This document shows positions 1-64,000 of a DNA stretch of 64,000 nt, piece after piece. Where the stretch lies: assembly GCF_004795855.1 (NCBI RefSeq), contig NZ_CP039252.1:868001-932000 (forward strand), in the 5' to 3' direction. The stretch comes from Hydrogenophaga sp. PAMC20947. GTDB lineage: Bacteria; Pseudomonadota; Gammaproteobacteria; Burkholderiales; Burkholderiaceae_C. The notes beneath the pieces are model-generated. The model ran no database searches. It saw nothing but the letters and a program-made list of their open reading frames with translations, and was not told where the DNA came from. Every line of letters begins with the position of its first letter. Within the stretch, counting starts at the first letter, position 1. Both the position numbers and the translations under genes were made by a program.

Positions 1-2
1 CG

Positions 3-473
3 GGACAAGATGCCTGGAATTCGTTCACGTCGTGGTTCGAAAGCAGCACGGCGCCCGCGTTCTCTGCTGCAGAACCCACGGAAATGGTGTCCGTGCCGTT
101 GGCGGTTCCCGACATGCCCGCCGCTGCTTCCATACCCGCGGCAACGGGCCTGACCCGTGAAATTACCTTGCCCGCCGATGTGCAGGAAGCGGCTCCTTCA
201 GAGGAGGAAAACGACGGTGCGCCGGCAAAACCTGGCGCGGGTCTCTTGTCTCTGGAAGCCACCGGGGATTCCTGGATCGAGGTGATCGACGGTGCCGGGA
301 AAGTCCAGATCCAGCGCGTGCTCAAAAAAGGTGACGTGATCAGTTTCTCCGCCGCGCCTCCTTACTCGGTGGTCGTGGGGCGGACCGACAGTGTGAACGT
401 GTCGGTGCGCGGCCGGGACTTTGACACGACGCCGTTTGCCCGCAATGGTGTGGCCCGCTTCGAGGTGAAATGA
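3..473 (+). CDS. rodZ: RodZ cytoskeletal protein, C-terminal part (5' truncated by window)
   Basis: The frame is open from the first bases of the window, so only the 3' end of the gene is present (about 156 codons). The tail from [12 protein letters not shown] to RFEVK matches the periplasmic DUF4115 domain of RodZ, which follows an N-terminal helix-turn-helix, a membrane segment and a Pro/Ala-rich linker. RodZ links MreB to the cell-wall elongation machinery. The stop overlaps the ispG start (ATGA), so the two are translationally coupled; rodZ upstream of ispG is the usual betaproteobacterial order. The HTH lies outside the window and cannot be checked. Confidence 0.85.
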
Positions 474-1750
474 TCATGAACGCGCCGCAGTTATCTGATG
501 TGCAAGTCCCTGTGCCGCTGGCCGGTGCGCTCGCGCGGCGGTCACGCCAAGGCATTGTTGCCTGGGGGGATCACCGAGTCACCGTGGGCGGCGACGCGCC
601 GGTGCGCTTGCAGTCCATGACCAACACGGACACAGCCGATGCCGTTGGCACGGCGATTCAGGTCAAGGAGCTGGCGCTGGCCGGGTCTGAGCTGGTGCGC
701 ATAACGGTGAACAACGATGAGGCCGCGAAGGCGGTGCCCTACATCCGCGAGCAGCTCGATCGAATGGGCATTCATGTGCCGTTGGTGGGTGACTTTCACT
801 ACAACGGTCACCGCTTGCTGACCGATCACCCGGCTTGCGCCGAGGCCTTGTCCAAGTACCGCATCAACCCAGGCAATGTCGGGCGCGGCGACAAAGGCGA
901 CCGCCAATTCGCTCAGATGGTTGAAATTGCCGCCCGGCTCGACAAAGCCGTGCGCATTGGCGTCAACTGGGGCAGCCTCGATCAAGATTTATTGGCGCGC
1001 CTCATGGATGAAAACGCCCGGCGCGCGCAGCCTTGGGACTTGCGTCAGGTGATGTACGAAGCCCTGATCACTTCTGCGCTGGATTCCGCTGCCAAAGCCG
1101 AAGCCATAGGCCTCAATGGCAACAATATTTTCCTGTCCTGCAAAGTCAGCAGTGTGCAAGACCTGATCGCGGTCTACCAGTCGCTGGCTCAGCGCTGCGA
1201 CTACGCCTTGCATCTGGGATTGACCGAGGCGGGCATGGGCACCAAGGGCGCAGTCGCTTCCACAGCCGCCCTGGCCATCCTCTTGCAACAAGGTATCGGA
1301 GACACCATCCGGGTGTCGCTCACCCCCCAGCCCGGTGAGGCACGCACCCAAGAGGTGCTCATTGCAGCCGAAATTCTGCAGTCGCTTGGGTTGCGTGCGT
1401 TTGTGCCCAGCGTGACCGCTTGCCCCGGTTGTGGCAGAACCACCAGCACCACCTTCCAGGTACTCGCCAAGCAGATTGACGACTACCTGCGCAGTTCCAT
1501 GCCAGCGTGGCGTGAGCGCTACCCCGGCGTGGAGAACATGAAGGTGGCGGTGATGGGGTGCATCGTTAACGGACCGGGTGAGAGCAAGCATGCCGACATC
1601 GGGATCAGCCTGCCTGGCACCGGTGAGGCACCTGCGGCCCCCGTGTTCATCGATGGTGAAAAAGCCCTCACGTTGCGCGGCACTGGCATTGCGGACGAGT
1701 TCCAGATAATTGTTGAAAACTACATTGAAAAGAGGTTTGGTACCGCTTGA
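470..1750 (+). CDS. ispG: 4-hydroxy-3-methylbut-2-en-1-yl diphosphate synthase
   Basis: 426 residues. Converts methylerythritol cyclodiphosphate to HMBPP in the non-mevalonate isoprenoid pathway, using a 4Fe-4S cluster. The three cluster cysteines are visible as CPGC (C318, C321) and [10 protein letters not shown] (C364), and E371 in the second motif is the expected fourth ligand. Their spacing agrees with the E. coli enzyme. It is somewhat longer than E. coli IspG, as in many proteobacteria. An alternative ATG lies two codons downstream at 476. It overlaps rodZ at the 5' end and a possible hisS TTG start at the 3' end, so it sits in one operon. Confidence 0.96.
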
Positions 1751-1812
1751 GACCGTGGTCGCAGCCTGAACAGGCGTGCGTTGGACTCAGTGAAAGCCGC
1801 CTCGAAAATCCC

Positions 1813-3123
1813 ATGGCTGACAAACTCAGTGCCGTCAAAGGCATGAACGACATTGCCCCCCCTGTGTCCGCACACTGGGAGTGGTTGGAAGACACTTTGC
1901 GCCGCCTGATGCAGCGCTACGGCTACCGCAATGTGCGCACGCCCATCGTGGAGCACACAGCCTTGTTTGTCCGAGGCCTGGGCGAGGTGACCGATATCGT
2001 CGAAAAGGAGATGTACTCCTTTGAAGACCGCCTGAACGGTGAGCATCTGACACTGCGTCCCGAGAACACGGCCGGGGTGGTGCGCGCTGCGCTGGAACAC
2101 AACCTCCTGTACGACGGTGGCAAACGGTTGTATTACATGGGCCCCATGTTTCGGCACGAGCGACCGCAGCGTGGGCGCTATCGCCAGTTTCACCAGGTTG
2201 GTGCAGAAGCGCTCGGCTTCGTCGGTCCCGATGTGGATGCCGAGCTCGTGGTGTTGGCCTGCGATCTCTGGCGCGAGCTGGGGCTGGAAGGCATCGAGCT
2301 GGAAATCAACAGCCTGGGCCAACCGGCCGAGCGGCAGGCCCACCGCCAGGCTTTGATCACCCACCTGGAATTGCATGCAGATGTGCTGGATGAGGATGCA
2401 AAGCGGCGCCTGCACAGCAACCCGTTGCGGATCCTGGACACCAAAAATCCAGCCATGCAGGCTGTGGTCAATGCCGCTCCGCACCTGATGGATTTTCTGG
2501 GCGCCGAGTCGCTGGCTCACTTCACCCGCTTCCGCGAGTTGCTGGACGCACACGGCGTGGCCTACCGGATCAATCCCCGTCTGGTCCGTGGCATGGACTA
2601 CTACAACCTCAGTGTGTTTGAGTTTGTCACCACGCAGCTGGGTTCTCAGGGCACCGTCTGTGCCGGCGGACGCTACGACGGCCTGTTCGAGCAGGTGGGC
2701 GGGAAGCCCGCTCCGGCTGTGGGTTGGGCGCTGGGTATGGAGCGAATCCTGGAGCTGCTGAAAGAGCAGGGCAAGTTGCCCGAACAGCCGGCACCGGATG
2801 CCTACGCTGTGGTGCCCGATGCCGCCAGCGTGGGGCAGGTCATGCCTGTCTTGCGGGCTTTGCGCCAGCAGGGTATTGCGGTACAAATGCATGCCGGCAA
2901 CGCCGATGGCATGGGGAGCATGAAGTCCCAGTTTAAAAAGGCCGATGCCAGCGGTGCCCGTTTCGCGTTGATCTTTGGTTCCGACGAGCTGGCGCAGGGC
3001 CGCGTGGCGGTAAAACCCTTGCGGGGGCCTCGACCTGAAGACGGCGATGCGGGTGCCGCAGCCCAAACGCTGCAGCCTCTGGACGACCTCGCTGCCTGGG
3101 TCGAGATCCTGCGCAGCCGCTGA
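1813..3123 (+). CDS. hisS: Histidyl-tRNA synthetase
   Basis: 436 residues from the ATG at 1813 ([14 protein letters not shown]). The same frame stays open up to a TTG at 1747, but the family starts with a short sequence before the KGMNDI motif, so the ATG is preferred. Class II motifs are present: motif 2 around [18 protein letters not shown], the histidine-specific LVRGMDYYN and CAGGRYDG boxes, and motif 3 [14 protein letters not shown]-terminal anticodon-binding domain follows. Cytoplasmic enzyme that charges tRNA-His. Confidence 0.96.
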
Positions 3124-3180
3124 CTTTCCCTTCGTCTCTCGCCGGCGCCTACAATTCCCCTTTATTTTTCCGAGTTTTTC

Positions 3181-3855
3181 ATGGCCAAACACCTCGACCT
3201 CGAAGAGCAAGAACAGCTCGACCAGATCAAACACTTCTGGGCCCAGTACGGCAACCTGATCTCCTGGGTGCTGATTGTGGTCTTTGGCAGTTTGGCCGCC
3301 TGGAATGGCTGGAACTACTGGCAGCGCTCTCAGGCCACCCAGGCCTCCGCCATGTTTGAAGCGGTGGAGCGGGCCACCCTGGCGAACGACGCCGACAAAG
3401 TTGAGCGAGCCTTTACCGAGTTGAAAGACGGTTATGGCGGCACGGTTTATGCTGCTCAGGGCGCATTGCTGGCGGGCAAAGTCCTGTCCGATGCAGGCAA
3501 GACCGACGCTGCGCGTGCTGCGCTGGAGTGGGTGGCTGAAAACGGCGCAGACGACGCATTGCAGGCCGTGGCCGCTTTGCGTCTGGCGGGCATGGATATA
3601 GAGAAGCAGGCTTATGACCAGGCGATGAAACGCCTGGACGGCGCAATGCCCGAGGCCTTTGCCGGCTTGGTGGCCGACCGCAAGGGCGACGTGTTGCTCG
3701 CTCAAGGCAAGGGCGATGCAGCCAAGGACCAGTATCTTGTCGCCTGGAAAGCCATGGGCGACCGGGTCGAGTACCGCCAGTTGGTGGAGGTCAAACTGGC
3801 ATCGTTGGGCGTGGAAGCCTCCACGCTGTCAGCTGGTGCGGAGGTTGCACGGTGA
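3181..3855 (+). CDS. YfgM-like tetratricopeptide membrane protein (BamB-associated)
   Basis: 224 residues. A short charged cytoplasmic N-terminus (MAKHLDLEEQEQLDQIK) is followed by one membrane segment around residues 22-40 and a periplasmic Ala-rich helical region typical of TPR repeats. This matches the YfgM family, an ancillary subunit near SecYEG that works with periplasmic chaperones. Position directly upstream of bamB, with a 4-base GTGA overlap, is the classical arrangement hisS-yfgM-bamB. The 57-base gap after hisS holds no obvious terminator, so it is probably co-transcribed. Confidence 0.88.
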   Translation: MAKHLDLEEQEQLDQIKHFWAQYGNLISWVLIVVFGSLAAWNGWNYWQRSQATQASAMFEAVERATLANDADKVERAFTELKDGYGGTVYAAQGALLAGKVLSDAGKTDAARAALEWVAENGADDALQAVAALRLAGMDIEKQAYDQAMKRLDGAMPEAFAGLVADRKGDVLLAQGKGDAAKDQYLVAWKAMGDRVEYRQLVEVKLASLGVEASTLSAGAEVAR

Positions 3856-5009
3856 AATCAAACATCTTGTCGATCAAGGCCCTTGGAGGCCTTCCTTTGC
3901 GTCGCGCCGGACTGGCGCTGGCCGCAGCGATGGCCCTGGCGGCCTGCTCATCCGGCCCTGCCCGGGTGGAGCCTGCTCCGCTGGCGCCACCTGCTACAAA
4001 AATTGCAACCCAGCTGGCGTGGACCGCCAAGGTGGGTGAAACCCAGTCGCCATTGACTCTGGCAGTGGCGGGTGGGCGTGTGTTTGTGGCCAGCACCTCA
4101 GGCACGGTCGCCGCACTCGATGCCGCCACGGGAGGCGATGTCTGGCGGATGAACGTCGGTGGAACCCTGTCGGCTGGTGTGGGTTCTGATGGTGAAACCG
4201 CTGCTGTGATTACCCGCGAAAACCAGCTGGTTGCCATTCAGCAAGGTCGGGAATTGTGGCGGGTTCGTCTGCCGGCGAGCTCGTTCACCGCACCGCTGGT
4301 GGCCGGTAAACGTGTGTTCGTGCTGACCGCTGATCGCAGCGTATATGCCTTCGATGGCGCCAATGGCGCACGCCTGTGGACGCAGTCGCGGCCCGGTGAG
4401 CCGCTGGTGCTGAAGCAAGGTGGTGTGTTGCTGGCGGTAGGGGACACCCTGGTGGCGGGTCTTTCGGCCCGCTTGACCGGCCTCGATCCTTTGAATGGCA
4501 CGGTGCGCTGGCAAACGCCGGTGGCGACGTCTCGGGGCACCAATGAGGTGGAGCGATTGGTCGATCTGGTGGGCAGCGTGAGCCGAGAAGGCAACAGCGT
4601 GTGTGCCCGGGCTTTTGGCGCTGCCGTGGGCTGTGTGGATGCCGCTGCGGGACAGACCGTGTGGAGCAAGACCGCAGAAGGTACCCAAGGTATTCATGGC
4701 GATGAACGCATCGTGGTCGGCAGCGAGTCCGACGGACGCGTCCTGGCCTGGCTGCGTGCCAGCGGCGACCGGGCCTGGGATGTAAGCCGGTTCAAATACC
4801 GCAACCTCACTGCGCCTCTGGTGCTGGGGCGTGTGGTTGTCGTGGGCGACAGCAATGGATTTGTCCATGTGTTGTCCACCGAAGATGGCAGCGACATGGC
4901 GCGCCTGAGCACCGATGGCTCGGGCATTGCCGGGGCTCCGGTTGTCGCTGGTCAAAATGTGGTGGTGCAAACGCGTCAAGGGGCTGTTTACGCCTGGCGT
5001 GCACCCTGA
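3852..5009 (+). CDS. bamB: Outer membrane assembly lipoprotein BamB
   Basis: 385 residues from a GTG that overlaps the previous stop. The N-terminus has a lipoprotein signal with the lipobox AL-A-A-C near residue 33. The rest is a PQQ-type beta-propeller: repeated blades such as GTVAALDAATGGDVWR, GANGARLWT and LNGTVRWQTP. BamB is the scaffold lipoprotein of the BAM complex that inserts outer-membrane beta-barrels. The upstream YfgM-like gene and downstream der gene give the standard neighbourhood. Confidence 0.94.
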   Translation: MKSNILSIKALGGLPLRRAGLALAAAMALAACSSGPARVEPAPLAPPATKIATQLAWTAKVGETQSPLTLAVAGGRVFVASTSGTVAALDAATGGDVWRMNVGGTLSAGVGSDGETAAVITRENQLVAIQQGRELWRVRLPASSFTAPLVAGKRVFVLTADRSVYAFDGANGARLWTQSRPGEPLVLKQGGVLLAVGDTLVAGLSARLTGLDPLNGTVRWQTPVATSRGTNEVERLVDLVGSVSREGNSVCARAFGAAVGCVDAAAGQTVWSKTAEGTQGIHGDERIVVGSESDGRVLAWLRASGDRAWDVSRFKYRNLTAPLVLGRVVVVGDSNGFVHVLSTEDGSDMARLSTDGSGIAGAPVVAGQNVVVQTRQGAVYAWRAP

Positions 5010-5121
5010 AGTGGAGCCGGTTCTGGCTCTTGTGTGAACGGTCACGGAATGCCTGCTGGGGTTCCGTCCCGGGCAGGAAGGGCGCACTCTAGGTCGCCCG
5101 ACCGTTAAAAAGGATAGTTTC

Positions 5122-6459
5122 GTGAAACCCGTCATCGCTTTGGTGGGGCGGCCCAATGTGGGCAAGTCCACCCTGTTCAACCGTTTGACGAGCTCTCGCG
5201 ATGCCATCGTTGCCGATTTTGCGGGCCTGACCCGCGATCGCCACTATGGCAATGGTCGCCAGGGTCGGCGCGAATACATCGTTATCGACACCGGAGGCTT
5301 CGAGCCCGATGCGACCGAAGGCATCTACCGCGAGATGGCCAAGCAGACCCGGCAAGCCGTGGCCGAGTCTGATGTGGTGATTTTTGTCGTCGATGCCCGT
5401 GCGGGCATCAGCGCGCAAGACCACGAAATCGCACAGTACCTGCGCCGTCTGGGCAAGCCCACGGTGCTGGTGGCGAACAAGTCCGAGGGCATGACCCAGG
5501 GCCTGCAGCTGGGCGAGTTTTTCGAGCTGGGGCTGGTGGGTGATGTGATGCCGGTGTCCGGTGCTCACGGGCAGGGTGTGCGCTCCATGCTGGATGCCGC
5601 ATTGGAAGCCATTCCGGGCCTGCCACCGGAAGACGAAGAAGAGCCCGAGGTCGATACCAGCGTGATCCGTCTGGCGGTGGCGGGGCGTCCCAACGTGGGC
5701 AAGTCCACACTGATCAACGTGTGGCTGGGGGAGGAGCGCTTGGTGGCGTTCGACTTGCCGGGAACAACACGCGATGCGATCTCCGTTCCCTTCGAGCGGG
5801 ATGGTCAGAAGTTTGAACTGATCGATACCGCCGGACTGCGCCGCAAGGGCCGCGTCTTTGAAGCGATCGAGAAATTCTCAGTGGTCAAGACCTTGCAGGC
5901 GATCGAAAACTCCCATGTGGTCTTGCTGCTGCTGGACGCGACACAAGGCGTGACCGATCAGGATGCCCACATTGCGGGCTACATCCTGGAGAGTGGTCGC
6001 GCCGTGGTGCTGGCCATCAACAAATGGGATGCGATTGATGCGTACCAGCGCGAGCAAATCGAGCGCCAGATCGAAACCCGTCTCGCGTTTCTGAAGTTTG
6101 CTTCGCTGCATCTGATTTCAGCCAAGAAGCGCCAGGGGCTGGGCCCGGTCTGGAAGTCCATCATCAAGGCGCAGAAGTCGGCCATGTGCAAGATGACCAC
6201 CCCTGTGCTGACCCGCTTGTTGCTGGAAGCCACCGCTTATCAGGCGCCCCAACGCAGTGGCATGTTCCGCCCCAAGTTGCGTTACGCGCACCAGGGCGGT
6301 ATGAACCCGCCGGTGATCGTCATCCATGGCAACTCACTGGACAAAGTGCCCAACGCTTACACGCGCTTTCTTGAGGGTCGGTTTCGAAAGGCCTTTGATC
6401 TGGTGGGCACTCCGCTGCGTATCGAATACAAAACTTCTGACAATCCATACAAGGATTGA
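5122..6459 (+). CDS. der: Ribosome-associated GTPase Der (EngA)
   Basis: 445 residues from a GTG at 5122. Two tandem GTPase domains are visible, each with a [10 protein letters not shown]-loop (about residues 8 and 189). Each also has DTGGFEPDA or DTAGLRRKG as G3, and NKSEG or NKWDA as G4. A C-terminal KH-like domain follows. Der is an essential 50S assembly factor. The 112 bases upstream of the start contain no gene and are GC-rich. Confidence 0.96.
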
Positions 6460-6542
6460 GGGCCGAATTGGCAGTCCCTCTGGGCGCGGTGGGCTGTGGT
6501 ATCGTTGCCCTCTTATCAACTTTTTTGAACACGGAGCATATC

Positions 6543-6791
6543 GTGAGCAATAACAAAGGCCAACTTTTGCAAGATCCTTTCCTGAACCAATTGCGTCGGG
6601 AACACGTGCCGGTGTCCATCTATCTGGTCAACGGCATCAAGCTGCAAGGCCAGATCGAGTCGTTTGACCAGTATGTCGTGTTGTTGCGCAACACCGTGAC
6701 CCAGATGGTCTACAAACACGCGATCTCCACGATTGTCCCCGGCCGCCCTGTGCAGTTTTCGGCTGCACCTTCTGAGGAAACCCCAGCTTGA
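6543..6791 (+). CDS. hfq: RNA chaperone Hfq
   Basis: 82 residues from a GTG at 6543 ([18 protein letters not shown]) with GGAG about 8 bases upstream. The frame is open further upstream, but that sequence is unlike Hfq. The Sm1 region ([19 protein letters not shown]) and Sm2 signature YKHAIST are intact, and the tail is short (PSEETPA). Hfq forms a hexamer that pairs small RNAs with mRNAs. It is followed by hflX, as in many proteobacteria. Confidence 0.97.
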
Positions 6792-6846
6792 CCGGTTGCT
6801 GGAAACCTGCTGAGCCCATCCGGCAACGGACCGGGTCAGCACCGCC

Positions 6847-8031
6847 TTGAACGCCCCCACTTCTTCCAAGCCCTCGCTGCCCTCGGTCATTCTGGTCGGG
6901 GTGGACTTTGGGCATGCCCATTTTGACGGAGAGCTCGAAGAGCTCGGTCTGCTCGCAAAAACGGCGGGTTTTGCCGTGGCCGACCGTGTCAGCTGCAAGC
7001 GCCGGGCCCCCGATCCCGCCTTGTTTGTGGGTTCGGGCAAAGCGCAAGAAATCAAAATGCTGGCCCAATCCACAGGGGCCAGCGAGGTCCTGTTTGATCA
7101 GTCCTTGAGTCCGGCCCAGCAGCGCAATCTGGAGCGGGAGCTGGGCATGCCAGTGAACGACCGCACGCTGCTGATCCTGCAGATTTTTGCCCAGCGCGCC
7201 CGCAGCCACGAGGGCAAGCTCCAAGTGGAGCTGGCGCGTTTGCAGTACCTGTCAACCAGGCTGGTCCGCCGTTGGTCGCACCTGGAGCGCCAGAGCGGTG
7301 GCATCGGGATGCGCGGGGGCCCCGGAGAAACCCAGATCGAGTTGGACCGCCGAATGATCGGAGATTCGATCAAGCGCACCAAAGAGCGGCTGGAAAAAGT
7401 CAAGAAGCAGCGGGCCACCCAGCGTCGGCAGCGCGAGCGCCGTGACGCGTTCATGATTTCCTTGGTGGGCTATACCAACGCCGGCAAGTCGTCGCTGTTC
7501 AATGCCCTGGTGAAAGCCCGTGCATACGCCGCTGATCAGTTGTTCGCCACGCTCGACACCACCACCCGACAGCTGTACCTCGGCGAAGCGGGCAGGTCGG
7601 TGTCGCTATCGGACACAGTGGGGTTTATCCGCGATTTGCCCCACGGACTGGTGGATGCGTTTGCCGCCACCCTGCAGGAGGCCGCCGATGCCGATCTGCT
7701 GCTGCATGTGGTGGACGCAGCCAATCCCGCGCACCTGGAGCAGATCCAGGCCGTGATGGGCGTCTTGCGCGAAATCGGCGCCGGCGATGTGCCGCAGGTG
7801 CTGGTGTTCAACAAGCTTGACGCCATGGACGCCAACCACCTACCGCGAACGCTGGACGATCAGATGGAGCTTGACGGGGTATCGGTGCCACGGGTGTTCG
7901 TGAGTGCCCTCGCCGGCACGGGCCTCCCCGAGCTGCGTGCCCTGCTGGCCCAAAGGGTGATGGCTTGCGCACCCGCAGATGCCCTTCAAGCCGAGGGGCC
8001 GATAAATGAATTTGAAGACCCTGTGTCTTGA
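6847..8031 (+). CDS. hflX: GTPase HflX (ribosome rescue/splitting)
   Basis: 394 residues. The only reasonable start is the TTG at 6847, giving MNAPTSSKPSLPSVIL. An N-terminal HflX domain includes LFVGSGKAQEIK and the glycine-rich GGIGMRGGPGETQIE. A coiled linker rich in Lys/Arg (residues about 178-200) leads to a GTPase domain with GYTNAGKSS (about residue 208), DTVGFIRDLP and NKLD. Binds the 50S subunit and splits stalled ribosomes. The stop overlaps a possible TTG start for hflK. Confidence 0.94.
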   Translation: MNAPTSSKPSLPSVILVGVDFGHAHFDGELEELGLLAKTAGFAVADRVSCKRRAPDPALFVGSGKAQEIKMLAQSTGASEVLFDQSLSPAQQRNLERELGMPVNDRTLLILQIFAQRARSHEGKLQVELARLQYLSTRLVRRWSHLERQSGGIGMRGGPGETQIELDRRMIGDSIKRTKERLEKVKKQRATQRRQRERRDAFMISLVGYTNAGKSSLFNALVKARAYAADQLFATLDTTTRQLYLGEAGRSVSLSDTVGFIRDLPHGLVDAFAATLQEAADADLLLHVVDAANPAHLEQIQAVMGVLREIGAGDVPQVLVFNKLDAMDANHLPRTLDDQMELDGVSVPRVFVSALAGTGLPELRALLAQRVMACAPADALQAEGPINEFEDPVS

Positions 8032-8084
8032 TTGGGCACAATGTGACTGTATTGAACCGATTCGAACCGAACCTAGTGCAAACC

Positions 8085-9473
8085 ATGGATGTGAACCTGC
8101 CCTCAGCGGCACCCGGCCACCCGCCTCAAAAACGACAGCCCTTGACGCCGCTCAAGCGCTTTTTGCTGGGTGTCTTCAATCTCAATGACCCTCGGTGGGG
8201 CAAGGACGAAGGTGCAAGTGGTGGTGACAAAGACGACAACGGCGACCGGCGCGGTGAAGGTGCCGAACCGGGTCGCCAGCCACCCCGTGAACAGCGTCCG
8301 CAACAGGGCTCCAACCAGGGCCCGCCCGACCTCGACGAGCTGTGGCGCGACTTCAATCGCAAGCTCGGCGGCATGCTGGGCGGTAAAGGTGGCAAGGGTG
8401 GAGGCCAAGGCAATGGGGGTTCGGGTTTCAACCCCAGTCCCAAGAGCACGGGCATTGGTGCGGGTCTGATCGCTGCCGTGGCGGTGGTGATCTGGTTGGG
8501 CACTGGCTTCTTTATCGTTCAGGAAGGTCAGCAGGCCGTGATCACCCAGTTCGGCAAGTACCGCAGCACTGTGGGCCCAGGTCTCAACTGGCGCCTGCCG
8601 TATCCGGTGCAGCGCCACGAGACCGTGTTCGTGACGCAGATTCGATCGGTCGATGTGGGCCGCGACACCATCGTGCCGGCGACCGGTCTGCGCGATTCGG
8701 CGATGTTGACGGCCGACCAGAATATTGTCGAAATCAAGTTCGCAGTGCAGTACCGCCTCAGCGATGCACGCGCTTTTCTCTTTGAGAGCCGCGATCCCGA
8801 TGCGTCGGTTGTGAAGGTGGCAGAGACTGCGTTGCGCGAGGTGGTCGGCAAGATGACGATGGATGATGCGCTGGTGGGCGAGCGCGATCAGATTGCACCC
8901 CGAGTCCGCGCACTGATGCAAACGATTCTGGATCGCTACAAAGTGGGCATTGATGTGGTGGGCATCAACCTGCAACAAAACGGTGTGAGTCCACCTGAGC
9001 AGGTCAAAGCCGCGTTCGATGATGTGCTCAAGGCAGGTCAAGAACGTGAGCGCGCGAAGAACGAAGCGCAAGCCTATGCCAACGATGTGGTGCCCCGTGC
9101 CCGTGGTGCGGCGTCGCGCTTGACAGAGGAGGCTGAAGGCTATCGGGCAAGGATCGTGGCGCAGTCCGAGGGTGACTCGAGCCGTTTCAGCTCGGTGCTG
9201 ACCGAGTATCAGAAGGCGCCGCAAGTCACCCGTGACCGGATGTACGTGGACACGATGCAGCAGATTTACGGCAACGTGACCAAGGTGATGGTTGACAGCA
9301 AGTCGGGCTCCAATCTGCTGTATCTGCCACTGGACAAGATCATGCAGATGACCGGCCAGACTGCGTCGCCGGCTTCCGGCACCAGCGCCAGCACATCGAG
9401 CAGCACACCCGCTGCAGCGCCGACGCGCTTGCCCGACAACTCCGCCCGCTCGCGTGAACGCGAATCGCGCTGA
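8085..9473 (+). CDS. hflK: HflK, subunit of the HflKC regulator of FtsH
   Basis: 462 residues from the ATG at 8085 (MDVNLPSAAPGHPPQ). A TTG at 8028 in the same frame would add 19 unsupported residues and overlap hflX. A Gly/Asn-rich cytoplasmic segment is followed by one membrane helix around VAVVIWLGTGFFIV and a periplasmic SPFH/band 7 domain beginning EGQQAVITQFGKY. The Ser/Thr/Pro-rich tail is typical. With HflC it forms a cage around FtsH protease. Confidence 0.94.
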   Translation: MDVNLPSAAPGHPPQKRQPLTPLKRFLLGVFNLNDPRWGKDEGASGGDKDDNGDRRGEGAEPGRQPPREQRPQQGSNQGPPDLDELWRDFNRKLGGMLGGKGGKGGGQGNGGSGFNPSPKSTGIGAGLIAAVAVVIWLGTGFFIVQEGQQAVITQFGKYRSTVGPGLNWRLPYPVQRHETVFVTQIRSVDVGRDTIVPATGLRDSAMLTADQNIVEIKFAVQYRLSDARAFLFESRDPDASVVKVAETALREVVGKMTMDDALVGERDQIAPRVRALMQTILDRYKVGIDVVGINLQQNGVSPPEQVKAAFDDVLKAGQERERAKNEAQAYANDVVPRARGAASRLTEEAEGYRARIVAQSEGDSSRFSSVLTEYQKAPQVTRDRMYVDTMQQIYGNVTKVMVDSKSGSNLLYLPLDKIMQMTGQTASPASGTSASTSSSTPAAAPTRLPDNSARSRERESR

Positions 9474-9509
9474 GCAGCGCCTCTACATTGGTGAATCAAG
9501 AGTCCTCAC

Positions 9510-10400
9510 ATGAATAAACTGGGTTTTGTCCTGACTTCGCTGCTGGTGGCTTTGGCCATCGCCAGTTCGATGTTGTTTGTTGTTGATCAGCGGCAGTTCG
9601 GCGTGGTGTTCCAGCTCGGACAGATCAAGCAGGTTGTCAACCAGCCGGGCTTGAACTTCAAGCTGCCGCCTCCGTTTCAAAATGTCTCCTACATCGACAA
9701 GCGCTTGCTGACGCTGGAGAGTTCCGACACCGAGCCGACGCTGACGGCCGAGAAGCAGCGGGTGGTGATTGATTGGTACGTTCGCTGGCGCATCAGCGAG
9801 CCCGAGCAGTACATCCGCAACGTGGGTATCAACGAAGGTGCGGGTGCGGTTCAACTCAATCGCGTGGTTCGCAACTCCTTCCAGCAAGAAGTCAACAAGC
9901 GCACGGTCAGTGAGTTGCTGTCATCTCGGCGCGAGGAGCTGATGGAAGATGTGAAACGCCAGGTACTCGCTGCGGTGCGCGGGGAGGAGAAGCCCTGGGG
10001 TATGGATGTGGTGGATGTTCGCATCACCCGGGTTGACTACGCGCAAAGCATTACAGAGTCGGTCTATTCCCGCATGGAAGCCGAGCGCAAGCGAGAGGCC
10101 AATGAATTGCGCTCTACGGGTTTTGCCGAGGGTGAGAAGATTCGCGCGGATGCCGATCGGCAGCGTGAAGTGATTGTTGCCGATGCGTACCGCGATGCCC
10201 AGAAGGTCAAAGGTGATGGCGACGGCAAAGCGGCGGGCATTTATGCAGAAGCATTTGGGCGTGATCCTTCGTTCGCCCAGTTTTACCGCAGCCTGGATGC
10301 ATACAAAAGCAGCTTTTCGAGCAAGTCGGACGTGATGGTGGTGGATCCAACCTCCGACTTCTTCAAGGCCATGCGCAGCAGCGCTGCAGCTGGCAAGTAA
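9510..10400 (+). CDS. hflC: HflC, subunit of the HflKC regulator of FtsH
   Basis: 296 residues. One N-terminal membrane helix (FVLTSLLVALAIASSMLFVV) is followed by an SPFH domain (DQRQFGVVFQLGQIKQV) and a helical region rich in Glu/Arg (SRMEAERKREANELRSTG). Partner of HflK immediately upstream with a 36-base gap; the pair is expected to be made together. Confidence 0.95.
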   Translation: MNKLGFVLTSLLVALAIASSMLFVVDQRQFGVVFQLGQIKQVVNQPGLNFKLPPPFQNVSYIDKRLLTLESSDTEPTLTAEKQRVVIDWYVRWRISEPEQYIRNVGINEGAGAVQLNRVVRNSFQQEVNKRTVSELLSSRREELMEDVKRQVLAAVRGEEKPWGMDVVDVRITRVDYAQSITESVYSRMEAERKREANELRSTGFAEGEKIRADADRQREVIVADAYRDAQKVKGDGDGKAAGIYAEAFGRDPSFAQFYRSLDAYKSSFSSKSDVMVVDPTSDFFKAMRSSAAAGK

Positions 10401-10410
10401 GGCGGGGCCG

Positions 10411-10596
10411 TTGTCTGACACGGTCTGGGCAGCGCTGGCGCTGGTCCTGATACTCGAGGGCTTGCTGCCCTTCATCTCACCCGGTGCCTGGCGCCGGGTT
10501 TTTTCTGAGATGTTGCAGATGCGCGATGGGCAAATCCGGTTCTTTGGCCTGATCTGCCTGGTCGCGGGAGCCAGCCTTTGGTGGGCCGTGGCCTGA
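10411..10596 (+). CDS. DUF2065 small inner-membrane protein (YjeT family)
   Basis: 61 residues from a TTG at 10411, 10 bases after hflC. Two hydrophobic segments (WAALALVLILEGLLPFI and FFGLICLVAGASLWWAV) flank a short basic loop with MLQMRDGQIR. This is the DUF2065 pattern, a small protein found next to hflC in many proteobacteria. Its function is unknown. Confidence 0.85.
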   Translation: MSDTVWAALALVLILEGLLPFISPGAWRRVFSEMLQMRDGQIRFFGLICLVAGASLWWAVA

Positions 10597-11158
10597 AGTC
10601 CTGGGTGCTTTTTTGCCTGGGACCATGCCAGTCTTCACGCCTGCTGTTGTTGAGCTGAGCCAAGGCTGATTCGACAGCCCTTTGCCGTCTGGGTCGGCCA
10701 ACCGGCTTCAGACCCCGCAGAGCTGCGTGACATGACATGCCGAGGTCCGGGCGCTGATCTGGGCAGGGCTCAGTCCCTCACGGCAGCCGAGCACAAACGG
10801 GAGGCCCTTTGGCGGGTCTCGGTGGAGCCCTTGCTGGCACGGGCCCAAAAGGGCGTGCAGTGTTTTGGGCCGAACCCTTGCGGGCCATCGCTTTTCGGGC
10901 GGTGCGCTTCGTTGTGAAATGGGATCGGTCGTCCAGGGTGGGTCTGAAATTCGAACCTCGCGCCTCACGCCGCAAAAGCCACGCCGAGCGTTTTGAATAC
11001 CTTCCTCAGGTAAATAGGTATTCTGCTGAAGGCGTTGGGCCATTCGCCCGCAACGCGTGAGGCACCCATTGTGGCCGTACTCCCGGTGTTTAAATCAGGT
11101 CGCGATCGGGAGCGCATTGGGAGCCCGGTAAAATCGCTGTTTTAACAGCTGTCTCATC
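10597..11158. other. 562-base noncoding interval between DUF2065 gene and hisZ
   Basis: No frame gives a recognisable protein; the longer open frames on both strands are Arg/Pro-rich and look like shadows of GC-rich DNA. It contains the TACCT/AGGTA palindrome described separately and a sequence resembling a tRNA T-loop (ATTCGAACC near 10950) that does not fold into a tRNA. It is unusually long for an otherwise packed housekeeping block. Confidence 0.6.
10998..11020. promoter_or_regulatory. TACCT-N5-AGGTA palindrome with a third AGGTA half-site
   Basis: TACCT TCCTC AGGTA is a perfect 5-5-5 inverted repeat, followed three bases later by a second AGGTA. A wider inverted repeat GAATACCT / AGGTATTC (10995-11002 and 11016-11023) encloses it. 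The layout suits a dimeric regulator or an RNA hairpin. No regulator can be named, and hisZ starts about 140 bases downstream. Confidence 0.3.
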
Positions 11159-13739
<2,581 letters not shown>

Positions 13740-13794
13740 TGATGGCCACCGTATTCGTGCAGAATCCCCTAACCGCATCCCACCCGGAGCTCTC

Positions 13795-14319
13795 ATGCTG
13801 ACCGAAGACGGCAAACACCTCTACGTCTCTTACGACGAGTACCACAACCTGATCGAAAAGCTGGCCCTCAAGGTGTACCAGTCGGGTTGGGAATTCGATA
13901 CCATTCTGTGTCTGGCGCGGGGCGGCATGCGCCCGGGTGATATCCTGTCGCGCATTTTTGATGTGCCGCTGGCCATCATGTCCACCAGCTCCTACCGGGC
14001 CAATGCTGGCACGGAGCAGGGAAGCCTGGACATCGCGCGCTACATCACCACGCCCAAAGGGGAGATTGCAGGCAAAGTCCTGCTGGTGGACGATCTGGCC
14101 GATTCGGGCAAGACGCTCAATACCGTCATCGGGCAGCTCAAGACCAGCTACAAACCCATCACCGAGTTGCGCAGTGCCGTGATCTGGACCAAAGAGCTGT
14201 CCACTTTTACGCCCGACTATTCGGTCGAACACCTGCCGACCAACCCGTGGATCCACCAGCCTTTTGAAAGCTACGACAACCTGCGCCCAGCAGAATTGCT
14301 GGAAAAGTGGCAGCTTTGA
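13795..14319 (+). CDS. Phosphoribosyltransferase (hypoxanthine/xanthine-guanine type)
   Basis: 174 residues with CGGAGC upstream of ATG 13795. The PRPP-binding motif VLLVDDLADSGKTL is intact, and CLARGGMRPGDILSR forms the PPi loop region. This is a type I phosphoribosyltransferase of purine salvage. The position behind purA fits a role feeding IMP, GMP or XMP. The base specificity cannot be fixed from sequence alone. Confidence 0.88.
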   Translation: MLTEDGKHLYVSYDEYHNLIEKLALKVYQSGWEFDTILCLARGGMRPGDILSRIFDVPLAIMSTSSYRANAGTEQGSLDIARYITTPKGEIAGKVLLVDDLADSGKTLNTVIGQLKTSYKPITELRSAVIWTKELSTFTPDYSVEHLPTNPWIHQPFESYDNLRPAELLEKWQL

Positions 14320-14404
14320 GCGAGCTCGAACGCGCTGTTTTTCTGCGGGTTTCCTCATGCGGTAGGCTTCAGGGTGGGCATGACCCATTGAAAGCCTGCT
14401 ATCC

Positions 14405-15598
14405 ATGAGCGAACTCTCCACCAATCTCATTCACCACCCCTACCGCGCACCTGCGGGCTTTGACGCCGTCGCACCGGGCGTTCACAAAGCATCGACCGTC
14501 ATTTTTCCCAACGTGCACGCCTTGCGCACGCAGGAATGGGTTGACAAAAGTGGCTACACCTACGGTTTGCATGGCACGCCCACGACGTTTGTTCTGGAAG
14601 AACGCATAGCCACGCTCGAGGGCGGCTTGCACTGCGTGCTGGCGCCCAGCGGGCTGTCGGCCGTGTCTTTGGTGGACATGGCGTTTTTGCGCCAGGGCGA
14701 AGAACTGCTGATCCCCGACAACGCTTACGGCCCCAACAAGTCATTCGCCAGCGGCGAATTGTCCGCATGGGGCATCACCCACCGGTTTTACGATGCGCAG
14801 AATCCACAGGATCTGGCCGACAAGATCGGGCCATCCACCCGCCTGGTGTGGCTGGAGGCTCCCGGGTCGATCACGCTGGAGTACCCGGATCTGCCGGCCT
14901 TGGTGGCCGTGGTGCGCCAAGCCAATGGGCAGCGCGCTGAGGGCGCGCGCGCCGTTATCACGGCACTCGACAACACCTGGGGTGCTGGCATCGCCTTTGA
15001 TGCGTTTGAGACGGGCGTGGACGTGTCCATGCAGGCACTGACCAAATACCCCAGTGGCGGCGCCGATGTGCTGATGGGTTCGGTGGTCACCCGCGACGAA
15101 CACTTGCACCGCCAGGTGCTCATGACCCACATGCGGCTGGGACTGGGTGTGAGCGGCAACGACACCGAACTGGTGTTGCGCGGCCTGCCCAGCATGGCAC
15201 TTCGCTACCAGGCACAAGACGCGAGCACGCGTGCGCTGGCCACCTGGATGCAGAGCCAAAAAGGCGTGAGCCAGGTGTTGCACCCGGCTTTGAAGGGGTC
15301 GCCGGGGCACGATACATGGCTACGCGATGCCAAGGCGGCGGCCTGTTTGTTCAGTGTGGTGTTCGACGAGCGGTTTGACGCCACACGGGTTGATGCTTTT
15401 TGCGACAGCTTGCGGCTCTTCAAGCTGGGCTGGAGCTGGGCGGGGCCCATCAGCCTGTGCGCGCCTTACGATGTGTCTTCCATGCGCAAGGCGCCATGGC
15501 CTCACAAAGGCGGACTGGTCCGCTTCGCGGTGGGTCTCGAGGCCGTTGCAGATTTGCAGGGCGATCTGACCCAGGCGCTTGATCGACTCAACGCCTGA
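14405..15598 (+). CDS. metC: Cystathionine beta-lyase (PLP-dependent, Cys/Met metabolism)
   Basis: 397 residues. A Cys/Met-metabolism PLP enzyme: the substrate-side YGLHGTPTTFVLEERIATLEGG motif, LDNTWGAG near the cofactor aspartate, and the Schiff-base lysine K214 in LTKYPSGGADVLMG. Cleaves cystathionine to homocysteine, pyruvate and ammonia in methionine synthesis. The MetC assignment over cystathionine gamma-synthase rests on overall similarity; the exact substrate is inferred. Confidence 0.88.
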   Translation: MSELSTNLIHHPYRAPAGFDAVAPGVHKASTVIFPNVHALRTQEWVDKSGYTYGLHGTPTTFVLEERIATLEGGLHCVLAPSGLSAVSLVDMAFLRQGEELLIPDNAYGPNKSFASGELSAWGITHRFYDAQNPQDLADKIGPSTRLVWLEAPGSITLEYPDLPALVAVVRQANGQRAEGARAVITALDNTWGAGIAFDAFETGVDVSMQALTKYPSGGADVLMGSVVTRDEHLHRQVLMTHMRLGLGVSGNDTELVLRGLPSMALRYQAQDASTRALATWMQSQKGVSQVLHPALKGSPGHDTWLRDAKAAACLFSVVFDERFDATRVDAFCDSLRLFKLGWSWAGPISLCAPYDVSSMRKAPWPHKGGLVRFAVGLEAVADLQGDLTQALDRLNA

Positions 15599-15645
15599 TT
15601 TTCTTTTTTCTCACCTATTCATTTACCTACTCAAGAAAGACTGTT

Positions 15646-15828
15646 TTGGCCACTCCCAATTACGGATACGAAAAACGCCAGCGCGAACTCGCCAAGAAAA
15701 AGAAGAAAGAAGAAAAGGCCCGCGCCAAAGCTGCGGGCAAGCCCTACGACGACGGCCAGGAAGAGCCCATCGAGAACCCGATGGCACCGCCTCCAGAGGC
15801 GCCTGCGAAAGACCCAGCGGCCGGTTGA
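15646..15828 (+). CDS. Small Lys-rich conserved hypothetical protein
   Basis: 60 residues from a TTG at 15646 (MATPNYGYEKRQRELAKKKK). The middle is a Lys/Glu/Ala-rich helical stretch and the tail is Pro-rich (NPMAPPPEAPAKDPAAG). No enzyme motif is visible. I believe short proteins of this type occur in related genomes, which supports it being real, but I cannot check. Possibly nucleic-acid binding from charge alone; this is a guess. Confidence 0.65.
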   Translation: MATPNYGYEKRQRELAKKKKKEEKARAKAAGKPYDDGQEEPIENPMAPPPEAPAKDPAAG

Positions 15829-16000
15829 CGCTGGAGGCGTTGTTGGCAAATCAGTAGCCACACGGTATCGGGCGTTTTGGTTCTGCTGCCCATGCCACGA
15901 CAAGCCAGGTCAAGGCGCATATTTCACCAACCACGCTCGCACGTGGTTGTTGGCGGCTGGTTGAGCATCCACACCTTCGCGCATGGCCCATGCCAGGCAG
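15829..16000. other. Noncoding interval upstream of the TpsB remnant
   Basis: No recognisable coding sequence in any frame. It may include further decayed upstream sequence of the TpsB-like gene (for example GGDITLVSLR just before a TAA near 16040), but I cannot align it securely. Confidence 0.4.
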
Positions 16001-16523
16001 CCGCGGGGGAGGCGATATCACCTTGGTCAGCCTGCGCTAACAAGCGACAAACTAGAGAACGACAGCCTGGATGCGGCCGAGCTGGACGCCGTGGCGGCCA
16101 AGACCGCAGACAGCTACAGCAAGGGGGTCTGGAGCGCCAACAAGCGATCGCCAGAGGCGTGACCTTCAGCGCTTTGCTGCGCGGCCAGCAAGCCAGAAAG
16201 AATCTCGACTGCTCAGAGAATTCAGCCTGGGCGACCCCGGCGGTGTGCGCGCCTATGCCCGCGGCGACGAAGGCCGGCTCGGCAGCCTGGAGCTGCGCTA
16301 CGCCTTGAACAATGCATTGGGGTTCAGCGTGTTCCACGATACCGGCCGCACCTCGGTCAAGGCCAAACCGTATCAACACGCACCCAACACCCTCAAACGC
16401 AGCGGCACCGGCTTGGGCATGCAAGGTGGCTGTGTCGGCTTTGATTGGCGGGGCTCGGAGGCGACCACCGGAGAGCCGGACAAATCGCTGCGCGCGTGGA
16501 AGCGGGCGGGGAGGCGTTTCTAA
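16001..16523 (+). pseudogene. TpsB/FhaC/ShlB-family outer-membrane transporter remnant, two frameshifts
   Basis: Three successive frames together read as the C-terminal barrel of a two-partner-secretion transporter. DSLDAAELDAV to SYSKGVWSANKRS lies around 16061-16160. After a shift comes TFSALLRGQQARKNLD to about 16215. After another shift comes EFSLGDPGGVRAYARGDEG, with SLELRYALNNALGFSVF, GTGLGMQGG and a final GEPDKSLRAWKRAGRRF ending at 16523. GVRAY and the closing aromatic residue are family hallmarks. The 5' two thirds, including POTRA domains, are missing. No TpsA exoprotein gene is nearby. Confidence 0.75.
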
Positions 16524-16661
16524 AGTGCTGATCGCGCCATTGCGAGGCAGCATCGGGCTGGCGGGGACGGCGTGGGCATTGCCCGTTTCCACCGGGACTC
16601 ATACAGCTCCAAAGAGGTGCGGCAGGGGGCGGTTCGAACGCTTACTGATGAGCCAAAGGTC

Positions 16662-17714
16662 TCAGCGGCACAGCGATTCAGCCGCTTTGTCGAGTGAGGC
16701 CTCAGAGCGGTCTGCCAATACGCAAGCCTGTGCCTGCCCGTACTGCGTGAAATTGCGTTTGATGGAGGCTGAGTACATGGGGTCGTAGTGCATTGTCAGC
16801 AGCTCCAGCACCACCTCGGGCGTTTTCCCGGCCGCGACCTTCTCGACCCAGCCATCCACCACGGCTTTGCCACGCAACTCGACGAGTGCTTGCAGGCGCT
16901 CGCAAAAATGCTCGGGGTCCTTCACGAAGAAATCGTAATCTTCCAGCAGCAGGGCCACGCGTTCGGTGTCGGGCAACTGCAGGTCGATGCAGGGGCTTTC
17001 GCGCATGGCGTTGATGAGGGCGTCGGGCACGCGCACATTGCCCACTTTTTTGCTCTCACTTTCCACGAATACGGGCCGTGCCGGATCCAACTTGCGCAGC
17101 GCGTCCCAGATCAGGCTGTCGAAGCGTTTCTGGCTGGGCTGGGGCAGGCCGGGGATGTGACCGAGCACCGAGCTGCGGTGGTTGGCCAGGGCCTCGAGGT
17201 CGAGCACTTGTGCGCCTTGGGCGGCCAGGGCCTGCAGCAAGCGGGTTTTGCCACTGCCGGTGGGGCCACAGATCACGCGGTATTGCAGGCGCTGGGCCTG
17301 GGACGGGAGATCTTCTACCAACGCCGCGCGCCAAGCTTTGTAGCCGCCTTCGATGAGCGTGACATGAAAGCCAATGGCCCCCAGGATGGTGGCCAGGGAG
17401 CCGCTGCGGTTGCCGCCGCGCCAGCAATACACCAAGGGCTTCCAGTTCCGGGGCGCTTCGATCAGTTCCCGCTCGATGTGGGCGGCGATGTTGCGCGCGG
17501 CCAGGGCGGCACCACGCTTCTTGGCTTCAAAGGCGTTGACCTGCTTGTACATCGTGCCAATGACGATGCGTTCGGCGTTGTTCAGCGTGGGCCAATTGAG
17601 CGCACCCGGAATGTGGTCGAGCGCGTGTTCGTCTTCGCTGCGGGCGTCGATGATGGTTTCAAACTGGTCGAGCTGGCGCAGGGCTTCGGCGGCGGGCAGG
17701 GTATGGACAGGCAT
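16662..17714 (-). CDS. mnmH: tRNA 2-selenouridine/geranyl-2-thiouridine synthase
   Basis: 350 residues. The N-terminal rhodanese domain has IIDARSEDEHALDHIPGA and the active-site loop YCWRGGNRSG with its catalytic cysteine. The C-terminal P-loop domain has GPTGSGKTRLLQAL. This is the SelU/MnmH architecture that replaces sulfur with selenium at tRNA wobble uridines via a geranylated intermediate. No selD is in the window, so the selenium donor must be encoded elsewhere if the selenium reaction is used. Confidence 0.94.
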   Translation of the reverse strand: MPVHTLPAAEALRQLDQFETIIDARSEDEHALDHIPGALNWPTLNNAERIVIGTMYKQVNAFEAKKRGAALAARNIAAHIERELIEAPRNWKPLVYCWRGGNRSGSLATILGAIGFHVTLIEGGYKAWRAALVEDLPSQAQRLQYRVICGPTGSGKTRLLQALAAQGAQVLDLEALANHRSSVLGHIPGLPQPSQKRFDSLIWDALRKLDPARPVFVESESKKVGNVRVPDALINAMRESPCIDLQLPDTERVALLLEDYDFFVKDPEHFCERLQALVELRGKAVVDGWVEKVAAGKTPEVVLELLTMHYDPMYSASIKRNFTQYGQAQACVLADRSEASLDKAAESLCR

Positions 17715-17722
17715 GCGCTGGA

Positions 17723-18376
17723 TTATCGTTTCGGAAGCAGTTTCTGCAGCGCTGGCCAGACGTTGTCGGCCAGCAGGGGTTGGGCGGTTTCGTTGGGGTG
17801 GATGCGGTCGCTCTGAAACAGCGTGAGCGCATCGGGCCGATCGGCCACGCCGGCCAACAGGAACGGCACCAAGGCGGTGTTTTCCTCTTTCGCCACCGTT
17901 TTGAACAAATCGCGAAACTGTTGGGTGTACCGGGCGCCGTAGTTGGGTGGCATTTCCATGCCCACGAGCATCACGTCGGCTCCGGCTTCCTGACTGGCGC
18001 GGGCCATGGTGGCGAGGTTGGCCTGGGTCGTGGACAGCGGCATGCCGCGCAAGGCGTCGTTGCCGCCCAGCTCGATGATGACCACGCTGGGCTTGTACTG
18101 GCGCAGCAAAGCTGGCAGGCGGGAGCGGCCGCCCGCAGTGGTGTCGCCACTGATGCCGGCATTGACCATGCGCTCCGGGCGTTTGGCGGCGAGCAATCTT
18201 TCTTGCAGCAGCGAGACCCAGCCGGTTCCCCGCTTCACGCCATATTCAGCGCTCAGCGAATCGCCGACAACCAGAATGGTGGGGTTTTTCGCCTGCGCCA
18301 AGGCGGTGATGGGCGATGCCAATGACCCCAGAGCGAAGCCGATGGGGAGCAGGGCGTTAAAGTGACGTCGTTTCAA
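17723..18376 (-). CDS. tesA: Periplasmic SGNH esterase / acyl-CoA thioesterase I (TesA-like)
   Basis: 217 residues with a cleavable signal (MKRRHFNALLPIGFALGSLA to ITALAQA). SGNH blocks are complete: VVGDSLSAEYG (nucleophile Ser), GDTTAGG, ELGGNDALRG, and DRIHPN with the catalytic Asp/His. Hydrolyses acyl esters and thioesters in the periplasm. It is divergent from a YbbA-like ATPase, as tesA-ybbA in E. coli, and ends 8 bases before mnmH begins. Confidence 0.9.
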   Translation of the reverse strand: MKRRHFNALLPIGFALGSLASPITALAQAKNPTILVVGDSLSAEYGVKRGTGWVSLLQERLLAAKRPERMVNAGISGDTTAGGRSRLPALLRQYKPSVVIIELGGNDALRGMPLSTTQANLATMARASQEAGADVMLVGMEMPPNYGARYTQQFRDLFKTVAKEENTALVPFLLAGVADRPDALTLFQSDRIHPNETAQPLLADNVWPALQKLLPKR

Positions 18377-18403
18377 CTTGCGAAGCCTTTACTGGCCAAA
18401 GCC

Positions 18404-19111
18404 ATGTCAGATGTGATGATTGAGGTGCAACACGTGTTCAAGTCGGTGACCGACTCCACGGGGACGTTGACCATTTTGCGCGATATCGATTTCTCCTTGG
18501 CAGCAGGGGAGACTGCGGCCATCGTGGGTGCCTCGGGTTCGGGCAAAAGCACCTTGTTGTCCATCATTGCAGGTCTGGACACCCCCAGCCAGGGAACGGT
18601 GCTGATCGGTGGTGTGGATTTGTACACGCGCACCGAGGATGAGCGGGCCGCTTTGCGGGCTGAAAAGGTGGGGTTTGTGTTTCAGAGCTTTCAGCTGCTG
18701 GCCAACCTGTCTGCTCTGGAAAATGTGATGCTGCCGCTGGAGCTCTCCGGGCGCAAGGACGCTCGAGCCGTTGCAACCCAGATGCTGCAACGGGTCGGAC
18801 TGGGCGAACGCCTGAACAGCTACCCCAAGGTGCTTTCAGGGGGCGAGCAACAGCGCGTGGCGCTGGCGCGGGCCTTTGTGGTGCGCCCCGCCGTGTTGCT
18901 GGCCGATGAGCCCACGGGCAGTCTGGATTTCGCCACCGGGGCCAAGGTGATGGAGCTGATGTTTGAGCTCAACCGGGAATTGGGCACCACGTTGGTGCTG
19001 GTGACCCACGACCTGGCGATTGCGCAGCGCTGTGAGCGGCGCTTGACCATTGAGGCGGGCGAGTTGGACGGCGACGAGCGGGAAGATCAAGTGGCCGCAA
19101 CCGAGGCCTGA
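18404..19111 (+). CDS. ABC transporter ATP-binding protein, YbbA/LolD type, no adjacent permease
   Basis: 235 residues from ATG 18404 (MSDVMIEVQHVFK). A GTG at 18362 in the same frame would overlap the divergent tesA start. Walker A GASGSGKST, the signature LSGGEQQRVALARA, Walker B LLADEPTGSLD and H-loop LVTHD are intact, so it should be an active ATPase. YbbA normally pairs with the large permease YbbP; here rlmB follows after 20 bases and no permease is present. Confidence 0.88.
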   Translation: MSDVMIEVQHVFKSVTDSTGTLTILRDIDFSLAAGETAAIVGASGSGKSTLLSIIAGLDTPSQGTVLIGGVDLYTRTEDERAALRAEKVGFVFQSFQLLANLSALENVMLPLELSGRKDARAVATQMLQRVGLGERLNSYPKVLSGGEQQRVALARAFVVRPAVLLADEPTGSLDFATGAKVMELMFELNRELGTTLVLVTHDLAIAQRCERRLTIEAGELDGDEREDQVAATEA

Positions 19112-19115
19112 TCAC

Positions 19116-19130
19116 GGGGGATAATCCCCC
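19116..19130. promoter_or_regulatory. GGGGGAT-A-ATCCCCC palindrome at the rlmB start
   Basis: A perfect 7-base inverted repeat with one central base ends two bases before the rlmB ATG. It also contains a GATAAT that resembles a -10 element, but no convincing -35 lies 17 bases upstream. In RNA it would form a tight hairpin over the ribosome-binding region. Confidence 0.35.
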
Positions 19131-19131
19131 C

Positions 19132-19878
19132 ATGTCATCCCATAAAGTGCTTTTCGGCTTCCACGCCGTCGGCGTGCGCCTCAAAACGGCGCCGCAATCC
19201 GTTGTAGAGATTTACTACGAGCCCACCCGCCGTGATGCGCGTATGCGCCAGTTCCTGGATCGGGCCAGAGAGGCCAACGTGCGCCTCATCGAAGCCGATG
19301 GCATGCGCCTGGCGAAACTGGCCGGCAGCCACGGTCACCAAGGGGTGGCCGCTCGGGTGCAGGCTTTGGAGCAAATCCACTCGCTGGATGAACTGCTTGA
19401 AGGTTTGGAGGCCCAGGGCATAGCGCCCTTGTTGCTCGTGCTCGACGGCATCACCGATCCGCACAACCTCGGCGCCTGCCTGCGCGTGGCCGATGGTGCC
19501 GGGGCCCACGCTGTGATCGCGCCCAAGGACCACGCTGCGGGCATCAATGCCACCGTGGCCAAGGTGGCCAGTGGTGCGGCCGAAACGATGCCGTACTTCA
19601 TGGTGACCAACCTGGCGCGCACCCTGAACGAGCTCAAGGAGCGCAACATCTGGATCGTGGGCACCAGTGACGACGCGCCCAAAACGCTTTACCAGGCCGA
19701 GTTCAAGGGACCCACGGCGCTCGTGTTGGGCGCTGAAGGCGAGGGCATGCGCCAACTCACACGCAAGACTTGTGACGAATTGGTCAGCATTCCCATGGCC
19801 GGCGCGGTGGAAAGCCTGAACGTGTCGGTGGCCAGCGGCGTGTGCCTTTATGAGGCGCTTCGCCAGCGGGGACTCTGA
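19132..19878 (+). CDS. rlmB: 23S rRNA (guanosine-2'-O-)-methyltransferase RlmB
   Basis: 248 residues. The N-terminal substrate-binding domain starts KVLFGFHAVGVRLK. The SPOUT catalytic domain shows motif 1 (DGITDPHNLGACLRVAD), motif 2 (LVLGAEGEGMRQLT) and motif 3 (SIPMAGAVESLNVSVASG). It forms the trefoil-knot SAM site that methylates G2251 of 23S rRNA. Its stop shares one base with the next start (TGATG). Confidence 0.94.
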   Translation: MSSHKVLFGFHAVGVRLKTAPQSVVEIYYEPTRRDARMRQFLDRAREANVRLIEADGMRLAKLAGSHGHQGVAARVQALEQIHSLDELLEGLEAQGIAPLLLVLDGITDPHNLGACLRVADGAGAHAVIAPKDHAAGINATVAKVASGAAETMPYFMVTNLARTLNELKERNIWIVGTSDDAPKTLYQAEFKGPTALVLGAEGEGMRQLTRKTCDELVSIPMAGAVESLNVSVASGVCLYEALRQRGL

Positions 19879-20618
19879 TGGAAATGGGGCGCGATACGGT
19901 TCGCGTCTGGATCAACGAGGCGCGCCATGTGGCTGTGCTGACGGGTGCAGGCGTCAGCGCCGAGTCGGGCGTACCCACGTTTCGCGATGCGCAAACCGGA
20001 TTGTGGGCCCAGTTTGATCCCCAGGAACTGGCCACCGAGGCCGCTTACCGCGCCCACCCCGAGCGGGTCTGGGATTGGTACGCACACCGCCGTGCCATGC
20101 TCACGAAGGCCGAGCCCAATGCCGGTCATCTGGCGCTGGCTGCTTTTGCCCGACGCCATCCGGGCCGCTTGAGCCTGATCACGCAAAACGTGGACGGACT
20201 TCACCAGCGCGCTGGCCAACCCGACACGATGGCCTTGCACGGTGCGTTGGGGGCAGACCGTTGGCTGGATGCTCCTCGGGCCTGCTGTGAGGCCCAGGCG
20301 CCCCAGGACGGTCGCCCACCGGCGTGCGCGACCTGCGGCAATCTGCGCCGTCCGGCGGTGGTGTGGTTTGGCGAAAACTTGCCAGCCGATGCTTTGGGTG
20401 CGGCCGAAAGCGCGGTCGCAGACTGTGATCTCATGCTGGTTGTGGGGACGTCCGGGCAGGTGTATCCGGCCGCAGGGTTGGCATTGGCCGCCCAGCAGCA
20501 AGGCGCTCGCCTGGTGATGATCAACCCCGAGCCCACCGAGCTCGACAGCATTGCCGATGCTTGTCTTCGCGAGCCTTCGGCCCGCTGCCTGCCCTATTTA
20601 CTGAAGGAGTTTTTATGA
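19878..20618 (+). CDS. SIR2-family NAD-dependent protein deacylase
   Basis: 246 residues. The NAD-binding GAGVSAESGVPTFRD, the ITQNVDGLHQRAG core and the catalytic histidine in LHGALG are present. The zinc-site cysteines appear as CCE and CATC, and the VVWFGENLP segment matches class II/III sirtuins. Translationally coupled to rlmB upstream (TGATG) and to a lipoprotein gene downstream (ATGA). Substrates cannot be told from sequence. Confidence 0.92.
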   Translation: MEMGRDTVRVWINEARHVAVLTGAGVSAESGVPTFRDAQTGLWAQFDPQELATEAAYRAHPERVWDWYAHRRAMLTKAEPNAGHLALAAFARRHPGRLSLITQNVDGLHQRAGQPDTMALHGALGADRWLDAPRACCEAQAPQDGRPPACATCGNLRRPAVVWFGENLPADALGAAESAVADCDLMLVVGTSGQVYPAAGLALAAQQQGARLVMINPEPTELDSIADACLREPSARCLPYLLKEFL

Positions 20619-20965
20619 ACGCATCTGTTCGACGTGTGTCCCTGATGGTCGGGGTGATTGCTTTGCTCGCACTGGCGGCCTGTACCCAAGAGCAGCAGAA
20701 CCAGATCAGCCGAGGCATCCAGAACTGGACAGGCACAAACGGGGTGCTGGAGGTGTACGCGGGGGACAAGCTGGTGCGCCGATTCATCAAGGTGGACAAG
20801 ATCAGTACCGCGCTGGGGACCGATGATGGACAAGCACGGGCGTACCGCTACGGTTACGGCGTGCTGGACGAAAACCTCAACATGGTCGTCGATGCGGGTG
20901 AAAAGAAGGTGTATTTCGAAATCAGCGACTACACCAACACCGTGTTTTTTGAAAGCCCTCGCTGA
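20615..20965 (+). CDS. Small lipoprotein of unknown function, coupled to the sirtuin
   Basis: 116 residues from ATG 20615, which overlaps the sirtuin stop by four bases and has AAGGAG upstream. The signal sequence ends in the lipobox LALAAC near residue 23. The mature part (GIQNWTGTNGVLEVYAGDKL and following) is a small beta-rich domain. I do not recognise the family. The ATGA coupling to a cytoplasmic deacylase is surprising for an envelope lipoprotein and may only reflect operon packing. Confidence 0.8.
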   Translation: MNASVRRVSLMVGVIALLALAACTQEQQNQISRGIQNWTGTNGVLEVYAGDKLVRRFIKVDKISTALGTDDGQARAYRYGYGVLDENLNMVVDAGEKKVYFEISDYTNTVFFESPR

Positions 20966-21111
20966 GGCCCTGCCGGCGTTTCGGCCCCGCTTGGCGGCCT
21001 TGAGACCCCCTGGCGCATTTGTCCCACATAAAGGGGACGCAATGTAATACGTTTGCCTTGTGTAGCAACATAATGCAAGTTGGTACCGTGATTGCCTCAA
21101 AGGAGCCCCCA

Positions 21112-22350
21112 ATGAATCTGATTCAGCGCGTTCAAGACATCTTGCTCAAACCCAAGGTCACTTGGCCTGTCATTGCGGGTGAGCCATCGGATGTCAAGGC
21201 GATTTACACCAATTACCTCGTGTACCTCGCCGCGATACCGGCCATTGCCACGTTCATCGGCATGAGTGTTATTGGCATGAGCTTCTTCGGTACCACGATC
21301 CGGGTACCGTTCTTGTCGGGGCTCATGAACATGGTCGTGGGCTATGTGATGTCACTGGTGATGGTGTATGTGCTGGCACTCATTGCCAATGCGCTGGCCC
21401 CCACTTTTAAAGGCGAAAAAGACTTGCCCAGTGCGTTCAAGCTGGTGGCTTACGGCGCAACAGCTGGCATGGTGGGGGGCATTTTCAGTTTGTTCCCTGT
21501 GCTGTCCATGCTGGGATTGCTGACCGCTTTGTATTCGGTCTACCTGATTTACACCGGCATTCCCGTCTTGATGAAAGCACCTGAAGACAAGGCAGTGGGC
21601 TACACCGCGGTGCTCGTGGTCTGCGGGGTTGTCGCCGGGCTCATCCTCGGTGCGGTCAGCGCCATGTTCTCCAGCACCGGGCACAGCAGCATGATGGGCC
21701 GCGCCGGTGGCGACGACGCCAACATCTCGATCAAGGTGCCGGGCACCGAGATTTCCATTAACACGGCCAAGCTCGAAGAGGCCGGCAAAAAGATGGAAGA
21801 AGCCAGCAAGCAGATGGAGGCCGCGCAGGCCAGTGGCGACCAGGATGCTGCCAGCAAGGCCATGGGGGCCATGCTGGGCGCGGCGATGGGCAACGATGGC
21901 GCCAAGCCTTTTGCGCCTGAGAAGCTGCAGTCTTTCGTGCCCGAAAACCTGGCTGGAATGCCTCGCACATCGATCGAAGCGCGCACCGACACCGCCATGG
22001 GCCTGAGTTTTTCCAGTGTGGAGGCCCTGTATTCGAAAGACAGCCAGTCCATCAACATCAAAATGCAGGACATCGGCGCCGCGAAGATGCTGGCCCTGGC
22101 CATGGCGGCCTGGGCTTCTTCCACCGTGAACCGCGAAACCACGGACGAGGTGGAGCGCATCTACAAGAAAGATGGCATCGCTTACAAAGAGGAATACCGC
22201 AAAGACGGCAGCCACGCCAGCCTCAGCATTATGCTGCCCAACGGCGTGTTGGTGGATGCCACCAGCCAGGGCGCCGACATGGACACGGTGCGTGCCGCTT
22301 TGGCTTCGATGGACATGGCCGCGATTGGAGCCCTGACGCGCGAGAAGTGA
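21112..22350 (+). CDS. Yip1-domain multi-pass membrane protein
   Basis: 412 residues from ATG 21112, preceded by AAAGGAGC; the upstream open frame is not used. The N-terminal half is a Yip1 domain with about five membrane segments (starting YLVYLAAIPAIATFIG, then MVVGYVMSLVMVYVLALIAN and others). A soluble C-terminal half has a Glu/Lys/Ala-rich helix (KLEEAGKKMEEASKQMEAAQ) and a region I do not recognise. Function unknown; Yip1 proteins are thought to act in membrane trafficking or as small channels. Confidence 0.82.
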   Translation: MNLIQRVQDILLKPKVTWPVIAGEPSDVKAIYTNYLVYLAAIPAIATFIGMSVIGMSFFGTTIRVPFLSGLMNMVVGYVMSLVMVYVLALIANALAPTFKGEKDLPSAFKLVAYGATAGMVGGIFSLFPVLSMLGLLTALYSVYLIYTGIPVLMKAPEDKAVGYTAVLVVCGVVAGLILGAVSAMFSSTGHSSMMGRAGGDDANISIKVPGTEISINTAKLEEAGKKMEEASKQMEAAQASGDQDAASKAMGAMLGAAMGNDGAKPFAPEKLQSFVPENLAGMPRTSIEARTDTAMGLSFSSVEALYSKDSQSINIKMQDIGAAKMLALAMAAWASSTVNRETTDEVERIYKKDGIAYKEEYRKDGSHASLSIMLPNGVLVDATSQGADMDTVRAALASMDMAAIGALTREK

Positions 22351-22384
22351 GACCACTGGCAGGGCTGAGGCGGATGTTCCCGTT

Positions 22385-22981
22385 TCAGACCCAGCCCAAA
22401 GCCCCCAGCAACGCGCCCACACCAATCAGCCACAGCAGGTGAATGCGGGTGCGCCACACCAGCAGGGTGGCCACGCCAGCGAGCAGCCAAAGGGGCCAGT
22501 CTTCCTGTGCTTGGTCGTGTGCGGCCATGAGCAGCCAGCCTGTGGCCATGAGCAAGGCGATCACAATGGGCGCCAAGCCGGCCTTGAAGGCGCGAACCGA
22601 GCGGAAATGCCGGTTGGCATGGGCCCAGCGCGTGGCGTTGTAGCTCACGATGGAAGAGGGCAGCATGATGGCCACCATGGTGACCACCATGCCCACCAGG
22701 GCCAGCGCCCAGGCCATGCCGCCCACGCCGGGCCCGCCTCCCGCGTTCAGGCCCACGTTCCACCCCAGCAGTGCAACGAACAGCACATTGGGCCCGGGCG
22801 CGGCCTGCGACAGCGCAATGGAAGATGTGAACTGCGCTTCGCTGAGCCAGCCTTGTTCGGTGACCAGGTAGCGGTGCATATCGGGCGCTGTGGTGATCGC
22901 GCCCCCCACGGCCAGCAGGGACAGTGAGGCGAAGTGGTTGAAGAGGTCGATCCAGTTGGAGACCAGGGGCGCCATGCTCAT
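22385..22981 (-). CDS. Chromate transporter, short-chain subunit (second half)
   Basis: 198 residues from the ATG at 22981 (MSMAPLVSNWIDLFNHFASL). The chromate-transporter domain shows SLLAVGGAITTAPDMHR and the conserved SQAAPGPNVLFVALLGW, with about five further membrane segments. Short-chain ChrA proteins work as pairs of homologous halves with opposite topology; the partner lies 22 bases upstream at 23004-23630. Chromate is the family substrate, but sulfate-like anions are possible. Confidence 0.85.
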   Translation of the reverse strand: MSMAPLVSNWIDLFNHFASLSLLAVGGAITTAPDMHRYLVTEQGWLSEAQFTSSIALSQAAPGPNVLFVALLGWNVGLNAGGGPGVGGMAWALALVGMVVTMVAIMLPSSIVSYNATRWAHANRHFRSVRAFKAGLAPIVIALLMATGWLLMAAHDQAQEDWPLWLLAGVATLLVWRTRIHLLWLIGVGALLGALGWV

Positions 22982-23003
22982 ACAAACGCTTTCATGCAAA
23001 CGC

Positions 23004-23630
23004 TCATGCCGAGGCCCTCCTGGCTCGACGCTCCTGGCGCAGGAACAGGCGGTAGGTCCACAAGCATGCGGCCCCGCCGATGCCCAGCAAAACCCAGACG
23101 AGTGGCCAGCGCAGAATGGCAATGGCCACAAACGTCAACAAGGCCAGCGCCATGCAAAGCCCCATGCCCATGGGGTTCTTGTCCAGTGTGGCAATGAGCT
23201 TCATGCCGGTAGCGGTGATGAGCCCGGCTGCCACCGCGCCCATGCCGCGCAGTGCGCCTTGGGCCGTGGGCGTATCGGCCACACTGCCATAGAGCACCGC
23301 CAGCAGCAACACGATCACCAAAGGTGCCAGCAGCATGCCCATCAAGGCCGCCATGGCGCCCCCCAAACCATGGTGGCGGCCGCCGATCATCATGGCCAGA
23401 TTGACAACGTTGGGGCCCGGGAGGATCTGGGCCACGGCCCAGTCTTCAATAAATTCGTCGCGGGTGAGCCAGCGCTTTTTCTCCACCAGTTCGCGTTGCA
23501 CCACCGCGAGCACACCGCCAAAACCCTGCAGCGCCAGCCAGTTGAACGATAGAAAGAGTTCGGTCTTGGAGCTGGGTTTCTGCGGGGGCAGAGGTTCAGG
23601 CAACAGTGCAACAGGGGGTGTGGTCGGCAT
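23004..23630 (-). CDS. Chromate transporter, short-chain subunit (first half)
   Basis: 208 residues. Motifs LFLSFNWLALQGFGGVLAVV and AQILPGPNVVNLAMMIG are the N-terminal-half version of the CHR domain, followed by several membrane helices and a basic C-terminus. It forms a two-gene operon with the next gene downstream. No chrB-type regulator is adjacent. Confidence 0.87.
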   Translation of the reverse strand: MPTTPPVALLPEPLPPQKPSSKTELFLSFNWLALQGFGGVLAVVQRELVEKKRWLTRDEFIEDWAVAQILPGPNVVNLAMMIGGRHHGLGGAMAALMGMLLAPLVIVLLLAVLYGSVADTPTAQGALRGMGAVAAGLITATGMKLIATLDKNPMGMGLCMALALLTFVAIAILRWPLVWVLLGIGGAACLWTYRLFLRQERRARRASA

Positions 23631-23657
23631 GGGCCAATTATCCGCCCTTGCCCGATG

Positions 23658-24056
23658 TCAAGCGCCCGGCGGGGCCATCAGTGCTTTGACCTGCTCGGAG
23701 GTCAGTGGCTTGGTCACATAGCCTTGGATGACAGGCAAGGTCAGGGCCCGTTCCTTGTCGGCGGGCGAACCCGAAGAGGTGAGCATCACCACCATCACGG
23801 TGGGCTTTTTTTCGATCAAGGGAGCGGCGTTCTCGGCCACCTCAAAGCCGTCCATCATGGGCATGTTGATGTCCAGAAAAACGCAGGTCGGCACGGCGTC
23901 CAGGTCGTGGGTGAACCATTTCAGCGCATCGATGCCATTCTCAAAGATCAGCACTTCGCCTGTGAATCCCGCACGGCGAATCATGATTTCGTGGAAAACA
24001 TTGTCTGCTTCGTTGTCGTCGATCAGGATAAATCGCTCAAAGGGACTCATGGTCAT
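23658..24056 (-). CDS. Single-domain response regulator (CheY-like)
   Basis: 132 residues (an internal ATG two codons in is an alternative start). The acidic pair is in ILIDDNEAD, the phospho-acceptor is about D62 in VFLDINMPMMDG, the switch residues are in MLTSSGSP and the conserved lysine is in YVTKPL. There is no output domain. It overlaps the end of the kinase gene by 20 bases, so the two almost certainly form one pathway. Confidence 0.92.
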   Translation of the reverse strand: MTMSPFERFILIDDNEADNVFHEIMIRRAGFTGEVLIFENGIDALKWFTHDLDAVPTCVFLDINMPMMDGFEVAENAAPLIEKKPTVMVVMLTSSGSPADKERALTLPVIQGYVTKPLTSEQVKALMAPPGA

Positions 24057-25683
24057 TCCTTTTTTCGGTGCCTCGGGGAGCGGTTGGCAGTGTCAGTGTG
24101 AAGCAGCTGCCCCCGCCGGATTCGGACGTGACGGCGATCTGGCCGCCGTGCAATTCGGCCACACGCCGAACAATCGACAGCCCCAGACCCGTGCCCTTGT
24201 ATTTTTTGCGCGTGTGCAGGCGTTGAAACATATCGAAGATCCGATGGGTCTGATCGTGGGCCATGCCGATGCCGTTGTCATGAACGGAAATCACCACCCG
24301 TTCAGATTCAATCGCGGCCTCGATCCTGACCTCGGGCTCAATGCCGTCGGCTGTGAACTTCAAGCCGTTGGACACCAGGTTTTGCAGGGCGATTCGCAGC
24401 AGCGATGGCTCACCATAGACCACCGGCAGGGGCCCGAACTCGATGCGTCCACGGGAGCTGGCAAGTGTGGCAGCCAGATCATCGCGAATCTCTGAGGCCA
24501 GGCGGGCCAGGTCGACCCGCTGTTTCTCCACGGCGTGGTGTTCGAGTTGCAAAAAACCCAGCAGATCGTCGAGCAGGGTCTTCATGCGCTCGCCGCCAGC
24601 GGCCACAAAGGCGAGATAGCGCTTGCCGCTTTCGGACAAGCCTGGTTCGCTGTCGCCGGAAAGCAATGACGTGAAGTTGTTGATGGTGTTGATGGGCTCG
24701 CGCAGGTCGTGTGAAACGATATGGATGAAACGCGCTTGCTCCAGCGTTTTGTGCTCCAGCATCGCCACGGTGTCGCGCAACTGGTCTTCTCTTTGCTGCA
24801 GCGCGTGGATGCTGTGGGCGCGCACCACGACGCCCGTGATATTGCCGCTTTCGTCCCGGGCCGGCAGATAGGTGATTTCCACATGGCGTGGGCCGACGCC
24901 CAGAAAATCAACCGTGGCTTCGAAGTCCACCTGCTGTCCTGCAAGCGCCCGGTCAAAATGGGGCTTGACCTTTGTCTGGAACAGGTCATCGCCCACGAGC
25001 TCGGCCACACTTTTGCCCACGATGTCTTTTGGATCTCGCGCCCAGTATTGCAGGTAGGATTTGTTGACGTAGCGGTAGATGTAGTTCGCATCCACGAAGG
25101 ACATCAGGTCCAGACCGGAGGCGGTCATCGCCGTGAGGTATTCGTTGCGGCTATTCACCTCGGCCGACTGGGCGAGGCGCTCGTCTCTGCTCCGCTTCTC
25201 ATGCGCGACCAAAGTCACGACGAGGTTGGCGAGTGAACGCAGAGACTGCAGTTGCGATGGGTCGAGTTGCCGGGATTGTCGGTCGACAACGCAGACAGCA
25301 CCCAGCGCGAATCCATCGTCTGTGACGATGGGTGCCCCGGCATAGAAACGGACTGAGGGGTCTTCGCTCACAAACGGGTTGTCGTGGAAGCGCGGATCCA
25401 GGGTGGCGTCTTCGACGACCATGACCTCGTCTGGATGCAGGATGGCGTGGGAGCAGAAGGCCACTTCGCGTGGCGTCTGGTCTATGTCCATGCCCACGCT
25501 TGATTTGAACCACTGGCGGTCTCTGTCAATAAAGGAGATCAGGGCAATGGGTGTTCCGCAGATCGCCGAGGCGAGTGCGGTGATGTCATCAAAGGCCCTT
25601 TGCGGCAACGTGTCCAGAATGCCCAGGCTGTTCAGCTTGGCCAAGCGCCGTTCTTCGTTCTCGGGTAAATCGGCAATGCGCAT
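24037..25683 (-). CDS. GAF-PAS sensor histidine kinase
   Basis: 548 residues, no membrane segment. The order is an N-terminal GAF domain (residues about 25-165, VAFCSHAIL), a PAS domain (about 190-300, FVDANYIYRYVNKSY), then HisKA with phospho-acceptor H325 in VSHDLREPINT, and HATPase with NLVSNGLKFTADG, HDNGIGMA and GTGLGLSIVRR. A cytoplasmic kinase that probably senses a small molecule or redox state. The adjacent single-domain receiver is its likely target. Confidence 0.92.
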   Translation of the reverse strand: MRIADLPENEERRLAKLNSLGILDTLPQRAFDDITALASAICGTPIALISFIDRDRQWFKSSVGMDIDQTPREVAFCSHAILHPDEVMVVEDATLDPRFHDNPFVSEDPSVRFYAGAPIVTDDGFALGAVCVVDRQSRQLDPSQLQSLRSLANLVVTLVAHEKRSRDERLAQSAEVNSRNEYLTAMTASGLDLMSFVDANYIYRYVNKSYLQYWARDPKDIVGKSVAELVGDDLFQTKVKPHFDRALAGQQVDFEATVDFLGVGPRHVEITYLPARDESGNITGVVVRAHSIHALQQREDQLRDTVAMLEHKTLEQARFIHIVSHDLREPINTINNFTSLLSGDSEPGLSESGKRYLAFVAAGGERMKTLLDDLLGFLQLEHHAVEKQRVDLARLASEIRDDLAATLASSRGRIEFGPLPVVYGEPSLLRIALQNLVSNGLKFTADGIEPEVRIEAAIESERVVISVHDNGIGMAHDQTHRIFDMFQRLHTRKKYKGTGLGLSIVRRVAELHGGQIAVTSESGGGSCFTLTLPTAPRGTEKRNDHESL

Positions 25684-25844
25684 GGCCGTTCATTGTAGAG
25701 AGTCGAGTGGGCGAATAAAGCGCAAACAGCCTTGCGTTGTGCGGGCGTTCCGCCAAGGTAGTTCAAAGGAATTAATCCCAGTGTGCAAGCTGCACCCTGG
25801 GTATGCCTGGCGCCCCAATTATTCGGGCCACCGACTCGGTTGCC

Positions 25845-26588
25845 TCAGACCGACATGCCGCCCGACACTTCGATCACCGCGCCGTTGATGTAGCTGGCCT
25901 CGTCGCTGGCGAGGAAGGCGTAGACATTGGCGATTTCCTCGGCTTTGCCGAGGCGGCGCAGCGGTACGCGCTGCTCCATCTCCTGGATCACTTTCTCTGG
26001 AATGGTTGAGAGAATCGGGGTTGAAATGAAGCCGGGCGCCACCGCATTGACACGCACGCCCTTGGGACCGAGCTCCCGGCTCCAGGTCTTGGTGAAACCG
26101 ATCACGCCAAATTTGCTGGCGGCGTAATTGGTTTGTCCGAAGTTGCCGTAGATGCCGACCACCGAGCTGGCGTTGAGAATCACGCCGCTGCCTTGCGCGG
26201 TCATGGTATCGGCCACGGCCTGGGCGCAATGGAACACGCCGCGCAGGTTGACATCGATCACGCGGTCGAATTGCTCCAGCGTCATTTTTTGCAACCGAGC
26301 GTCTTGTGTGATGCCAGCGTTGTTGACCAGGGTGTCGATGCGGCCAAAGCGTTCTTTGACCTGGGCCACAACGGCGTCGACCATGTCGCGTTGGGTCACG
26401 TCCATCACAAAGCCGACGGCTGTGGCGCCCAGTGCCTCGCATTGCTTCACAGCGTCGTCCACGGCGGCTTGCTTGACATCGCAAATGATGACCGTGGCGC
26501 CTTCGGCGGCGAACTTCAGCGCGGTGGCCAGGCCGATACCTTGTGCGGCGCCGGTGATGATTGAAATTTTTCCGTCAAGACGTTTCAT
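25845..26588 (-). CDS. Short-chain dehydrogenase, FabG-like 3-oxoacyl reductase
   Basis: 247 residues from ATG 26588 ([19 protein letters not shown]). The classical SDR signs are present: TGAAQGIG cofactor loop, NNAGITQDA, catalytic Ser in LNASSVVG, and YAASK with Tyr/Lys. The C-terminal [13 protein letters not shown] is FabG-like. The frame stays open upstream to 26888 but that part does not resemble the family. Probably reduces 3-oxoacyl-ACP or CoA, or acetoacetyl-CoA; next to a beta-oxidation region. Confidence 0.88.
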
Positions 26589-26751
26589 GGTGTTGGGTAG
26601 AAAGAAGGTTACAAAGGAGGCTGACAGCGCGGCTACGAGAGTGCGCTCGCGACAAGGGACATTTTGCGGCAACCACCCTTTGCGACGCTGACGACCTCGA
26701 GCCCGACGTGACAGCATCTGCCTATCGCCGCCACAAACCACAGGAAGCACC

Positions 26752-27684
26752 ATGAAGCTCACCGCCGCCGTTGTCCAGACCGCATCCGTTTTGTTCGACA
26801 CGCCGGCGACGGTGTTGCGCGCGCTTGACCTCATGTCCGAAGCGGCGAAGCAGGGCGCCCAAGTGGTGGTGTTTCCCGAGGCGTTCATCGGGGGCTACCC
26901 CAAGGGTGCTGATTTCCACATCTACATCGGTGCACGAACACCCCAGGGCCGCGCCGAATACCTGCATTATTTCAAGGCCGCTGTTTCGATGGACGGCCCT
27001 GAGATCGCACAGCTGGCCAAGGCTGCGGGTGAGCACAAGCTCTACGTGTGCATGGGCATCATCGAGCGCGATGGGGGCACGCTGTATTGCACGGCGGTTT
27101 ACCTGGGGCCCGATGGGGCGGTGCTGGGCAAGCACCGCAAGCTCATGCCGACTGCGTTGGAACGCCTGGTCTGGGGTTTTGGGGACGGTTCCACGCTGCG
27201 GGCGGTGGACACCCCGTTTGGCAAGCTGGGCGCGGTGATCTGCTGGGAGAACTACATGCCAGCTTTGCGCATGGCCATGTACCAGCAGCGTGTCACGCTG
27301 TACTGCGCACCAACAGCCGACGACCGCGACAGCTGGGCCAGCACCATGCAGCACATCGCGCTGGAAGGCCGGTGCTTTGTGCTGTCATCGTGTCAGCACT
27401 TGCGGCGATCGCAGTTCCCCGGCGATGCGATGAACAACCGATTGCCCGAAGCACCCGACACGGTGCTGATGCGGGGAGGCAGCATGATCATCGACCCGCT
27501 GGGCAAGGTGTTGGCCGCACCGGTCTACAACGCCGACGCGCTGCTCACCGCCGAACTTGATCTCGATACCGTGGCCCAGGCCCAGATGGATTTTGACCCG
27601 GTGGGCCACTACGCGCGGCCCGACGTATTTTCACTGCGTGTGAACACCGCGTCGCAGCAGGCGGTGCGGCTGGAGGGCAGCTGA
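26752..27684 (+). CDS. Nitrilase-family C-N hydrolase
   Basis: 310 residues. The catalytic triad is visible: E43 in [13 protein letters not shown]130 in KHRKLMPT and C164 in ICWENYMP, with E166 next to it. The GGYPKG and CWENYMP versions are typical of true nitrilases, which turn nitriles into carboxylates plus ammonia, rather than of amidases. It is convergent with the FadJ-like gene, 9 bases apart. Confidence 0.92.
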
Positions 27685-27693
27685 CGTTGACGT

Positions 27694-29838
27694 TCAGTAC
27701 ACCGGCTGGTGTTGGCGCAGCGTGACCCTTACCGCGTCGGTGAGTGCGAAGCCCTTGCCGAACTGGGTGGCCAGCACGGCACAGCGCTGTTCGAAGGCAT
27801 CCACACCCATGCTGTAGATGAATTGCAGGGCGCCGCCAGTCCAGGCAGGGAAACCGATGCCGAAAATGGAGCCGATGTTGCCGTCGTGCACGCTGGTGAG
27901 CACGCCTTCGCTGAGGCAGCGCGCGGTTTCCACCGCCTGGCGGTAGAGGAGGCGGTCCTTCACTTCCTGCAGGTTCCATTTCACGTCGGCTTTCTCGTAC
28001 AGCTTCTTCAGCTCCGGCCACAAGACTTTTTTCTGACCCTGGGGGTAGTCGTAGAAGCCGCCACCCGCCGCGCGACCGCTGCGCCCGTTCTGTTTCACCA
28101 TCTGTTCCACCAGCGTCTCGCCCGGCGTGGCCGTGTACTGCCCGCCTTCCTGTTGCACGTCGAGGCGGGTCTGCTCCAGCACATGCACCGACAGTGACAG
28201 AGCGGTTTCGTCCAGCACCGCCAGCGGCCCCACGGGCATACCGGCCTGCATGGCCGCGTTTTCGATCACCGGTGCGGGAATGCCTTCGCCCAGCATCGCC
28301 GCGCCTTCCATCACGAAGGTGCCAAAGGTTCGGCTGGTGTAGAACCCGCGTGAATCGTTCACCACGATGGGCAGCTTGCCCAGGGCCTGCACATAGTCGT
28401 AGGCGCGGGCCACCGTTTGATCATCGGTGCCTTTGCCACGGATGATCTCCACCAGCTTCATTTTGTCGACCGGGCTGAAGAAATGGATGCCGATGAACTT
28501 GTGTGGCTTCGCACTCGCTTGAGCCAGCCCGGAGATGGGCAGTGTGGATGTGTTGCTGGCGAAGAAGCCGTCTTCGGCCAACATGGGTTCGGCTTCTTTC
28601 GTCACCAGGGCTTTGAGCTCGCGTTGCTCGAACACGGCTTCGATGATGAGATCGCAACCCTTGAGGTCGATCGCACTGGCGGTGGGCGTGATCAGGTCAA
28701 GCAAGCCTTGCTGCTTCTCGGTGCTCATCTGGCCCTTGGCCACGCGTTTCTGGGTGAGTTGGGCCGTGTAGGCCTTGCCTTTATCCGCTGCTTCGGTTGA
28801 CACATCTTTCAGCACCGTGGTGATGCCGCGGCTGGCTTGGGCGTAGGCAATGCCGGCGCCCATCATGCCGGCGCCAAGAATGCCGACCTTTTTCGGCTGG
28901 TAGCGCGGGGCGTCTCCAGGGCGGCTCTGGCCGCTTTTGATGGCGTTCATGTTGAAGAAAAAGGTGTTGACCATGTTCTTGGCCACCGGGCCCACCGCGA
29001 TGCGCGCCAGATAGCGCGACTCGATGCGCAGCGCGGTGTCGAAGTCCACCTGTGCGCCTTCCACCATGGCGGCCAGCGCGGCTTCGGGCGCAGGGTAAAG
29101 ACCCCGCGTGGTCTTCTTCAGCATGGCGGGCGCCACGGTCAGTGCGGCGGCGACCTTGGGGTTGCTGGGCGTGCCGCCCGGCATCTTGTAGGCCTTGTCG
29201 TCCCACGGCTGGATCGAGACAGGGTGCGTTTTGATCCAGGCCAATGCCTGGGCTCGGAGCTCGGAGGCATCGGCCACCAGCTCGTGCACCAGGCCCAGCT
29301 CCATCGCCTGTTTCGGGTTGAAGAGCTTGCTTTCCAGGATGTAGGGCTGAGCGGCCATGAGACCCAGCAGGCGCGTCATTTTGGTGATGCCGCTGGCGCC
29401 GGGGATCAGGCCCAGCGTGATCTCGGGCAGGCCGAGCAGGATTTTGGGGTTGTCCACGGCGATGCGGTGATGCCCGATCAAAGCCACTTCCCATCCACCC
29501 CCGAGGGCCGAGCCGTTGATACAGGTCACCACGGGCACACCCAGGGTCTCCAGCGTGCGGAAGCACCGCTTCATCTGTTCAACCCCGTTGAACACTGCCA
29601 CCGCATCGGTGGCCTTGTTGCGCATCAGGCCCTTGAGGTCGGCTCCCGCAAAAAAGGTTGTCTTTTTTGCCGAGGCGAGCACGATGCCTTTGACCTGCTC
29701 CTTGTCCTTCAACACCTGAGCCGTGACTTCGGTCAGGTCTGCCTGCCATTGGGCGCACATGGTGTTGACCGCAGAGTCCGGCTCATCGAAGGTGAGCGTG
29801 GCAACGCCATCGGCGAGTTCGTAGCGAATGGTTTTCAT
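27694..29838 (-). CDS. Trifunctional-type enoyl-CoA hydratase / 3-hydroxyacyl-CoA dehydrogenase (FadJ-like)
   Basis: 714 residues. The N-terminal crotonase domain has AGADLKGLM and INGSALGGGWEVALIGHHR with the two active-site acidic positions in this region. An NAD-binding hydroxyacyl dehydrogenase domain follows, with VGILGAGMMGAGIAYAQAS and the catalytic FIGIHFFSPVDKMKLVEII. A second dehydrogenase C-terminal segment is also present. It catalyses the two middle steps of beta-oxidation. The thiolase gene lies 115 bases upstream on the same strand. Confidence 0.94.
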   Translation of the reverse strand: MKTIRYELADGVATLTFDEPDSAVNTMCAQWQADLTEVTAQVLKDKEQVKGIVLASAKKTTFFAGADLKGLMRNKATDAVAVFNGVEQMKRCFRTLETLGVPVVTCINGSALGGGWEVALIGHHRIAVDNPKILLGLPEITLGLIPGASGITKMTRLLGLMAAQPYILESKLFNPKQAMELGLVHELVADASELRAQALAWIKTHPVSIQPWDDKAYKMPGGTPSNPKVAAALTVAPAMLKKTTRGLYPAPEAALAAMVEGAQVDFDTALRIESRYLARIAVGPVAKNMVNTFFFNMNAIKSGQSRPGDAPRYQPKKVGILGAGMMGAGIAYAQASRGITTVLKDVSTEAADKGKAYTAQLTQKRVAKGQMSTEKQQGLLDLITPTASAIDLKGCDLIIEAVFEQRELKALVTKEAEPMLAEDGFFASNTSTLPISGLAQASAKPHKFIGIHFFSPVDKMKLVEIIRGKGTDDQTVARAYDYVQALGKLPIVVNDSRGFYTSRTFGTFVMEGAAMLGEGIPAPVIENAAMQAGMPVGPLAVLDETALSLSVHVLEQTRLDVQQEGGQYTATPGETLVEQMVKQNGRSGRAAGGGFYDYPQGQKKVLWPELKKLYEKADVKWNLQEVKDRLLYRQAVETARCLSEGVLTSVHDGNIGSIFGIGFPAWTGGALQFIYSMGVDAFEQRCAVLATQFGKGFALTDAVRVTLRQHQPVY

Positions 29839-29863
29839 GCAGTTGATTTCCGTGGGATCCGTT

Positions 29864-29933
29864 GGCCCTGAGCCTGTCGAAGGGCTGGCGTGGTGTTTCG
29901 CAGGTGGGCTTTGACAGGTTCAGCCCGAACGGG
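29864..29933. repeat. Inverted pair of REP-like elements between thiolase and FadJ-like genes
   Basis: The left arm, CCCTGAGCCTGTCGAAGGG (29866-29884), read in reverse complement is CCCTTCGACAGGCTCAGGG. The right arm (29906-29926) carries the same core TTTGACAGGTTCAG followed by CCCGAACGG. The two cores match at 12 of 14 bases in opposite orientation. CTTCGACAGGCTCAGGGCGAACGG-type repeats are widespread in this bacterial group, from memory. Confidence 0.65.
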
Positions 29934-29953
29934 GGTGGTGTGTGGTGGTCGCG

Positions 29954-31159
29954 TCAGGCGCGCTCAACAATCGTTGCGATACCCATGCCACCGCCCACGC
30001 AGAGCGTTGCCAGGCCATAGCGTTTTCCGGTGCGGTGCAGCTCGTCGATCAGGGTGCCCAGAATCATGGCGCCGGTCGCACCCAGCGGGTGGCCCATGGC
30101 AATGGCGCCGCCGTTCACGTTGACCTTGCTGTGTGGCACACCCATTTCCTGCATGAACTTCATGGGCACGGTGGCAAAAGCCTCGTTCACTTCAAACAAG
30201 TCGATCTGGTCGATGGTGAGCCCGGCCTTGGCCAGTGCCTTGCGCGCGGCCGGCATCGGGCCGGTGAGCATGATGGTCGGGTCGTCGCCCGAGAGCGCCA
30301 CCGCCACAATGCGCGCCCGCGCTTTCAGTCCATGCGCCTTGCCCGCTGCCTCAGAGCCGATCAGCACAGCGGCTGCGCCGTCCACGATGCCGGAGGAATT
30401 GCCGGCGTGGTGCACATGGTGGATGCGCTCGACCTGCGGGTAGCGCTGGAGCGCCACAGCATCGAAACCCATGGCGCCCAGCTGCTCGAACGCGGGCTTG
30501 AGCCCGCCCAGGCCTTCCATGGTGGTGTTGGGCTTGATGAACTCGTCCTCAGCCAGGATGATCTGGCCCAGAATGTCTTTCACCGGCACGATGGAGCCAG
30601 AAAAGCGCCCCTCAGCGCGGGCCAACCCGGCGCGGCGTTGCGACTCCAGGGCGAAGGCATCCACATCGGTGCGGCTGAAACCGGCCATGGTGGCGATCAG
30701 ATCGGCGCCCACGCCTTGCGGCACAAAGAGCGTTTCGCTGTTGGTTTCCGGGTCTTGCGCCCAGGCGCCGCCGTCCGAGCCAATCGGCACCCGGCTCATG
30801 CTCTCCACACCGCCCGCCACCACCAGGTCTTCCCAGCCGCTCTTGACCTTCATGGCGGCCATGTTCACGGCCTCCAGGCCCGAGGCGCAGAAACGGTTGA
30901 GTTGTACACCCGAGCAGCGCCAGTCCCAGCCTGCCTTGAGTGCGGCCACCTTGGGCAGCACCGAGCCCTGTTCGCCGACCGGTGAGACCACGCCCATCAC
31001 GATGTCGTCCACTGCAGCGGTGTCGAAATCGCTGCGGCGCTGCAGGTCGCGCAACACGCCTGCCAGCAAGTTGACTGGCTTGACTTCGTGCAGGCTGCCG
31101 TCCTTCTTGCCTTTGCCACGGGGGGTGCGGATGGCGTCGTAAACGAATGCTTCGGACAT
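29954..31159 (-). CDS. Acetyl-CoA C-acyltransferase (thiolase)
   Basis: 401 residues from ATG 31159 ([20 protein letters not shown]). The acyl-accepting cysteine is C91 in [12 protein letters not shown]. The general base His is in [15 protein letters not shown], and the second cysteine in TLCVGGGMG. Cleaves 3-ketoacyl-CoA in the last beta-oxidation step; the RGKGKKDG segment suggests the FadA/FadI rather than the biosynthetic type. The open frame extends beyond the start across the divergent acyl-CoA dehydrogenase but is not coding there. Confidence 0.94.
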
Positions 31160-31230
31160 GGGCTGTCTCCTGTAGAGCCGGCGAGTCAAAGGCCGGCTAG
31201 GCGAATGGATCCGATCAGTATAGACTTTTG

Positions 31231-31246
31231 CCAAGCAATCGCTTTG
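31231..31246. promoter_or_regulatory. Imperfect palindrome, candidate operator between thiolase and acyl-CoA dehydrogenase
   Basis: CCAAGCAATCGCTTTG lies in the 135-base divergent interval and is centred on AAGC-AATC-GCTT (31233-31244). AT-rich sequence (TTTGTATAAATA) adjoins it. TetR-type regulators often control divergent beta-oxidation genes through such sites, but the regulator is not in the window. Confidence 0.35.
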
Positions 31247-31294
31247 TATAAATAGGCCGACACCCATCAAACCAGTCAAGAAAGTGACAGCGCC

Positions 31295-32458
31295 ATGATT
31301 GAAAGAACCCTTTTCACCCCCGATCACGAAGCCTTTCGCGACAGTTTTCGCCGCTTCATGGAAAAGGAAATCGCGCCATTCCATGACGCTTGGGAGGAGC
31401 AGGGCTATGTGGACCGCGAGGTCTGGCGCAAAGCCGGGCAAAACGGATTTCTGTGCATGACCATGCCCGAGGCTTACGGCGGCTCCGACGCCGACAAGCT
31501 GTATTCCGTGGTGCAGATGGAAGAGCTGGCCGCAGGGGGCTTCAGCGGCATAGGCTATGGATTGCACAATGAAATCGTGGCGCCGTACATCCTGCGCTAC
31601 GGCACCGAGGCGCAGAAAGCCAAATACCTGCCCTTGCTTGCAAGCGGTGCGATGGTGGGCGCCATTGCCATGAGCGAGCCGGCCGCTGGCAGCGATCTGC
31701 AGGGCGTGAAAAGCACCGCCATCAAGCAAGCCGACGGCAGCTACCTGCTCAATGGCAGCAAAACCTTCATCACCAACGGATGGCACGCCGATCTGGTGAT
31801 TGTGGTCGCCAAGACCAACCCGGCAGCGGGAGGCAAAGGCACCAGCCTGTTTCTGGTTGAGCACGGCACACCGGGATTCGAGAAAGGCAAGCGGTTGAAG
31901 AAGTTGGGGTTGAAGGCGCAAGACACCAGCGAGCTGTTCTTTGACAACGTGAAGTTGCCGGCCGAACAGCTGCTGGGCGGACCCGAGCAAGAGAACCGGG
32001 GCTTCATCTGCCTCATGGAACAGCTGCCCTGGGAACGCCTGCAAATTGCGATCGGTGCCGTGGCGGCCGCGCAGGCCGCGATCGGCTGGACCGTGGACTA
32101 CGTCAAGGAACGCAAGGTGTTTGGTACAACCGTGGGCGCCATGCAGAACACCCGGTACAAACTTGCCGAGATGCAGACCGAGGTGCAGGTGGCGCGCATT
32201 TTTGTAGACAAATGCTGCGAGCTCATCGCTCACGACAAGCTCGACACGGCCACCGCCAGCATGGCCAAGTACTGGTGCAGCGACTTGCAGTGCAAGGTGA
32301 TGGACGAATGCGTTCAGCTCTTCGGCGGCTATGGCTACATGTGGGAATACCCGATCACCCGTGCTTATGCCGATGCGCGCGTGCAGCGCATTTACGGTGG
32401 CACCAACGAGATCATGAAAGAAGTGATCTCCAGGGGCATGGGGCTGGGCGGGCGTTGA
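31295..32458 (+). CDS. Acyl-CoA dehydrogenase, long-chain/isovaleryl-like
   Basis: 387 residues. ACAD signatures include [24 protein letters not shown] and [13 protein letters not shown]. The C-terminal motif reads IYGGTNEIM, with Gly where short and medium-chain enzymes have the catalytic Glu. A glutamate at residue 247 in LPWERLQIA sits where long-chain and isovaleryl-CoA dehydrogenases have theirs. So the enzyme is probably active, with that substrate range. It is divergent from the thiolase. Confidence 0.93.
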
Positions 32459-32574
32459 ACGGCTGCGGGTCGCAGCCGGCGTCCCGGTAAAGACAGAGAT
32501 GGGGTGACGCGCCACCGCTCAGCGGTCTACGATGCAGGGCGCCCTTTTCGGGCGCGCCATCACAGGAGGCATCC

Positions 32575-32862
32575 ATGCATTACGTGCTTGCACGCATCAC
32601 CGTTCAACCCGGCGCTTCGGCCCAGACCGCCACGATCCTGGAGACCTTGGTCTCGCTCTCTCGACAGGAGGCGGGTTGTGTGTCCTACGAGCTGTACCAG
32701 CAAGCGGATCATCCCCATGTCTTTCAGACGGTTGAAGTCTGGCGGGATGCAGAAGCGGCCCAAACGCACATGAGCACGCCACACCTGGCGGCAGCAGTGG
32801 CCGAGGCCACCCCCTTGTTTGCCGCGCCACCGGAAATTCTGGCGTATCAAAAACTGGCGTAA
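32575..32862 (+). CDS. ABM-domain protein (putative quinol monooxygenase)
   Basis: 95 residues from ATG 32575, with an AGGAGG ribosome-binding sequence upstream. The antibiotic-biosynthesis-monooxygenase fold is recognised from EAGCVSYELYQQADHPHVF and EVWRDAEAAQTHMSTPHL, as in YgiN-type quinol monooxygenases. Such proteins form small cofactor-free dimers. The true substrate is unknown. Confidence 0.82.
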   Translation: MHYVLARITVQPGASAQTATILETLVSLSRQEAGCVSYELYQQADHPHVFQTVEVWRDAEAAQTHMSTPHLAAAVAEATPLFAAPPEILAYQKLA

Positions 32863-32949
32863 ACGATCATCTGAAGCGGCCGTACTGATCTGAGGCCCCC
32901 CGTCTTCTCTGATTGGCGGCTGGGGCGAACAGGCTTTGGTGAACCTCGG

Positions 32950-33603
32950 TCAGGGTTTTTGCTGGTCCAGCCAGGTCACCAATTGCTGGGCTGCGGCGTC
33001 GGTGGCTTGCGTCAGTGCACGCACGCCGCCCGCAGCGTCGTTGGTCGGCGCCACTGCGGTTGAACGCACGCGGATCTGATCGACCAGCTGTGAGCCATTG
33101 AGCAGCGTGGCGCGCAAGCTGACCCGGCCCAGGCTGGACTGCGGCTGCTCAAACACCTGGACAAACTCTTCGAGCTCAATCTTGAGTGAGTGCGATGGCG
33201 AACCCTGCCCCTCAGCCAGCACAGGGCCTCGGGCATTCAATGCGAGCTTGAGTCTTTGCTGCACCAACTGGGCAGGGGCCATGCTCCAGCGCGCCAGTGC
33301 ATAGGGGCGGAGTTCCTGGTCGTTGTCGTAGCTCAGGCGGTATTGCACGGCGGTGGCGTTCAGCGCCATGGGGGCTTGCACATCGGCCAGCAGCAATGCG
33401 GCAGCTGGCGTGGCGCGGGGCGGCGGCGTCCCGACAACCGAGGGCGTGAGACCAAAGTCGTAGACCGTCTTGGTGGCCGGCGCCTGGGGCGTTGAGCAAG
33501 CCGCCAGCACGGTCAGGGACAGCGCTGCGATCACTTGGCCGGTTGCGCGCAGGGCACCGTGCGACGACCGGACAGCGGGCGAGACAAGAAGTGGGGTGTG
33601 CAT
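32950..33603 (-). CDS. ABC-type transport auxiliary lipoprotein (PqiC/MlaD-system partner)
   Basis: 217 residues from ATG 33603. The signal sequence ends in lipobox VLAAC near residue 36. The mature domain (TVYDFGLTP, then VQYRLSYDNDQELRPYALARW, and VFEQPQSSLGRVSLRATL) matches the outer-membrane lipoprotein that accompanies MCE-type lipid transporters. Last gene of the four-gene operon, four bases after the MCE gene. It probably anchors the transport bridge at the outer membrane. Confidence 0.85.
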   Translation of the reverse strand: MHTPLLVSPAVRSSHGALRATGQVIAALSLTVLAACSTPQAPATKTVYDFGLTPSVVGTPPPRATPAAALLLADVQAPMALNATAVQYRLSYDNDQELRPYALARWSMAPAQLVQQRLKLALNARGPVLAEGQGSPSHSLKIELEEFVQVFEQPQSSLGRVSLRATLLNGSQLVDQIRVRSTAVAPTNDAAGGVRALTQATDAAAQQLVTWLDQQKP

Positions 33604-33607
33604 GGTG

Positions 33608-34633
33608 TCAATCCTTGGCTGCGGGCTGCGGAGCCACAAAGCCCGGCTCTCCGGGCCCGGGAGAGGGGTTTCCGGGGCCAAACAGCAGGCTCTGCGGGTT
33701 GTCATTGAAGGTGTCGACGGCGCGGTCCAAGCCTTGTGCGGCGCGGGTGGCGGCGTCAGCGGTGCGCGCGGCGCTGTCGGCGGCGCGAGCTGCATTGGGT
33801 AACACGGTCTCGTTGATGGCACGGGCGCTGTCGGCCAGGGCTTTGCTGGTATCGCTCAAGTGCTCCAGCATGCCACCGGGGGCGGCGATGCCTTGCGCCA
33901 TCTGGGTGAGGGATTGTGCGGTTTGGGTGGCGGCTTTGGCCGTGGTGTTCAGCTCGGCGACGGTGGTTTGCAGTGTGCTCATGGTGGCTCGGGCGTCACC
34001 TATGAATGCGGGGATGTCGGTGCGTTGCGGTCCGAGCTGCGCTTCAAGAATGCCCTGAATGCGTTCGGAAGCCGCGCCAAGTTGCGTGGCGCTGTCGCCG
34101 ATGGCTTTGACGCTGCCTATGATGGCTTGCTGGTTGGCGGGTGACAGCAGTTCGCTCACCCGTTCCGAGACCTGCTGCACCTGCTCCAGAATGAAGGAGC
34201 CCTGGTCGGCAAACTTGCTCAACAAACCTGGCCGCAATGGGATGCGGGTGGGCTCGTCTTCATTGGTGGTGAGGGTGACATCGGAGTCGCCATCGTTGTC
34301 GAGCTGCACAAATGCCAGCCCGGTCACACCCTGGTACCCCAGGGTGCCATAGGCGCTGCGGGTCAGGGGCAGGCCCTTGTCGACGTTGATGCGCAGCAGC
34401 ACGTGACCTTTGTTGAGTGGGTCGAATCCGATGTGGGTGACTTTGCCCACGGTGATGCCCCGGAAGCGGACCGCAGCCTGTTCCGACAATCCGGTCACGG
34501 CGTCGGACGTTGAAAGTTCGTAGACATCGCCGACCTGTTTGTCGCGCGACAGCCAGGTCGCCAGGCCCAGGAGGAGCGCGGCCACCACCAGGACAAATGT
34601 CCCGGCGGCGAGTGCGTGTGCTTTGTTTTCCAT
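33608..34633 (-). CDS. MlaD/MCE-domain periplasmic lipid transport protein
   Basis: 341 residues. One N-terminal membrane anchor (AGTFVLVVAALLLGLATWL) is followed by a single MCE domain (VGDVYELSTSDAVTGLSEQA, FRGITVGKV, LGYQGVTGLAFVQLD). A long helical C-terminal region rich in Ala/Thr/Gln (LNTTAKAATQTAQSLTQMAQ) follows. MCE proteins form hexameric rings through which lipids pass. It follows the ATPase gene in the same operon. Confidence 0.92.
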   Translation of the reverse strand: MENKAHALAAGTFVLVVAALLLGLATWLSRDKQVGDVYELSTSDAVTGLSEQAAVRFRGITVGKVTHIGFDPLNKGHVLLRINVDKGLPLTRSAYGTLGYQGVTGLAFVQLDNDGDSDVTLTTNEDEPTRIPLRPGLLSKFADQGSFILEQVQQVSERVSELLSPANQQAIIGSVKAIGDSATQLGAASERIQGILEAQLGPQRTDIPAFIGDARATMSTLQTTVAELNTTAKAATQTAQSLTQMAQGIAAPGGMLEHLSDTSKALADSARAINETVLPNAARAADSAARTADAATRAAQGLDRAVDTFNDNPQSLLFGPGNPSPGPGEPGFVAPQPAAKD

Positions 34634-34646
34634 AGGGGGAGTTCCT

Positions 34647-35480
34647 TTACGCGTGGGGCGCTGGTGCGCCTTGAGCAGGTTCGTCCAGCAAGACCATGGC
34701 GCGCTGTCCGCGACCGCCGCCGAAGTAGTGCTGGATGAACGGGTGAGGTGTTGCGATGACTTCGCGCGGGGGCCCTGCCACCACGACTTTTTGATCGGCG
34801 AGCACGGCGATGCGCGTGGACAGTTCGAGCAAGGTGTCCAGATCGTGGGTCACCATGATCACGGTGAGGCCCAGTTCCCGGTGCAGGGAGCTCAGCAGTT
34901 TGCAGAAGTCATCTGCGCCCTCTGGGTCCAGGCCGGCGGTGGGTTCGTCCAGCAGGAGCAAAGGCGGGTCCATGATCAAGGCGCGGGCCAGAGCCACCCG
35001 CTTGATCATGCCGCCCGAAAGGTCGGAGGGCATTTTGGTCGCGTGTTTGGCTTCCAACCCGACCATCTGCAGTTTGGTGAGTGCGGCATCGCGCATCAGC
35101 CCCGACGGCAAATGGCCCACCTCGCGCAATGCGAAGGCGATGTTGTCCAGCACGCTGAAAGCGGAGAACAGCGCGCCTTGCTGAAAGAGCATGCCGACGC
35201 GGCTGGCCGCGGTGCGAGGGTCGGCATCGGAGAGCGCTTGGCCCATGACGGTGATGCGCCCCTTTCTGGGCGTTTCCAGTCCCAGAATTTGCCGCAGCAG
35301 GGTTGTTTTTCCGGTGCCCGACCCGCCGACCAACGAGAGAATTTCCCCCTGGGCCACTTGCAGGTCAAGATCCTTGTGGACCACAAATTCAGGTGAGTTG
35401 CCGCCGCCATAAACCGTCCAAAGTCCTTGAACGTCGACGGCGAGGGTCGGGTCGGTGCCGCGGGTGGGTGCAGTGCTCAT
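34647..35480 (-). CDS. MlaF-like ABC transporter ATPase (lipid transport)
   Basis: 277 residues from ATG 35480 (MSTAPTRGTDPTLAVDV), overlapping the permease stop by four bases. Walker A GGSGTGKTT, Q-loop, signature LSGGMIKRVALARAL, Walker B LLLLDEPTAGLDP and H-loop MVTHD are intact. The GGM form of the signature is typical of Mla/Mce ATPases. It powers the MlaE-like permease encoded upstream. Confidence 0.92.
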   Translation of the reverse strand: MSTAPTRGTDPTLAVDVQGLWTVYGGGNSPEFVVHKDLDLQVAQGEILSLVGGSGTGKTTLLRQILGLETPRKGRITVMGQALSDADPRTAASRVGMLFQQGALFSAFSVLDNIAFALREVGHLPSGLMRDAALTKLQMVGLEAKHATKMPSDLSGGMIKRVALARALIMDPPLLLLDEPTAGLDPEGADDFCKLLSSLHRELGLTVIMVTHDLDTLLELSTRIAVLADQKVVVAGPPREVIATPHPFIQHYFGGGRGQRAMVLLDEPAQGAPAPHA

Positions 35481-36652
35481 ACGCCAATGTCCCTGAATGC
35501 AATGGCGAACAGCGCGTCGACAATGATCACCACGGTGATCGACGTGACCACCGAAGCGGTGGTACCTTTGCCCAGGCTTTCTGTATTGGGCTCCACGCGC
35601 AAGCCGAAGTGGCAACCAATGAGGGCGATGAGCAGACCAAAGACCACGGTCTTGCCCACCGCCAGGGTGAGGTTGGCCACGTCCACCGCCGAAGGCAACG
35701 CCTGTACGAAATAGGTGGGGGAAACGCCCAAAGCAATGTCGGCGGCCACCATGCCACCCAGCAGGGCCACCAGGGTCGTCCACACGCTGATCAACGGCAT
35801 GGCAATGGCCAGCGCCAAGGCGCGTGGCATCACCAGGCGAAATCCCAGCGGAATCCCCATCACCCGCATGGCGTCGAGTTCTTCGGTCACCCGCATCACG
35901 CCGATCTGTGCCGTGATGGCAGAGCCGGAGCGGCCCGCCACCAGGATGGCCGCCAGCATGGGGCCCAGCTCACGCACCAGCGAGACGCCCAACAAGTTGA
36001 CGATGAAGGCGTCGGCGCCGAACTGTTTGAGCTGCTGCGCACTCAGGTACGCCAGAACCACGCCGATGAGAAATCCGACCAGTGCGGTGATGGGCAAGGC
36101 GGTGGCACCGAAATGGTACAGGTGGCCCGAAATGTCACGCCAAGGCCCGCGCCAAGGCGCGCGCAGCAAACGGACCAAGTCCAACGCCAGTTGCCCCAGC
36201 AGCAGAACGAAGCTGTGCAGGTGGGACAGCAGGCCGAGCACACCGTCGCCGAGTGAGAGGTATCGCTGCCACAGCGTGACGGTTTTGGGTGGATCGGGCG
36301 CCCGGGTGAACCGCGCCACGCGTTCCAGAAGTGCCTGCTGGGCAGGGCTGATTTCCAGGTGTTGCGGCCAGCGCTGCCCCCAGCGGCCCCACAGCATCTG
36401 AGCACCGACATGGTCGATGGCCTCGGCGCTGGTCAAGTTCCACGGGGTGGCATCGCCTGCCGCAGCAGTGTCGGGCCATGTCGCTTGCAAGGCGCGCCAC
36501 TGCGGCGCGTTGGCCAGCTTAGCCGCGGTCCACCTTCCAAGAACCCACCACGCTGGGCCGCCGGGGCCGTCCCGGCGCTCAACGCGCGGCGCGTTGGCAG
36601 AAGGGTCGGAGGCCAGTGGGGGGGCGGCGTTTTTGGGTTGGGCGTTTGACAT
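35477..36652 (-). CDS. MlaE-like ABC permease with N-terminal STAS-like extension
   Basis: 391 residues, against about 260 for plain MlaE. The C-terminal 250 residues carry the MlaE permease (ALPITALVGFLIGVVLAYL, LVRELGPMLAAILVAGRSG, EELDAMRVMGIPLG). The first about 130 residues are soluble and resemble the STAS domain (SAEAIDHVGAQMLWG) that is a separate protein, MlaB, in E. coli. So the regulatory subunit seems fused to the permease. First gene of the operon. Confidence 0.9.
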   Translation of the reverse strand: MSNAQPKNAAPPLASDPSANAPRVERRDGPGGPAWWVLGRWTAAKLANAPQWRALQATWPDTAAAGDATPWNLTSAEAIDHVGAQMLWGRWGQRWPQHLEISPAQQALLERVARFTRAPDPPKTVTLWQRYLSLGDGVLGLLSHLHSFVLLLGQLALDLVRLLRAPWRGPWRDISGHLYHFGATALPITALVGFLIGVVLAYLSAQQLKQFGADAFIVNLLGVSLVRELGPMLAAILVAGRSGSAITAQIGVMRVTEELDAMRVMGIPLGFRLVMPRALALAIAMPLISVWTTLVALLGGMVAADIALGVSPTYFVQALPSAVDVANLTLAVGKTVVFGLLIALIGCHFGLRVEPNTESLGKGTTASVVTSITVVIIVDALFAIAFRDIGV

Positions 36653-36853
36653 GGTTGGAAGGGAGGGCCAGCAAGCACAGAGCGTGTGCTGACGGCTCGC
36701 GGTCTCATCATATGCGTTTGATCCTTGAGTTGTTTTCTGGCCAACTGTCAGATTTCACCACCTCGCGCGACTCATCTCCATACGGTGGCGGCGCTTTGAT
36801 CGCCGAGTTTTGTCTTTTGAAATGGCTCCAGGGGAGCCGAGAGGAATACCAAC

Positions 36854-38101
36854 ATGCCCAGTCAACGCATTGAATTCACCGGTAGCCAGGGCGAGCCGCT
36901 GGCCGGAAGGCTGGATACCCCCGATGTCCACCCGCAAGCCTGGGCCGTGTTTGCGCACTGTTTCACTTGCTCCAAAGACAGCAAAGCTGCGGCCTTTGTC
37001 GCCCGTGCGTTGACCGAGGCGGGTTTTGGCGTCTTGCGGTTTGATTTCACCGGCCTGGGCGGCAGCGGCGGCGACTTTGCCAACACGCATTTCAGCTCCA
37101 ATGTGGACGACCTGGTGGCCGCAGCCGACTGGTTGCGGGCGCAGCACGGCGCCCCCGCCCTGCTCATCGGGCATTCCCTGGGCGGTGCGGCGGTGTTGGC
37201 CGCCGCGGCGCGCGTGCGCGATTGCAAAGCTGTGGCCACGCTGGGCGCGCCTTGTGACCCCGCCCACGTCACCCACCAGCTGGGCGGCGAGCTCGCCGTG
37301 ATCGAATCGCAAGGCGAGGCTTCGGTGCTGTTGGGTGGCCGCCGGTTCACGGTGAAGCGCTCGTTTGTGGAAGACCTGGCGGACCAGCCGCAAAGCGAAC
37401 GCATCCGGAACCTGGGGCGCCCATTGCTGGTGTTGCATGCGCCTGACGACGACACCGTGAACGTGGAGAACGCGCGCCGCATCTTTGACGCCGCGCGGCA
37501 CCCCAAGTCTTTTGTGGCCCTCGATGGTGCCGACCACTTGCTCAACCGTGCAGAAGATGCGCGATTTGCTGCCGGTGTGATTGCGGCCTGGGCCCGCCGT
37601 TATGTCGACCCAGCCGAGCTGCCTGTGGCCCCGAAAGGGGCTGCCCAGGCGGGGACTTCTGCGGCCGACGATGGGGTGGTGCTGGTGTCCGAGCGTGGCA
37701 CGGGCCGATTCACCCAGACCGTTGCGGCGGGGCGCCACCAGTTTCTGATGGACGAACCCGCTTCCATGGGTGGTGACGACGAAGGTCCTGCGCCCTACGA
37801 AATGCTCAATGCCGCACTGGGCGCTTGCACCGCCATGACCGTGCGCATGTACGCCAACCGCAAGGGCTGGCCGCTGGAATCGGTGCGGGTGGCGCTGGTG
37901 CATGACAAGGTGCATGCCAGTGACTGCGCCGCGTGCGAAACCGAAGACGGCCGCATCGACCGCATCGTTCGGGTGGTGGAGCTCAAGGGCGATCTGAGCG
38001 AAGAGCAGCGCGCCCGTTTGATGGAGATGGCCGATCGCTGCCCGGTTCATCAGACCTTGCATGCCGAGGTCGAGATCATCACCCGGGCGGGTGAACTGTG
38101 A
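36854..38101 (+). CDS. Fused alpha/beta hydrolase - OsmC family protein
   Basis: 415 residues. Residues about 1-255 are an alpha/beta hydrolase with nucleophile S108 in GHSLGG, an acid in HAPDDDTV and the His in GADHLL. Residues about 270-415 are an OsmC/Ohr-like domain with redox cysteines C325 (LGACTAMT) and C396 (RCPVHQTL). OsmC proteins reduce organic hydroperoxides. The fusion suggests release of an acyl or ester substrate followed by peroxide reduction. Divergent from the lipid ABC operon. Confidence 0.9.
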   Translation: MPSQRIEFTGSQGEPLAGRLDTPDVHPQAWAVFAHCFTCSKDSKAAAFVARALTEAGFGVLRFDFTGLGGSGGDFANTHFSSNVDDLVAAADWLRAQHGAPALLIGHSLGGAAVLAAAARVRDCKAVATLGAPCDPAHVTHQLGGELAVIESQGEASVLLGGRRFTVKRSFVEDLADQPQSERIRNLGRPLLVLHAPDDDTVNVENARRIFDAARHPKSFVALDGADHLLNRAEDARFAAGVIAAWARRYVDPAELPVAPKGAAQAGTSAADDGVVLVSERGTGRFTQTVAAGRHQFLMDEPASMGGDDEGPAPYEMLNAALGACTAMTVRMYANRKGWPLESVRVALVHDKVHASDCAACETEDGRIDRIVRVVELKGDLSEEQRARLMEMADRCPVHQTLHAEVEIITRAGEL

Positions 38102-38111
38102 GGGCAGAGCC

Positions 38112-38741
38112 TTACAAATCGATCACGCAGGCCAACGGCACATCCGCTGGCGCTTCGTAGTCGGCCAGCACGCAGGCGCGGCTCGGGTGCTCACCCATTT
38201 CTTGCAGCACCTCGCGCAGCAAGCGCATCGACGGGCCGTCCAGCGCGGCAAAGGGTTGGTCGATCAGAATCACCGGGGCGCCTGACGCAAATGCGGCGCA
38301 CAACCAGGCCTTGCGTCGACTCCCTGCCGACAGCATGTACAGCGGCTTGTGCAAATGAGGGGTCAGGGCAAAACCCGCGATCAGATCGCCCAGCACGGTC
38401 TTGTTGAAGTCGCTGAAGCGCGTGGGCAGACCCTCGAACCACGCGCTCGCGCTGGTCTGGTCCAGCGCGTCGCTGAAGGGATCGCAGCGAAAAACCAGCC
38501 GCTGGTAAAGCGCCAGTGAATGGGTTGGCGACTGCCCAAGTGTTTCGATCTGCCCGGCGTCCGGCAGGACCTCGCCCGCCAGCAAGCGCAGCAACGTGGT
38601 CTTGCCGGTTTGCTCATCGCCACGCACCAGCGTGACACCAGCCGGGATGCTCAGATCCAGGCCCACCAGCAGGGGGCGGCCCTGCCAGCCATGGGACAGG
38701 GCATGGGTGCGAACAACGATCGCTGGTGTGGAGGCGTTCAT
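38112..38741 (-). CDS. Small ABC ATPase (CcmA-like) with Glu-to-Gln in Walker B
   Basis: 209 residues. Walker A GDEQTGKTTL, a variant signature LSAGSRRKAWL and Walker B VILIDQPFAALD are visible. The catalytic glutamate that normally follows the Walker B aspartate is Gln; the codon reads CAA on the coding strand. No permease gene is adjacent. Size and layout resemble CcmA-type ATPases, but the transported substrate is unknown. Convergent with the hydrolase-OsmC gene, 10 bases apart. Confidence 0.8.
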   Translation of the reverse strand: MNASTPAIVVRTHALSHGWQGRPLLVGLDLSIPAGVTLVRGDEQTGKTTLLRLLAGEVLPDAGQIETLGQSPTHSLALYQRLVFRCDPFSDALDQTSASAWFEGLPTRFSDFNKTVLGDLIAGFALTPHLHKPLYMLSAGSRRKAWLCAAFASGAPVILIDQPFAALDGPSMRLLREVLQEMGEHPSRACVLADYEAPADVPLACVIDL

Positions 38742-38810
38742 GGCGGTATGTCAACGGACGGCAGCCAAGCTGGCCATCGGCGAGCAGAGGACTGCGCTCC
38801 TGGTGCAGAT

Positions 38811-39545
38811 TCAGTAGTTGATGTTGAAGCGTGTGCCGCGGTGGTTGAACACGGCACTGCGTGGGCCGATCACCTCCAGGGTCAGCCCGGGCGAGAGTTC
38901 TTGCCCTTCTTTGACCACCTGGCCGTTTGCAATCAACATGCGGTGTTCTCGGTTCGTCGAGTAGGAAGAGCCGCTGACCTGGATCTCGGGCAAGGCAGCT
39001 CGGGCAGAGGCGGACAGCTCAGGGAGCGCTCCAGGGGTCGCGGGCACTTCGGATGGTGGGCGCGTTAGTGGCTGCAGCGGCTGGGTCTCAGTGGGCGCTT
39101 CAGGTGCAGGCGCTTCTGAGGGGGGCACAGGGGGCCGCGGTGGCGGCGGTGCGGGCGGAGCCTTGGCGAGAACCGGCAGGATGGGCGCGGGAGTGGTGGC
39201 CGGTGCAGGTGTCGTTGCTGGCGTGGGCTCGGGCGCGGCAACAGGTGGTGGCGCGACCGGTGGGGCCGATGCGCTGTTCCCTGCTGCATCCGCAGATGCT
39301 GTGGCCGAGGTCATTGGGTTGACTCCAGGCGCCATCCCTCCCCAGCGCTGCCAGCCCAGGGCCGCAGCCCCGCCCAGCAGCAGCACCGCGATCAATACGC
39401 CCCAGGCGCGCCGGTTGCGCCGCGCCGGCTGTGGCGATGCGCCGGTTGGGTTGCTGGCGTCGGTTGCGGGCTGGGACAGCGCATGGGTGGGGTTTGCGCC
39501 GCGTTCGGCGTCGGCCCGTTTCAAGGCGTCAAGGATGTAGGACAT
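38811..39545 (-). CDS. GspB-like secretion accessory protein
   Basis: 244 residues from ATG 39545 (MSYILDALKRADAERG). The N-terminal SYILDALKRAD motif, a membrane segment (WGVLIAVLLLGGAAALGWQ), a long Pro-rich linker and the C-terminal domain (QVSGSSYSTNREHRMLIANG and on) are the GspB/PulB layout. It follows the ExeA-like ATPase gene by seven bases. ExeAB pairs help to place the type II secretin through peptidoglycan; no other secretion gene is in the window. Confidence 0.86.
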   Translation of the reverse strand: MSYILDALKRADAERGANPTHALSQPATDASNPTGASPQPARRNRRAWGVLIAVLLLGGAAALGWQRWGGMAPGVNPMTSATASADAAGNSASAPPVAPPPVAAPEPTPATTPAPATTPAPILPVLAKAPPAPPPPRPPVPPSEAPAPEAPTETQPLQPLTRPPSEVPATPGALPELSASARAALPEIQVSGSSYSTNREHRMLIANGQVVKEGQELSPGLTLEVIGPRSAVFNHRGTRFNINY

Positions 39546-39552
39546 GCGGGAT

Positions 39553-41250
39553 TCAGGGTTTGGCGAGCGCCAAACGAGGCTCTTCCACGCCGGTAGCACG
39601 GTTGATCATGATGAGGGTGGTGGGGCTGGCCCTTCCGTTGACTTCCAGACCCTGGGCGGCCTGGAACGCCTCGACCTTGTCTTTGAGCGTCTTGGCCGTG
39701 GCGGGCAGTTGTTGTGCCGCTTGCAGGGTGTCCAGGCGTGCTTCCATCCATTCGGCGGCAGGCCCCACAAAGCCGTTGTTGAGGCGGCCCTGTTGCCCTG
39801 GCGGTGTGCGCCACAGGGTCACGTAGTAGCCCGACCAGACGCTGGAGAGTGCGGTCAGTGGCATGCGCCACTGCTGCGATCCATTGCTGAGTTCCACAGC
39901 GGTATCGGAAATAGTCGTCGCCAGAACAAACCCGCTGCCTTGGCCCGGCAGCTGGAGTTTCAGCGCGGCGGGGCGGTCCAGTTGGCGCAGGCCGTTCACA
40001 GTCATGCGAGGCGTGCGGTAACACTGCAGTCGGTGCTCGCGTGCTTCCAGGCAAGGCTCTTTGCGCACCAGTGTGGTGCCCCAGCGCAGGCCCAGAGCGC
40101 GAAATGCTTCGTCTTCGCTGGCGATCCAGGCCTCTTTGGGTGGCGGGCCCGGCGGCAGGCGATCCAGGTTGGGTTCAAGCACGGCGGTCGAATTTTCGGA
40201 TTCTTCGGAGGTTGCCTTGGGGTTGGACGGTGTTTCTGCTTTTGTGGACGGTGAAGCCAACGCCGGTTGGGCTGAGTTGGCCACAGCGGCCACAGCACCC
40301 GTTGCCGCTGGAGCCTGCCACCACCACGCCAGTGCACCTGCGGCCACAGCCCCCGCCAGTGCACCCAGTGCCAAACTGCCCCAGCCGAAACGGTTGGCGG
40401 AGAAGCGGGACGAGGTGCCTTGATGGGGCTGCTCGCCAAAGACTTCGCTTGCGGCCTGTTGGACCATCTTTGCGCTGACCTGGTTCTTCTTTGACGCGTA
40501 GGCACCCAGCAGCGCCCGGTCACACAACAGGTTGATGCGCCTGGGCACGCCCCCCGTCAGCTTAAAAACCAGGCGCAGCGCATCGGGTTCCAGGATGGCG
40601 CCTCCTTTCCAGCCGGCGACCGCCAGCCGGTGGGCCACATATTGCCCAGTTTCGCTTTCGTTGAGCGCACCCAGGTGAAACCGCGCGATCACCCGCTGTG
40701 TGAGCTGCTCCAGCTCGGGCCGGGCCAGCATCTGTCGCAGTTCCGGCTGCCCGATCAAGATGATCTGCAACAGTTTGCGTTCATTGGTCTCTAGGTTGGT
40801 GAGCAGGCGAAGCTGCTCCAGCACGTCGGGGGAGAGGCTTTGTGCCTCGTCGATGATGAGCACGTTGTGCTCCCCCGCGGCATGGCTGGCCAGCAGATGG
40901 GCGTTGAGCGGGTCGAGATAGTCCTTGATCGTTGCCGGGCCTGGCCCTTGGGGGTGCACCGCGACACCAAACTCGTGGCAGATGGTTTGCAGCAGGTCGC
41001 CAACCGTGAGCTTGGGATTGAAGATGTAGGCAACCCGGGCTTGCGCGGGCAGCTGTTCCAGCACCGCGCGGCACACCGTGGTCTTGCCTGCGCCGATTTC
41101 ACCGGTCAGCAGCACGAAGCCGCCGCCGCTCTCCATGCCGTAGAGCAGATGTGCCAATGCCTCCCGGTGGCGCTCGCTCAGGTAGAGATAGCGCGGATCA
41201 GGGGCAATGGAGAAGGGTGGTTGCGTCAGACCAAAAAACGCGGCGTACAT
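39553..41250 (-). CDS. ExeA-like AAA ATPase with C-terminal peptidoglycan-binding domain
   Basis: 565 residues from ATG 41250 (MYAAFFGLTQPPFSIAPDP). The N-terminal AAA ATPase has GEIGAGKTTVCRAVL and a Walker B of LIIDEAQSLS. A membrane segment follows (SLALGALAGAVAAGALAWWW), then a periplasmic part ending with a PG_binding_1-type repeat (FQAAQGLEVNGRASPTTL). This is the GspA/ExeA architecture. The much longer upstream open frame is not used. Confidence 0.9.
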   Translation of the reverse strand: MYAAFFGLTQPPFSIAPDPRYLYLSERHREALAHLLYGMESGGGFVLLTGEIGAGKTTVCRAVLEQLPAQARVAYIFNPKLTVGDLLQTICHEFGVAVHPQGPGPATIKDYLDPLNAHLLASHAAGEHNVLIIDEAQSLSPDVLEQLRLLTNLETNERKLLQIILIGQPELRQMLARPELEQLTQRVIARFHLGALNESETGQYVAHRLAVAGWKGGAILEPDALRLVFKLTGGVPRRINLLCDRALLGAYASKKNQVSAKMVQQAASEVFGEQPHQGTSSRFSANRFGWGSLALGALAGAVAAGALAWWWQAPAATGAVAAVANSAQPALASPSTKAETPSNPKATSEESENSTAVLEPNLDRLPPGPPPKEAWIASEDEAFRALGLRWGTTLVRKEPCLEAREHRLQCYRTPRMTVNGLRQLDRPAALKLQLPGQGSGFVLATTISDTAVELSNGSQQWRMPLTALSSVWSGYYVTLWRTPPGQQGRLNNGFVGPAAEWMEARLDTLQAAQQLPATAKTLKDKVEAFQAAQGLEVNGRASPTTLIMINRATGVEEPRLALAKP

Positions 41251-41699
41251 GCAGTAAGCATAACGGGGCGCGTATGTGAAATTTACCTTGCTCGATAAGG
41301 CGCTCTGCGAAAGAAGGGTCGCTTGTGGTGCCATGCATCGCACCCGGTTCTTTCGCGTACCTCTCTTGTTGTAGCGGACAAGGCGTGGTGGCTTGACGTG
41401 AGGCGCTTGCGGCGGGATTGCCCACCGACAGGCCTCTCGGCCGTTCATCTGGTGTGGCGCTCTGGGTGGACAGGGAGCGCGGGTCCCTGAGACCAATGCC
41501 ACGAGAGATCGCCCAATGGTTGCACCAGGCGGAAATGCCAACGGCCACGCAGGGTGGCCGTTGGAAAAATCAGAAAGCCATTCTTGCCTTCAAGTCGCGT
41601 GGCGTGAAACCGCGATCAGTCCTTGCGCCATTTGGCCAGCCAAAGATCGGCCAGGTTCACGGCCCGATGGACCTAAATGGTGGAATGTCTTTCCGACGG
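41251..41699. other. 449-base noncoding interval between ExeA-like and bactofilin genes
   Basis: No convincing gene. The frames across it have no homology I recognise. The one notable item is a strong hairpin at 41538-41564, listed separately. AT content rises just upstream of the ExeA-like start, consistent with a promoter on the minus strand. Confidence 0.5.
41538..41564. repeat. Perfect 11-base inverted repeat hairpin
   Basis: CCAACGGCCAC, five bases, then GTGGCCGTTGG. It would form a very stable stem on either strand. No T-tract follows it in either direction, so it is not a classical terminator. It lies about 135 bases downstream of the bactofilin gene. Confidence 0.55.
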
Positions 41700-42287
41700 T
41701 CAGGCGGCCAAGGCCATCGATGGCTTGCTGCCGCTGCCGGTGCTGGTGGCGGTGCTTGAGGATTTGCTTGCTGTGGACACCGAGCATTCGATGTCGCCCG
41801 ACAGTTGGCCGCCTTCTTCGATCACGACCTTGCCGTAGCGGATCTTGCCTGTGACTTTGCCGGTGGCGTAGATCACCAGCTTCTGGCGCACGGTCAGGTT
41901 GCCGTCGAACACGCCCCGGATCTCGGCGATATCGATTTCTGCTGATCCCTTGAACGCACCTTGCTCAGCGATCTGGATGACCCGGGAGTCCATCGTGGCT
42001 TCGACCAGGCCTTCGACCACGAGCGTGTCGCAGTCGGTGATTTCCACGCCCTTGAGCTTGATATTGGGCCCGACTGTCAGCTTGCTGCCGCCTTCGGCGG
42101 TGTGGCCGGAGCTCTGGCTGGCTGAGGACACAGGGGTGTTTGTCGCCGGGCTGTCATTCTGGCTGCTCGACGGGGTGGTCACCGCAGATGCGCCGGTGCT
42201 GCCCATGCCATAGCGCTGGGGGGTGTTCAAGCCTGAATTCAGGGGCTTGGCTTGTTCGGTTTCGCGTTTTCCAAAATGCAGTGCCAT
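41700..42287 (-). CDS. Bactofilin family cytoskeletal protein
   Basis: 195 residues. The central bactofilin (DUF583) domain, residues about 65-165, is a run of right-handed beta-helix turns (TVGPNIKLKGVEITDCDTLV, then KGSAEIDIAEIRGVFDGNL, KVTGKIRYGKVVIEEGGQLS). The N- and C-terminal tails are Ser/Thr-rich and disordered, as in the family. Bactofilins form nucleotide-free polymers that place cell-wall or pole-specific machinery. Its closeness to GspA/B-like genes may be meaningful or chance. Confidence 0.92.
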   Translation of the reverse strand: MALHFGKRETEQAKPLNSGLNTPQRYGMGSTGASAVTTPSSSQNDSPATNTPVSSASQSSGHTAEGGSKLTVGPNIKLKGVEITDCDTLVVEGLVEATMDSRVIQIAEQGAFKGSAEIDIAEIRGVFDGNLTVRQKLVIYATGKVTGKIRYGKVVIEEGGQLSGDIECSVSTASKSSSTATSTGSGSKPSMALAA

Positions 42288-42517
42288 GCGTGGTGCTCCT
42301 TCTAAAGTGAAGCGTCCATGCTAAAGGCCGCGTGGCTTACATTCTGGGCTGTACCGTAAGAGTGGTAACGGGAAGCACAGTACATCCTGTTGCGGCAAGG
42401 GTATGCGCTCGCGGCGCCCCTCAGGCAAGGTGGCTCCGTTGATCGGTTGAATGCCCTTTGACAAGCACGTGCATGCCATGAACCTTACACTTGAAGGTTA
42501 CCCCAGAGGTTCTCCCT

Positions 42518-44857
42518 ATGAACGCCCCCGTCGACGTTTCCTTTTTCGCGCGCGCCGCCAAACCCATCAACAGCTACCGCCCTTACTGGGCGAAGCGGTT
42601 CGGGGTTGCGCCATTTTTGCCTATGAGTCGCTTTGAGATGGAGCAGCTCGGCTGGGACTCGTGCGACATTATTCTGGTCACGGGCGACGCCTATGTGGAC
42701 CACCCCAGCTTCGGCATGGCGGTGATCGGGCGCGTGCTGGAAGCCCAGGGCTTTCGCGTGGGCATCATTGCCCAGCCCGACTGGCAAAGCGCTGAGCCGT
42801 TCAAGGTATTGGGCAAGCCCAACCTGTTCTGGGGCGTGACCGCGGGCAACATGGATTCCATGATCAACCGCTACACGGCCGATCGAAAAATCCGCAGCGA
42901 CGACGCGTATACCCCCGGCGACATCGGTGGCAAGCGCCCTGATCGCGCGGCTTTGGTCTACAGCCAGCGCTGCCGCGAAGCGTTCAAAGAGGTGCCCATC
43001 ATTCTGGGTGGCATCGAAGGCAGCCTGCGCCGCATTGCCCATTACGACTACTGGAGCGACAAAGTGCGCCGCAGCATCGTGGTCGATGCCAAATGCGACT
43101 TGCTGCTCTACGGCAACGCCGAGCGCGCGCTGGTTGAAATTGCCCACCGGCTGGCGGGCAAAGAAACGGTTGATCAGATCACCGATGTGCGCGGCACAGC
43201 CTTCGTGCGCCGCCCGGCCGACCCGACGTCCGAAGGCTGGATCGAGATCGATTCCAGCGAGGTCGACATGCCCGGCCGCGTGGACGCCCACATCAACCCG
43301 TACCAGACCACCAGCGAACAAGCCCAGGCCCAAGGCCAGAGCTGCGCCAAGGAAGAGGGCGAATCAGCGCCGAATGCCTTGGAGCAGGGCGCCAAGGTGA
43401 TGCAGTTTGTGGCCAACCCGGCCTTGGCTGGGCGCCTCAAGGTGCCGCCGCGCGACAAGTCGGTGATCCGCTTGCCGAGCTACGAGAAGATCAAGAGCGA
43501 CGCCGTGCTCTACGCCCACGCCAACCGCGTGATGCACCTGGAAACCAACCCCGGCAACGCCCGTGCGATGGTGCAGGCCCACGGCGAAGGCACCACGGCA
43601 CGCGATGTATGGCTCAACCCGCCACCCATCCCGCTGACCACGGCCGAAATGGATTTTGTGTTTGACCTGCCTTACGCTCGGGGGCCTCACCCCTCGTATG
43701 CCGACGAACACGGCAAGCACGACGGCGCCACCAAGATCCCCGCCTGGGAAATGATCCGCTTCAGCGTGAACATCATGCGCGGCTGCTTCGGCGGCTGCAC
43801 CTTTTGCTCCATCACCGAGCATGAAGGCCGCATCATCCAGAGCCGCTCCGAAGACTCCATCATTCGCGAAGTGGAAGACATGCGCGACAAGGTGGAAGGC
43901 TTCACCGGCATCGTCTCCGACCTTGGTGGCCCCACGGCCAACATGTACCGGCTGGGCTGCAAGACCCCTGAAATCGAAGCCGCTTGCCGCAAGCCCAGCT
44001 GCGTCTACCCTGGCATCTGCTCCAACCTGCACACCGACCACGCGCCGCTGGTCAAAATTTACAAACGCGCCCGTGAGCTGCGCGGCGTCAAAAAGGTGTT
44101 GATCGGCTCTGGCCTGCGCTACGACCTGGCGGTGAAGAGCCCGGAATACGTGAAAGAGCTGGTGCAACACCACGTGGGTGGCTACCTCAAGATCGCACCC
44201 GAGCACACCGAAGGTGGCCCGCTTTCGAAAATGATGAAGCCCGGCATTGGCAATTACGACAAGTTCAAACAGATGTTTGACAAGTACAGCGAAGAGGCGG
44301 GCAAGAAACAGTTCCTGATTCCGTACTTCATCGCCGCCCACCCGGGCACCAGCGACGAAGACATGATGAATCTCGCGCTCTGGCTCAAGCGCAACGGTTT
44401 CCGCGCTGATCAGGTGCAAACCTTCTATCCCAGCCCCATGGCCACCGCCACGGCGATGTACCACACCAACATGAACCCGCTCAAGGGTCTCAGCCGCGAC
44501 CCCGAGCGGGCCGAGCGGGTGGACATCGTGCGAGGCGACAAGCGCCGCCGGTTGCACAAGGCGTTTTTGCGTTACCACGACGCCAACAACTGGCCCTTGT
44601 TGCGCGATGCCTTGAAAACCATGGGCCGTGCCGACCTCATCGGCAACGGCAAACACCACCTCATTCCCACCTTCCAGCCCATGACGGACGGCAGCTATTC
44701 GAGCGCGCGGCGCAAGAACAGCACGCCCGTGGGCAAAGCGGCAGTCCAGCCGTCCAAAGGCCGCTTGCTCACGCAACACACGGGCTTGCCACCGCGCGAA
44801 AAAGGCGGTCCAGCCAAGCCGGCCGCAGGCCTTGGCAAGAAACGCCGCAACCCCTGA
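42518..44857 (+). CDS. YgiQ family radical SAM protein
   Basis: 779 residues from ATG 42518 ([16 protein letters not shown]); a TTG at 42491 would add nine residues. The radical SAM cluster motif CxxxCxxC is GCFGGCTFC (C423, C427, C430). The N-terminal YgiQ domain begins [18 protein letters not shown], and [17 protein letters not shown] follows the cluster. The tail is a basic low-complexity extension. Function unknown. Confidence 0.93.
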
Positions 44858-44907
44858 AGGTCTTCGCTGGCTCCTGGCCCAATCAACGATTCAAAGGGGG
44901 GCCAGCG

Positions 44908-45849
44908 ATGAAGAAGGCTGTGTTCGCGCTGATGGCGCTGCTGGCATTCTGTGCGGGGCCGGTAAGTGCTCAAGCACAACGTGGAACCTGTCCACCGACC
45001 GCCAGTTATTCTCAAGCGCTGTTCACCAAGGCCGCCTTGCAGGCGCGAGATCGCGGTTTTCTATGGCGTATCGAGCGCAATGGAAGATCATCTTTTCTCT
45101 ACGGCACCATGCACGTCGGCAAGGCCGAATGGATGGGCCTGGGGCCTGGAATGCGCAAGGCCTTGGATCAGGTGGACACCGTGGCGTTGGAGGTCGACAT
45201 GACCAGTGACGAAGCGCAGCAGCAGTTGCAGCAGGTCGCCGAATTGGCGCCGCGCGTGATTCCTCAGACGCTGCGGGAGCGCCTGGAGCGCCTTTGGGTG
45301 GCCGAGTGTTTGCCGTTGGACCAGTTGAGCAGCGGCCCGGTCGAGCTGCAGGCCATGACCTTGGTTGCCCTGATGGGCCGGCAACAAGGCTTTGATCCGG
45401 CTTACGCCTCGGAAGTGATGCTGACCATGACTGCCCATGCAGAGAAATTGCCAGTGGTTTCGCTGGAGAGCGTGAGCTCACAGCTCAATTTGATGCTGTC
45501 GCCCGACGACGCAGACGCCACCGAGGCGGTTTCTCAAGCGCTGGATCAGCTTGAAATGCCGCAAACCCGCTCGGTGCTGACCAAGTTGACGGTTGCCTGG
45601 GAGCACAACGATCTCGACGTGTTGGCGCACTACCAAGACTGGTGCGATTGTGTTCATACCGAGCGTGAGCGGGCCGACATGAAGACGCTGCTCGACGACA
45701 GAAATCCGGGGCTGGCCAATGGCATTGAGCGCCTGCATGCAAGCGGCCAACGGGTGTTTGCCGCTGTGGGGGCGCTGCACATGACCGGACCCTTGGCCCT
45801 GCCGCGCCTTCTGGCTGCACGGGGATTCACTGTGCAGCGGATGCACTGA
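44908..45849 (+). CDS. TraB/GumN family protein
   Basis: 313 residues. A signal peptide (MKKAVFALMALLAFCAGPVS, cleavage near AQA) precedes the TraB/GumN domain. The first conserved block is LYGTMHVGKAEW and the last AVGALHMTG. These two His-containing motifs resemble those of TIKI metalloproteases, so a hydrolase role is possible. It is predicted periplasmic and sits 50 bases after the YgiQ gene on the same strand. Confidence 0.88.
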   Translation: MKKAVFALMALLAFCAGPVSAQAQRGTCPPTASYSQALFTKAALQARDRGFLWRIERNGRSSFLYGTMHVGKAEWMGLGPGMRKALDQVDTVALEVDMTSDEAQQQLQQVAELAPRVIPQTLRERLERLWVAECLPLDQLSSGPVELQAMTLVALMGRQQGFDPAYASEVMLTMTAHAEKLPVVSLESVSSQLNLMLSPDDADATEAVSQALDQLEMPQTRSVLTKLTVAWEHNDLDVLAHYQDWCDCVHTERERADMKTLLDDRNPGLANGIERLHASGQRVFAAVGALHMTGPLALPRLLAARGFTVQRMH

Positions 45850-45918
45850 ACGGCATTGAGGACTGCACCTAGGGTGCTGCGCCCCGCCAGCCCACATGGC
45901 TGGCCAGAAGCGGATGCT

Positions 45919-46599
45919 TCAGACCGGTGTCGCCTGAAGCGCTGGCCAGATCAGCCAGGCCAGCAAGCCGAGGATGTTCAAGCCCACTGTGGCCCAATAA
46001 ACAAGCCTGAACGCCTGTTTGCTGGATTTGTGCCGCAGGATTTGCTGGGCAAACCAGGCGCCAGGCCAGCCGCCCAGCAAGGCCAGCCCGTGCAGCTGGT
46101 TTTCGCTGGCGCGCCAGCTGCCTTCTATGGCGGCCTCTTTGTCTCGCCAGTACACGTAAAACGTGGCGAGGTTGAGCAGGGCCAAACCGGTGAGCACCAC
46201 CCATGGGAAGCGGCCCAACCCGATCCCGATCAACCACAGCAGCAACCAGAATCCCATCAAACCCAGCGCGGTCCAGTACAGGCGCTGCTCACGCCGCTTC
46301 AGGTGCAGGGGTTCGGAGCGGTCGGCCTGTTCCGCGCGCGGCAGCAGCTCGGCCGTGGTGTCCTGCGGCAGGACTGCCGCGGTTTCAATGCGGTTTTTTG
46401 CGAGCTCGATCTTCAGCGCGCGTGGCCCTTTGCCACCGACATGGATCTCGTCAAAGGTGACCGCCTGCCCGATCGCCGGGGGACGGTTCTCCTGCAAATC
46501 CTTGCGGTGGAAAAAAATGTCCGCATCGGTGTCGGGGCTTCGGATGAACCCAAATGCCTTGTCGCTGTCCCACTTGACCACGGTTCCCTGTTTTTTCAT
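45919..46599 (-). CDS. Cold-shock domain - DUF1294 membrane protein
   Basis: 226 residues from ATG 46599 (MKKQGTVVKWDSDKAFGFIR). The N-terminal cold-shock domain has RNP1 AFGFIR and RNP2-like DIFFHRKDL. The C-terminal half is DUF1294 with about four membrane segments (LLLWLIGIGLGRFPWVVLTG, then the FYVYWRDKEAA and GGWPGAWFAQQ blocks). The combination of RNA-binding and membrane domains is a known architecture without a clear function. Divergent from the ParD/zeta pair. Confidence 0.87.
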   Translation of the reverse strand: MKKQGTVVKWDSDKAFGFIRSPDTDADIFFHRKDLQENRPPAIGQAVTFDEIHVGGKGPRALKIELAKNRIETAAVLPQDTTAELLPRAEQADRSEPLHLKRREQRLYWTALGLMGFWLLLWLIGIGLGRFPWVVLTGLALLNLATFYVYWRDKEAAIEGSWRASENQLHGLALLGGWPGAWFAQQILRHKSSKQAFRLVYWATVGLNILGLLAWLIWPALQATPV

Positions 46600-46680
46600 G
46601 TGATGCTCAGTCTCTGTGTGTCGATTCGGTTTGGCCTCTGCGGCGGCCGTACAAATAGGTCGATTGCACCAAGTTGCCGA

Positions 46681-46701
46681 TTGGCGCATTTTGGCGCAAA
46701 A
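46681..46701. promoter_or_regulatory. Direct repeat / palindrome, candidate operator of the toxin-antitoxin pair
   Basis: TTGGCGCA occurs twice, at 46681-46688 and 46691-46698, exactly one helical turn (10 bases) apart. The second copy sits in a TTTTG-GCG-CAAAA palindrome. It is about 50 bases upstream of the antitoxin start. Antitoxins of the ribbon-helix-helix type often bind such short direct repeats to repress their own operon. Confidence 0.45.
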
Positions 46702-46747
46702 TGAACCAAGTCCGCAGCGTTAGCGGATCAAGATTCCAGGAGGCCTC

Positions 46748-47134
46748 ATGTCCAAGCCCCATGCGTCCACGGTCGGTCCGTCGGTCAGTGTTCCAGTCGT
46801 CTCGAATTTTGCCTCAGTCAAGCTGCCTGCCTCGCTGGTGCAGCAGGCGCGGGAGGCTGCGTTGCCTCAGCGCCGCTCTGTGGCCGGCCAGATCGAATAC
46901 TGGGCCACACTCGGCCGCATTGCCGACGAAACTGGACTCACCGTGCAGGAAGCTCGCGAAGCCATCGCACAATTTGATGCCCGTCAACAAGCCGATGAAC
47001 CGTTGGACGAATCGCTGGATGCCATCGAAGCCCGTTTTACCCGTGCCCAGACCAATGGTCGCCTGGTGCAGGCGGTGCGCGATGCGGTGCTGTCCAATCG
47101 CCAAGACGCTTCTGACGCCCGCCGCGCGGCCTGA
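46748..47134 (+). CDS. ParD-like antitoxin
   Basis: 128 residues with AGGAGG upstream of the ATG at 46748. The segment VKLPASLVQQAREAALPQRR to SVAGQIEYWATLGRIADE matches the ParD_like family: a ribbon-helix-helix-type DNA-binding start followed by a helical tail. The C-terminal half (LDAIEARFTRAQTNGRLVQ) is helical and probably wraps the toxin. The zeta-like toxin gene begins about 50 bases downstream. Confidence 0.82.
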   Translation: MSKPHASTVGPSVSVPVVSNFASVKLPASLVQQAREAALPQRRSVAGQIEYWATLGRIADETGLTVQEAREAIAQFDARQQADEPLDESLDAIEARFTRAQTNGRLVQAVRDAVLSNRQDASDARRAA

Positions 47135-47184
47135 GCGAATCTCAAGCAAGACAGCAAACGGCGTTGAAAACGAGGACAGCGAGT

Positions 47185-47802
47185 TTGGCGCAACCCGTGT
47201 TCTATCTGCTCGCCGGGCCCAACGGCGCCGGCAAGTCCACGCTCTACAAGGCGTCCGTCGTCGAGGGCCTGATCCCGCGAAACGCGCCTTTTGTCAATGC
47301 TGATTTGCACGAAGCCGCAGCGCTGCAACACGTCCTGGATCCAGTGGCCCGCTCAAAGGCCGCTCGAACCTGGGCAGACGCTGAGCGCGCCCGCTGCCTG
47401 ACCGCGGGTCGGTCTTTTGCCAGCGAAACCGTTTTCTCTCACACCTCAAAACTCGATCTGATGGCCGCAGCCCAACGCGCAGGCTTTGCCGTGGTTTTGC
47501 TCGTGGTGTGTGTGGATGATCCGAAAATGCTGCTGGGCCGTGTGGCCCAGCGTGTGGAAGAGGGTGGTCACCCGGTGCCACCAGAGCGCATTCTCTCGCG
47601 CTATCCACGCACGGTGCGGCATTTGGGCGTGGCGGTGCGGCGGGCCGATATGGCGCTGCTGTACGACACCTCGGCCCCGCCGGGAGAGGACGTGCAACCG
47701 CCTCGCTTGGTCGCGCGGCTGCGGGCCGGAACCCTGGTGTGGACCAGCGACGCGATGCCGCTGTGGGCCATAGGAATGGTTGCAACGCCCAAGCGGGTCT
47801 GA
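47185..47802 (+). CDS. Zeta-toxin family kinase
   Basis: 205 residues from the TTG at 47185, which has GAGG nine bases upstream; a TTG at 47164 is a weaker alternative. The P-loop is GPNGAGKST near residue 11, with VNADLHEAAAL and FASETVFSHTSK matching zeta-toxin substrate and catalytic blocks. Zeta toxins phosphorylate UDP-N-acetylglucosamine and stop wall synthesis. Its neighbour is ParD-like rather than an epsilon antitoxin. Confidence 0.88.
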   Translation: MAQPVFYLLAGPNGAGKSTLYKASVVEGLIPRNAPFVNADLHEAAALQHVLDPVARSKAARTWADAERARCLTAGRSFASETVFSHTSKLDLMAAAQRAGFAVVLLVVCVDDPKMLLGRVAQRVEEGGHPVPPERILSRYPRTVRHLGVAVRRADMALLYDTSAPPGEDVQPPRLVARLRAGTLVWTSDAMPLWAIGMVATPKRV

Positions 47803-48044
47803 TGCCCCGCTCAAACCGATGGGGTCAACACCGGTTGCCCCATTGACAGAACGACGGCATGATGATTCGCGGGTTCGCAGACCGAGCGCAATGACCACGG
47901 GAAATTTCGGGCGTGGTTCAAGATTCGGCGCGCACCCAATGCGGTGATGGCTAGGCCACCACCTTTGTCATCTTCACGCTGTAGCCGGGCAACCGCTGCG
48001 CGGTCGATGACAAGCCACTGCGGATGCATCAAGGGGAGCAGGTC
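47803..48044. other. Interval between zeta toxin and exported transglutaminase-like gene
   Basis: No supported gene. A reverse-strand frame of 73 codons has no recognised family. It ends in a clear ribosome-binding site (GGGGAG at 48033-48038) for the next gene. Confidence 0.5.
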
Positions 48045-50444
48045 ATGGGAAATTCGCCGTTGTTCAAACAGATAGCCTGTTTGTTCGTTTCGTGGTCACT
48101 GGTGGTCACGCCCGTTTTTGCCGCTTCCGGCAAGCAAGCCGATGCACCCAAAGCCGACCCGAGCAAACCGGACATATCGGCAAAGTCGTCAAACCCGGCA
48201 AGGTCGGCGGACCCGGCAAAGCTCCAACGCAATCTCAACGCTTATTTCGACACCCTGAAGGCCGCAAGGAAAGAGATAGATCGATCCAGTTTCGACCTGG
48301 ATGCCTTGACAGAAAAGCTGGATTTTGATGAGCAGAAGATCATCCAGTTTGTGCAGAAAGAAATTGCCATTGAACTGTACCCGGGCGTATTGCGCGGCGC
48401 CCGGGGCACCCTGATGAGCCGGGCAGGCAACGCACTGGACCAATCTTTGCTGCTGGCAACTCTGCTGAAAAACGCCGGGGCCGATGCGCGCATTTTGCGC
48501 GGTGAATTGAACCCGGAATGGGCGAAAAAACTGGTTGATACCCTCCAGCCCACAAAAGCCGCCGAACTGTCTGCCGGGGAAAGGAGCCGAATCCAGGCGC
48601 ATTTTGTTCGTTTTGCGAAAACCGCGACTGGCAAGGACATGTCTTGGGATGAGTTGCAACAGCTCAACGGGCCACTGGTTCCACTCAAATCGTCGCCCCT
48701 CTTCAAATCCGCCACTAAATCCGCTCAATTTATTCATGACCAGCTAAAGAAGGGTGACATTTCACTTTCTGCAGCCATTGCGCCGGCCGATGCGATGATG
48801 GCTAAAGAAGCGCGTGACTATTTTTGGGTCGAATACCGAAAAGGCCCTGCCGATGCATGGGCCGCGGTACACCCGGTCTTCACCCCTGAGGTCGGCAAGC
48901 TGTTGTCTCTCAAGGCCAGTGAAACGTTCAAAGACTCCATTCCCGAATCGTTGCAGCAAACGTTGGAAATTTCGGTGGCCATTCAGCAACGAATTCAGGG
49001 AAAAATCACCGACAAACCAGTGATGGCTGCCTGGAAGCGGCCTGTTTCCAACTTTTATGGTGAGCCGCTCACGTTCGTCAACATGCCCATCAGCGCGCCC
49101 GCGCCAAATGATCCAGCCAAAACTGGTGACTGGTTCAAAACAGCCACGACATTTGTGCCATCGCTCAATCAAAGCGCTTCGCCAGGCGCTGTGGCCTTTG
49201 ACATGAGCGGGCAAACCGTGTCGCAGGAAGACGCCGCGAGCGCATACGCCGCTGTGATCAAGACCGTTGGCGACAAAGCGAACAAAGCCGCTGGTGCTTT
49301 GGCAGGCATCGGCTCTGCGCCTGCAACCGATGGGAAGCCAGCTGCATCGCGTGCGATGGAGCTTGAGGGGCAAACCCTGAGGTTGAAATTGTCGGCGCCT
49401 GGCCGGCCATCGGTGAGCTACAGCCGAACCATCGCCAACCGCACGGATGGATTTTCCGCAACAGGGCATGTGACCCTCCCCAAGCGAGCGTTCGACGATA
49501 CCGACATGGCGCTTTCCCTGACCAGCCAATACACGATCATGGTGGGAGCCGGCCACGTTCCAGAAAGCTATTTGCTGGATAGGATATTGGAACGGATGCT
49601 CGCTTTTGAGGCAATGATCCGTCAAGTGGCAGCGCCAGATTTTGGCAAGGCGAGTGCTAAACGCAATAATGTTCCGGCCGATTGGTCAGGATTTTTACCG
49701 CTACTTGTTCTGTTGGACAGTTATCCATTGCCAGATAGAGTGATGAGCTTTCGTCCGCAGCCTAGTATTATTTTGCATAACCAGCAATTGAGCACTGACG
49801 GTGGCTTTTTGGAGCGTATCGATATCGTTCGAAATGCCCGTATGGTTCTGGATCGGCAGAATACTGGCTTGCGCACCAGACCCGATCTGAATATGGCTCT
49901 GGGGGTGTGGGATACCTATATGGAACGCCATGCCATCACTGATCGGGTTCCATCGGAGTCTTTTAATGCCATTGATGCATTTGATAAGGCGATGAAAACC
50001 GGTCAAAGGGTTTCTTTAATAGTTGATCAACAGGCTTTGTCCGGATATAAGTCTCAGTTGCCTGCGGCCACTTTGCGCGCAATTCAGAGAGATCTGAATG
50101 ACGGGTATTTGGTTTTTTTGCCTGATCCGGAGTTATCGAAATTTTCTGAAAATATAGCTTGGTGGCGCGTAAATTCCAGAACAGGTGAGGCCATCGGTAT
50201 GGGTGGAGATGGTCGTGGCTCGGAAATTGCTAAGTATTTTACGCTAGCTAATTTTATTGCACTTGGGCTAATTGGTGAGGTTGTCGGGATGTGCATTGGA
50301 GCTGCTCAAAAACAACTTGGCAAGAATAAGGTTCGAAGCTGTATCGGTTTTGGAATAGGAATTGGATCAATTTATCCGCCTCTTGCATTTCCTTTTTGGG
50401 TTGCTGGGGGTGTTCTAGGTCTTGTGGATGTCATTTTCTTCTGA
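48045..50444 (+). CDS. Exported protein with degenerate transglutaminase-like domain
   Basis: 799 residues from ATG 48045, with GGGGAG six bases upstream. A signal peptide (MGNSPLFKQIACLFVSWSLV, cleavage near VFA-AS) leads to an Ala/Lys/Pro-rich linker. The transglutaminase-like core holds YPGVLRGARGTLMSRAGNAL, then DQSLLLATLLKNAGADARIL, and DYFWVEYRKGPADAWAAVHP. By position, the catalytic Cys is Asp, the His is Tyr and the Asp is His. The central region is unrecognised. The C-terminal 60 residues are hydrophobic and probably membrane-inserting. The last about 800 bases are AT-rich. Confidence 0.72.
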   Translation: MGNSPLFKQIACLFVSWSLVVTPVFAASGKQADAPKADPSKPDISAKSSNPARSADPAKLQRNLNAYFDTLKAARKEIDRSSFDLDALTEKLDFDEQKIIQFVQKEIAIELYPGVLRGARGTLMSRAGNALDQSLLLATLLKNAGADARILRGELNPEWAKKLVDTLQPTKAAELSAGERSRIQAHFVRFAKTATGKDMSWDELQQLNGPLVPLKSSPLFKSATKSAQFIHDQLKKGDISLSAAIAPADAMMAKEARDYFWVEYRKGPADAWAAVHPVFTPEVGKLLSLKASETFKDSIPESLQQTLEISVAIQQRIQGKITDKPVMAAWKRPVSNFYGEPLTFVNMPISAPAPNDPAKTGDWFKTATTFVPSLNQSASPGAVAFDMSGQTVSQEDAASAYAAVIKTVGDKANKAAGALAGIGSAPATDGKPAASRAMELEGQTLRLKLSAPGRPSVSYSRTIANRTDGFSATGHVTLPKRAFDDTDMALSLTSQYTIMVGAGHVPESYLLDRILERMLAFEAMIRQVAAPDFGKASAKRNNVPADWSGFLPLLVLLDSYPLPDRVMSFRPQPSIILHNQQLSTDGGFLERIDIVRNARMVLDRQNTGLRTRPDLNMALGVWDTYMERHAITDRVPSESFNAIDAFDKAMKTGQRVSLIVDQQALSGYKSQLPAATLRAIQRDLNDGYLVFLPDPELSKFSENIAWWRVNSRTGEAIGMGGDGRGSEIAKYFTLANFIALGLIGEVVGMCIGAAQKQLGKNKVRSCIGFGIGIGSIYPPLAFPFWVAGGVLGLVDVIFF

Positions 50445-50645
50445 TTATTCTGCTTGTCAGGTTTTGGTGCGGGCTTTGCTTTTTCGCATTGATTTGCAAT
50501 GGATGCTATATATGTAATTTTTCATTATTCATCGTTTGAGAGGATAGATGAATTTTGGTATGTCGGGATCAACCCTCAAAGGGCTTCGATGAGAAGATTT
50601 CTTTCTGAATTGTTATTGCTGTCAGTGTTGGTACTTGTTGCCACG
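49660..50645. other. AT-rich patch spanning the junction of two genes
   Basis: The base composition falls sharply here. The 60 bases from 50221 contain 23 G/C, whereas the 60 bases from 51121 contain 39. The patch covers the 3' end of the transglutaminase-like gene, the 144-base gap and the signal-peptide codons of the VWA gene, then stops. This suggests a recent insertion or replacement. Confidence 0.7.
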
Positions 50646-53600
50646 CACTCATGGGCGCAATCCAGCGTCTACGAAGTCGAGCCCAACAACACCCCCTCAA
50701 CAGCCAACAAAGTATCCGGCGCTGTGCAGCTCATCGGCACCATGGACGCCAGCGATCAGGATGCCTTCGAGTGGAGCGTGTCGGATGTGGATGCGGCCAA
50801 GCGCTGGACCTTTGAGCTGCAGGGGATTCCGGGTGAACTGACCATTGTTGAAGTCATGCGGGTGGAGTACGCCGAGAACGGTGTGGATGTGCGCAGCCGG
50901 CAAAAGCTGTTCACCATGGGCACGCGCGATGGCTCCAAGCCGTCTGTTCACGAAGACCTGTTGTTTGAGCCGGGCGAGTATGTGCTCGGCATTGCCCACA
51001 ACGGCAGCGGGGGCGGCTTCAGGCCGCCGGCGGGCAGCCTCGAATTTGATCGCGCAGCGGCTGGGGGGCAGGCCGCGGCCAAACAACCGCCGGGCGCGTA
51101 CCGGCTGAGCATTCGCGAAGGCGATGCGTTGCGCCTGAAGCAAGGCAGCGAATCGGCAGCCACGCGGGTCAAAGCGCTGAAGATGCGCCCGGGTACCCAG
51201 AGCGCGCTGTTGAGCGATTCGGCCGACTCGTGGTTTCAGGTGGACATGGGCGAAAAAGATGCCCTGCAAAAGTGGGACGTCAGTGGCCAGGTCCCTGTGG
51301 GCCGCAAGGCGAAGGCGACCTTGTTCGCGCCCGACAACACCCCGCTGGCCACTGCCGATGCAGACGGTAAGGGCAAGTTTTCGTTGCCTGACCTCAGCCT
51401 GGGCAAGGGCGCCTATTTCATCGAGATGAAGGCGCCCGAGAGCGGCTTTATCCGAAGCTTGCAGCTCAGCCCCGCTGGCCTGCGCATTGAAGGCGCGGAG
51501 GCCGAGCCCAACGACAAATGGGCCCAGGCCAACCGGGTGATGTTTGCCCAGGCCGTGACCGGGAAGCTGGCGAAGCGGGGTGATATCGATTACTTCCGCT
51601 TTGCGCTCGGCGCACCGGTTGCGGAGCAGATGCTCACGCTGCGGTTGGAAACCGCTGCCGATTCGAAATTGACGCTGTGTTTGACCGACGGCAAAGGGCA
51701 AAAATTGCAGTGCCGGGAGAACACCGGCGTGGTCGAGCTGCCTGACCTGGTGCTCGAAGAAGGCGGCTGGGGCTTCGTTGTGGAGCGCGGCAAGGTTGGC
51801 TCCGTATATTCGGTGGCGCTGGTCGAGCAAGGTGCGATCACCCAGGGCACGGAGGTTGAGCCCAACGACAAGATTGAAAACGCCGCAGCGATTCCGGACA
51901 ACAACCGCACCAAGGGGCGTTTCACGGGGGACGACACCGATTTTTACAAAATTTTGGTGAGCCAGGATCCGCAGCTCTGGCGCATCCAGGTCATCGGTAA
52001 GGAGCTGTCTGAGCTGGCCTATTACGACGGGGCCGGGGCTGAGAAGCAGCGGTACCGGGTACCCAAGGGGCAAAGCCGGGTTCGGCTCGACAACCTTTTT
52101 CTGCTCCCCGGCCTTCATTACATCAGGGTCTCGGGACGCGATGGGGGGCAATACACGCTGCTGGCAAAGCCCATCGGAGCGCCGGACCCCAACGGTGAAC
52201 GGGAACCAAATGACGATGCAAGCCGAATGCATTCGCTGCAATTTGGGCAGACCCGGACTGGGCTGTTGGAGGATTCACAAGATGAAGACAACTACCGGTT
52301 TCACCTCGCTAACGTGGACCGGATTCAACTGACCCTGGAGCCTCCAGCGGATGGTGCGATCACTGCAATGCTGCATTGGAATGGCGGTGTTTTCAAGAAA
52401 TTCAACAAACCAGAAGGGGGCAAGAAGGTCGTGCTCGAGGGCTTGTTTCCTCCAGGCGACTACCGCTTGGCGCTGGCCGCCAAGAAAACCAGTGAAACCG
52501 AATACAAGCTGACACTCAAGCGCTTGCCGCGTTTTGGCTGCCCTGTCGATTGTGAGCCGAACGACAACCTGGACACGGCCAACGCGCTGCCGGCAGACGG
52601 TATTCTGCAAGGGGTGACGCAGGACTGGCTTGACAGCGATTGGTACCGCTTGCCTGTGTTCGATGTGCCGACCACGATCACTTTCACGTCAGAGAAAAAG
52701 CCCGTGATCGAGTTGGTGACGCGTGAAAGCGGGGCGAACCTGTTGGGTTGGGACAATGCGACCAGTCAGTTGAAAGGCACGGTACCGGCGGGGACAGAAG
52801 CGTATGTCTGGATCAGGAGCAACGGCGCCTATCGCATCGCGGTTGATTTCCCATCGAAGCCAAGCGTACTCAAGGCAGTACAGCAGCCACCGGTGGTGAT
52901 GAGTCTCAAACTGGTCACCAACGAAGTAGCGGCATACCGCCTGTATGGGCAGAGGGTGAGTGGCGAACTGAAGTTGAAGAACAGCGGTTCTGCGCCAAGG
53001 CAGGTTCAGCTTGAATCAGCGACCAGCGACGCGCGCTGGACCACGGATGTGGACAAGAAGCGCGTCACGGTTCCAGCCGCAGGGGAGATCACCGTACCGA
53101 TTGCGCTTCGCGTGCCGGCAGATGCCTGGGCAGTCACCCCGGTGCGACTGAGCATTTTGGCGAGCACCGACGACGGCGCTCAGAGCGAAGCGTTCGCTGA
53201 AATTCGGGTGGGGCGCGATTCCGGCGCGGTCAACCCTGTGCAAGCCTGGCGCATTCCGGATGCGTTGCGCGGGGGCTTCAATGTGGCTTGGTCAGGGCTC
53301 GGCGGCCGTTGGCTCGACGGCCTTGACACGGGTGTTGGCAGGGGTTTTGACGAGCTGTTTGACGGGATCGCCGTCAAGGACAAAGGCATGCAGCTGCGCG
53401 GGCAGGCGAAGCGGGAACCTGTCAATGTGGATGTGGCACTTGCGGGAAACGAACCGGTTGCTGTTGCTGGAATCGCCATCAGCGAACTCGCACTTTCGGC
53501 TGCGCCTCAGTTTCTGAAAAATGTCGATTTTTCGGTTTCGCTGGACGGAAAGAACTACACGCCTGCACTCAAAGGCGAATTGCTCCCGATCCTGTCGGAG

Positions 53601-55931
53601 CAGGTGTTTGTGTTGGAGCAGCCGGTGCCCGCGCGTTTTGCTCGATTGACGTTGAAAAATGGGTTTGACGGAAGAGCCGGGTCGGCGTTGAGTTTCGGCG
53701 AGTTCAAGGTGATTGCCACACCTGGGCTGGACATTTCCAATGGCAAAGGCTTCAACCTCGTCGATGCGAGCCGCGGCGGCCATGTCGTTTGGTCGCGCCC
53801 TGGGGCGAAAAACGATGAGTTGTTGAAAGACGATGGCGTATTCGAACGCCAGCGGGTGCGGGAGGGCGAGGCATACGAGGTGGTCATTGGTTTCCACCAT
53901 GACCGGGCCGCGCAGATCACCCGGCTGGAGTGGGTCGACGGGAAAAAGCGCCCTCGGGACCAAAAGATCGAGAGAGTCACGGTCTCTGTCAGCAACGATT
54001 CCCCCATTGGCCCTTGGCAGACCATTGGAGACTGGACGCTGTCACCAAAAAGCGCAGAGTCGGTTCTGGATCTCAAGACCCCGACCTGGGCACGGTTTGT
54101 GAAGTTGTCGGTGGCCGCGCAAAACAAGCAGGTGACGCTGGCACTGGCCGATGCCATTCGCATCTGGGAGCGCCCAACGCAGGAAGGCTATCGATCGATA
54201 CTGGCGGAGTGGGGCGATGCAAGCCAGGCCGCGATTTATGAAGCCTTGCATCCCCTGCAGCTCGCGCCAGACTTTGTCCCCGCTGGCAACGACTCGAAAG
54301 CACGGGCAGCCCAGTTGGGGTTTGACCAACAGGCGGGCGGTCAGGTGTTGCTTGGCAAACACTTGCACTGGTACCGGATCGAGGTGCCAAGAGGCCAAAA
54401 CCTTCTGAGTCTCAAAATCGGTGGAGACCCGACGGTGAGGGCGTCGGTGGCGATTGAGACGGGCGACGGTTCAGCCGTCCCTGTTGTCAAGAACAACGCA
54501 CAAAGCACGCCGCAGTTGCACGTCTTTGAGGCCTTTGTGGAGCCTGGCGGGACCTACTTCCTGAAAGTGGAAGAGCCGCCGCGCAATGTGCTTTTTCTTT
54601 GGGATACGAGCGCCAGCGTTGGTGCGTATTTGCCTGTGATCTATAACGCGATGCTGGGGTACGCGAAAGATGTTGTACCTGGCAAGGATGCCGTCAATCT
54701 GCTGCCCTTTGGTGGTCAATTGCTGAGCAAGGACTGGTATGGGCAGCCGTACATTCTGCAGACCATCCTCAACGACTATCCGCGCAAAGAAAGCTCGAGC
54801 GCAGCCGAGGAGACGCTTGAAAAGGCGTCGAAGGCGCTCGCACCCAGAGCAGGCACCAAGGCGATTGTCATGGTGACCGATGCCGCAACCAGCGCGCACC
54901 CACCGGTCTGGCAGGCGTTTCAAGAGGTACAGCCGCAGATTTTTGCGCTCGGTGTGGGTTCGCAAGGCGCCTGGGGGCGAAACCCGGTGCGAGAGCAAGA
55001 CCTGATGCAGGACTGGTCTCGCGTCAACGGCGGTCACTACAGCTACATGGAAAGCGAAGGTGCGATGGAGATCGCGTTTGATCGCGCCATGACGATGTTG
55101 CGCCGCCCGGCTGCTTACACGCTTGAGGCTGGCACAGCCTATAAAAAACCACTCGGTCCCGGCAAGCTGCGGGTCGCTCGCGGCAGCAAGGATAAAAGCA
55201 GTCAAGCGGCCATTGAGCTGATTCTTGATGCCTCCGGCTCCATGCTCAAACGGCTGGATGGCAAGCGTCGAATGGCCATTGCCAAAGAAGTTTTGACAGA
55301 GGTGGTGAGCAAGCATATTCCACCGGGCACGCCCGTTGCACTTCGGGTCTTCGGGCACAGGCAGGCCAACGCTTGCCGCAGTGATCTTGAGGTGGCATTG
55401 AAGCCTTTGAATTCAGCATCCATGCTGAAGGCGATTCAATCGGTTGAAGCCATGAATCTCGCGAAAACACCGATTGCCGCTTCGCTGGCAGCCGTGGAAT
55501 CCGATCTGAAGGGCGCCAAGGGGCGCAAGATCGTGGTGCTGGTGACAGATGGCGAGGAAACCTGCGAAGGTGACCCGGCAGCGACCGTGCAGAAACTTCG
55601 AGACAAAGGGGTTGATGTCACGCTGAATATCGTCGGATTCGCCATCGACAGCGCTGAGCTGGAGTCGAATTTTCAGAGCTGGGCAAAGCTGGGTGGCGGC
55701 CGGTACTTCCGGGCAAGAGATCAGCGCGGGCTGAGCGCAGCGGTTCAAGACGCTGTCATGGTTCCCTACAGTGTTTACGACCAGGCCGGCACGCTGGTTG
55801 CCACAGGGCTGGTCGGGGGCGAAGCCGTGCTGCTCGAACAGGGTCATTACCGTGTCGTCGTTCAAGGTTCGCCAGCAAAGAGCTATCCAAAAGTTGAGGT
55901 GACCGCCGGAAAAGAGTTGCTGTTGGATTGA
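50589..55931 (+). CDS. Giant exported VWA protein with EPN repeats and discoidin-like regions
   Basis: 1780 residues from ATG 50589 (MRRFLSELLLLSVLVLVATH, cleavage near SWA-QS); an upstream in-frame ATG at 50499 gives no signal peptide. Pre-peptidase-like blocks start with EPN motifs near residues 31, 304, 421, 537 and 654; the last four are 116-117 residues apart. Two discoidin-like regions lie at about 975-1040 and 1060-1190. VWA 1 has MIDAS DTSAS near 1337. VWA 2 has DASGS near 1547, a Thr in AKTPIA and an Asp in TDGEE. Function unknown; probably an adhesin or envelope scaffold. Confidence 0.8.
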   Translation: MRRFLSELLLLSVLVLVATHSWAQSSVYEVEPNNTPSTANKVSGAVQLIGTMDASDQDAFEWSVSDVDAAKRWTFELQGIPGELTIVEVMRVEYAENGVDVRSRQKLFTMGTRDGSKPSVHEDLLFEPGEYVLGIAHNGSGGGFRPPAGSLEFDRAAAGGQAAAKQPPGAYRLSIREGDALRLKQGSESAATRVKALKMRPGTQSALLSDSADSWFQVDMGEKDALQKWDVSGQVPVGRKAKATLFAPDNTPLATADADGKGKFSLPDLSLGKGAYFIEMKAPESGFIRSLQLSPAGLRIEGAEAEPNDKWAQANRVMFAQAVTGKLAKRGDIDYFRFALGAPVAEQMLTLRLETAADSKLTLCLTDGKGQKLQCRENTGVVELPDLVLEEGGWGFVVERGKVGSVYSVALVEQGAITQGTEVEPNDKIENAAAIPDNNRTKGRFTGDDTDFYKILVSQDPQLWRIQVIGKELSELAYYDGAGAEKQRYRVPKGQSRVRLDNLFLLPGLHYIRVSGRDGGQYTLLAKPIGAPDPNGEREPNDDASRMHSLQFGQTRTGLLEDSQDEDNYRFHLANVDRIQLTLEPPADGAITAMLHWNGGVFKKFNKPEGGKKVVLEGLFPPGDYRLALAAKKTSETEYKLTLKRLPRFGCPVDCEPNDNLDTANALPADGILQGVTQDWLDSDWYRLPVFDVPTTITFTSEKKPVIELVTRESGANLLGWDNATSQLKGTVPAGTEAYVWIRSNGAYRIAVDFPSKPSVLKAVQQPPVVMSLKLVTNEVAAYRLYGQRVSGELKLKNSGSAPRQVQLESATSDARWTTDVDKKRVTVPAAGEITVPIALRVPADAWAVTPVRLSILASTDDGAQSEAFAEIRVGRDSGAVNPVQAWRIPDALRGGFNVAWSGLGGRWLDGLDTGVGRGFDELFDGIAVKDKGMQLRGQAKREPVNVDVALAGNEPVAVAGIAISELALSAAPQFLKNVDFSVSLDGKNYTPALKGELLPILSEQVFVLEQPVPARFARLTLKNGFDGRAGSALSFGEFKVIATPGLDISNGKGFNLVDASRGGHVVWSRPGAKNDELLKDDGVFERQRVREGEAYEVVIGFHHDRAAQITRLEWVDGKKRPRDQKIERVTVSVSNDSPIGPWQTIGDWTLSPKSAESVLDLKTPTWARFVKLSVAAQNKQVTLALADAIRIWERPTQEGYRSILAEWGDASQAAIYEALHPLQLAPDFVPAGNDSKARAAQLGFDQQAGGQVLLGKHLHWYRIEVPRGQNLLSLKIGGDPTVRASVAIETGDGSAVPVVKNNAQSTPQLHVFEAFVEPGGTYFLKVEEPPRNVLFLWDTSASVGAYLPVIYNAMLGYAKDVVPGKDAVNLLPFGGQLLSKDWYGQPYILQTILNDYPRKESSSAAEETLEKASKALAPRAGTKAIVMVTDAATSAHPPVWQAFQEVQPQIFALGVGSQGAWGRNPVREQDLMQDWSRVNGGHYSYMESEGAMEIAFDRAMTMLRRPAAYTLEAGTAYKKPLGPGKLRVARGSKDKSSQAAIELILDASGSMLKRLDGKRRMAIAKEVLTEVVSKHIPPGTPVALRVFGHRQANACRSDLEVALKPLNSASMLKAIQSVEAMNLAKTPIAASLAAVESDLKGAKGRKIVVLVTDGEETCEGDPAATVQKLRDKGVDVTLNIVGFAIDSAELESNFQSWAKLGGGRYFRARDQRGLSAAVQDAVMVPYSVYDQAGTLVATGLVGGEAVLLEQGHYRVVVQGSPAKSYPKVEVTAGKELLLD

Positions 55932-56252
55932 CCCGGTGACCGTGCGATGAGGCCTTTCACGCACGCTGTTGGAACGGGGTGGCTACCTGGCAAGTCGACT
56001 CCTTGGCTGCCTGGGCACCAGGGAGTTTGAGCCCTGACGCACCAGCATCGCGCCACATGAGTCCTCGACGCCTGATCGTTGAATCGATGCCCCTGGCGGG
56101 GTTTTCGGTGGCGCAGGACGCGGGGACGCTGGGTCCGGTCCGCTGTATGTGATGCAAAGGTTCTCGTATTTCGCCCGTTTGTCCATGCGCTCTGGTTCAG
56201 GGTGTACCGCTATCGAAAAAGCAGGTATGCTGCAGTGCAACATGGAGCGGAT
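55932..56252. other. 321-base interval after the VWA gene
   Basis: No supported gene. An open frame upstream of 56253 lacks homology. Composition is back to GC-rich. No T-tract terminator is visible. Confidence 0.5.
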
Positions 56253-56564
56253 ATGAACAACCCGTGGCAAATTGACGATCTGCTGGCCGGCCTGTACGAC
56301 GCCCGCAAACGCGGCGACCTGGGTCGCCTCGCTTTCCTTGCGTACTGCGATGTGCGCCGCTGGGCGCGCGAGGAGGGCCGTCAGGGCCTTGCGGAACTGG
56401 CGGCAGGCCTCGTGACCCAAAGCCCACACCTGAGCCGGGAAGTCTTTCTGGATCAGATCGACCTGCTGGTGAAGCAACTCGAGTCGTTGCAGCGCGCCAG
56501 CGAAGCCAGCGGTTCCGGGCCAGCGCCTGCGGCTCTATGGCTGGGCAATCCCCAATTGGCTTGA
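56253..56564 (+). CDS. Small hypothetical protein
   Basis: 103 residues from ATG 56253 with GGAGCGG upstream. The sequence is all-helical and soluble: MNNPWQIDDLLAGLYDARKR, with charged helices through REEGRQGLAELAAGL and REVFLDQIDLLVKQLE. I do not recognise the family. A good ribosome-binding site and amphipathic helices support it being real. Confidence 0.65.
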   Translation: MNNPWQIDDLLAGLYDARKRGDLGRLAFLAYCDVRRWAREEGRQGLAELAAGLVTQSPHLSREVFLDQIDLLVKQLESLQRASEASGSGPAPAALWLGNPQLA

Positions 56565-56660
56565 GCCGTTGTCTGGTTTTTTGCTCGGCGGCGGCGACAC
56601 ACCCTTCATCGGGGCTCCTTCAGGCCGTCACAGTGGTCCCGGTCGGCCTCTGAGCGGGAG

Positions 56661-56699
56661 CACTCGAAGCATCCACTCTCGTCCTGGACCCTTCGAGTG
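56661..56699. repeat. CACTCGAAG/CTTCGAGTG inverted repeat between convergent genes
   Basis: A perfect 9-base inverted repeat with 21 bases between the arms, in the 169-base gap between the small hypothetical gene and the convergent CoA-transferase gene. It could act as a two-way terminator stem, but neither side has a T-tract. Confidence 0.4.
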
Positions 56700-56733
56700 G
56701 GCCATTGAATTGGTGGGTCGGAGGATCAGACCG

Positions 56734-57636
56734 TCAGCTCGAGAGTGTGCACAGCGGAATGTCTTTGCTCGCCGCCAGCTTGTCCAGTTGTTTGCGCGTC
56801 TTGCTGGCCAAAAAATCGGCAATGATTTGATGCGTTTCGGGTTTGAACAGGGCCCCCATGGTGGCTATCTCCACCCCAGCGGCCGCGCACAAGCCCGCCG
56901 CGAAATGCGGCTCCAGCGCAGCCACCGCCACACGGCCGTTTTTGCAAGGGTAGATCTTGTAGCCTGCATGGGCGCCACCCACCGCACCTTGTGGCCGGGT
57001 AAGGCCCCAGCTGCGGGGCAGGGCGAGCCAGTTGGCAGCCTCTGACAGGGCCACCTCTTGAAAACTGCTTTTCCCTGTGGTCTTCTGGTGCAGCACCGCT
57101 TGAAGCGCCGCTTCGCTGGCCATGAGCGAGCCGCCCATGTCGGCAAACAGGGTGGCGGGCAGTTCCAGGCCGTTGACCAGACCTGCCTCGGCCAGATAGG
57201 TCAGGTCGTGCCCAGGTTCTTCGGCGCGAGCGCCAGGTGCCCCGACGATGGCCACCATGGACAACGCCGGGTATTGTTTGTGCAGAACCGTCCATCCCAG
57301 ACCCAGCTTACCCAGCGCTGAAGGCCGAAATGAGGTCAGCAACACATCGGTGCGCGCCAGCTGCTTGTGCAGCAGCGTCTGGCCTTTGTCGGTTTTGAGA
57401 TCCAGGGTGATGACTTTGATCCCCTCATGCATCGCGTCATAGGCTGCGAGGTTGTAGGCCCCCATGGGATCACCACTGCTCGACGGGTCCTTGCCCGGTG
57501 GCTCTGCCTTGGTGCAGGTGGCGCCCATGGCGCTCAGGCGCATCAACGCGGCAGGCCCGGGCAGGTTGAGCGCCAGGCTCAGGACGCGTACGCCGCGCAA
57601 AGGTTTGAGTGGTTTGGACGGGCTGGAAGGCATCAT
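56734..57636 (-). CDS. CaiB/BaiF-type CoA transferase, short form
   Basis: 300 residues, against about 400 for formyl-CoA transferase. Family III features include RGVRVLSLALNLPGPAALMR, the ITLDLKTDKGQTLL block, LTSFRPSALGKLGL and DLTYLAEAGLVNGLELP. The missing length is in the C-terminal half. Transfers CoA between organic acids, or may act as a racemase-type CoA enzyme (alpha-methylacyl-CoA racemase belongs to the same family). Confidence 0.85.
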   Translation of the reverse strand: MMPSSPSKPLKPLRGVRVLSLALNLPGPAALMRLSAMGATCTKAEPPGKDPSSSGDPMGAYNLAAYDAMHEGIKVITLDLKTDKGQTLLHKQLARTDVLLTSFRPSALGKLGLGWTVLHKQYPALSMVAIVGAPGARAEEPGHDLTYLAEAGLVNGLELPATLFADMGGSLMASEAALQAVLHQKTTGKSSFQEVALSEAANWLALPRSWGLTRPQGAVGGAHAGYKIYPCKNGRVAVAALEPHFAAGLCAAAGVEIATMGALFKPETHQIIADFLASKTRKQLDKLAASKDIPLCTLSS

Positions 57637-57863
57637 GAATGGGTTTCGGCAGTTGTCTGATTGATGATCAATTTAACGCATGCCAGGCCTCACCCGTGAA
57701 AACGCTGCGACAGCGCCGTCCGCTTGATGCGTCAAGGGGATCCGATCGCAAAAGCATCACAGCGAACGGCGTGTTCCAAACCGGGAACGCCGCAGGTCCG
57801 ACTCTGCCGGCCTGCCTGCGTTGGCCCCTGGGGGGGGTGACGGCACAGCCGGCGCGGGGGGAT

Positions 57864-59272
<1,409 letters not shown>

Positions 59273-59296
59273 CAAGTTTTCGCCGGAGCATCCACC

Positions 59297-60073
59297 ATGA
59301 GCAACCCCCCCATCGCCAAAGCCGATCTCATCGAAGGCATGGCCAAAGGCATGGCGGTGCTGGAGAGCTTCGATACCGAGCGCCAGCGGCTCAACGCCAC
59401 ACAGGCGGCCGGGCGGGCCGGGCTCACGCGAGCAGCGGCCCGCCGCCATTTGCTCACGCTGGCCCACCTGGGCTACCTCGATACCGATGGCAGCCATTAC
59501 TGGTTGTCTGCCAAAGTGTTGCGCTTCTCGGGCAGTTACCTGGCATCGGCGCGCTTGCCGCGCTTGCTGCAGCCCACGCTGAACCGCCTGGCCGCACAAA
59601 CCCGTGAATCGTTTTCAGCGGTGGTGCTCGATGGCGACGAGGTGGTGATCGTCGCCCGTAGCGCTTCGGTGGGTGGGCAACGCTTGATGGCCTACGGCTT
59701 GCACTTGGGCGCGCGCCTGCCTGTGCACGCCACGTCCACCGGTCGCGTGTTGCTGGCCGCCATGCCACGCGCCGAATTCAGTGTCTGGCTCAAAGGTCGC
59801 GAACTGGCGCGGCTCACGCCCAGAACGATCGTGGACCACAAAGCCTTTCGCGCCTCGATCACCCAGATACGCGCCGATGACTTGGCGCTGGCCAGCGAAG
59901 AGCACGAGCTGGGGGTGCACGCGCTAGCCGTACCGCTGCGCAACATGAAAGGCCAGACGGTGGCAGCGCTGAACGTGGTTGCTGCGCCTGAGCGGCTGGC
60001 GCCAGAGGTGCTGCGCAAGGATCTGTTGCCGCTGCTGCAGGAGGCGGCGCGGGAGTTGCGGTCATTGCTTTGA
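59297..60073 (+). CDS. IclR-family regulator of pobA (PobR/PcaR-like)
   Basis: 258 residues from ATG 59297 with GGAGC upstream. The winged helix-turn-helix is at residues about 25-75 (LNATQAAGRAGLTRAAARRH). The IclR ligand domain contains VVLDGDEVVIVARSAS and LPVHATSTGRVLLAAM, and the tail ends LPLLQEAARELRSLL. Divergent from pobA, so it very likely regulates it in response to 4-hydroxybenzoate. Confidence 0.9.
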   Translation: MSNPPIAKADLIEGMAKGMAVLESFDTERQRLNATQAAGRAGLTRAAARRHLLTLAHLGYLDTDGSHYWLSAKVLRFSGSYLASARLPRLLQPTLNRLAAQTRESFSAVVLDGDEVVIVARSASVGGQRLMAYGLHLGARLPVHATSTGRVLLAAMPRAEFSVWLKGRELARLTPRTIVDHKAFRASITQIRADDLALASEEHELGVHALAVPLRNMKGQTVAALNVVAAPERLAPEVLRKDLLPLLQEAARELRSLL

Positions 60074-60203
60074 TGAAGTGAAAGGAGGGTGGCCAGTTGA
60101 CTGCGCCGATCAACGAATCGGCAGCCGCCATCGGCAGCCAAATGCAGTCCCACTTAGAGGGTCGCAGGACCGAAGCGGGGATGCGCAGCCGCCAGAGACG
60201 GAC

Positions 60204-61277
60204 TCACGCAGCCTTCTGGTCTTCCATGGTGATGCCGATGCCATCCGGGCTCGCCAGGCGCGTCCGGGCAAAGGCTTCGGGCTGGTTTTCGGCCAGCCAA
60301 TCCAGAATGGCCTCCCGGATTTCGCATCTCAGGTCAAACAGGGTTGGTGAATCTTTGGCGCTCATCAACAAGCGAACTTCGATGGCGTCGCGCTGGGTAT
60401 CGGTCACCTGGGTCACTTGAACCCGCCCATCCCACAGGCGGTTGGCTTTGATCAAGCGTTCATATTCCTGCCGGATGGGCCCAATGCGGGTGCTCGGATC
60501 CAGATACAGCTTGACCGCGCCAAGCAATTGTGCGGTCGATTTGGTCCAGTTTTGGAATGGCTTCTCGAGGAAGTAACTGGTGGGCACGATCAAGCGGCGT
60601 TCGTCCCAGATTTTCACCACCACATAGGTGGTGTGAATGTCTTCAATCCAGCCCCATTCACCCTCCACGATCACCACATCGTCGATGTTGATCGGTTCTG
60701 TAAGCGCCATTTGTATGCCCGCAATCAGCGACTTGAGCGCGGGCTGCGCCGCAGCCCCCACCGCCAAGCCCGCAAGGCCAGCCGAAGCGACCAGCGTCAC
60801 GCCAATATCCCGCACACCGGGGATAGACAGCAGCACCAGCCCAACCACTACAAACACCACAATGAAGGTGGCGAGCCGGTTGAGCATGGTCAGCTTGGTG
60901 CGCTTGCGCCGAGCCTTGAGGGTGTCTTCAACCGTTGTGTTTGCCCGCAACTTCATGGTTTCGACCAAGGCGCGCAAGATGGCCAACACCATCCACCCCA
61001 CCAGTATCGGCATCACAAAGCTGGCCACCTTGGCCCACACCGCCTCCAGCATCGGAACCTCCCTGGCCACCAACACCAGCGCAAGCGCGACCAGCGAAAC
61101 CCGGGTTGGGCTCGACAAGCGCTTGAGGAGCACGCCATCGCTCTCGCTGTCGCTGCGCTCGGCAAACCGCTTCATGATCCGGAAAACCACCGCGTGCAAA
61201 ACCAGTGCAATGCCCACCGCCAAAGCGGCGGCGATCAAGGCCGTGAGCGGGTCGGGCAGTAGGATGGTGAGGGGCAC
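60204..61277 (-). CDS. MscS-type mechanosensitive channel
   Basis: 357 residues from a GTG at 61277. Membrane helices near residues 9-35, 60-80 and 95-115 precede the MscS core: VTLVASAGLAGLAVGAAAQP (the pore helix region with its Ala/Gly pattern) and PINIDDVVIVEGEWGWIEDI. A cytoplasmic vestibule with IVPTSYFLEKPFQNWTK follows. Small-conductance osmotic valve. The 130 bases between it and the IclR gene hold nothing notable. Confidence 0.92.
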   Translation of the reverse strand: MPLTILLPDPLTALIAAALAVGIALVLHAVVFRIMKRFAERSDSESDGVLLKRLSSPTRVSLVALALVLVAREVPMLEAVWAKVASFVMPILVGWMVLAILRALVETMKLRANTTVEDTLKARRKRTKLTMLNRLATFIVVFVVVGLVLLSIPGVRDIGVTLVASAGLAGLAVGAAAQPALKSLIAGIQMALTEPINIDDVVIVEGEWGWIEDIHTTYVVVKIWDERRLIVPTSYFLEKPFQNWTKSTAQLLGAVKLYLDPSTRIGPIRQEYERLIKANRLWDGRVQVTQVTDTQRDAIEVRLLMSAKDSPTLFDLRCEIREAILDWLAENQPEAFARTRLASPDGIGITMEDQKAA

Positions 61278-61488
61278 AGTCGGTTCCTAATGGTCAGGCT
61301 TTGTCTTTTGCATTCAACGAAAAATTGAATGCAATGCGTCTCTTTGGGTGTTGGTGTGGTGAGGTGAGGTGAGCAGGGTCCACTGTAGCCGCTTGCGCTT
61401 TTTGACCAAAAGGCGGTGGCCTGACCCCACATTCGTGTGGCAGTGACCCGCAGCGTGTGCATGGGCGGGCGGTGGCGCATGCCTCTGG
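61278..61488. other. Interval between mscS and the IclR remnant
   Basis: No gene. It has AT-rich sequence just upstream of the channel start (AATTGAATGCAATGC), which probably holds the minus-strand promoter. The rest may be unrecognisable decay of the adjoining IclR-like gene. Confidence 0.5.
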
Positions 61489-61648
61489 CTTGCACGCCAC
61501 GCGTTCACCGTGTTTTTGGCAAACATGAAAGGCCAGATCGGGGCCGCATTGAATGCCGTGGCGGTTCCGGCGGGACTGGCGCCAGAGGGTGATGAAACGC
61601 GATCTATTGCCGCTGTTGCTGGACGCGGCCCGTGCGCTGCGGCTGTGA
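61489..61648 (+). pseudogene. C-terminal fragment of a second IclR-type regulator, frameshifted
   Basis: The frame reads LARHAFTVFLANMKGQ then AALNAVAVPAGLAPE, which aligns with the intact regulator upstream (LGVHALAVPLRNMKGQ, then AALNVVAAPERLAPE). One extra base near 61589 shifts the frame. The next frame reads KRDLLPLLLDAARALRL and stops at 61648, matching RKDLLPLLQEAARELRSLL. The start and DNA-binding part are gone. Confidence 0.8.
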
Positions 61649-61658
61649 GCGAGCAGGG

Positions 61659-63143
61659 TCAGGGGTGCCGCTCCATCCAGTCCACCAGGCGATGAAAGTT
61701 GCCGATCTCCATCGCCTTTGTCAGCTTGCCGTCGACGCAGCCCGATACGGTCGATATCAAAATGCGCGGGGGAAGGACTGGTTCGGAGGGTTGAAACAGC
61801 ACTTCTGGAGACCCTCGGTGCGATACCCGGATGTCCATGATGACTGTATCGCCGGCCTCGACCGGAATTTCGCGCACGCGCGCTTCATCCGTTGGCTCGC
61901 TGAAGGAGTCGCTGTTCAGCGATGTCTGCTCAAGGTGCGAACCTTCGATGACCTTCAGGGAGGCGCCTTTCTGGAGGTACAGCAGCGCTTTGTAGACGCC
62001 GCCGTCATCGGTATTCCAATAGGTGGACTCGTCGCCGAGGTGGTGGCGGAACTTTCCTCTCAACAAATCCTTGTGCCAGTTCTGTGATCGGTTAATGGTG
62101 ATGTCCGACAGACCGATGGTTCGCACCCTGCCGCTTTTGACGGAAGCTGCGAGGAGGTCTAGGACCGCCTCATTTGTGGCCAGATTGGTGTGCAGCGATT
62201 CCAGTTCGGGAAAGCGGTGGAATCCAGCCAGGTGCAATGAGGACGGGTTGGAACGGGTGTTCTTGAAAAGCGCATGGTTGGCCAGAATCTGTGACCGTGC
62301 TTGGACGATCTCGTCCTGCGCGAACACGCCCCTCAAAACTGTGTATCCCTGCTCCTTGAGTTGCCGGACCTGTTGCGGGATCATCATCATGCGGTGGAGC
62401 CTTTCCCCAGGTTGGAAGCAGGGCGACGAATAAATCGTGCTGGGGGACTTCTGCAATTTGATCTGCAAACGCTCAATCTCATGCCTCTGCGCGAGGTCCT
62501 CGACATCTCCGTCGAAGGGGTGGTGTTCAACGACGACCTTGTGCACCGTCCTGCAAGTGAGCCGGTTGGACCTCCCCAGCTCGGGAACGATGACGTCGAC
62601 GTTGTTGTCGATGGTCTGGAAGTTCCTCAGGAGCTTCTCCGCGCCCTGCCGGCTGACGTAGTAGGCCGCGAATCCGTAGACTGAGGGGTCGTTCACAAAG
62701 ATGTCCAGCTCAGGACTTTGAAGAATCTCGTCCCGGAACGCCTTGTGCAGGTGGATGCGAAGCCAGTCGATGTCCGGCCGGCGCGAGATGGATTCGGCGA
62801 TCTCGCGCAGATGGCCACTGTCTTCCACATAGATGTCGTCCTCGAACACCATGGCGCCGTCGTGCACGCTGTTCAGCAGGTTTTGCCAGAGGCTGATATG
62901 ACTCAGCGTGCAGCACGCCTGTCCCTTTCTGCAGGCAGTGAGATAGCGTTCGGTAAAGCCGTAATCGGGGTGCTTGCTGATGAAATCGATCGCAGATGAC
63001 TCATTCTTCCAGTAGATGGCCGGCACAATTTCGACCGAATCAAACAGACGAAGTGAGTTCAGGGACTGCTGCAGGTTTTCGGCATCCTCTACCCGTTCAG
63101 GAACATCGGTCACTGCGAGGATGTAGGCGGCAAGGTTGGTCAT
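61659..63143 (-). CDS. GT25 glycosyltransferase - PhyH dioxygenase fusion
   Basis: 494 residues. Residues 1 to about 215 form a glycosyltransferase family 25 domain: AYILAVTDVPERV, CTLSHISLWQNLL and the acidic EDD at 101-103. Residues about 250-494 form a phytanoyl-CoA dioxygenase-like fold with H357-x-D359 in NWHKDL, distal H442 in VSHRGSPE and a nearby Arg for 2-oxoglutarate, so the iron site is complete. GT25 enzymes add sugars to lipopolysaccharide. The fusion suggests coupled glycosylation and hydroxylation, or oxidation of the same glycan. Confidence 0.82.
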   Translation of the reverse strand: MTNLAAYILAVTDVPERVEDAENLQQSLNSLRLFDSVEIVPAIYWKNESSAIDFISKHPDYGFTERYLTACRKGQACCTLSHISLWQNLLNSVHDGAMVFEDDIYVEDSGHLREIAESISRRPDIDWLRIHLHKAFRDEILQSPELDIFVNDPSVYGFAAYYVSRQGAEKLLRNFQTIDNNVDVIVPELGRSNRLTCRTVHKVVVEHHPFDGDVEDLAQRHEIERLQIKLQKSPSTIYSSPCFQPGERLHRMMMIPQQVRQLKEQGYTVLRGVFAQDEIVQARSQILANHALFKNTRSNPSSLHLAGFHRFPELESLHTNLATNEAVLDLLAASVKSGRVRTIGLSDITINRSQNWHKDLLRGKFRHHLGDESTYWNTDDGGVYKALLYLQKGASLKVIEGSHLEQTSLNSDSFSEPTDEARVREIPVEAGDTVIMDIRVSHRGSPEVLFQPSEPVLPPRILISTVSGCVDGKLTKAMEIGNFHRLVDWMERHP

Positions 63144-63658
63144 TGTTGGGCAGGTTGTGATCGAGTTGCGGCGGTGTGACCGATCGACATTTTATGCATG
63201 GAGCGATAGCCTCATCGGGGCGATCACCGCTCTCGGCCAAGGTGCCAAGGCATTGCTCGAGCAATTTCAGTTTCGCCAGCACCTCATCCGATCCGCTCTC
63301 AACCGCCACCTCACCCCTGACCCGGGTCGTGCAGCGGTCGACGATCTGGATGACGTGTTTCCAGTTTTTGTCCCCGACGGCGCTGCAGATGCCGCTCTCG
63401 CGGATGACGCAGCAGATGGGCCAAATCTGGGCCGCTGGCGGCGATTTCGCGTCTTCTTCCTGGCTGGGACGAACTTGCCAACTTTTCTTTCATGCTCAGC
63501 CCGTCGAAGTGACCCCGGCTTTCGGGCTCCTGGGCGATGCCCTGGCGGGCCATCGCAAAGGTGGCCGCACCGGGTAGGGTCCGGGCTTTGATGGTCAGGT
63601 TGCCGTCGCTGGACTTGGCGGTGTCCATGGTGGATTTGAGGCGTGTGGTTTTGCCCAT
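63097..63658 (-). pseudogene. Unknown gene, probably frameshifted
   Basis: One minus frame starting near 63658 reads MGKTTRLKSTMDTAKSSDGN, then TIKARTLPGAATFAMARQG and HFDGLSMKEKLASSS. A second frame then continues naturally as PICCVIRESGICSAVGDKNW, KHVIQIVDRCTTRVRG and VLAKLKLLEQCLGTLAESGD, down to a stop at 63097 inside the glycosyltransferase gene start. Both halves look protein-like, so one frameshift between 63490 and 63311 is likely. I do not recognise the family. A sequencing error is possible. Confidence 0.4.
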
Positions 63659-63706
63659 GGCGTGGCAGGACTTTCGCGAGTGGACTTGCGGCTCGTTTCT
63701 CTCCAC

Positions 63707-63932
63707 AAAGGACCCGTGCCGTGCCGTGCCTTTGGCATTCGATCCCCGCTCAGGGCGAGCTGGGTAAGATGGCGTGTCAAAGCCAACAAACGGGGCAGCA
63801 GCAGTTCAGTGCTGCGATTGCCGGCGGTTGCCCAAGCTGGAAATTCTGGGCCATGGCGCTGCGCTGCCGCGCCAGCGCTATGGTGGCTGAACGCCGTCGT
63901 GTGCGCCTCGCAATTTGTAGTCCGTTTATACG
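63707..63932. other. Interval upstream of the final gene
   Basis: No supported gene; frames across it are Arg/Pro-rich. It probably holds the promoter of the gene that starts at 63945. Confidence 0.4.
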
Positions 63933-63944
63933 AAGGAGCCTGCC

Positions 63945-64000
63945 ATGTCTCACCCGCAAGATGATCACCACAGCCACCCGCCCGGCGAGCCCGCGTGGAA
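63945..64000 (+). CDS. Start of a His-rich protein, truncated by the window end
   Basis: Eighteen codons are visible (MSHPQDDHHSHPPGEPAW) behind a strong ribosome-binding site, AAGGAG at 63933-63938. The His-rich start suggests metal binding. The rest lies outside the window, so no function is assigned. Confidence 0.6.
   Translation, partial: MSHPQDDHHSHPPGEPAW

Follow-up and report, generated by a model that had tools for sequence, protein, structure and literature searches.

A pseudo-transglutaminase gene paired with a giant dual-VWA gene in Hydrogenophaga sp. PAMC20947: a possible mobile two-gene envelope module

The window analysed here is a stretch of 64,000 nucleotides from Hydrogenophaga sp. 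PAMC20947 (RefSeq assembly GCF_004795855.1, contig NZ_CP039252.1, positions 868,001–932,000 of the forward strand), and coordinates are counted from its first letter. Two adjacent, co-directional genes for exported proteins had been predicted in it, and both open reading frames are present, intact and separated by 144 bp. The first encodes a pseudo-transglutaminase (TG), single-copy in this 4.85-Mb, one-contig genome, and the second a giant protein with two VWA domains (the VWA protein). Mechanically called reading frames start at 48024 (TG) and 50499 (VWA); the ATG codons at 48045 and 50589 were preferred as start codons, since both follow a purine-rich stretch and open a signal-peptide-like sequence. 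The features of the locus are as follows.

47770–56223, no strand: probable insertion bearing the TG–VWA pair
48045–50444, + strand: TG gene, pseudo-transglutaminase, predicted to be exported, 799 residues
48045–48125, + strand: signal-peptide-like N-terminus of TG, about 27 residues
48318–48569, + strand: most conserved part of TG, residues 92–175, with the former Cys loop (Ala130)
48819–48872, + strand: former His and Asp positions of TG, now Tyr259 and His276
50235–50441, + strand: C-terminal tail of TG, hydrophobic and Gly-rich, with Cys750 and Cys766 (hydrophobic segments 731–755 and 776–799)
50445–50588, + strand: TG–VWA intergenic gap
50589–55931, + strand: VWA gene, giant protein, predicted to be exported, 1780 residues
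50661–52898, + strand: N-terminal EPN region of the VWA protein, motifs at residues 31, 306, 424, 539 and 656
52911–53258, + strand: Ig-like stretch of the VWA protein
53457–54107, + strand: two discoidin-like (F5/8 type C) regions, Pfam residues 957–1024 and 1124–1173
54585–55118, + strand: first VWA domain, MIDAS residues Asp1339, Ser1341 and Ser1343
55206–55754, + strand: second VWA domain, MIDAS motif DASGS at 1547, Thr1627 and Asp1654

The gap contains no terminator-like site on the + strand, in a scan that as a whole was no richer in such sites than shuffled sequence, and co-transcription of the two genes is a plausible candidate arrangement.

Both proteins look exported by their hydrophobic, signal-peptide-like N-termini, a call that for TG rests on composition (hydrophobic segment 6–29), with the cleavage site placed by eye. 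Pfam Transglut_core was matched at E ≤ 0.1 by all eight TG family members scanned (best E 4.3e-6); the match of the window protein is weak, at E 0.0076 and under Pfam's gathering score. NCBIfam gave no match for the window protein and one weak, unrelated name for one of the eight members, and no PDB sequence matched TG. The triad columns were placed by alignment with relatives retaining His and Asp, together with the transglutaminase motif. In the window protein the catalytic Cys-His-Asp triad is replaced by Ala130, Tyr259 and His276, bearing out the prediction of a transglutaminase-like fold without its catalytic residues. Each of the eight aligned members has Ala, Ser or Thr at position 130 and none has Cys, and Tyr and His replace His and Asp in seven of the eight, the protein of locus L043 retaining both; the TG of locus L137 also has Tyr and His here. 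Residues 92–175, around the former Cys loop, show a mean pairwise identity of 47.6%, against 23–30% in the four other segments (seven loci). Outside the tail, the eight members have cysteines only in the N-terminal signal region, plus two residues in the L044 protein.

An AlphaFold2 model of TG, built from an alignment of seven sequences, has a mean pLDDT of 72.0 and a pTM of 0.77, with a confident core; pLDDT falls below 50 at residues 703–773 of the modelled chain, so no fold is claimed for the tail. A Foldseek search of the PDB with this model gave 161 matches at E ≤ 10, of which none reached E ≤ 0.001. Among the best 50 of the 161, three axonemal chains come first (E 0.02–0.034), followed in fourth place by 4u65_E from a LapD-ortholog complex (E 0.22, TM 0.51 by target), which from its length is probably the LapG chain; LapG itself (4fgo) was matched at E 2.5 with a TM of 0.51.

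The EPN repeats, discoidin-like regions and two MIDAS-bearing VWA domains proposed for the second protein were all recovered. Five EPN motifs were counted, and matches to PDB sequences were two and weak, collagenase 5iku aligning with residues 421–641 at E 3.1e-5. The Ig-like stretch corresponds to a FixG_C match (0.0011) and there is a PPC match (0.0032), both below cut-off. The discoidin-like regions are matched in two stretches (E 3.6e-7), and F5_F8_type_C was found in all eight members. The first VWA domain is unreported by Pfam and was recognized by its DxSxS motif, present in nine of nine aligned proteins and in that of L137, and by Foldseek; by eye, its MIDAS has Ser where Thr is expected. 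The second is matched by Pfam VWA at 1.2e-14, and DASGS, TPIA and TDG are conserved in 8/8 aligned proteins that reach the domain, the L044 copy being excluded from this count as it is cut by a contig end. NCBIfam contributed one sub-threshold VWA model. A model of the C-terminal half (eight sequences; mean pLDDT 72.9, pTM 0.36) has an unreliable domain arrangement; its best PDB match by Foldseek is the dual-VWA mussel byssus protein PTMP1 (4cnb_A, E 4.8e-14, with low TM and high r.m.s.d. across the whole alignment), followed by factor VIII/V, CBM32 and inter-alpha-inhibitor chains. The scans made of the VWA protein revealed no outer-membrane export signal of a known type.

Homologs of the two genes are not usually found apart. 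A TG gene neighbors the VWA gene in all nine loci that carry a full-type VWA protein, namely the window, L043–L048, L073 (in genome G922) and L137 (in genome G1326). Searches with the VWA protein turned up loci with near full-length relatives, one among plasmids and five among scanned genome contigs; TG adjoins VWA in all six (the VWA gene of L044 runs off its contig). The pairs of L073 and L137 came from TG-profile searches. The arrangement varies: TG precedes VWA on the same strand in six loci (the window, L043, L044, L046, L073 and L137), with a 4 bp overlap of the mechanical reading frames in L043 and a 3.1-kb gap in L046; VWA precedes TG in L048, the mechanical frames lying 2 bp apart; the genes are tail to tail in L047; and in L045 (847–15367) two VWA copies flank one TG, which lies on the opposite strand. 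A second TG of G1326 (L138) starts at a contig edge and has no VWA within 7 kb on its other side. By rough arithmetic, the chance that an unrelated gene falls no more than 3.1 kb from a particular gene is about 0.2% in a 4-Mb genome, so adjacency in 9/9 loci is not attributable to chance. No third gene is shared among the eight loci compared, and there is thus no shared immunity gene. The carriers include Indioceanicola (an alphaproteobacterium), Alcaligenes endophyticus and bins named Methylomonas, Thioalkalivibrio and Proteobacteria; one further sequence is a 7.5-kb contig binned as Acidobacteriota, a putative host assignment.

Two genes were seen beside the pair in particular loci. One, of 422/432 residues (66% identity), lies upstream of TG in L073 (1884–3152) and L137 (9235–10533) only; its L073 copy has no Pfam match, and L046 has a candidate relative below significance (E 0.11). 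The other encodes a trypsin-like peptidase and was seen in L046 only (8369–9313), where it separates TG from VWA and runs on the opposite strand.

The pair is rare. Full-length TG was found in 1/274 genomes of the class sample, 1/250 of the family, 1/60 of the genus and 1/398 of the phylum, the single positive in each of these overlapping samples being the window's own genome, and in 2/399 genomes of the order and 2/74 of the family of G922; other TG matches in these samples were short. These counts are lower bounds, since scoring in the larger samples was confined to the best few candidates per genome and the class and family searches used a single query sequence. The flanking CoA-transferase gene is present in 54 of 60 same-genus genomes. 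In all seven of those loci that were fetched, blastn detected no DNA matching window positions 47770–56223, and no TG or VWA relative was found. In two of them (L120 and L121) the alignments of the zeta-toxin gene and the CoA-transferase gene end about 0.1 kb from each other; L117 also lacks the zeta gene. TG has a G+C content of 52% (GC3 0.55) and VWA of 60% (0.70), the remaining window being at 62%; the pair is therefore, on these sequence comparisons, a probable AT-richer insertion.

Directly upstream of the pair lie a ParD-like antitoxin gene and a zeta-toxin-like gene (46748–47802), in a region whose DNA is matched in six of the seven same-genus loci fetched. To the right of the insertion is a small gene with no Pfam match (56136–56564). 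L116 carries a relative of this small gene within the same interval, along with other genes, which makes the interval a possible hot spot for gene gain.

Neither a phage nor a plasmid origin was borne out: in viral contigs, 74 and 13 pattern matches were obtained, among which no VWA or TG relative was confirmed, and the plasmid collection gave no TG match and 88 records matching VWA, none covering 80% (the best is a 1.18-Mb Indioceanicola replicon). The plasmid search with TG misses distant members, as the TG of L043 lies in that same collection. PADLOC gave no match.

The two genes differ in their rates of change. Across the window, L044–L047 and L073, identities are 37–60% for VWA and 26–33% for TG. 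In the close pair L073/L137 identity is 80% for TG and 93% for VWA, with dN of 0.119 and 0.037 (about threefold higher in TG), dS of 0.456 and 0.173 and dN/dS of 0.26 and 0.21; on this one pair, both genes are under purifying selection, and the TG ratio argues against a decaying gene. Either codon bias or separate exchange could account for the difference in dS. TG is AT-richer than VWA in eight of nine loci, L047 being the exception and the difference in L043 being small. TG distances correlate only weakly with VWA distances (Mantel r 0.49, p 0.146, seven loci), and the rank correlation of identities is 0.79 over all eight loci, 0.59 without L043 and −0.08 without L043 and L048. The VWA topology is rejected by the TG data (p-AU 0.010 with eight loci and 0.0004 with seven); these reject a clade of L046, L073 and L047 (0.015) but do not reject L046 with L073 (0.445), on a TG tree that is star-like with low supports. 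Rapid change of TG is clear from these comparisons, and exchange of TG alleles is suggested.

Such partial discordance, together with the differing base composition and the insertion in the window, would fit two independent accessory surface genes that do not interact and travel together by the chance of mobility. We consider this improbable: adjacency is kept despite varied order and orientation, to the point of overlapping by 4 bp or lying 2 bp apart, in loci that share nothing else.

Relatives of the TG core occur in much larger proteins. Four giant open reading frames with a TG-matching core all contain Transglut_core and DUF6531, and three contain RHS_repeat, the fourth being cut by the end of the fetched stretch. 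Loss of the catalytic residues holds for TG, and a missing Cys is common to the related domains scored. Among 41 distinct related sequences, 31 fit a strict motif (10 were unscored), and the Cys position is occupied by Ala in 14, Asp in 6, Ser in 5, Pro in 5 and Thr in 1, and by Cys in none. As an observation on the four RHS-type loci with a TG-like domain, each has a squalene-cyclase/prenyltransferase-toroid-like protein, fused in L075 and nearby in L076, L077 and L078.

In the family of genome G615, a TG-profile match was found in 11 of 64 genomes, and in eight of those 11 three ordered TG-profile stretches lie in one open frame of 2390–2574 residues. Four giants (L074, L139, L140 and L141) cover TG profile positions 72 to 707–752 in three ordered stretches, and those of L074, L139 and L141 keep the triad His. 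These four have a TG-like front and an Ig-type tail, and one giant of the family is matched by Pfam FixG_C, Transglut_core, LVIVD and two sub-threshold names. No VWA relative lies on the four stretches fetched. Judged from these profile matches, the TG module is also found fused to long extracellular-type chains; in these giants it forms part of one chain, whereas in the pair TG and the long chain are two proteins. The VWA protein has partial relatives of its own: two proteins of about 1130 residues (L079 and L080) are homologous to VWA profile positions 903/905–1792, resembling its C-terminal half and lacking the EPN-rich front half, and no TG relative was found on the 14.8 and 20 kb fetched around them.

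Inactive transglutaminase domains behind a signal peptide are known from RHS polymorphic toxins, and passages of the paper describing them propose that they anchor the toxin at the surface via peptide binding (Zhang et al., 2012; PMC3482391). As far as those passages go, TG resembles these domains in placing a transglutaminase fold that has lost triad residues behind a signal peptide (predicted in TG), and its core sequence is related to theirs. Unlike RHS toxins, TG has no RHS match in any of the eight members (Pfam); it stands as a protein of its own, with a distinct C-terminal half and a conserved VWA neighbor. Pfam and NCBIfam matched no toxin family at its unclassified tail. The system had been put forward as possibly undescribed, and this stands for the pair, of which no description was found in the open-licence papers searched; it does not stand for inactive transglutaminase domains as such, which were already known from the RHS toxins (passages of PMC3482391).

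The kinship with RHS proteins raises the alternative of a contact-dependent conflict module, in which TG would be an effector whose tail acts on the target membrane and the VWA protein its recognition or display part. The faster divergence of TG, its AT-richness in eight of nine loci and the mobility and rarity of the pair would all suit such a role. We nevertheless hold it to be quite unlikely, given the lack of a toxin domain by Pfam or NCBIfam and of an immunity gene shared among the eight loci, and the purifying selection on TG in L073/L137.

A known envelope-linked inactive transglutaminase has seven hydrophobic segments. TG, predicted to be envelope-linked, is likewise inactive, but it lacks a run of seven such segments and matches no family of that kind at E ≤ 1. 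Clusters of VWA and transglutaminase genes linked to MoxR also exist; no MoxR match was found among ten neighbors in the window.

A further likeness is to the Lap system, in which a transglutaminase-like protein is linked to a giant adhesin; the LapG-linked adhesins LapA/ArtA carry VWA domains, according to portions of PMC9430717, and the fold match to TG is weak. In a reading along these lines, TG would regulate or shield a protease-cleaved adhesin, as LapG/LapD do for LapA, and would do so as a decoy since it cannot cleave. The LapG-chain matches and the shared VWA domains are in its favor. Against it, LapG is an active cysteine protease and TG has lost the triad, including the catalytic Cys; Lap adhesins have RTX repeats and type 1 secretion, and Pfam scans gave neither an RTX match in the VWA protein nor a match to Peptidase_C93; and no secretion genes, LapD-type receptor or GGDEF or EAL protein were found among the ten window neighbors scanned. 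It appears unlikely, slightly more so than the other two alternatives.

We tentatively prefer, at somewhat short of an even chance, a mobile two-gene envelope module in which TG is a pseudo-enzyme that docks the VWA adhesin and holds it at the envelope. The VWA protein would be an extended adhesin; its two VWA domains and its discoidin-like domains would bind ligands, probably with metal, on matrix or on other cells. TG would retain the cleft of a transglutaminase-like fold, minus its chemistry, as a binding site for a peptide from the VWA protein (or from the envelope), and its hydrophobic, Cys-bearing tail would sit in a membrane; TG could thereby dock the adhesin and hold it at the cell surface. 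The TG–VWA interaction, peptide binding by the cleft, the membrane role of the tail and metal-dependent adhesion are steps that we infer. Docking is favored by linkage in nine of nine loci in several arrangements with no other gene shared among the eight compared. A re-used rather than decaying cleft is indicated by the conservation of residues 92–175, the same triad replacements in seven of eight members and the dN/dS of 0.26 in the close pair L073/L137. Docking is also favored by related modules that front giant proteins in cis (RHS proteins, and chains of 2390–2574 residues in eight of 64 genomes), by the surface anchoring proposed for the RHS case in the passages cited (PMC3482391), by the weak LapG fold matches and by the resemblance of the VWA half to PTMP1 and discoidin proteins. 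It is weakened by TG fold matches that all lie above E 0.001, the best three being axonemal, by the unreliable tail model and by the absence, in the scans made, of a known outer-membrane export signal from the VWA protein; and the weak distance correlation and the rejection of the VWA tree by TG are unlike what tight co-evolution predicts.

A more elaborate proposal, which we regard as unlikely, is a new class of two-part contact device for mobile cell recognition, in which the pseudo-transglutaminase, a relative of the leader module of giant surface proteins, would display a separate, giant, metal-dependent adhesin in trans, and fast-changing or exchanged TG alleles would operate under a conserved VWA scaffold.

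Inactive transglutaminase domains front many giant bacterial surface proteins, where their role is put forward as a suggestion (passages of PMC3482391). Occurring as a separate protein with one conserved partner, TG makes the anchoring suggestion directly testable, and the pair would add an undescribed, transferable adhesion or contact module.
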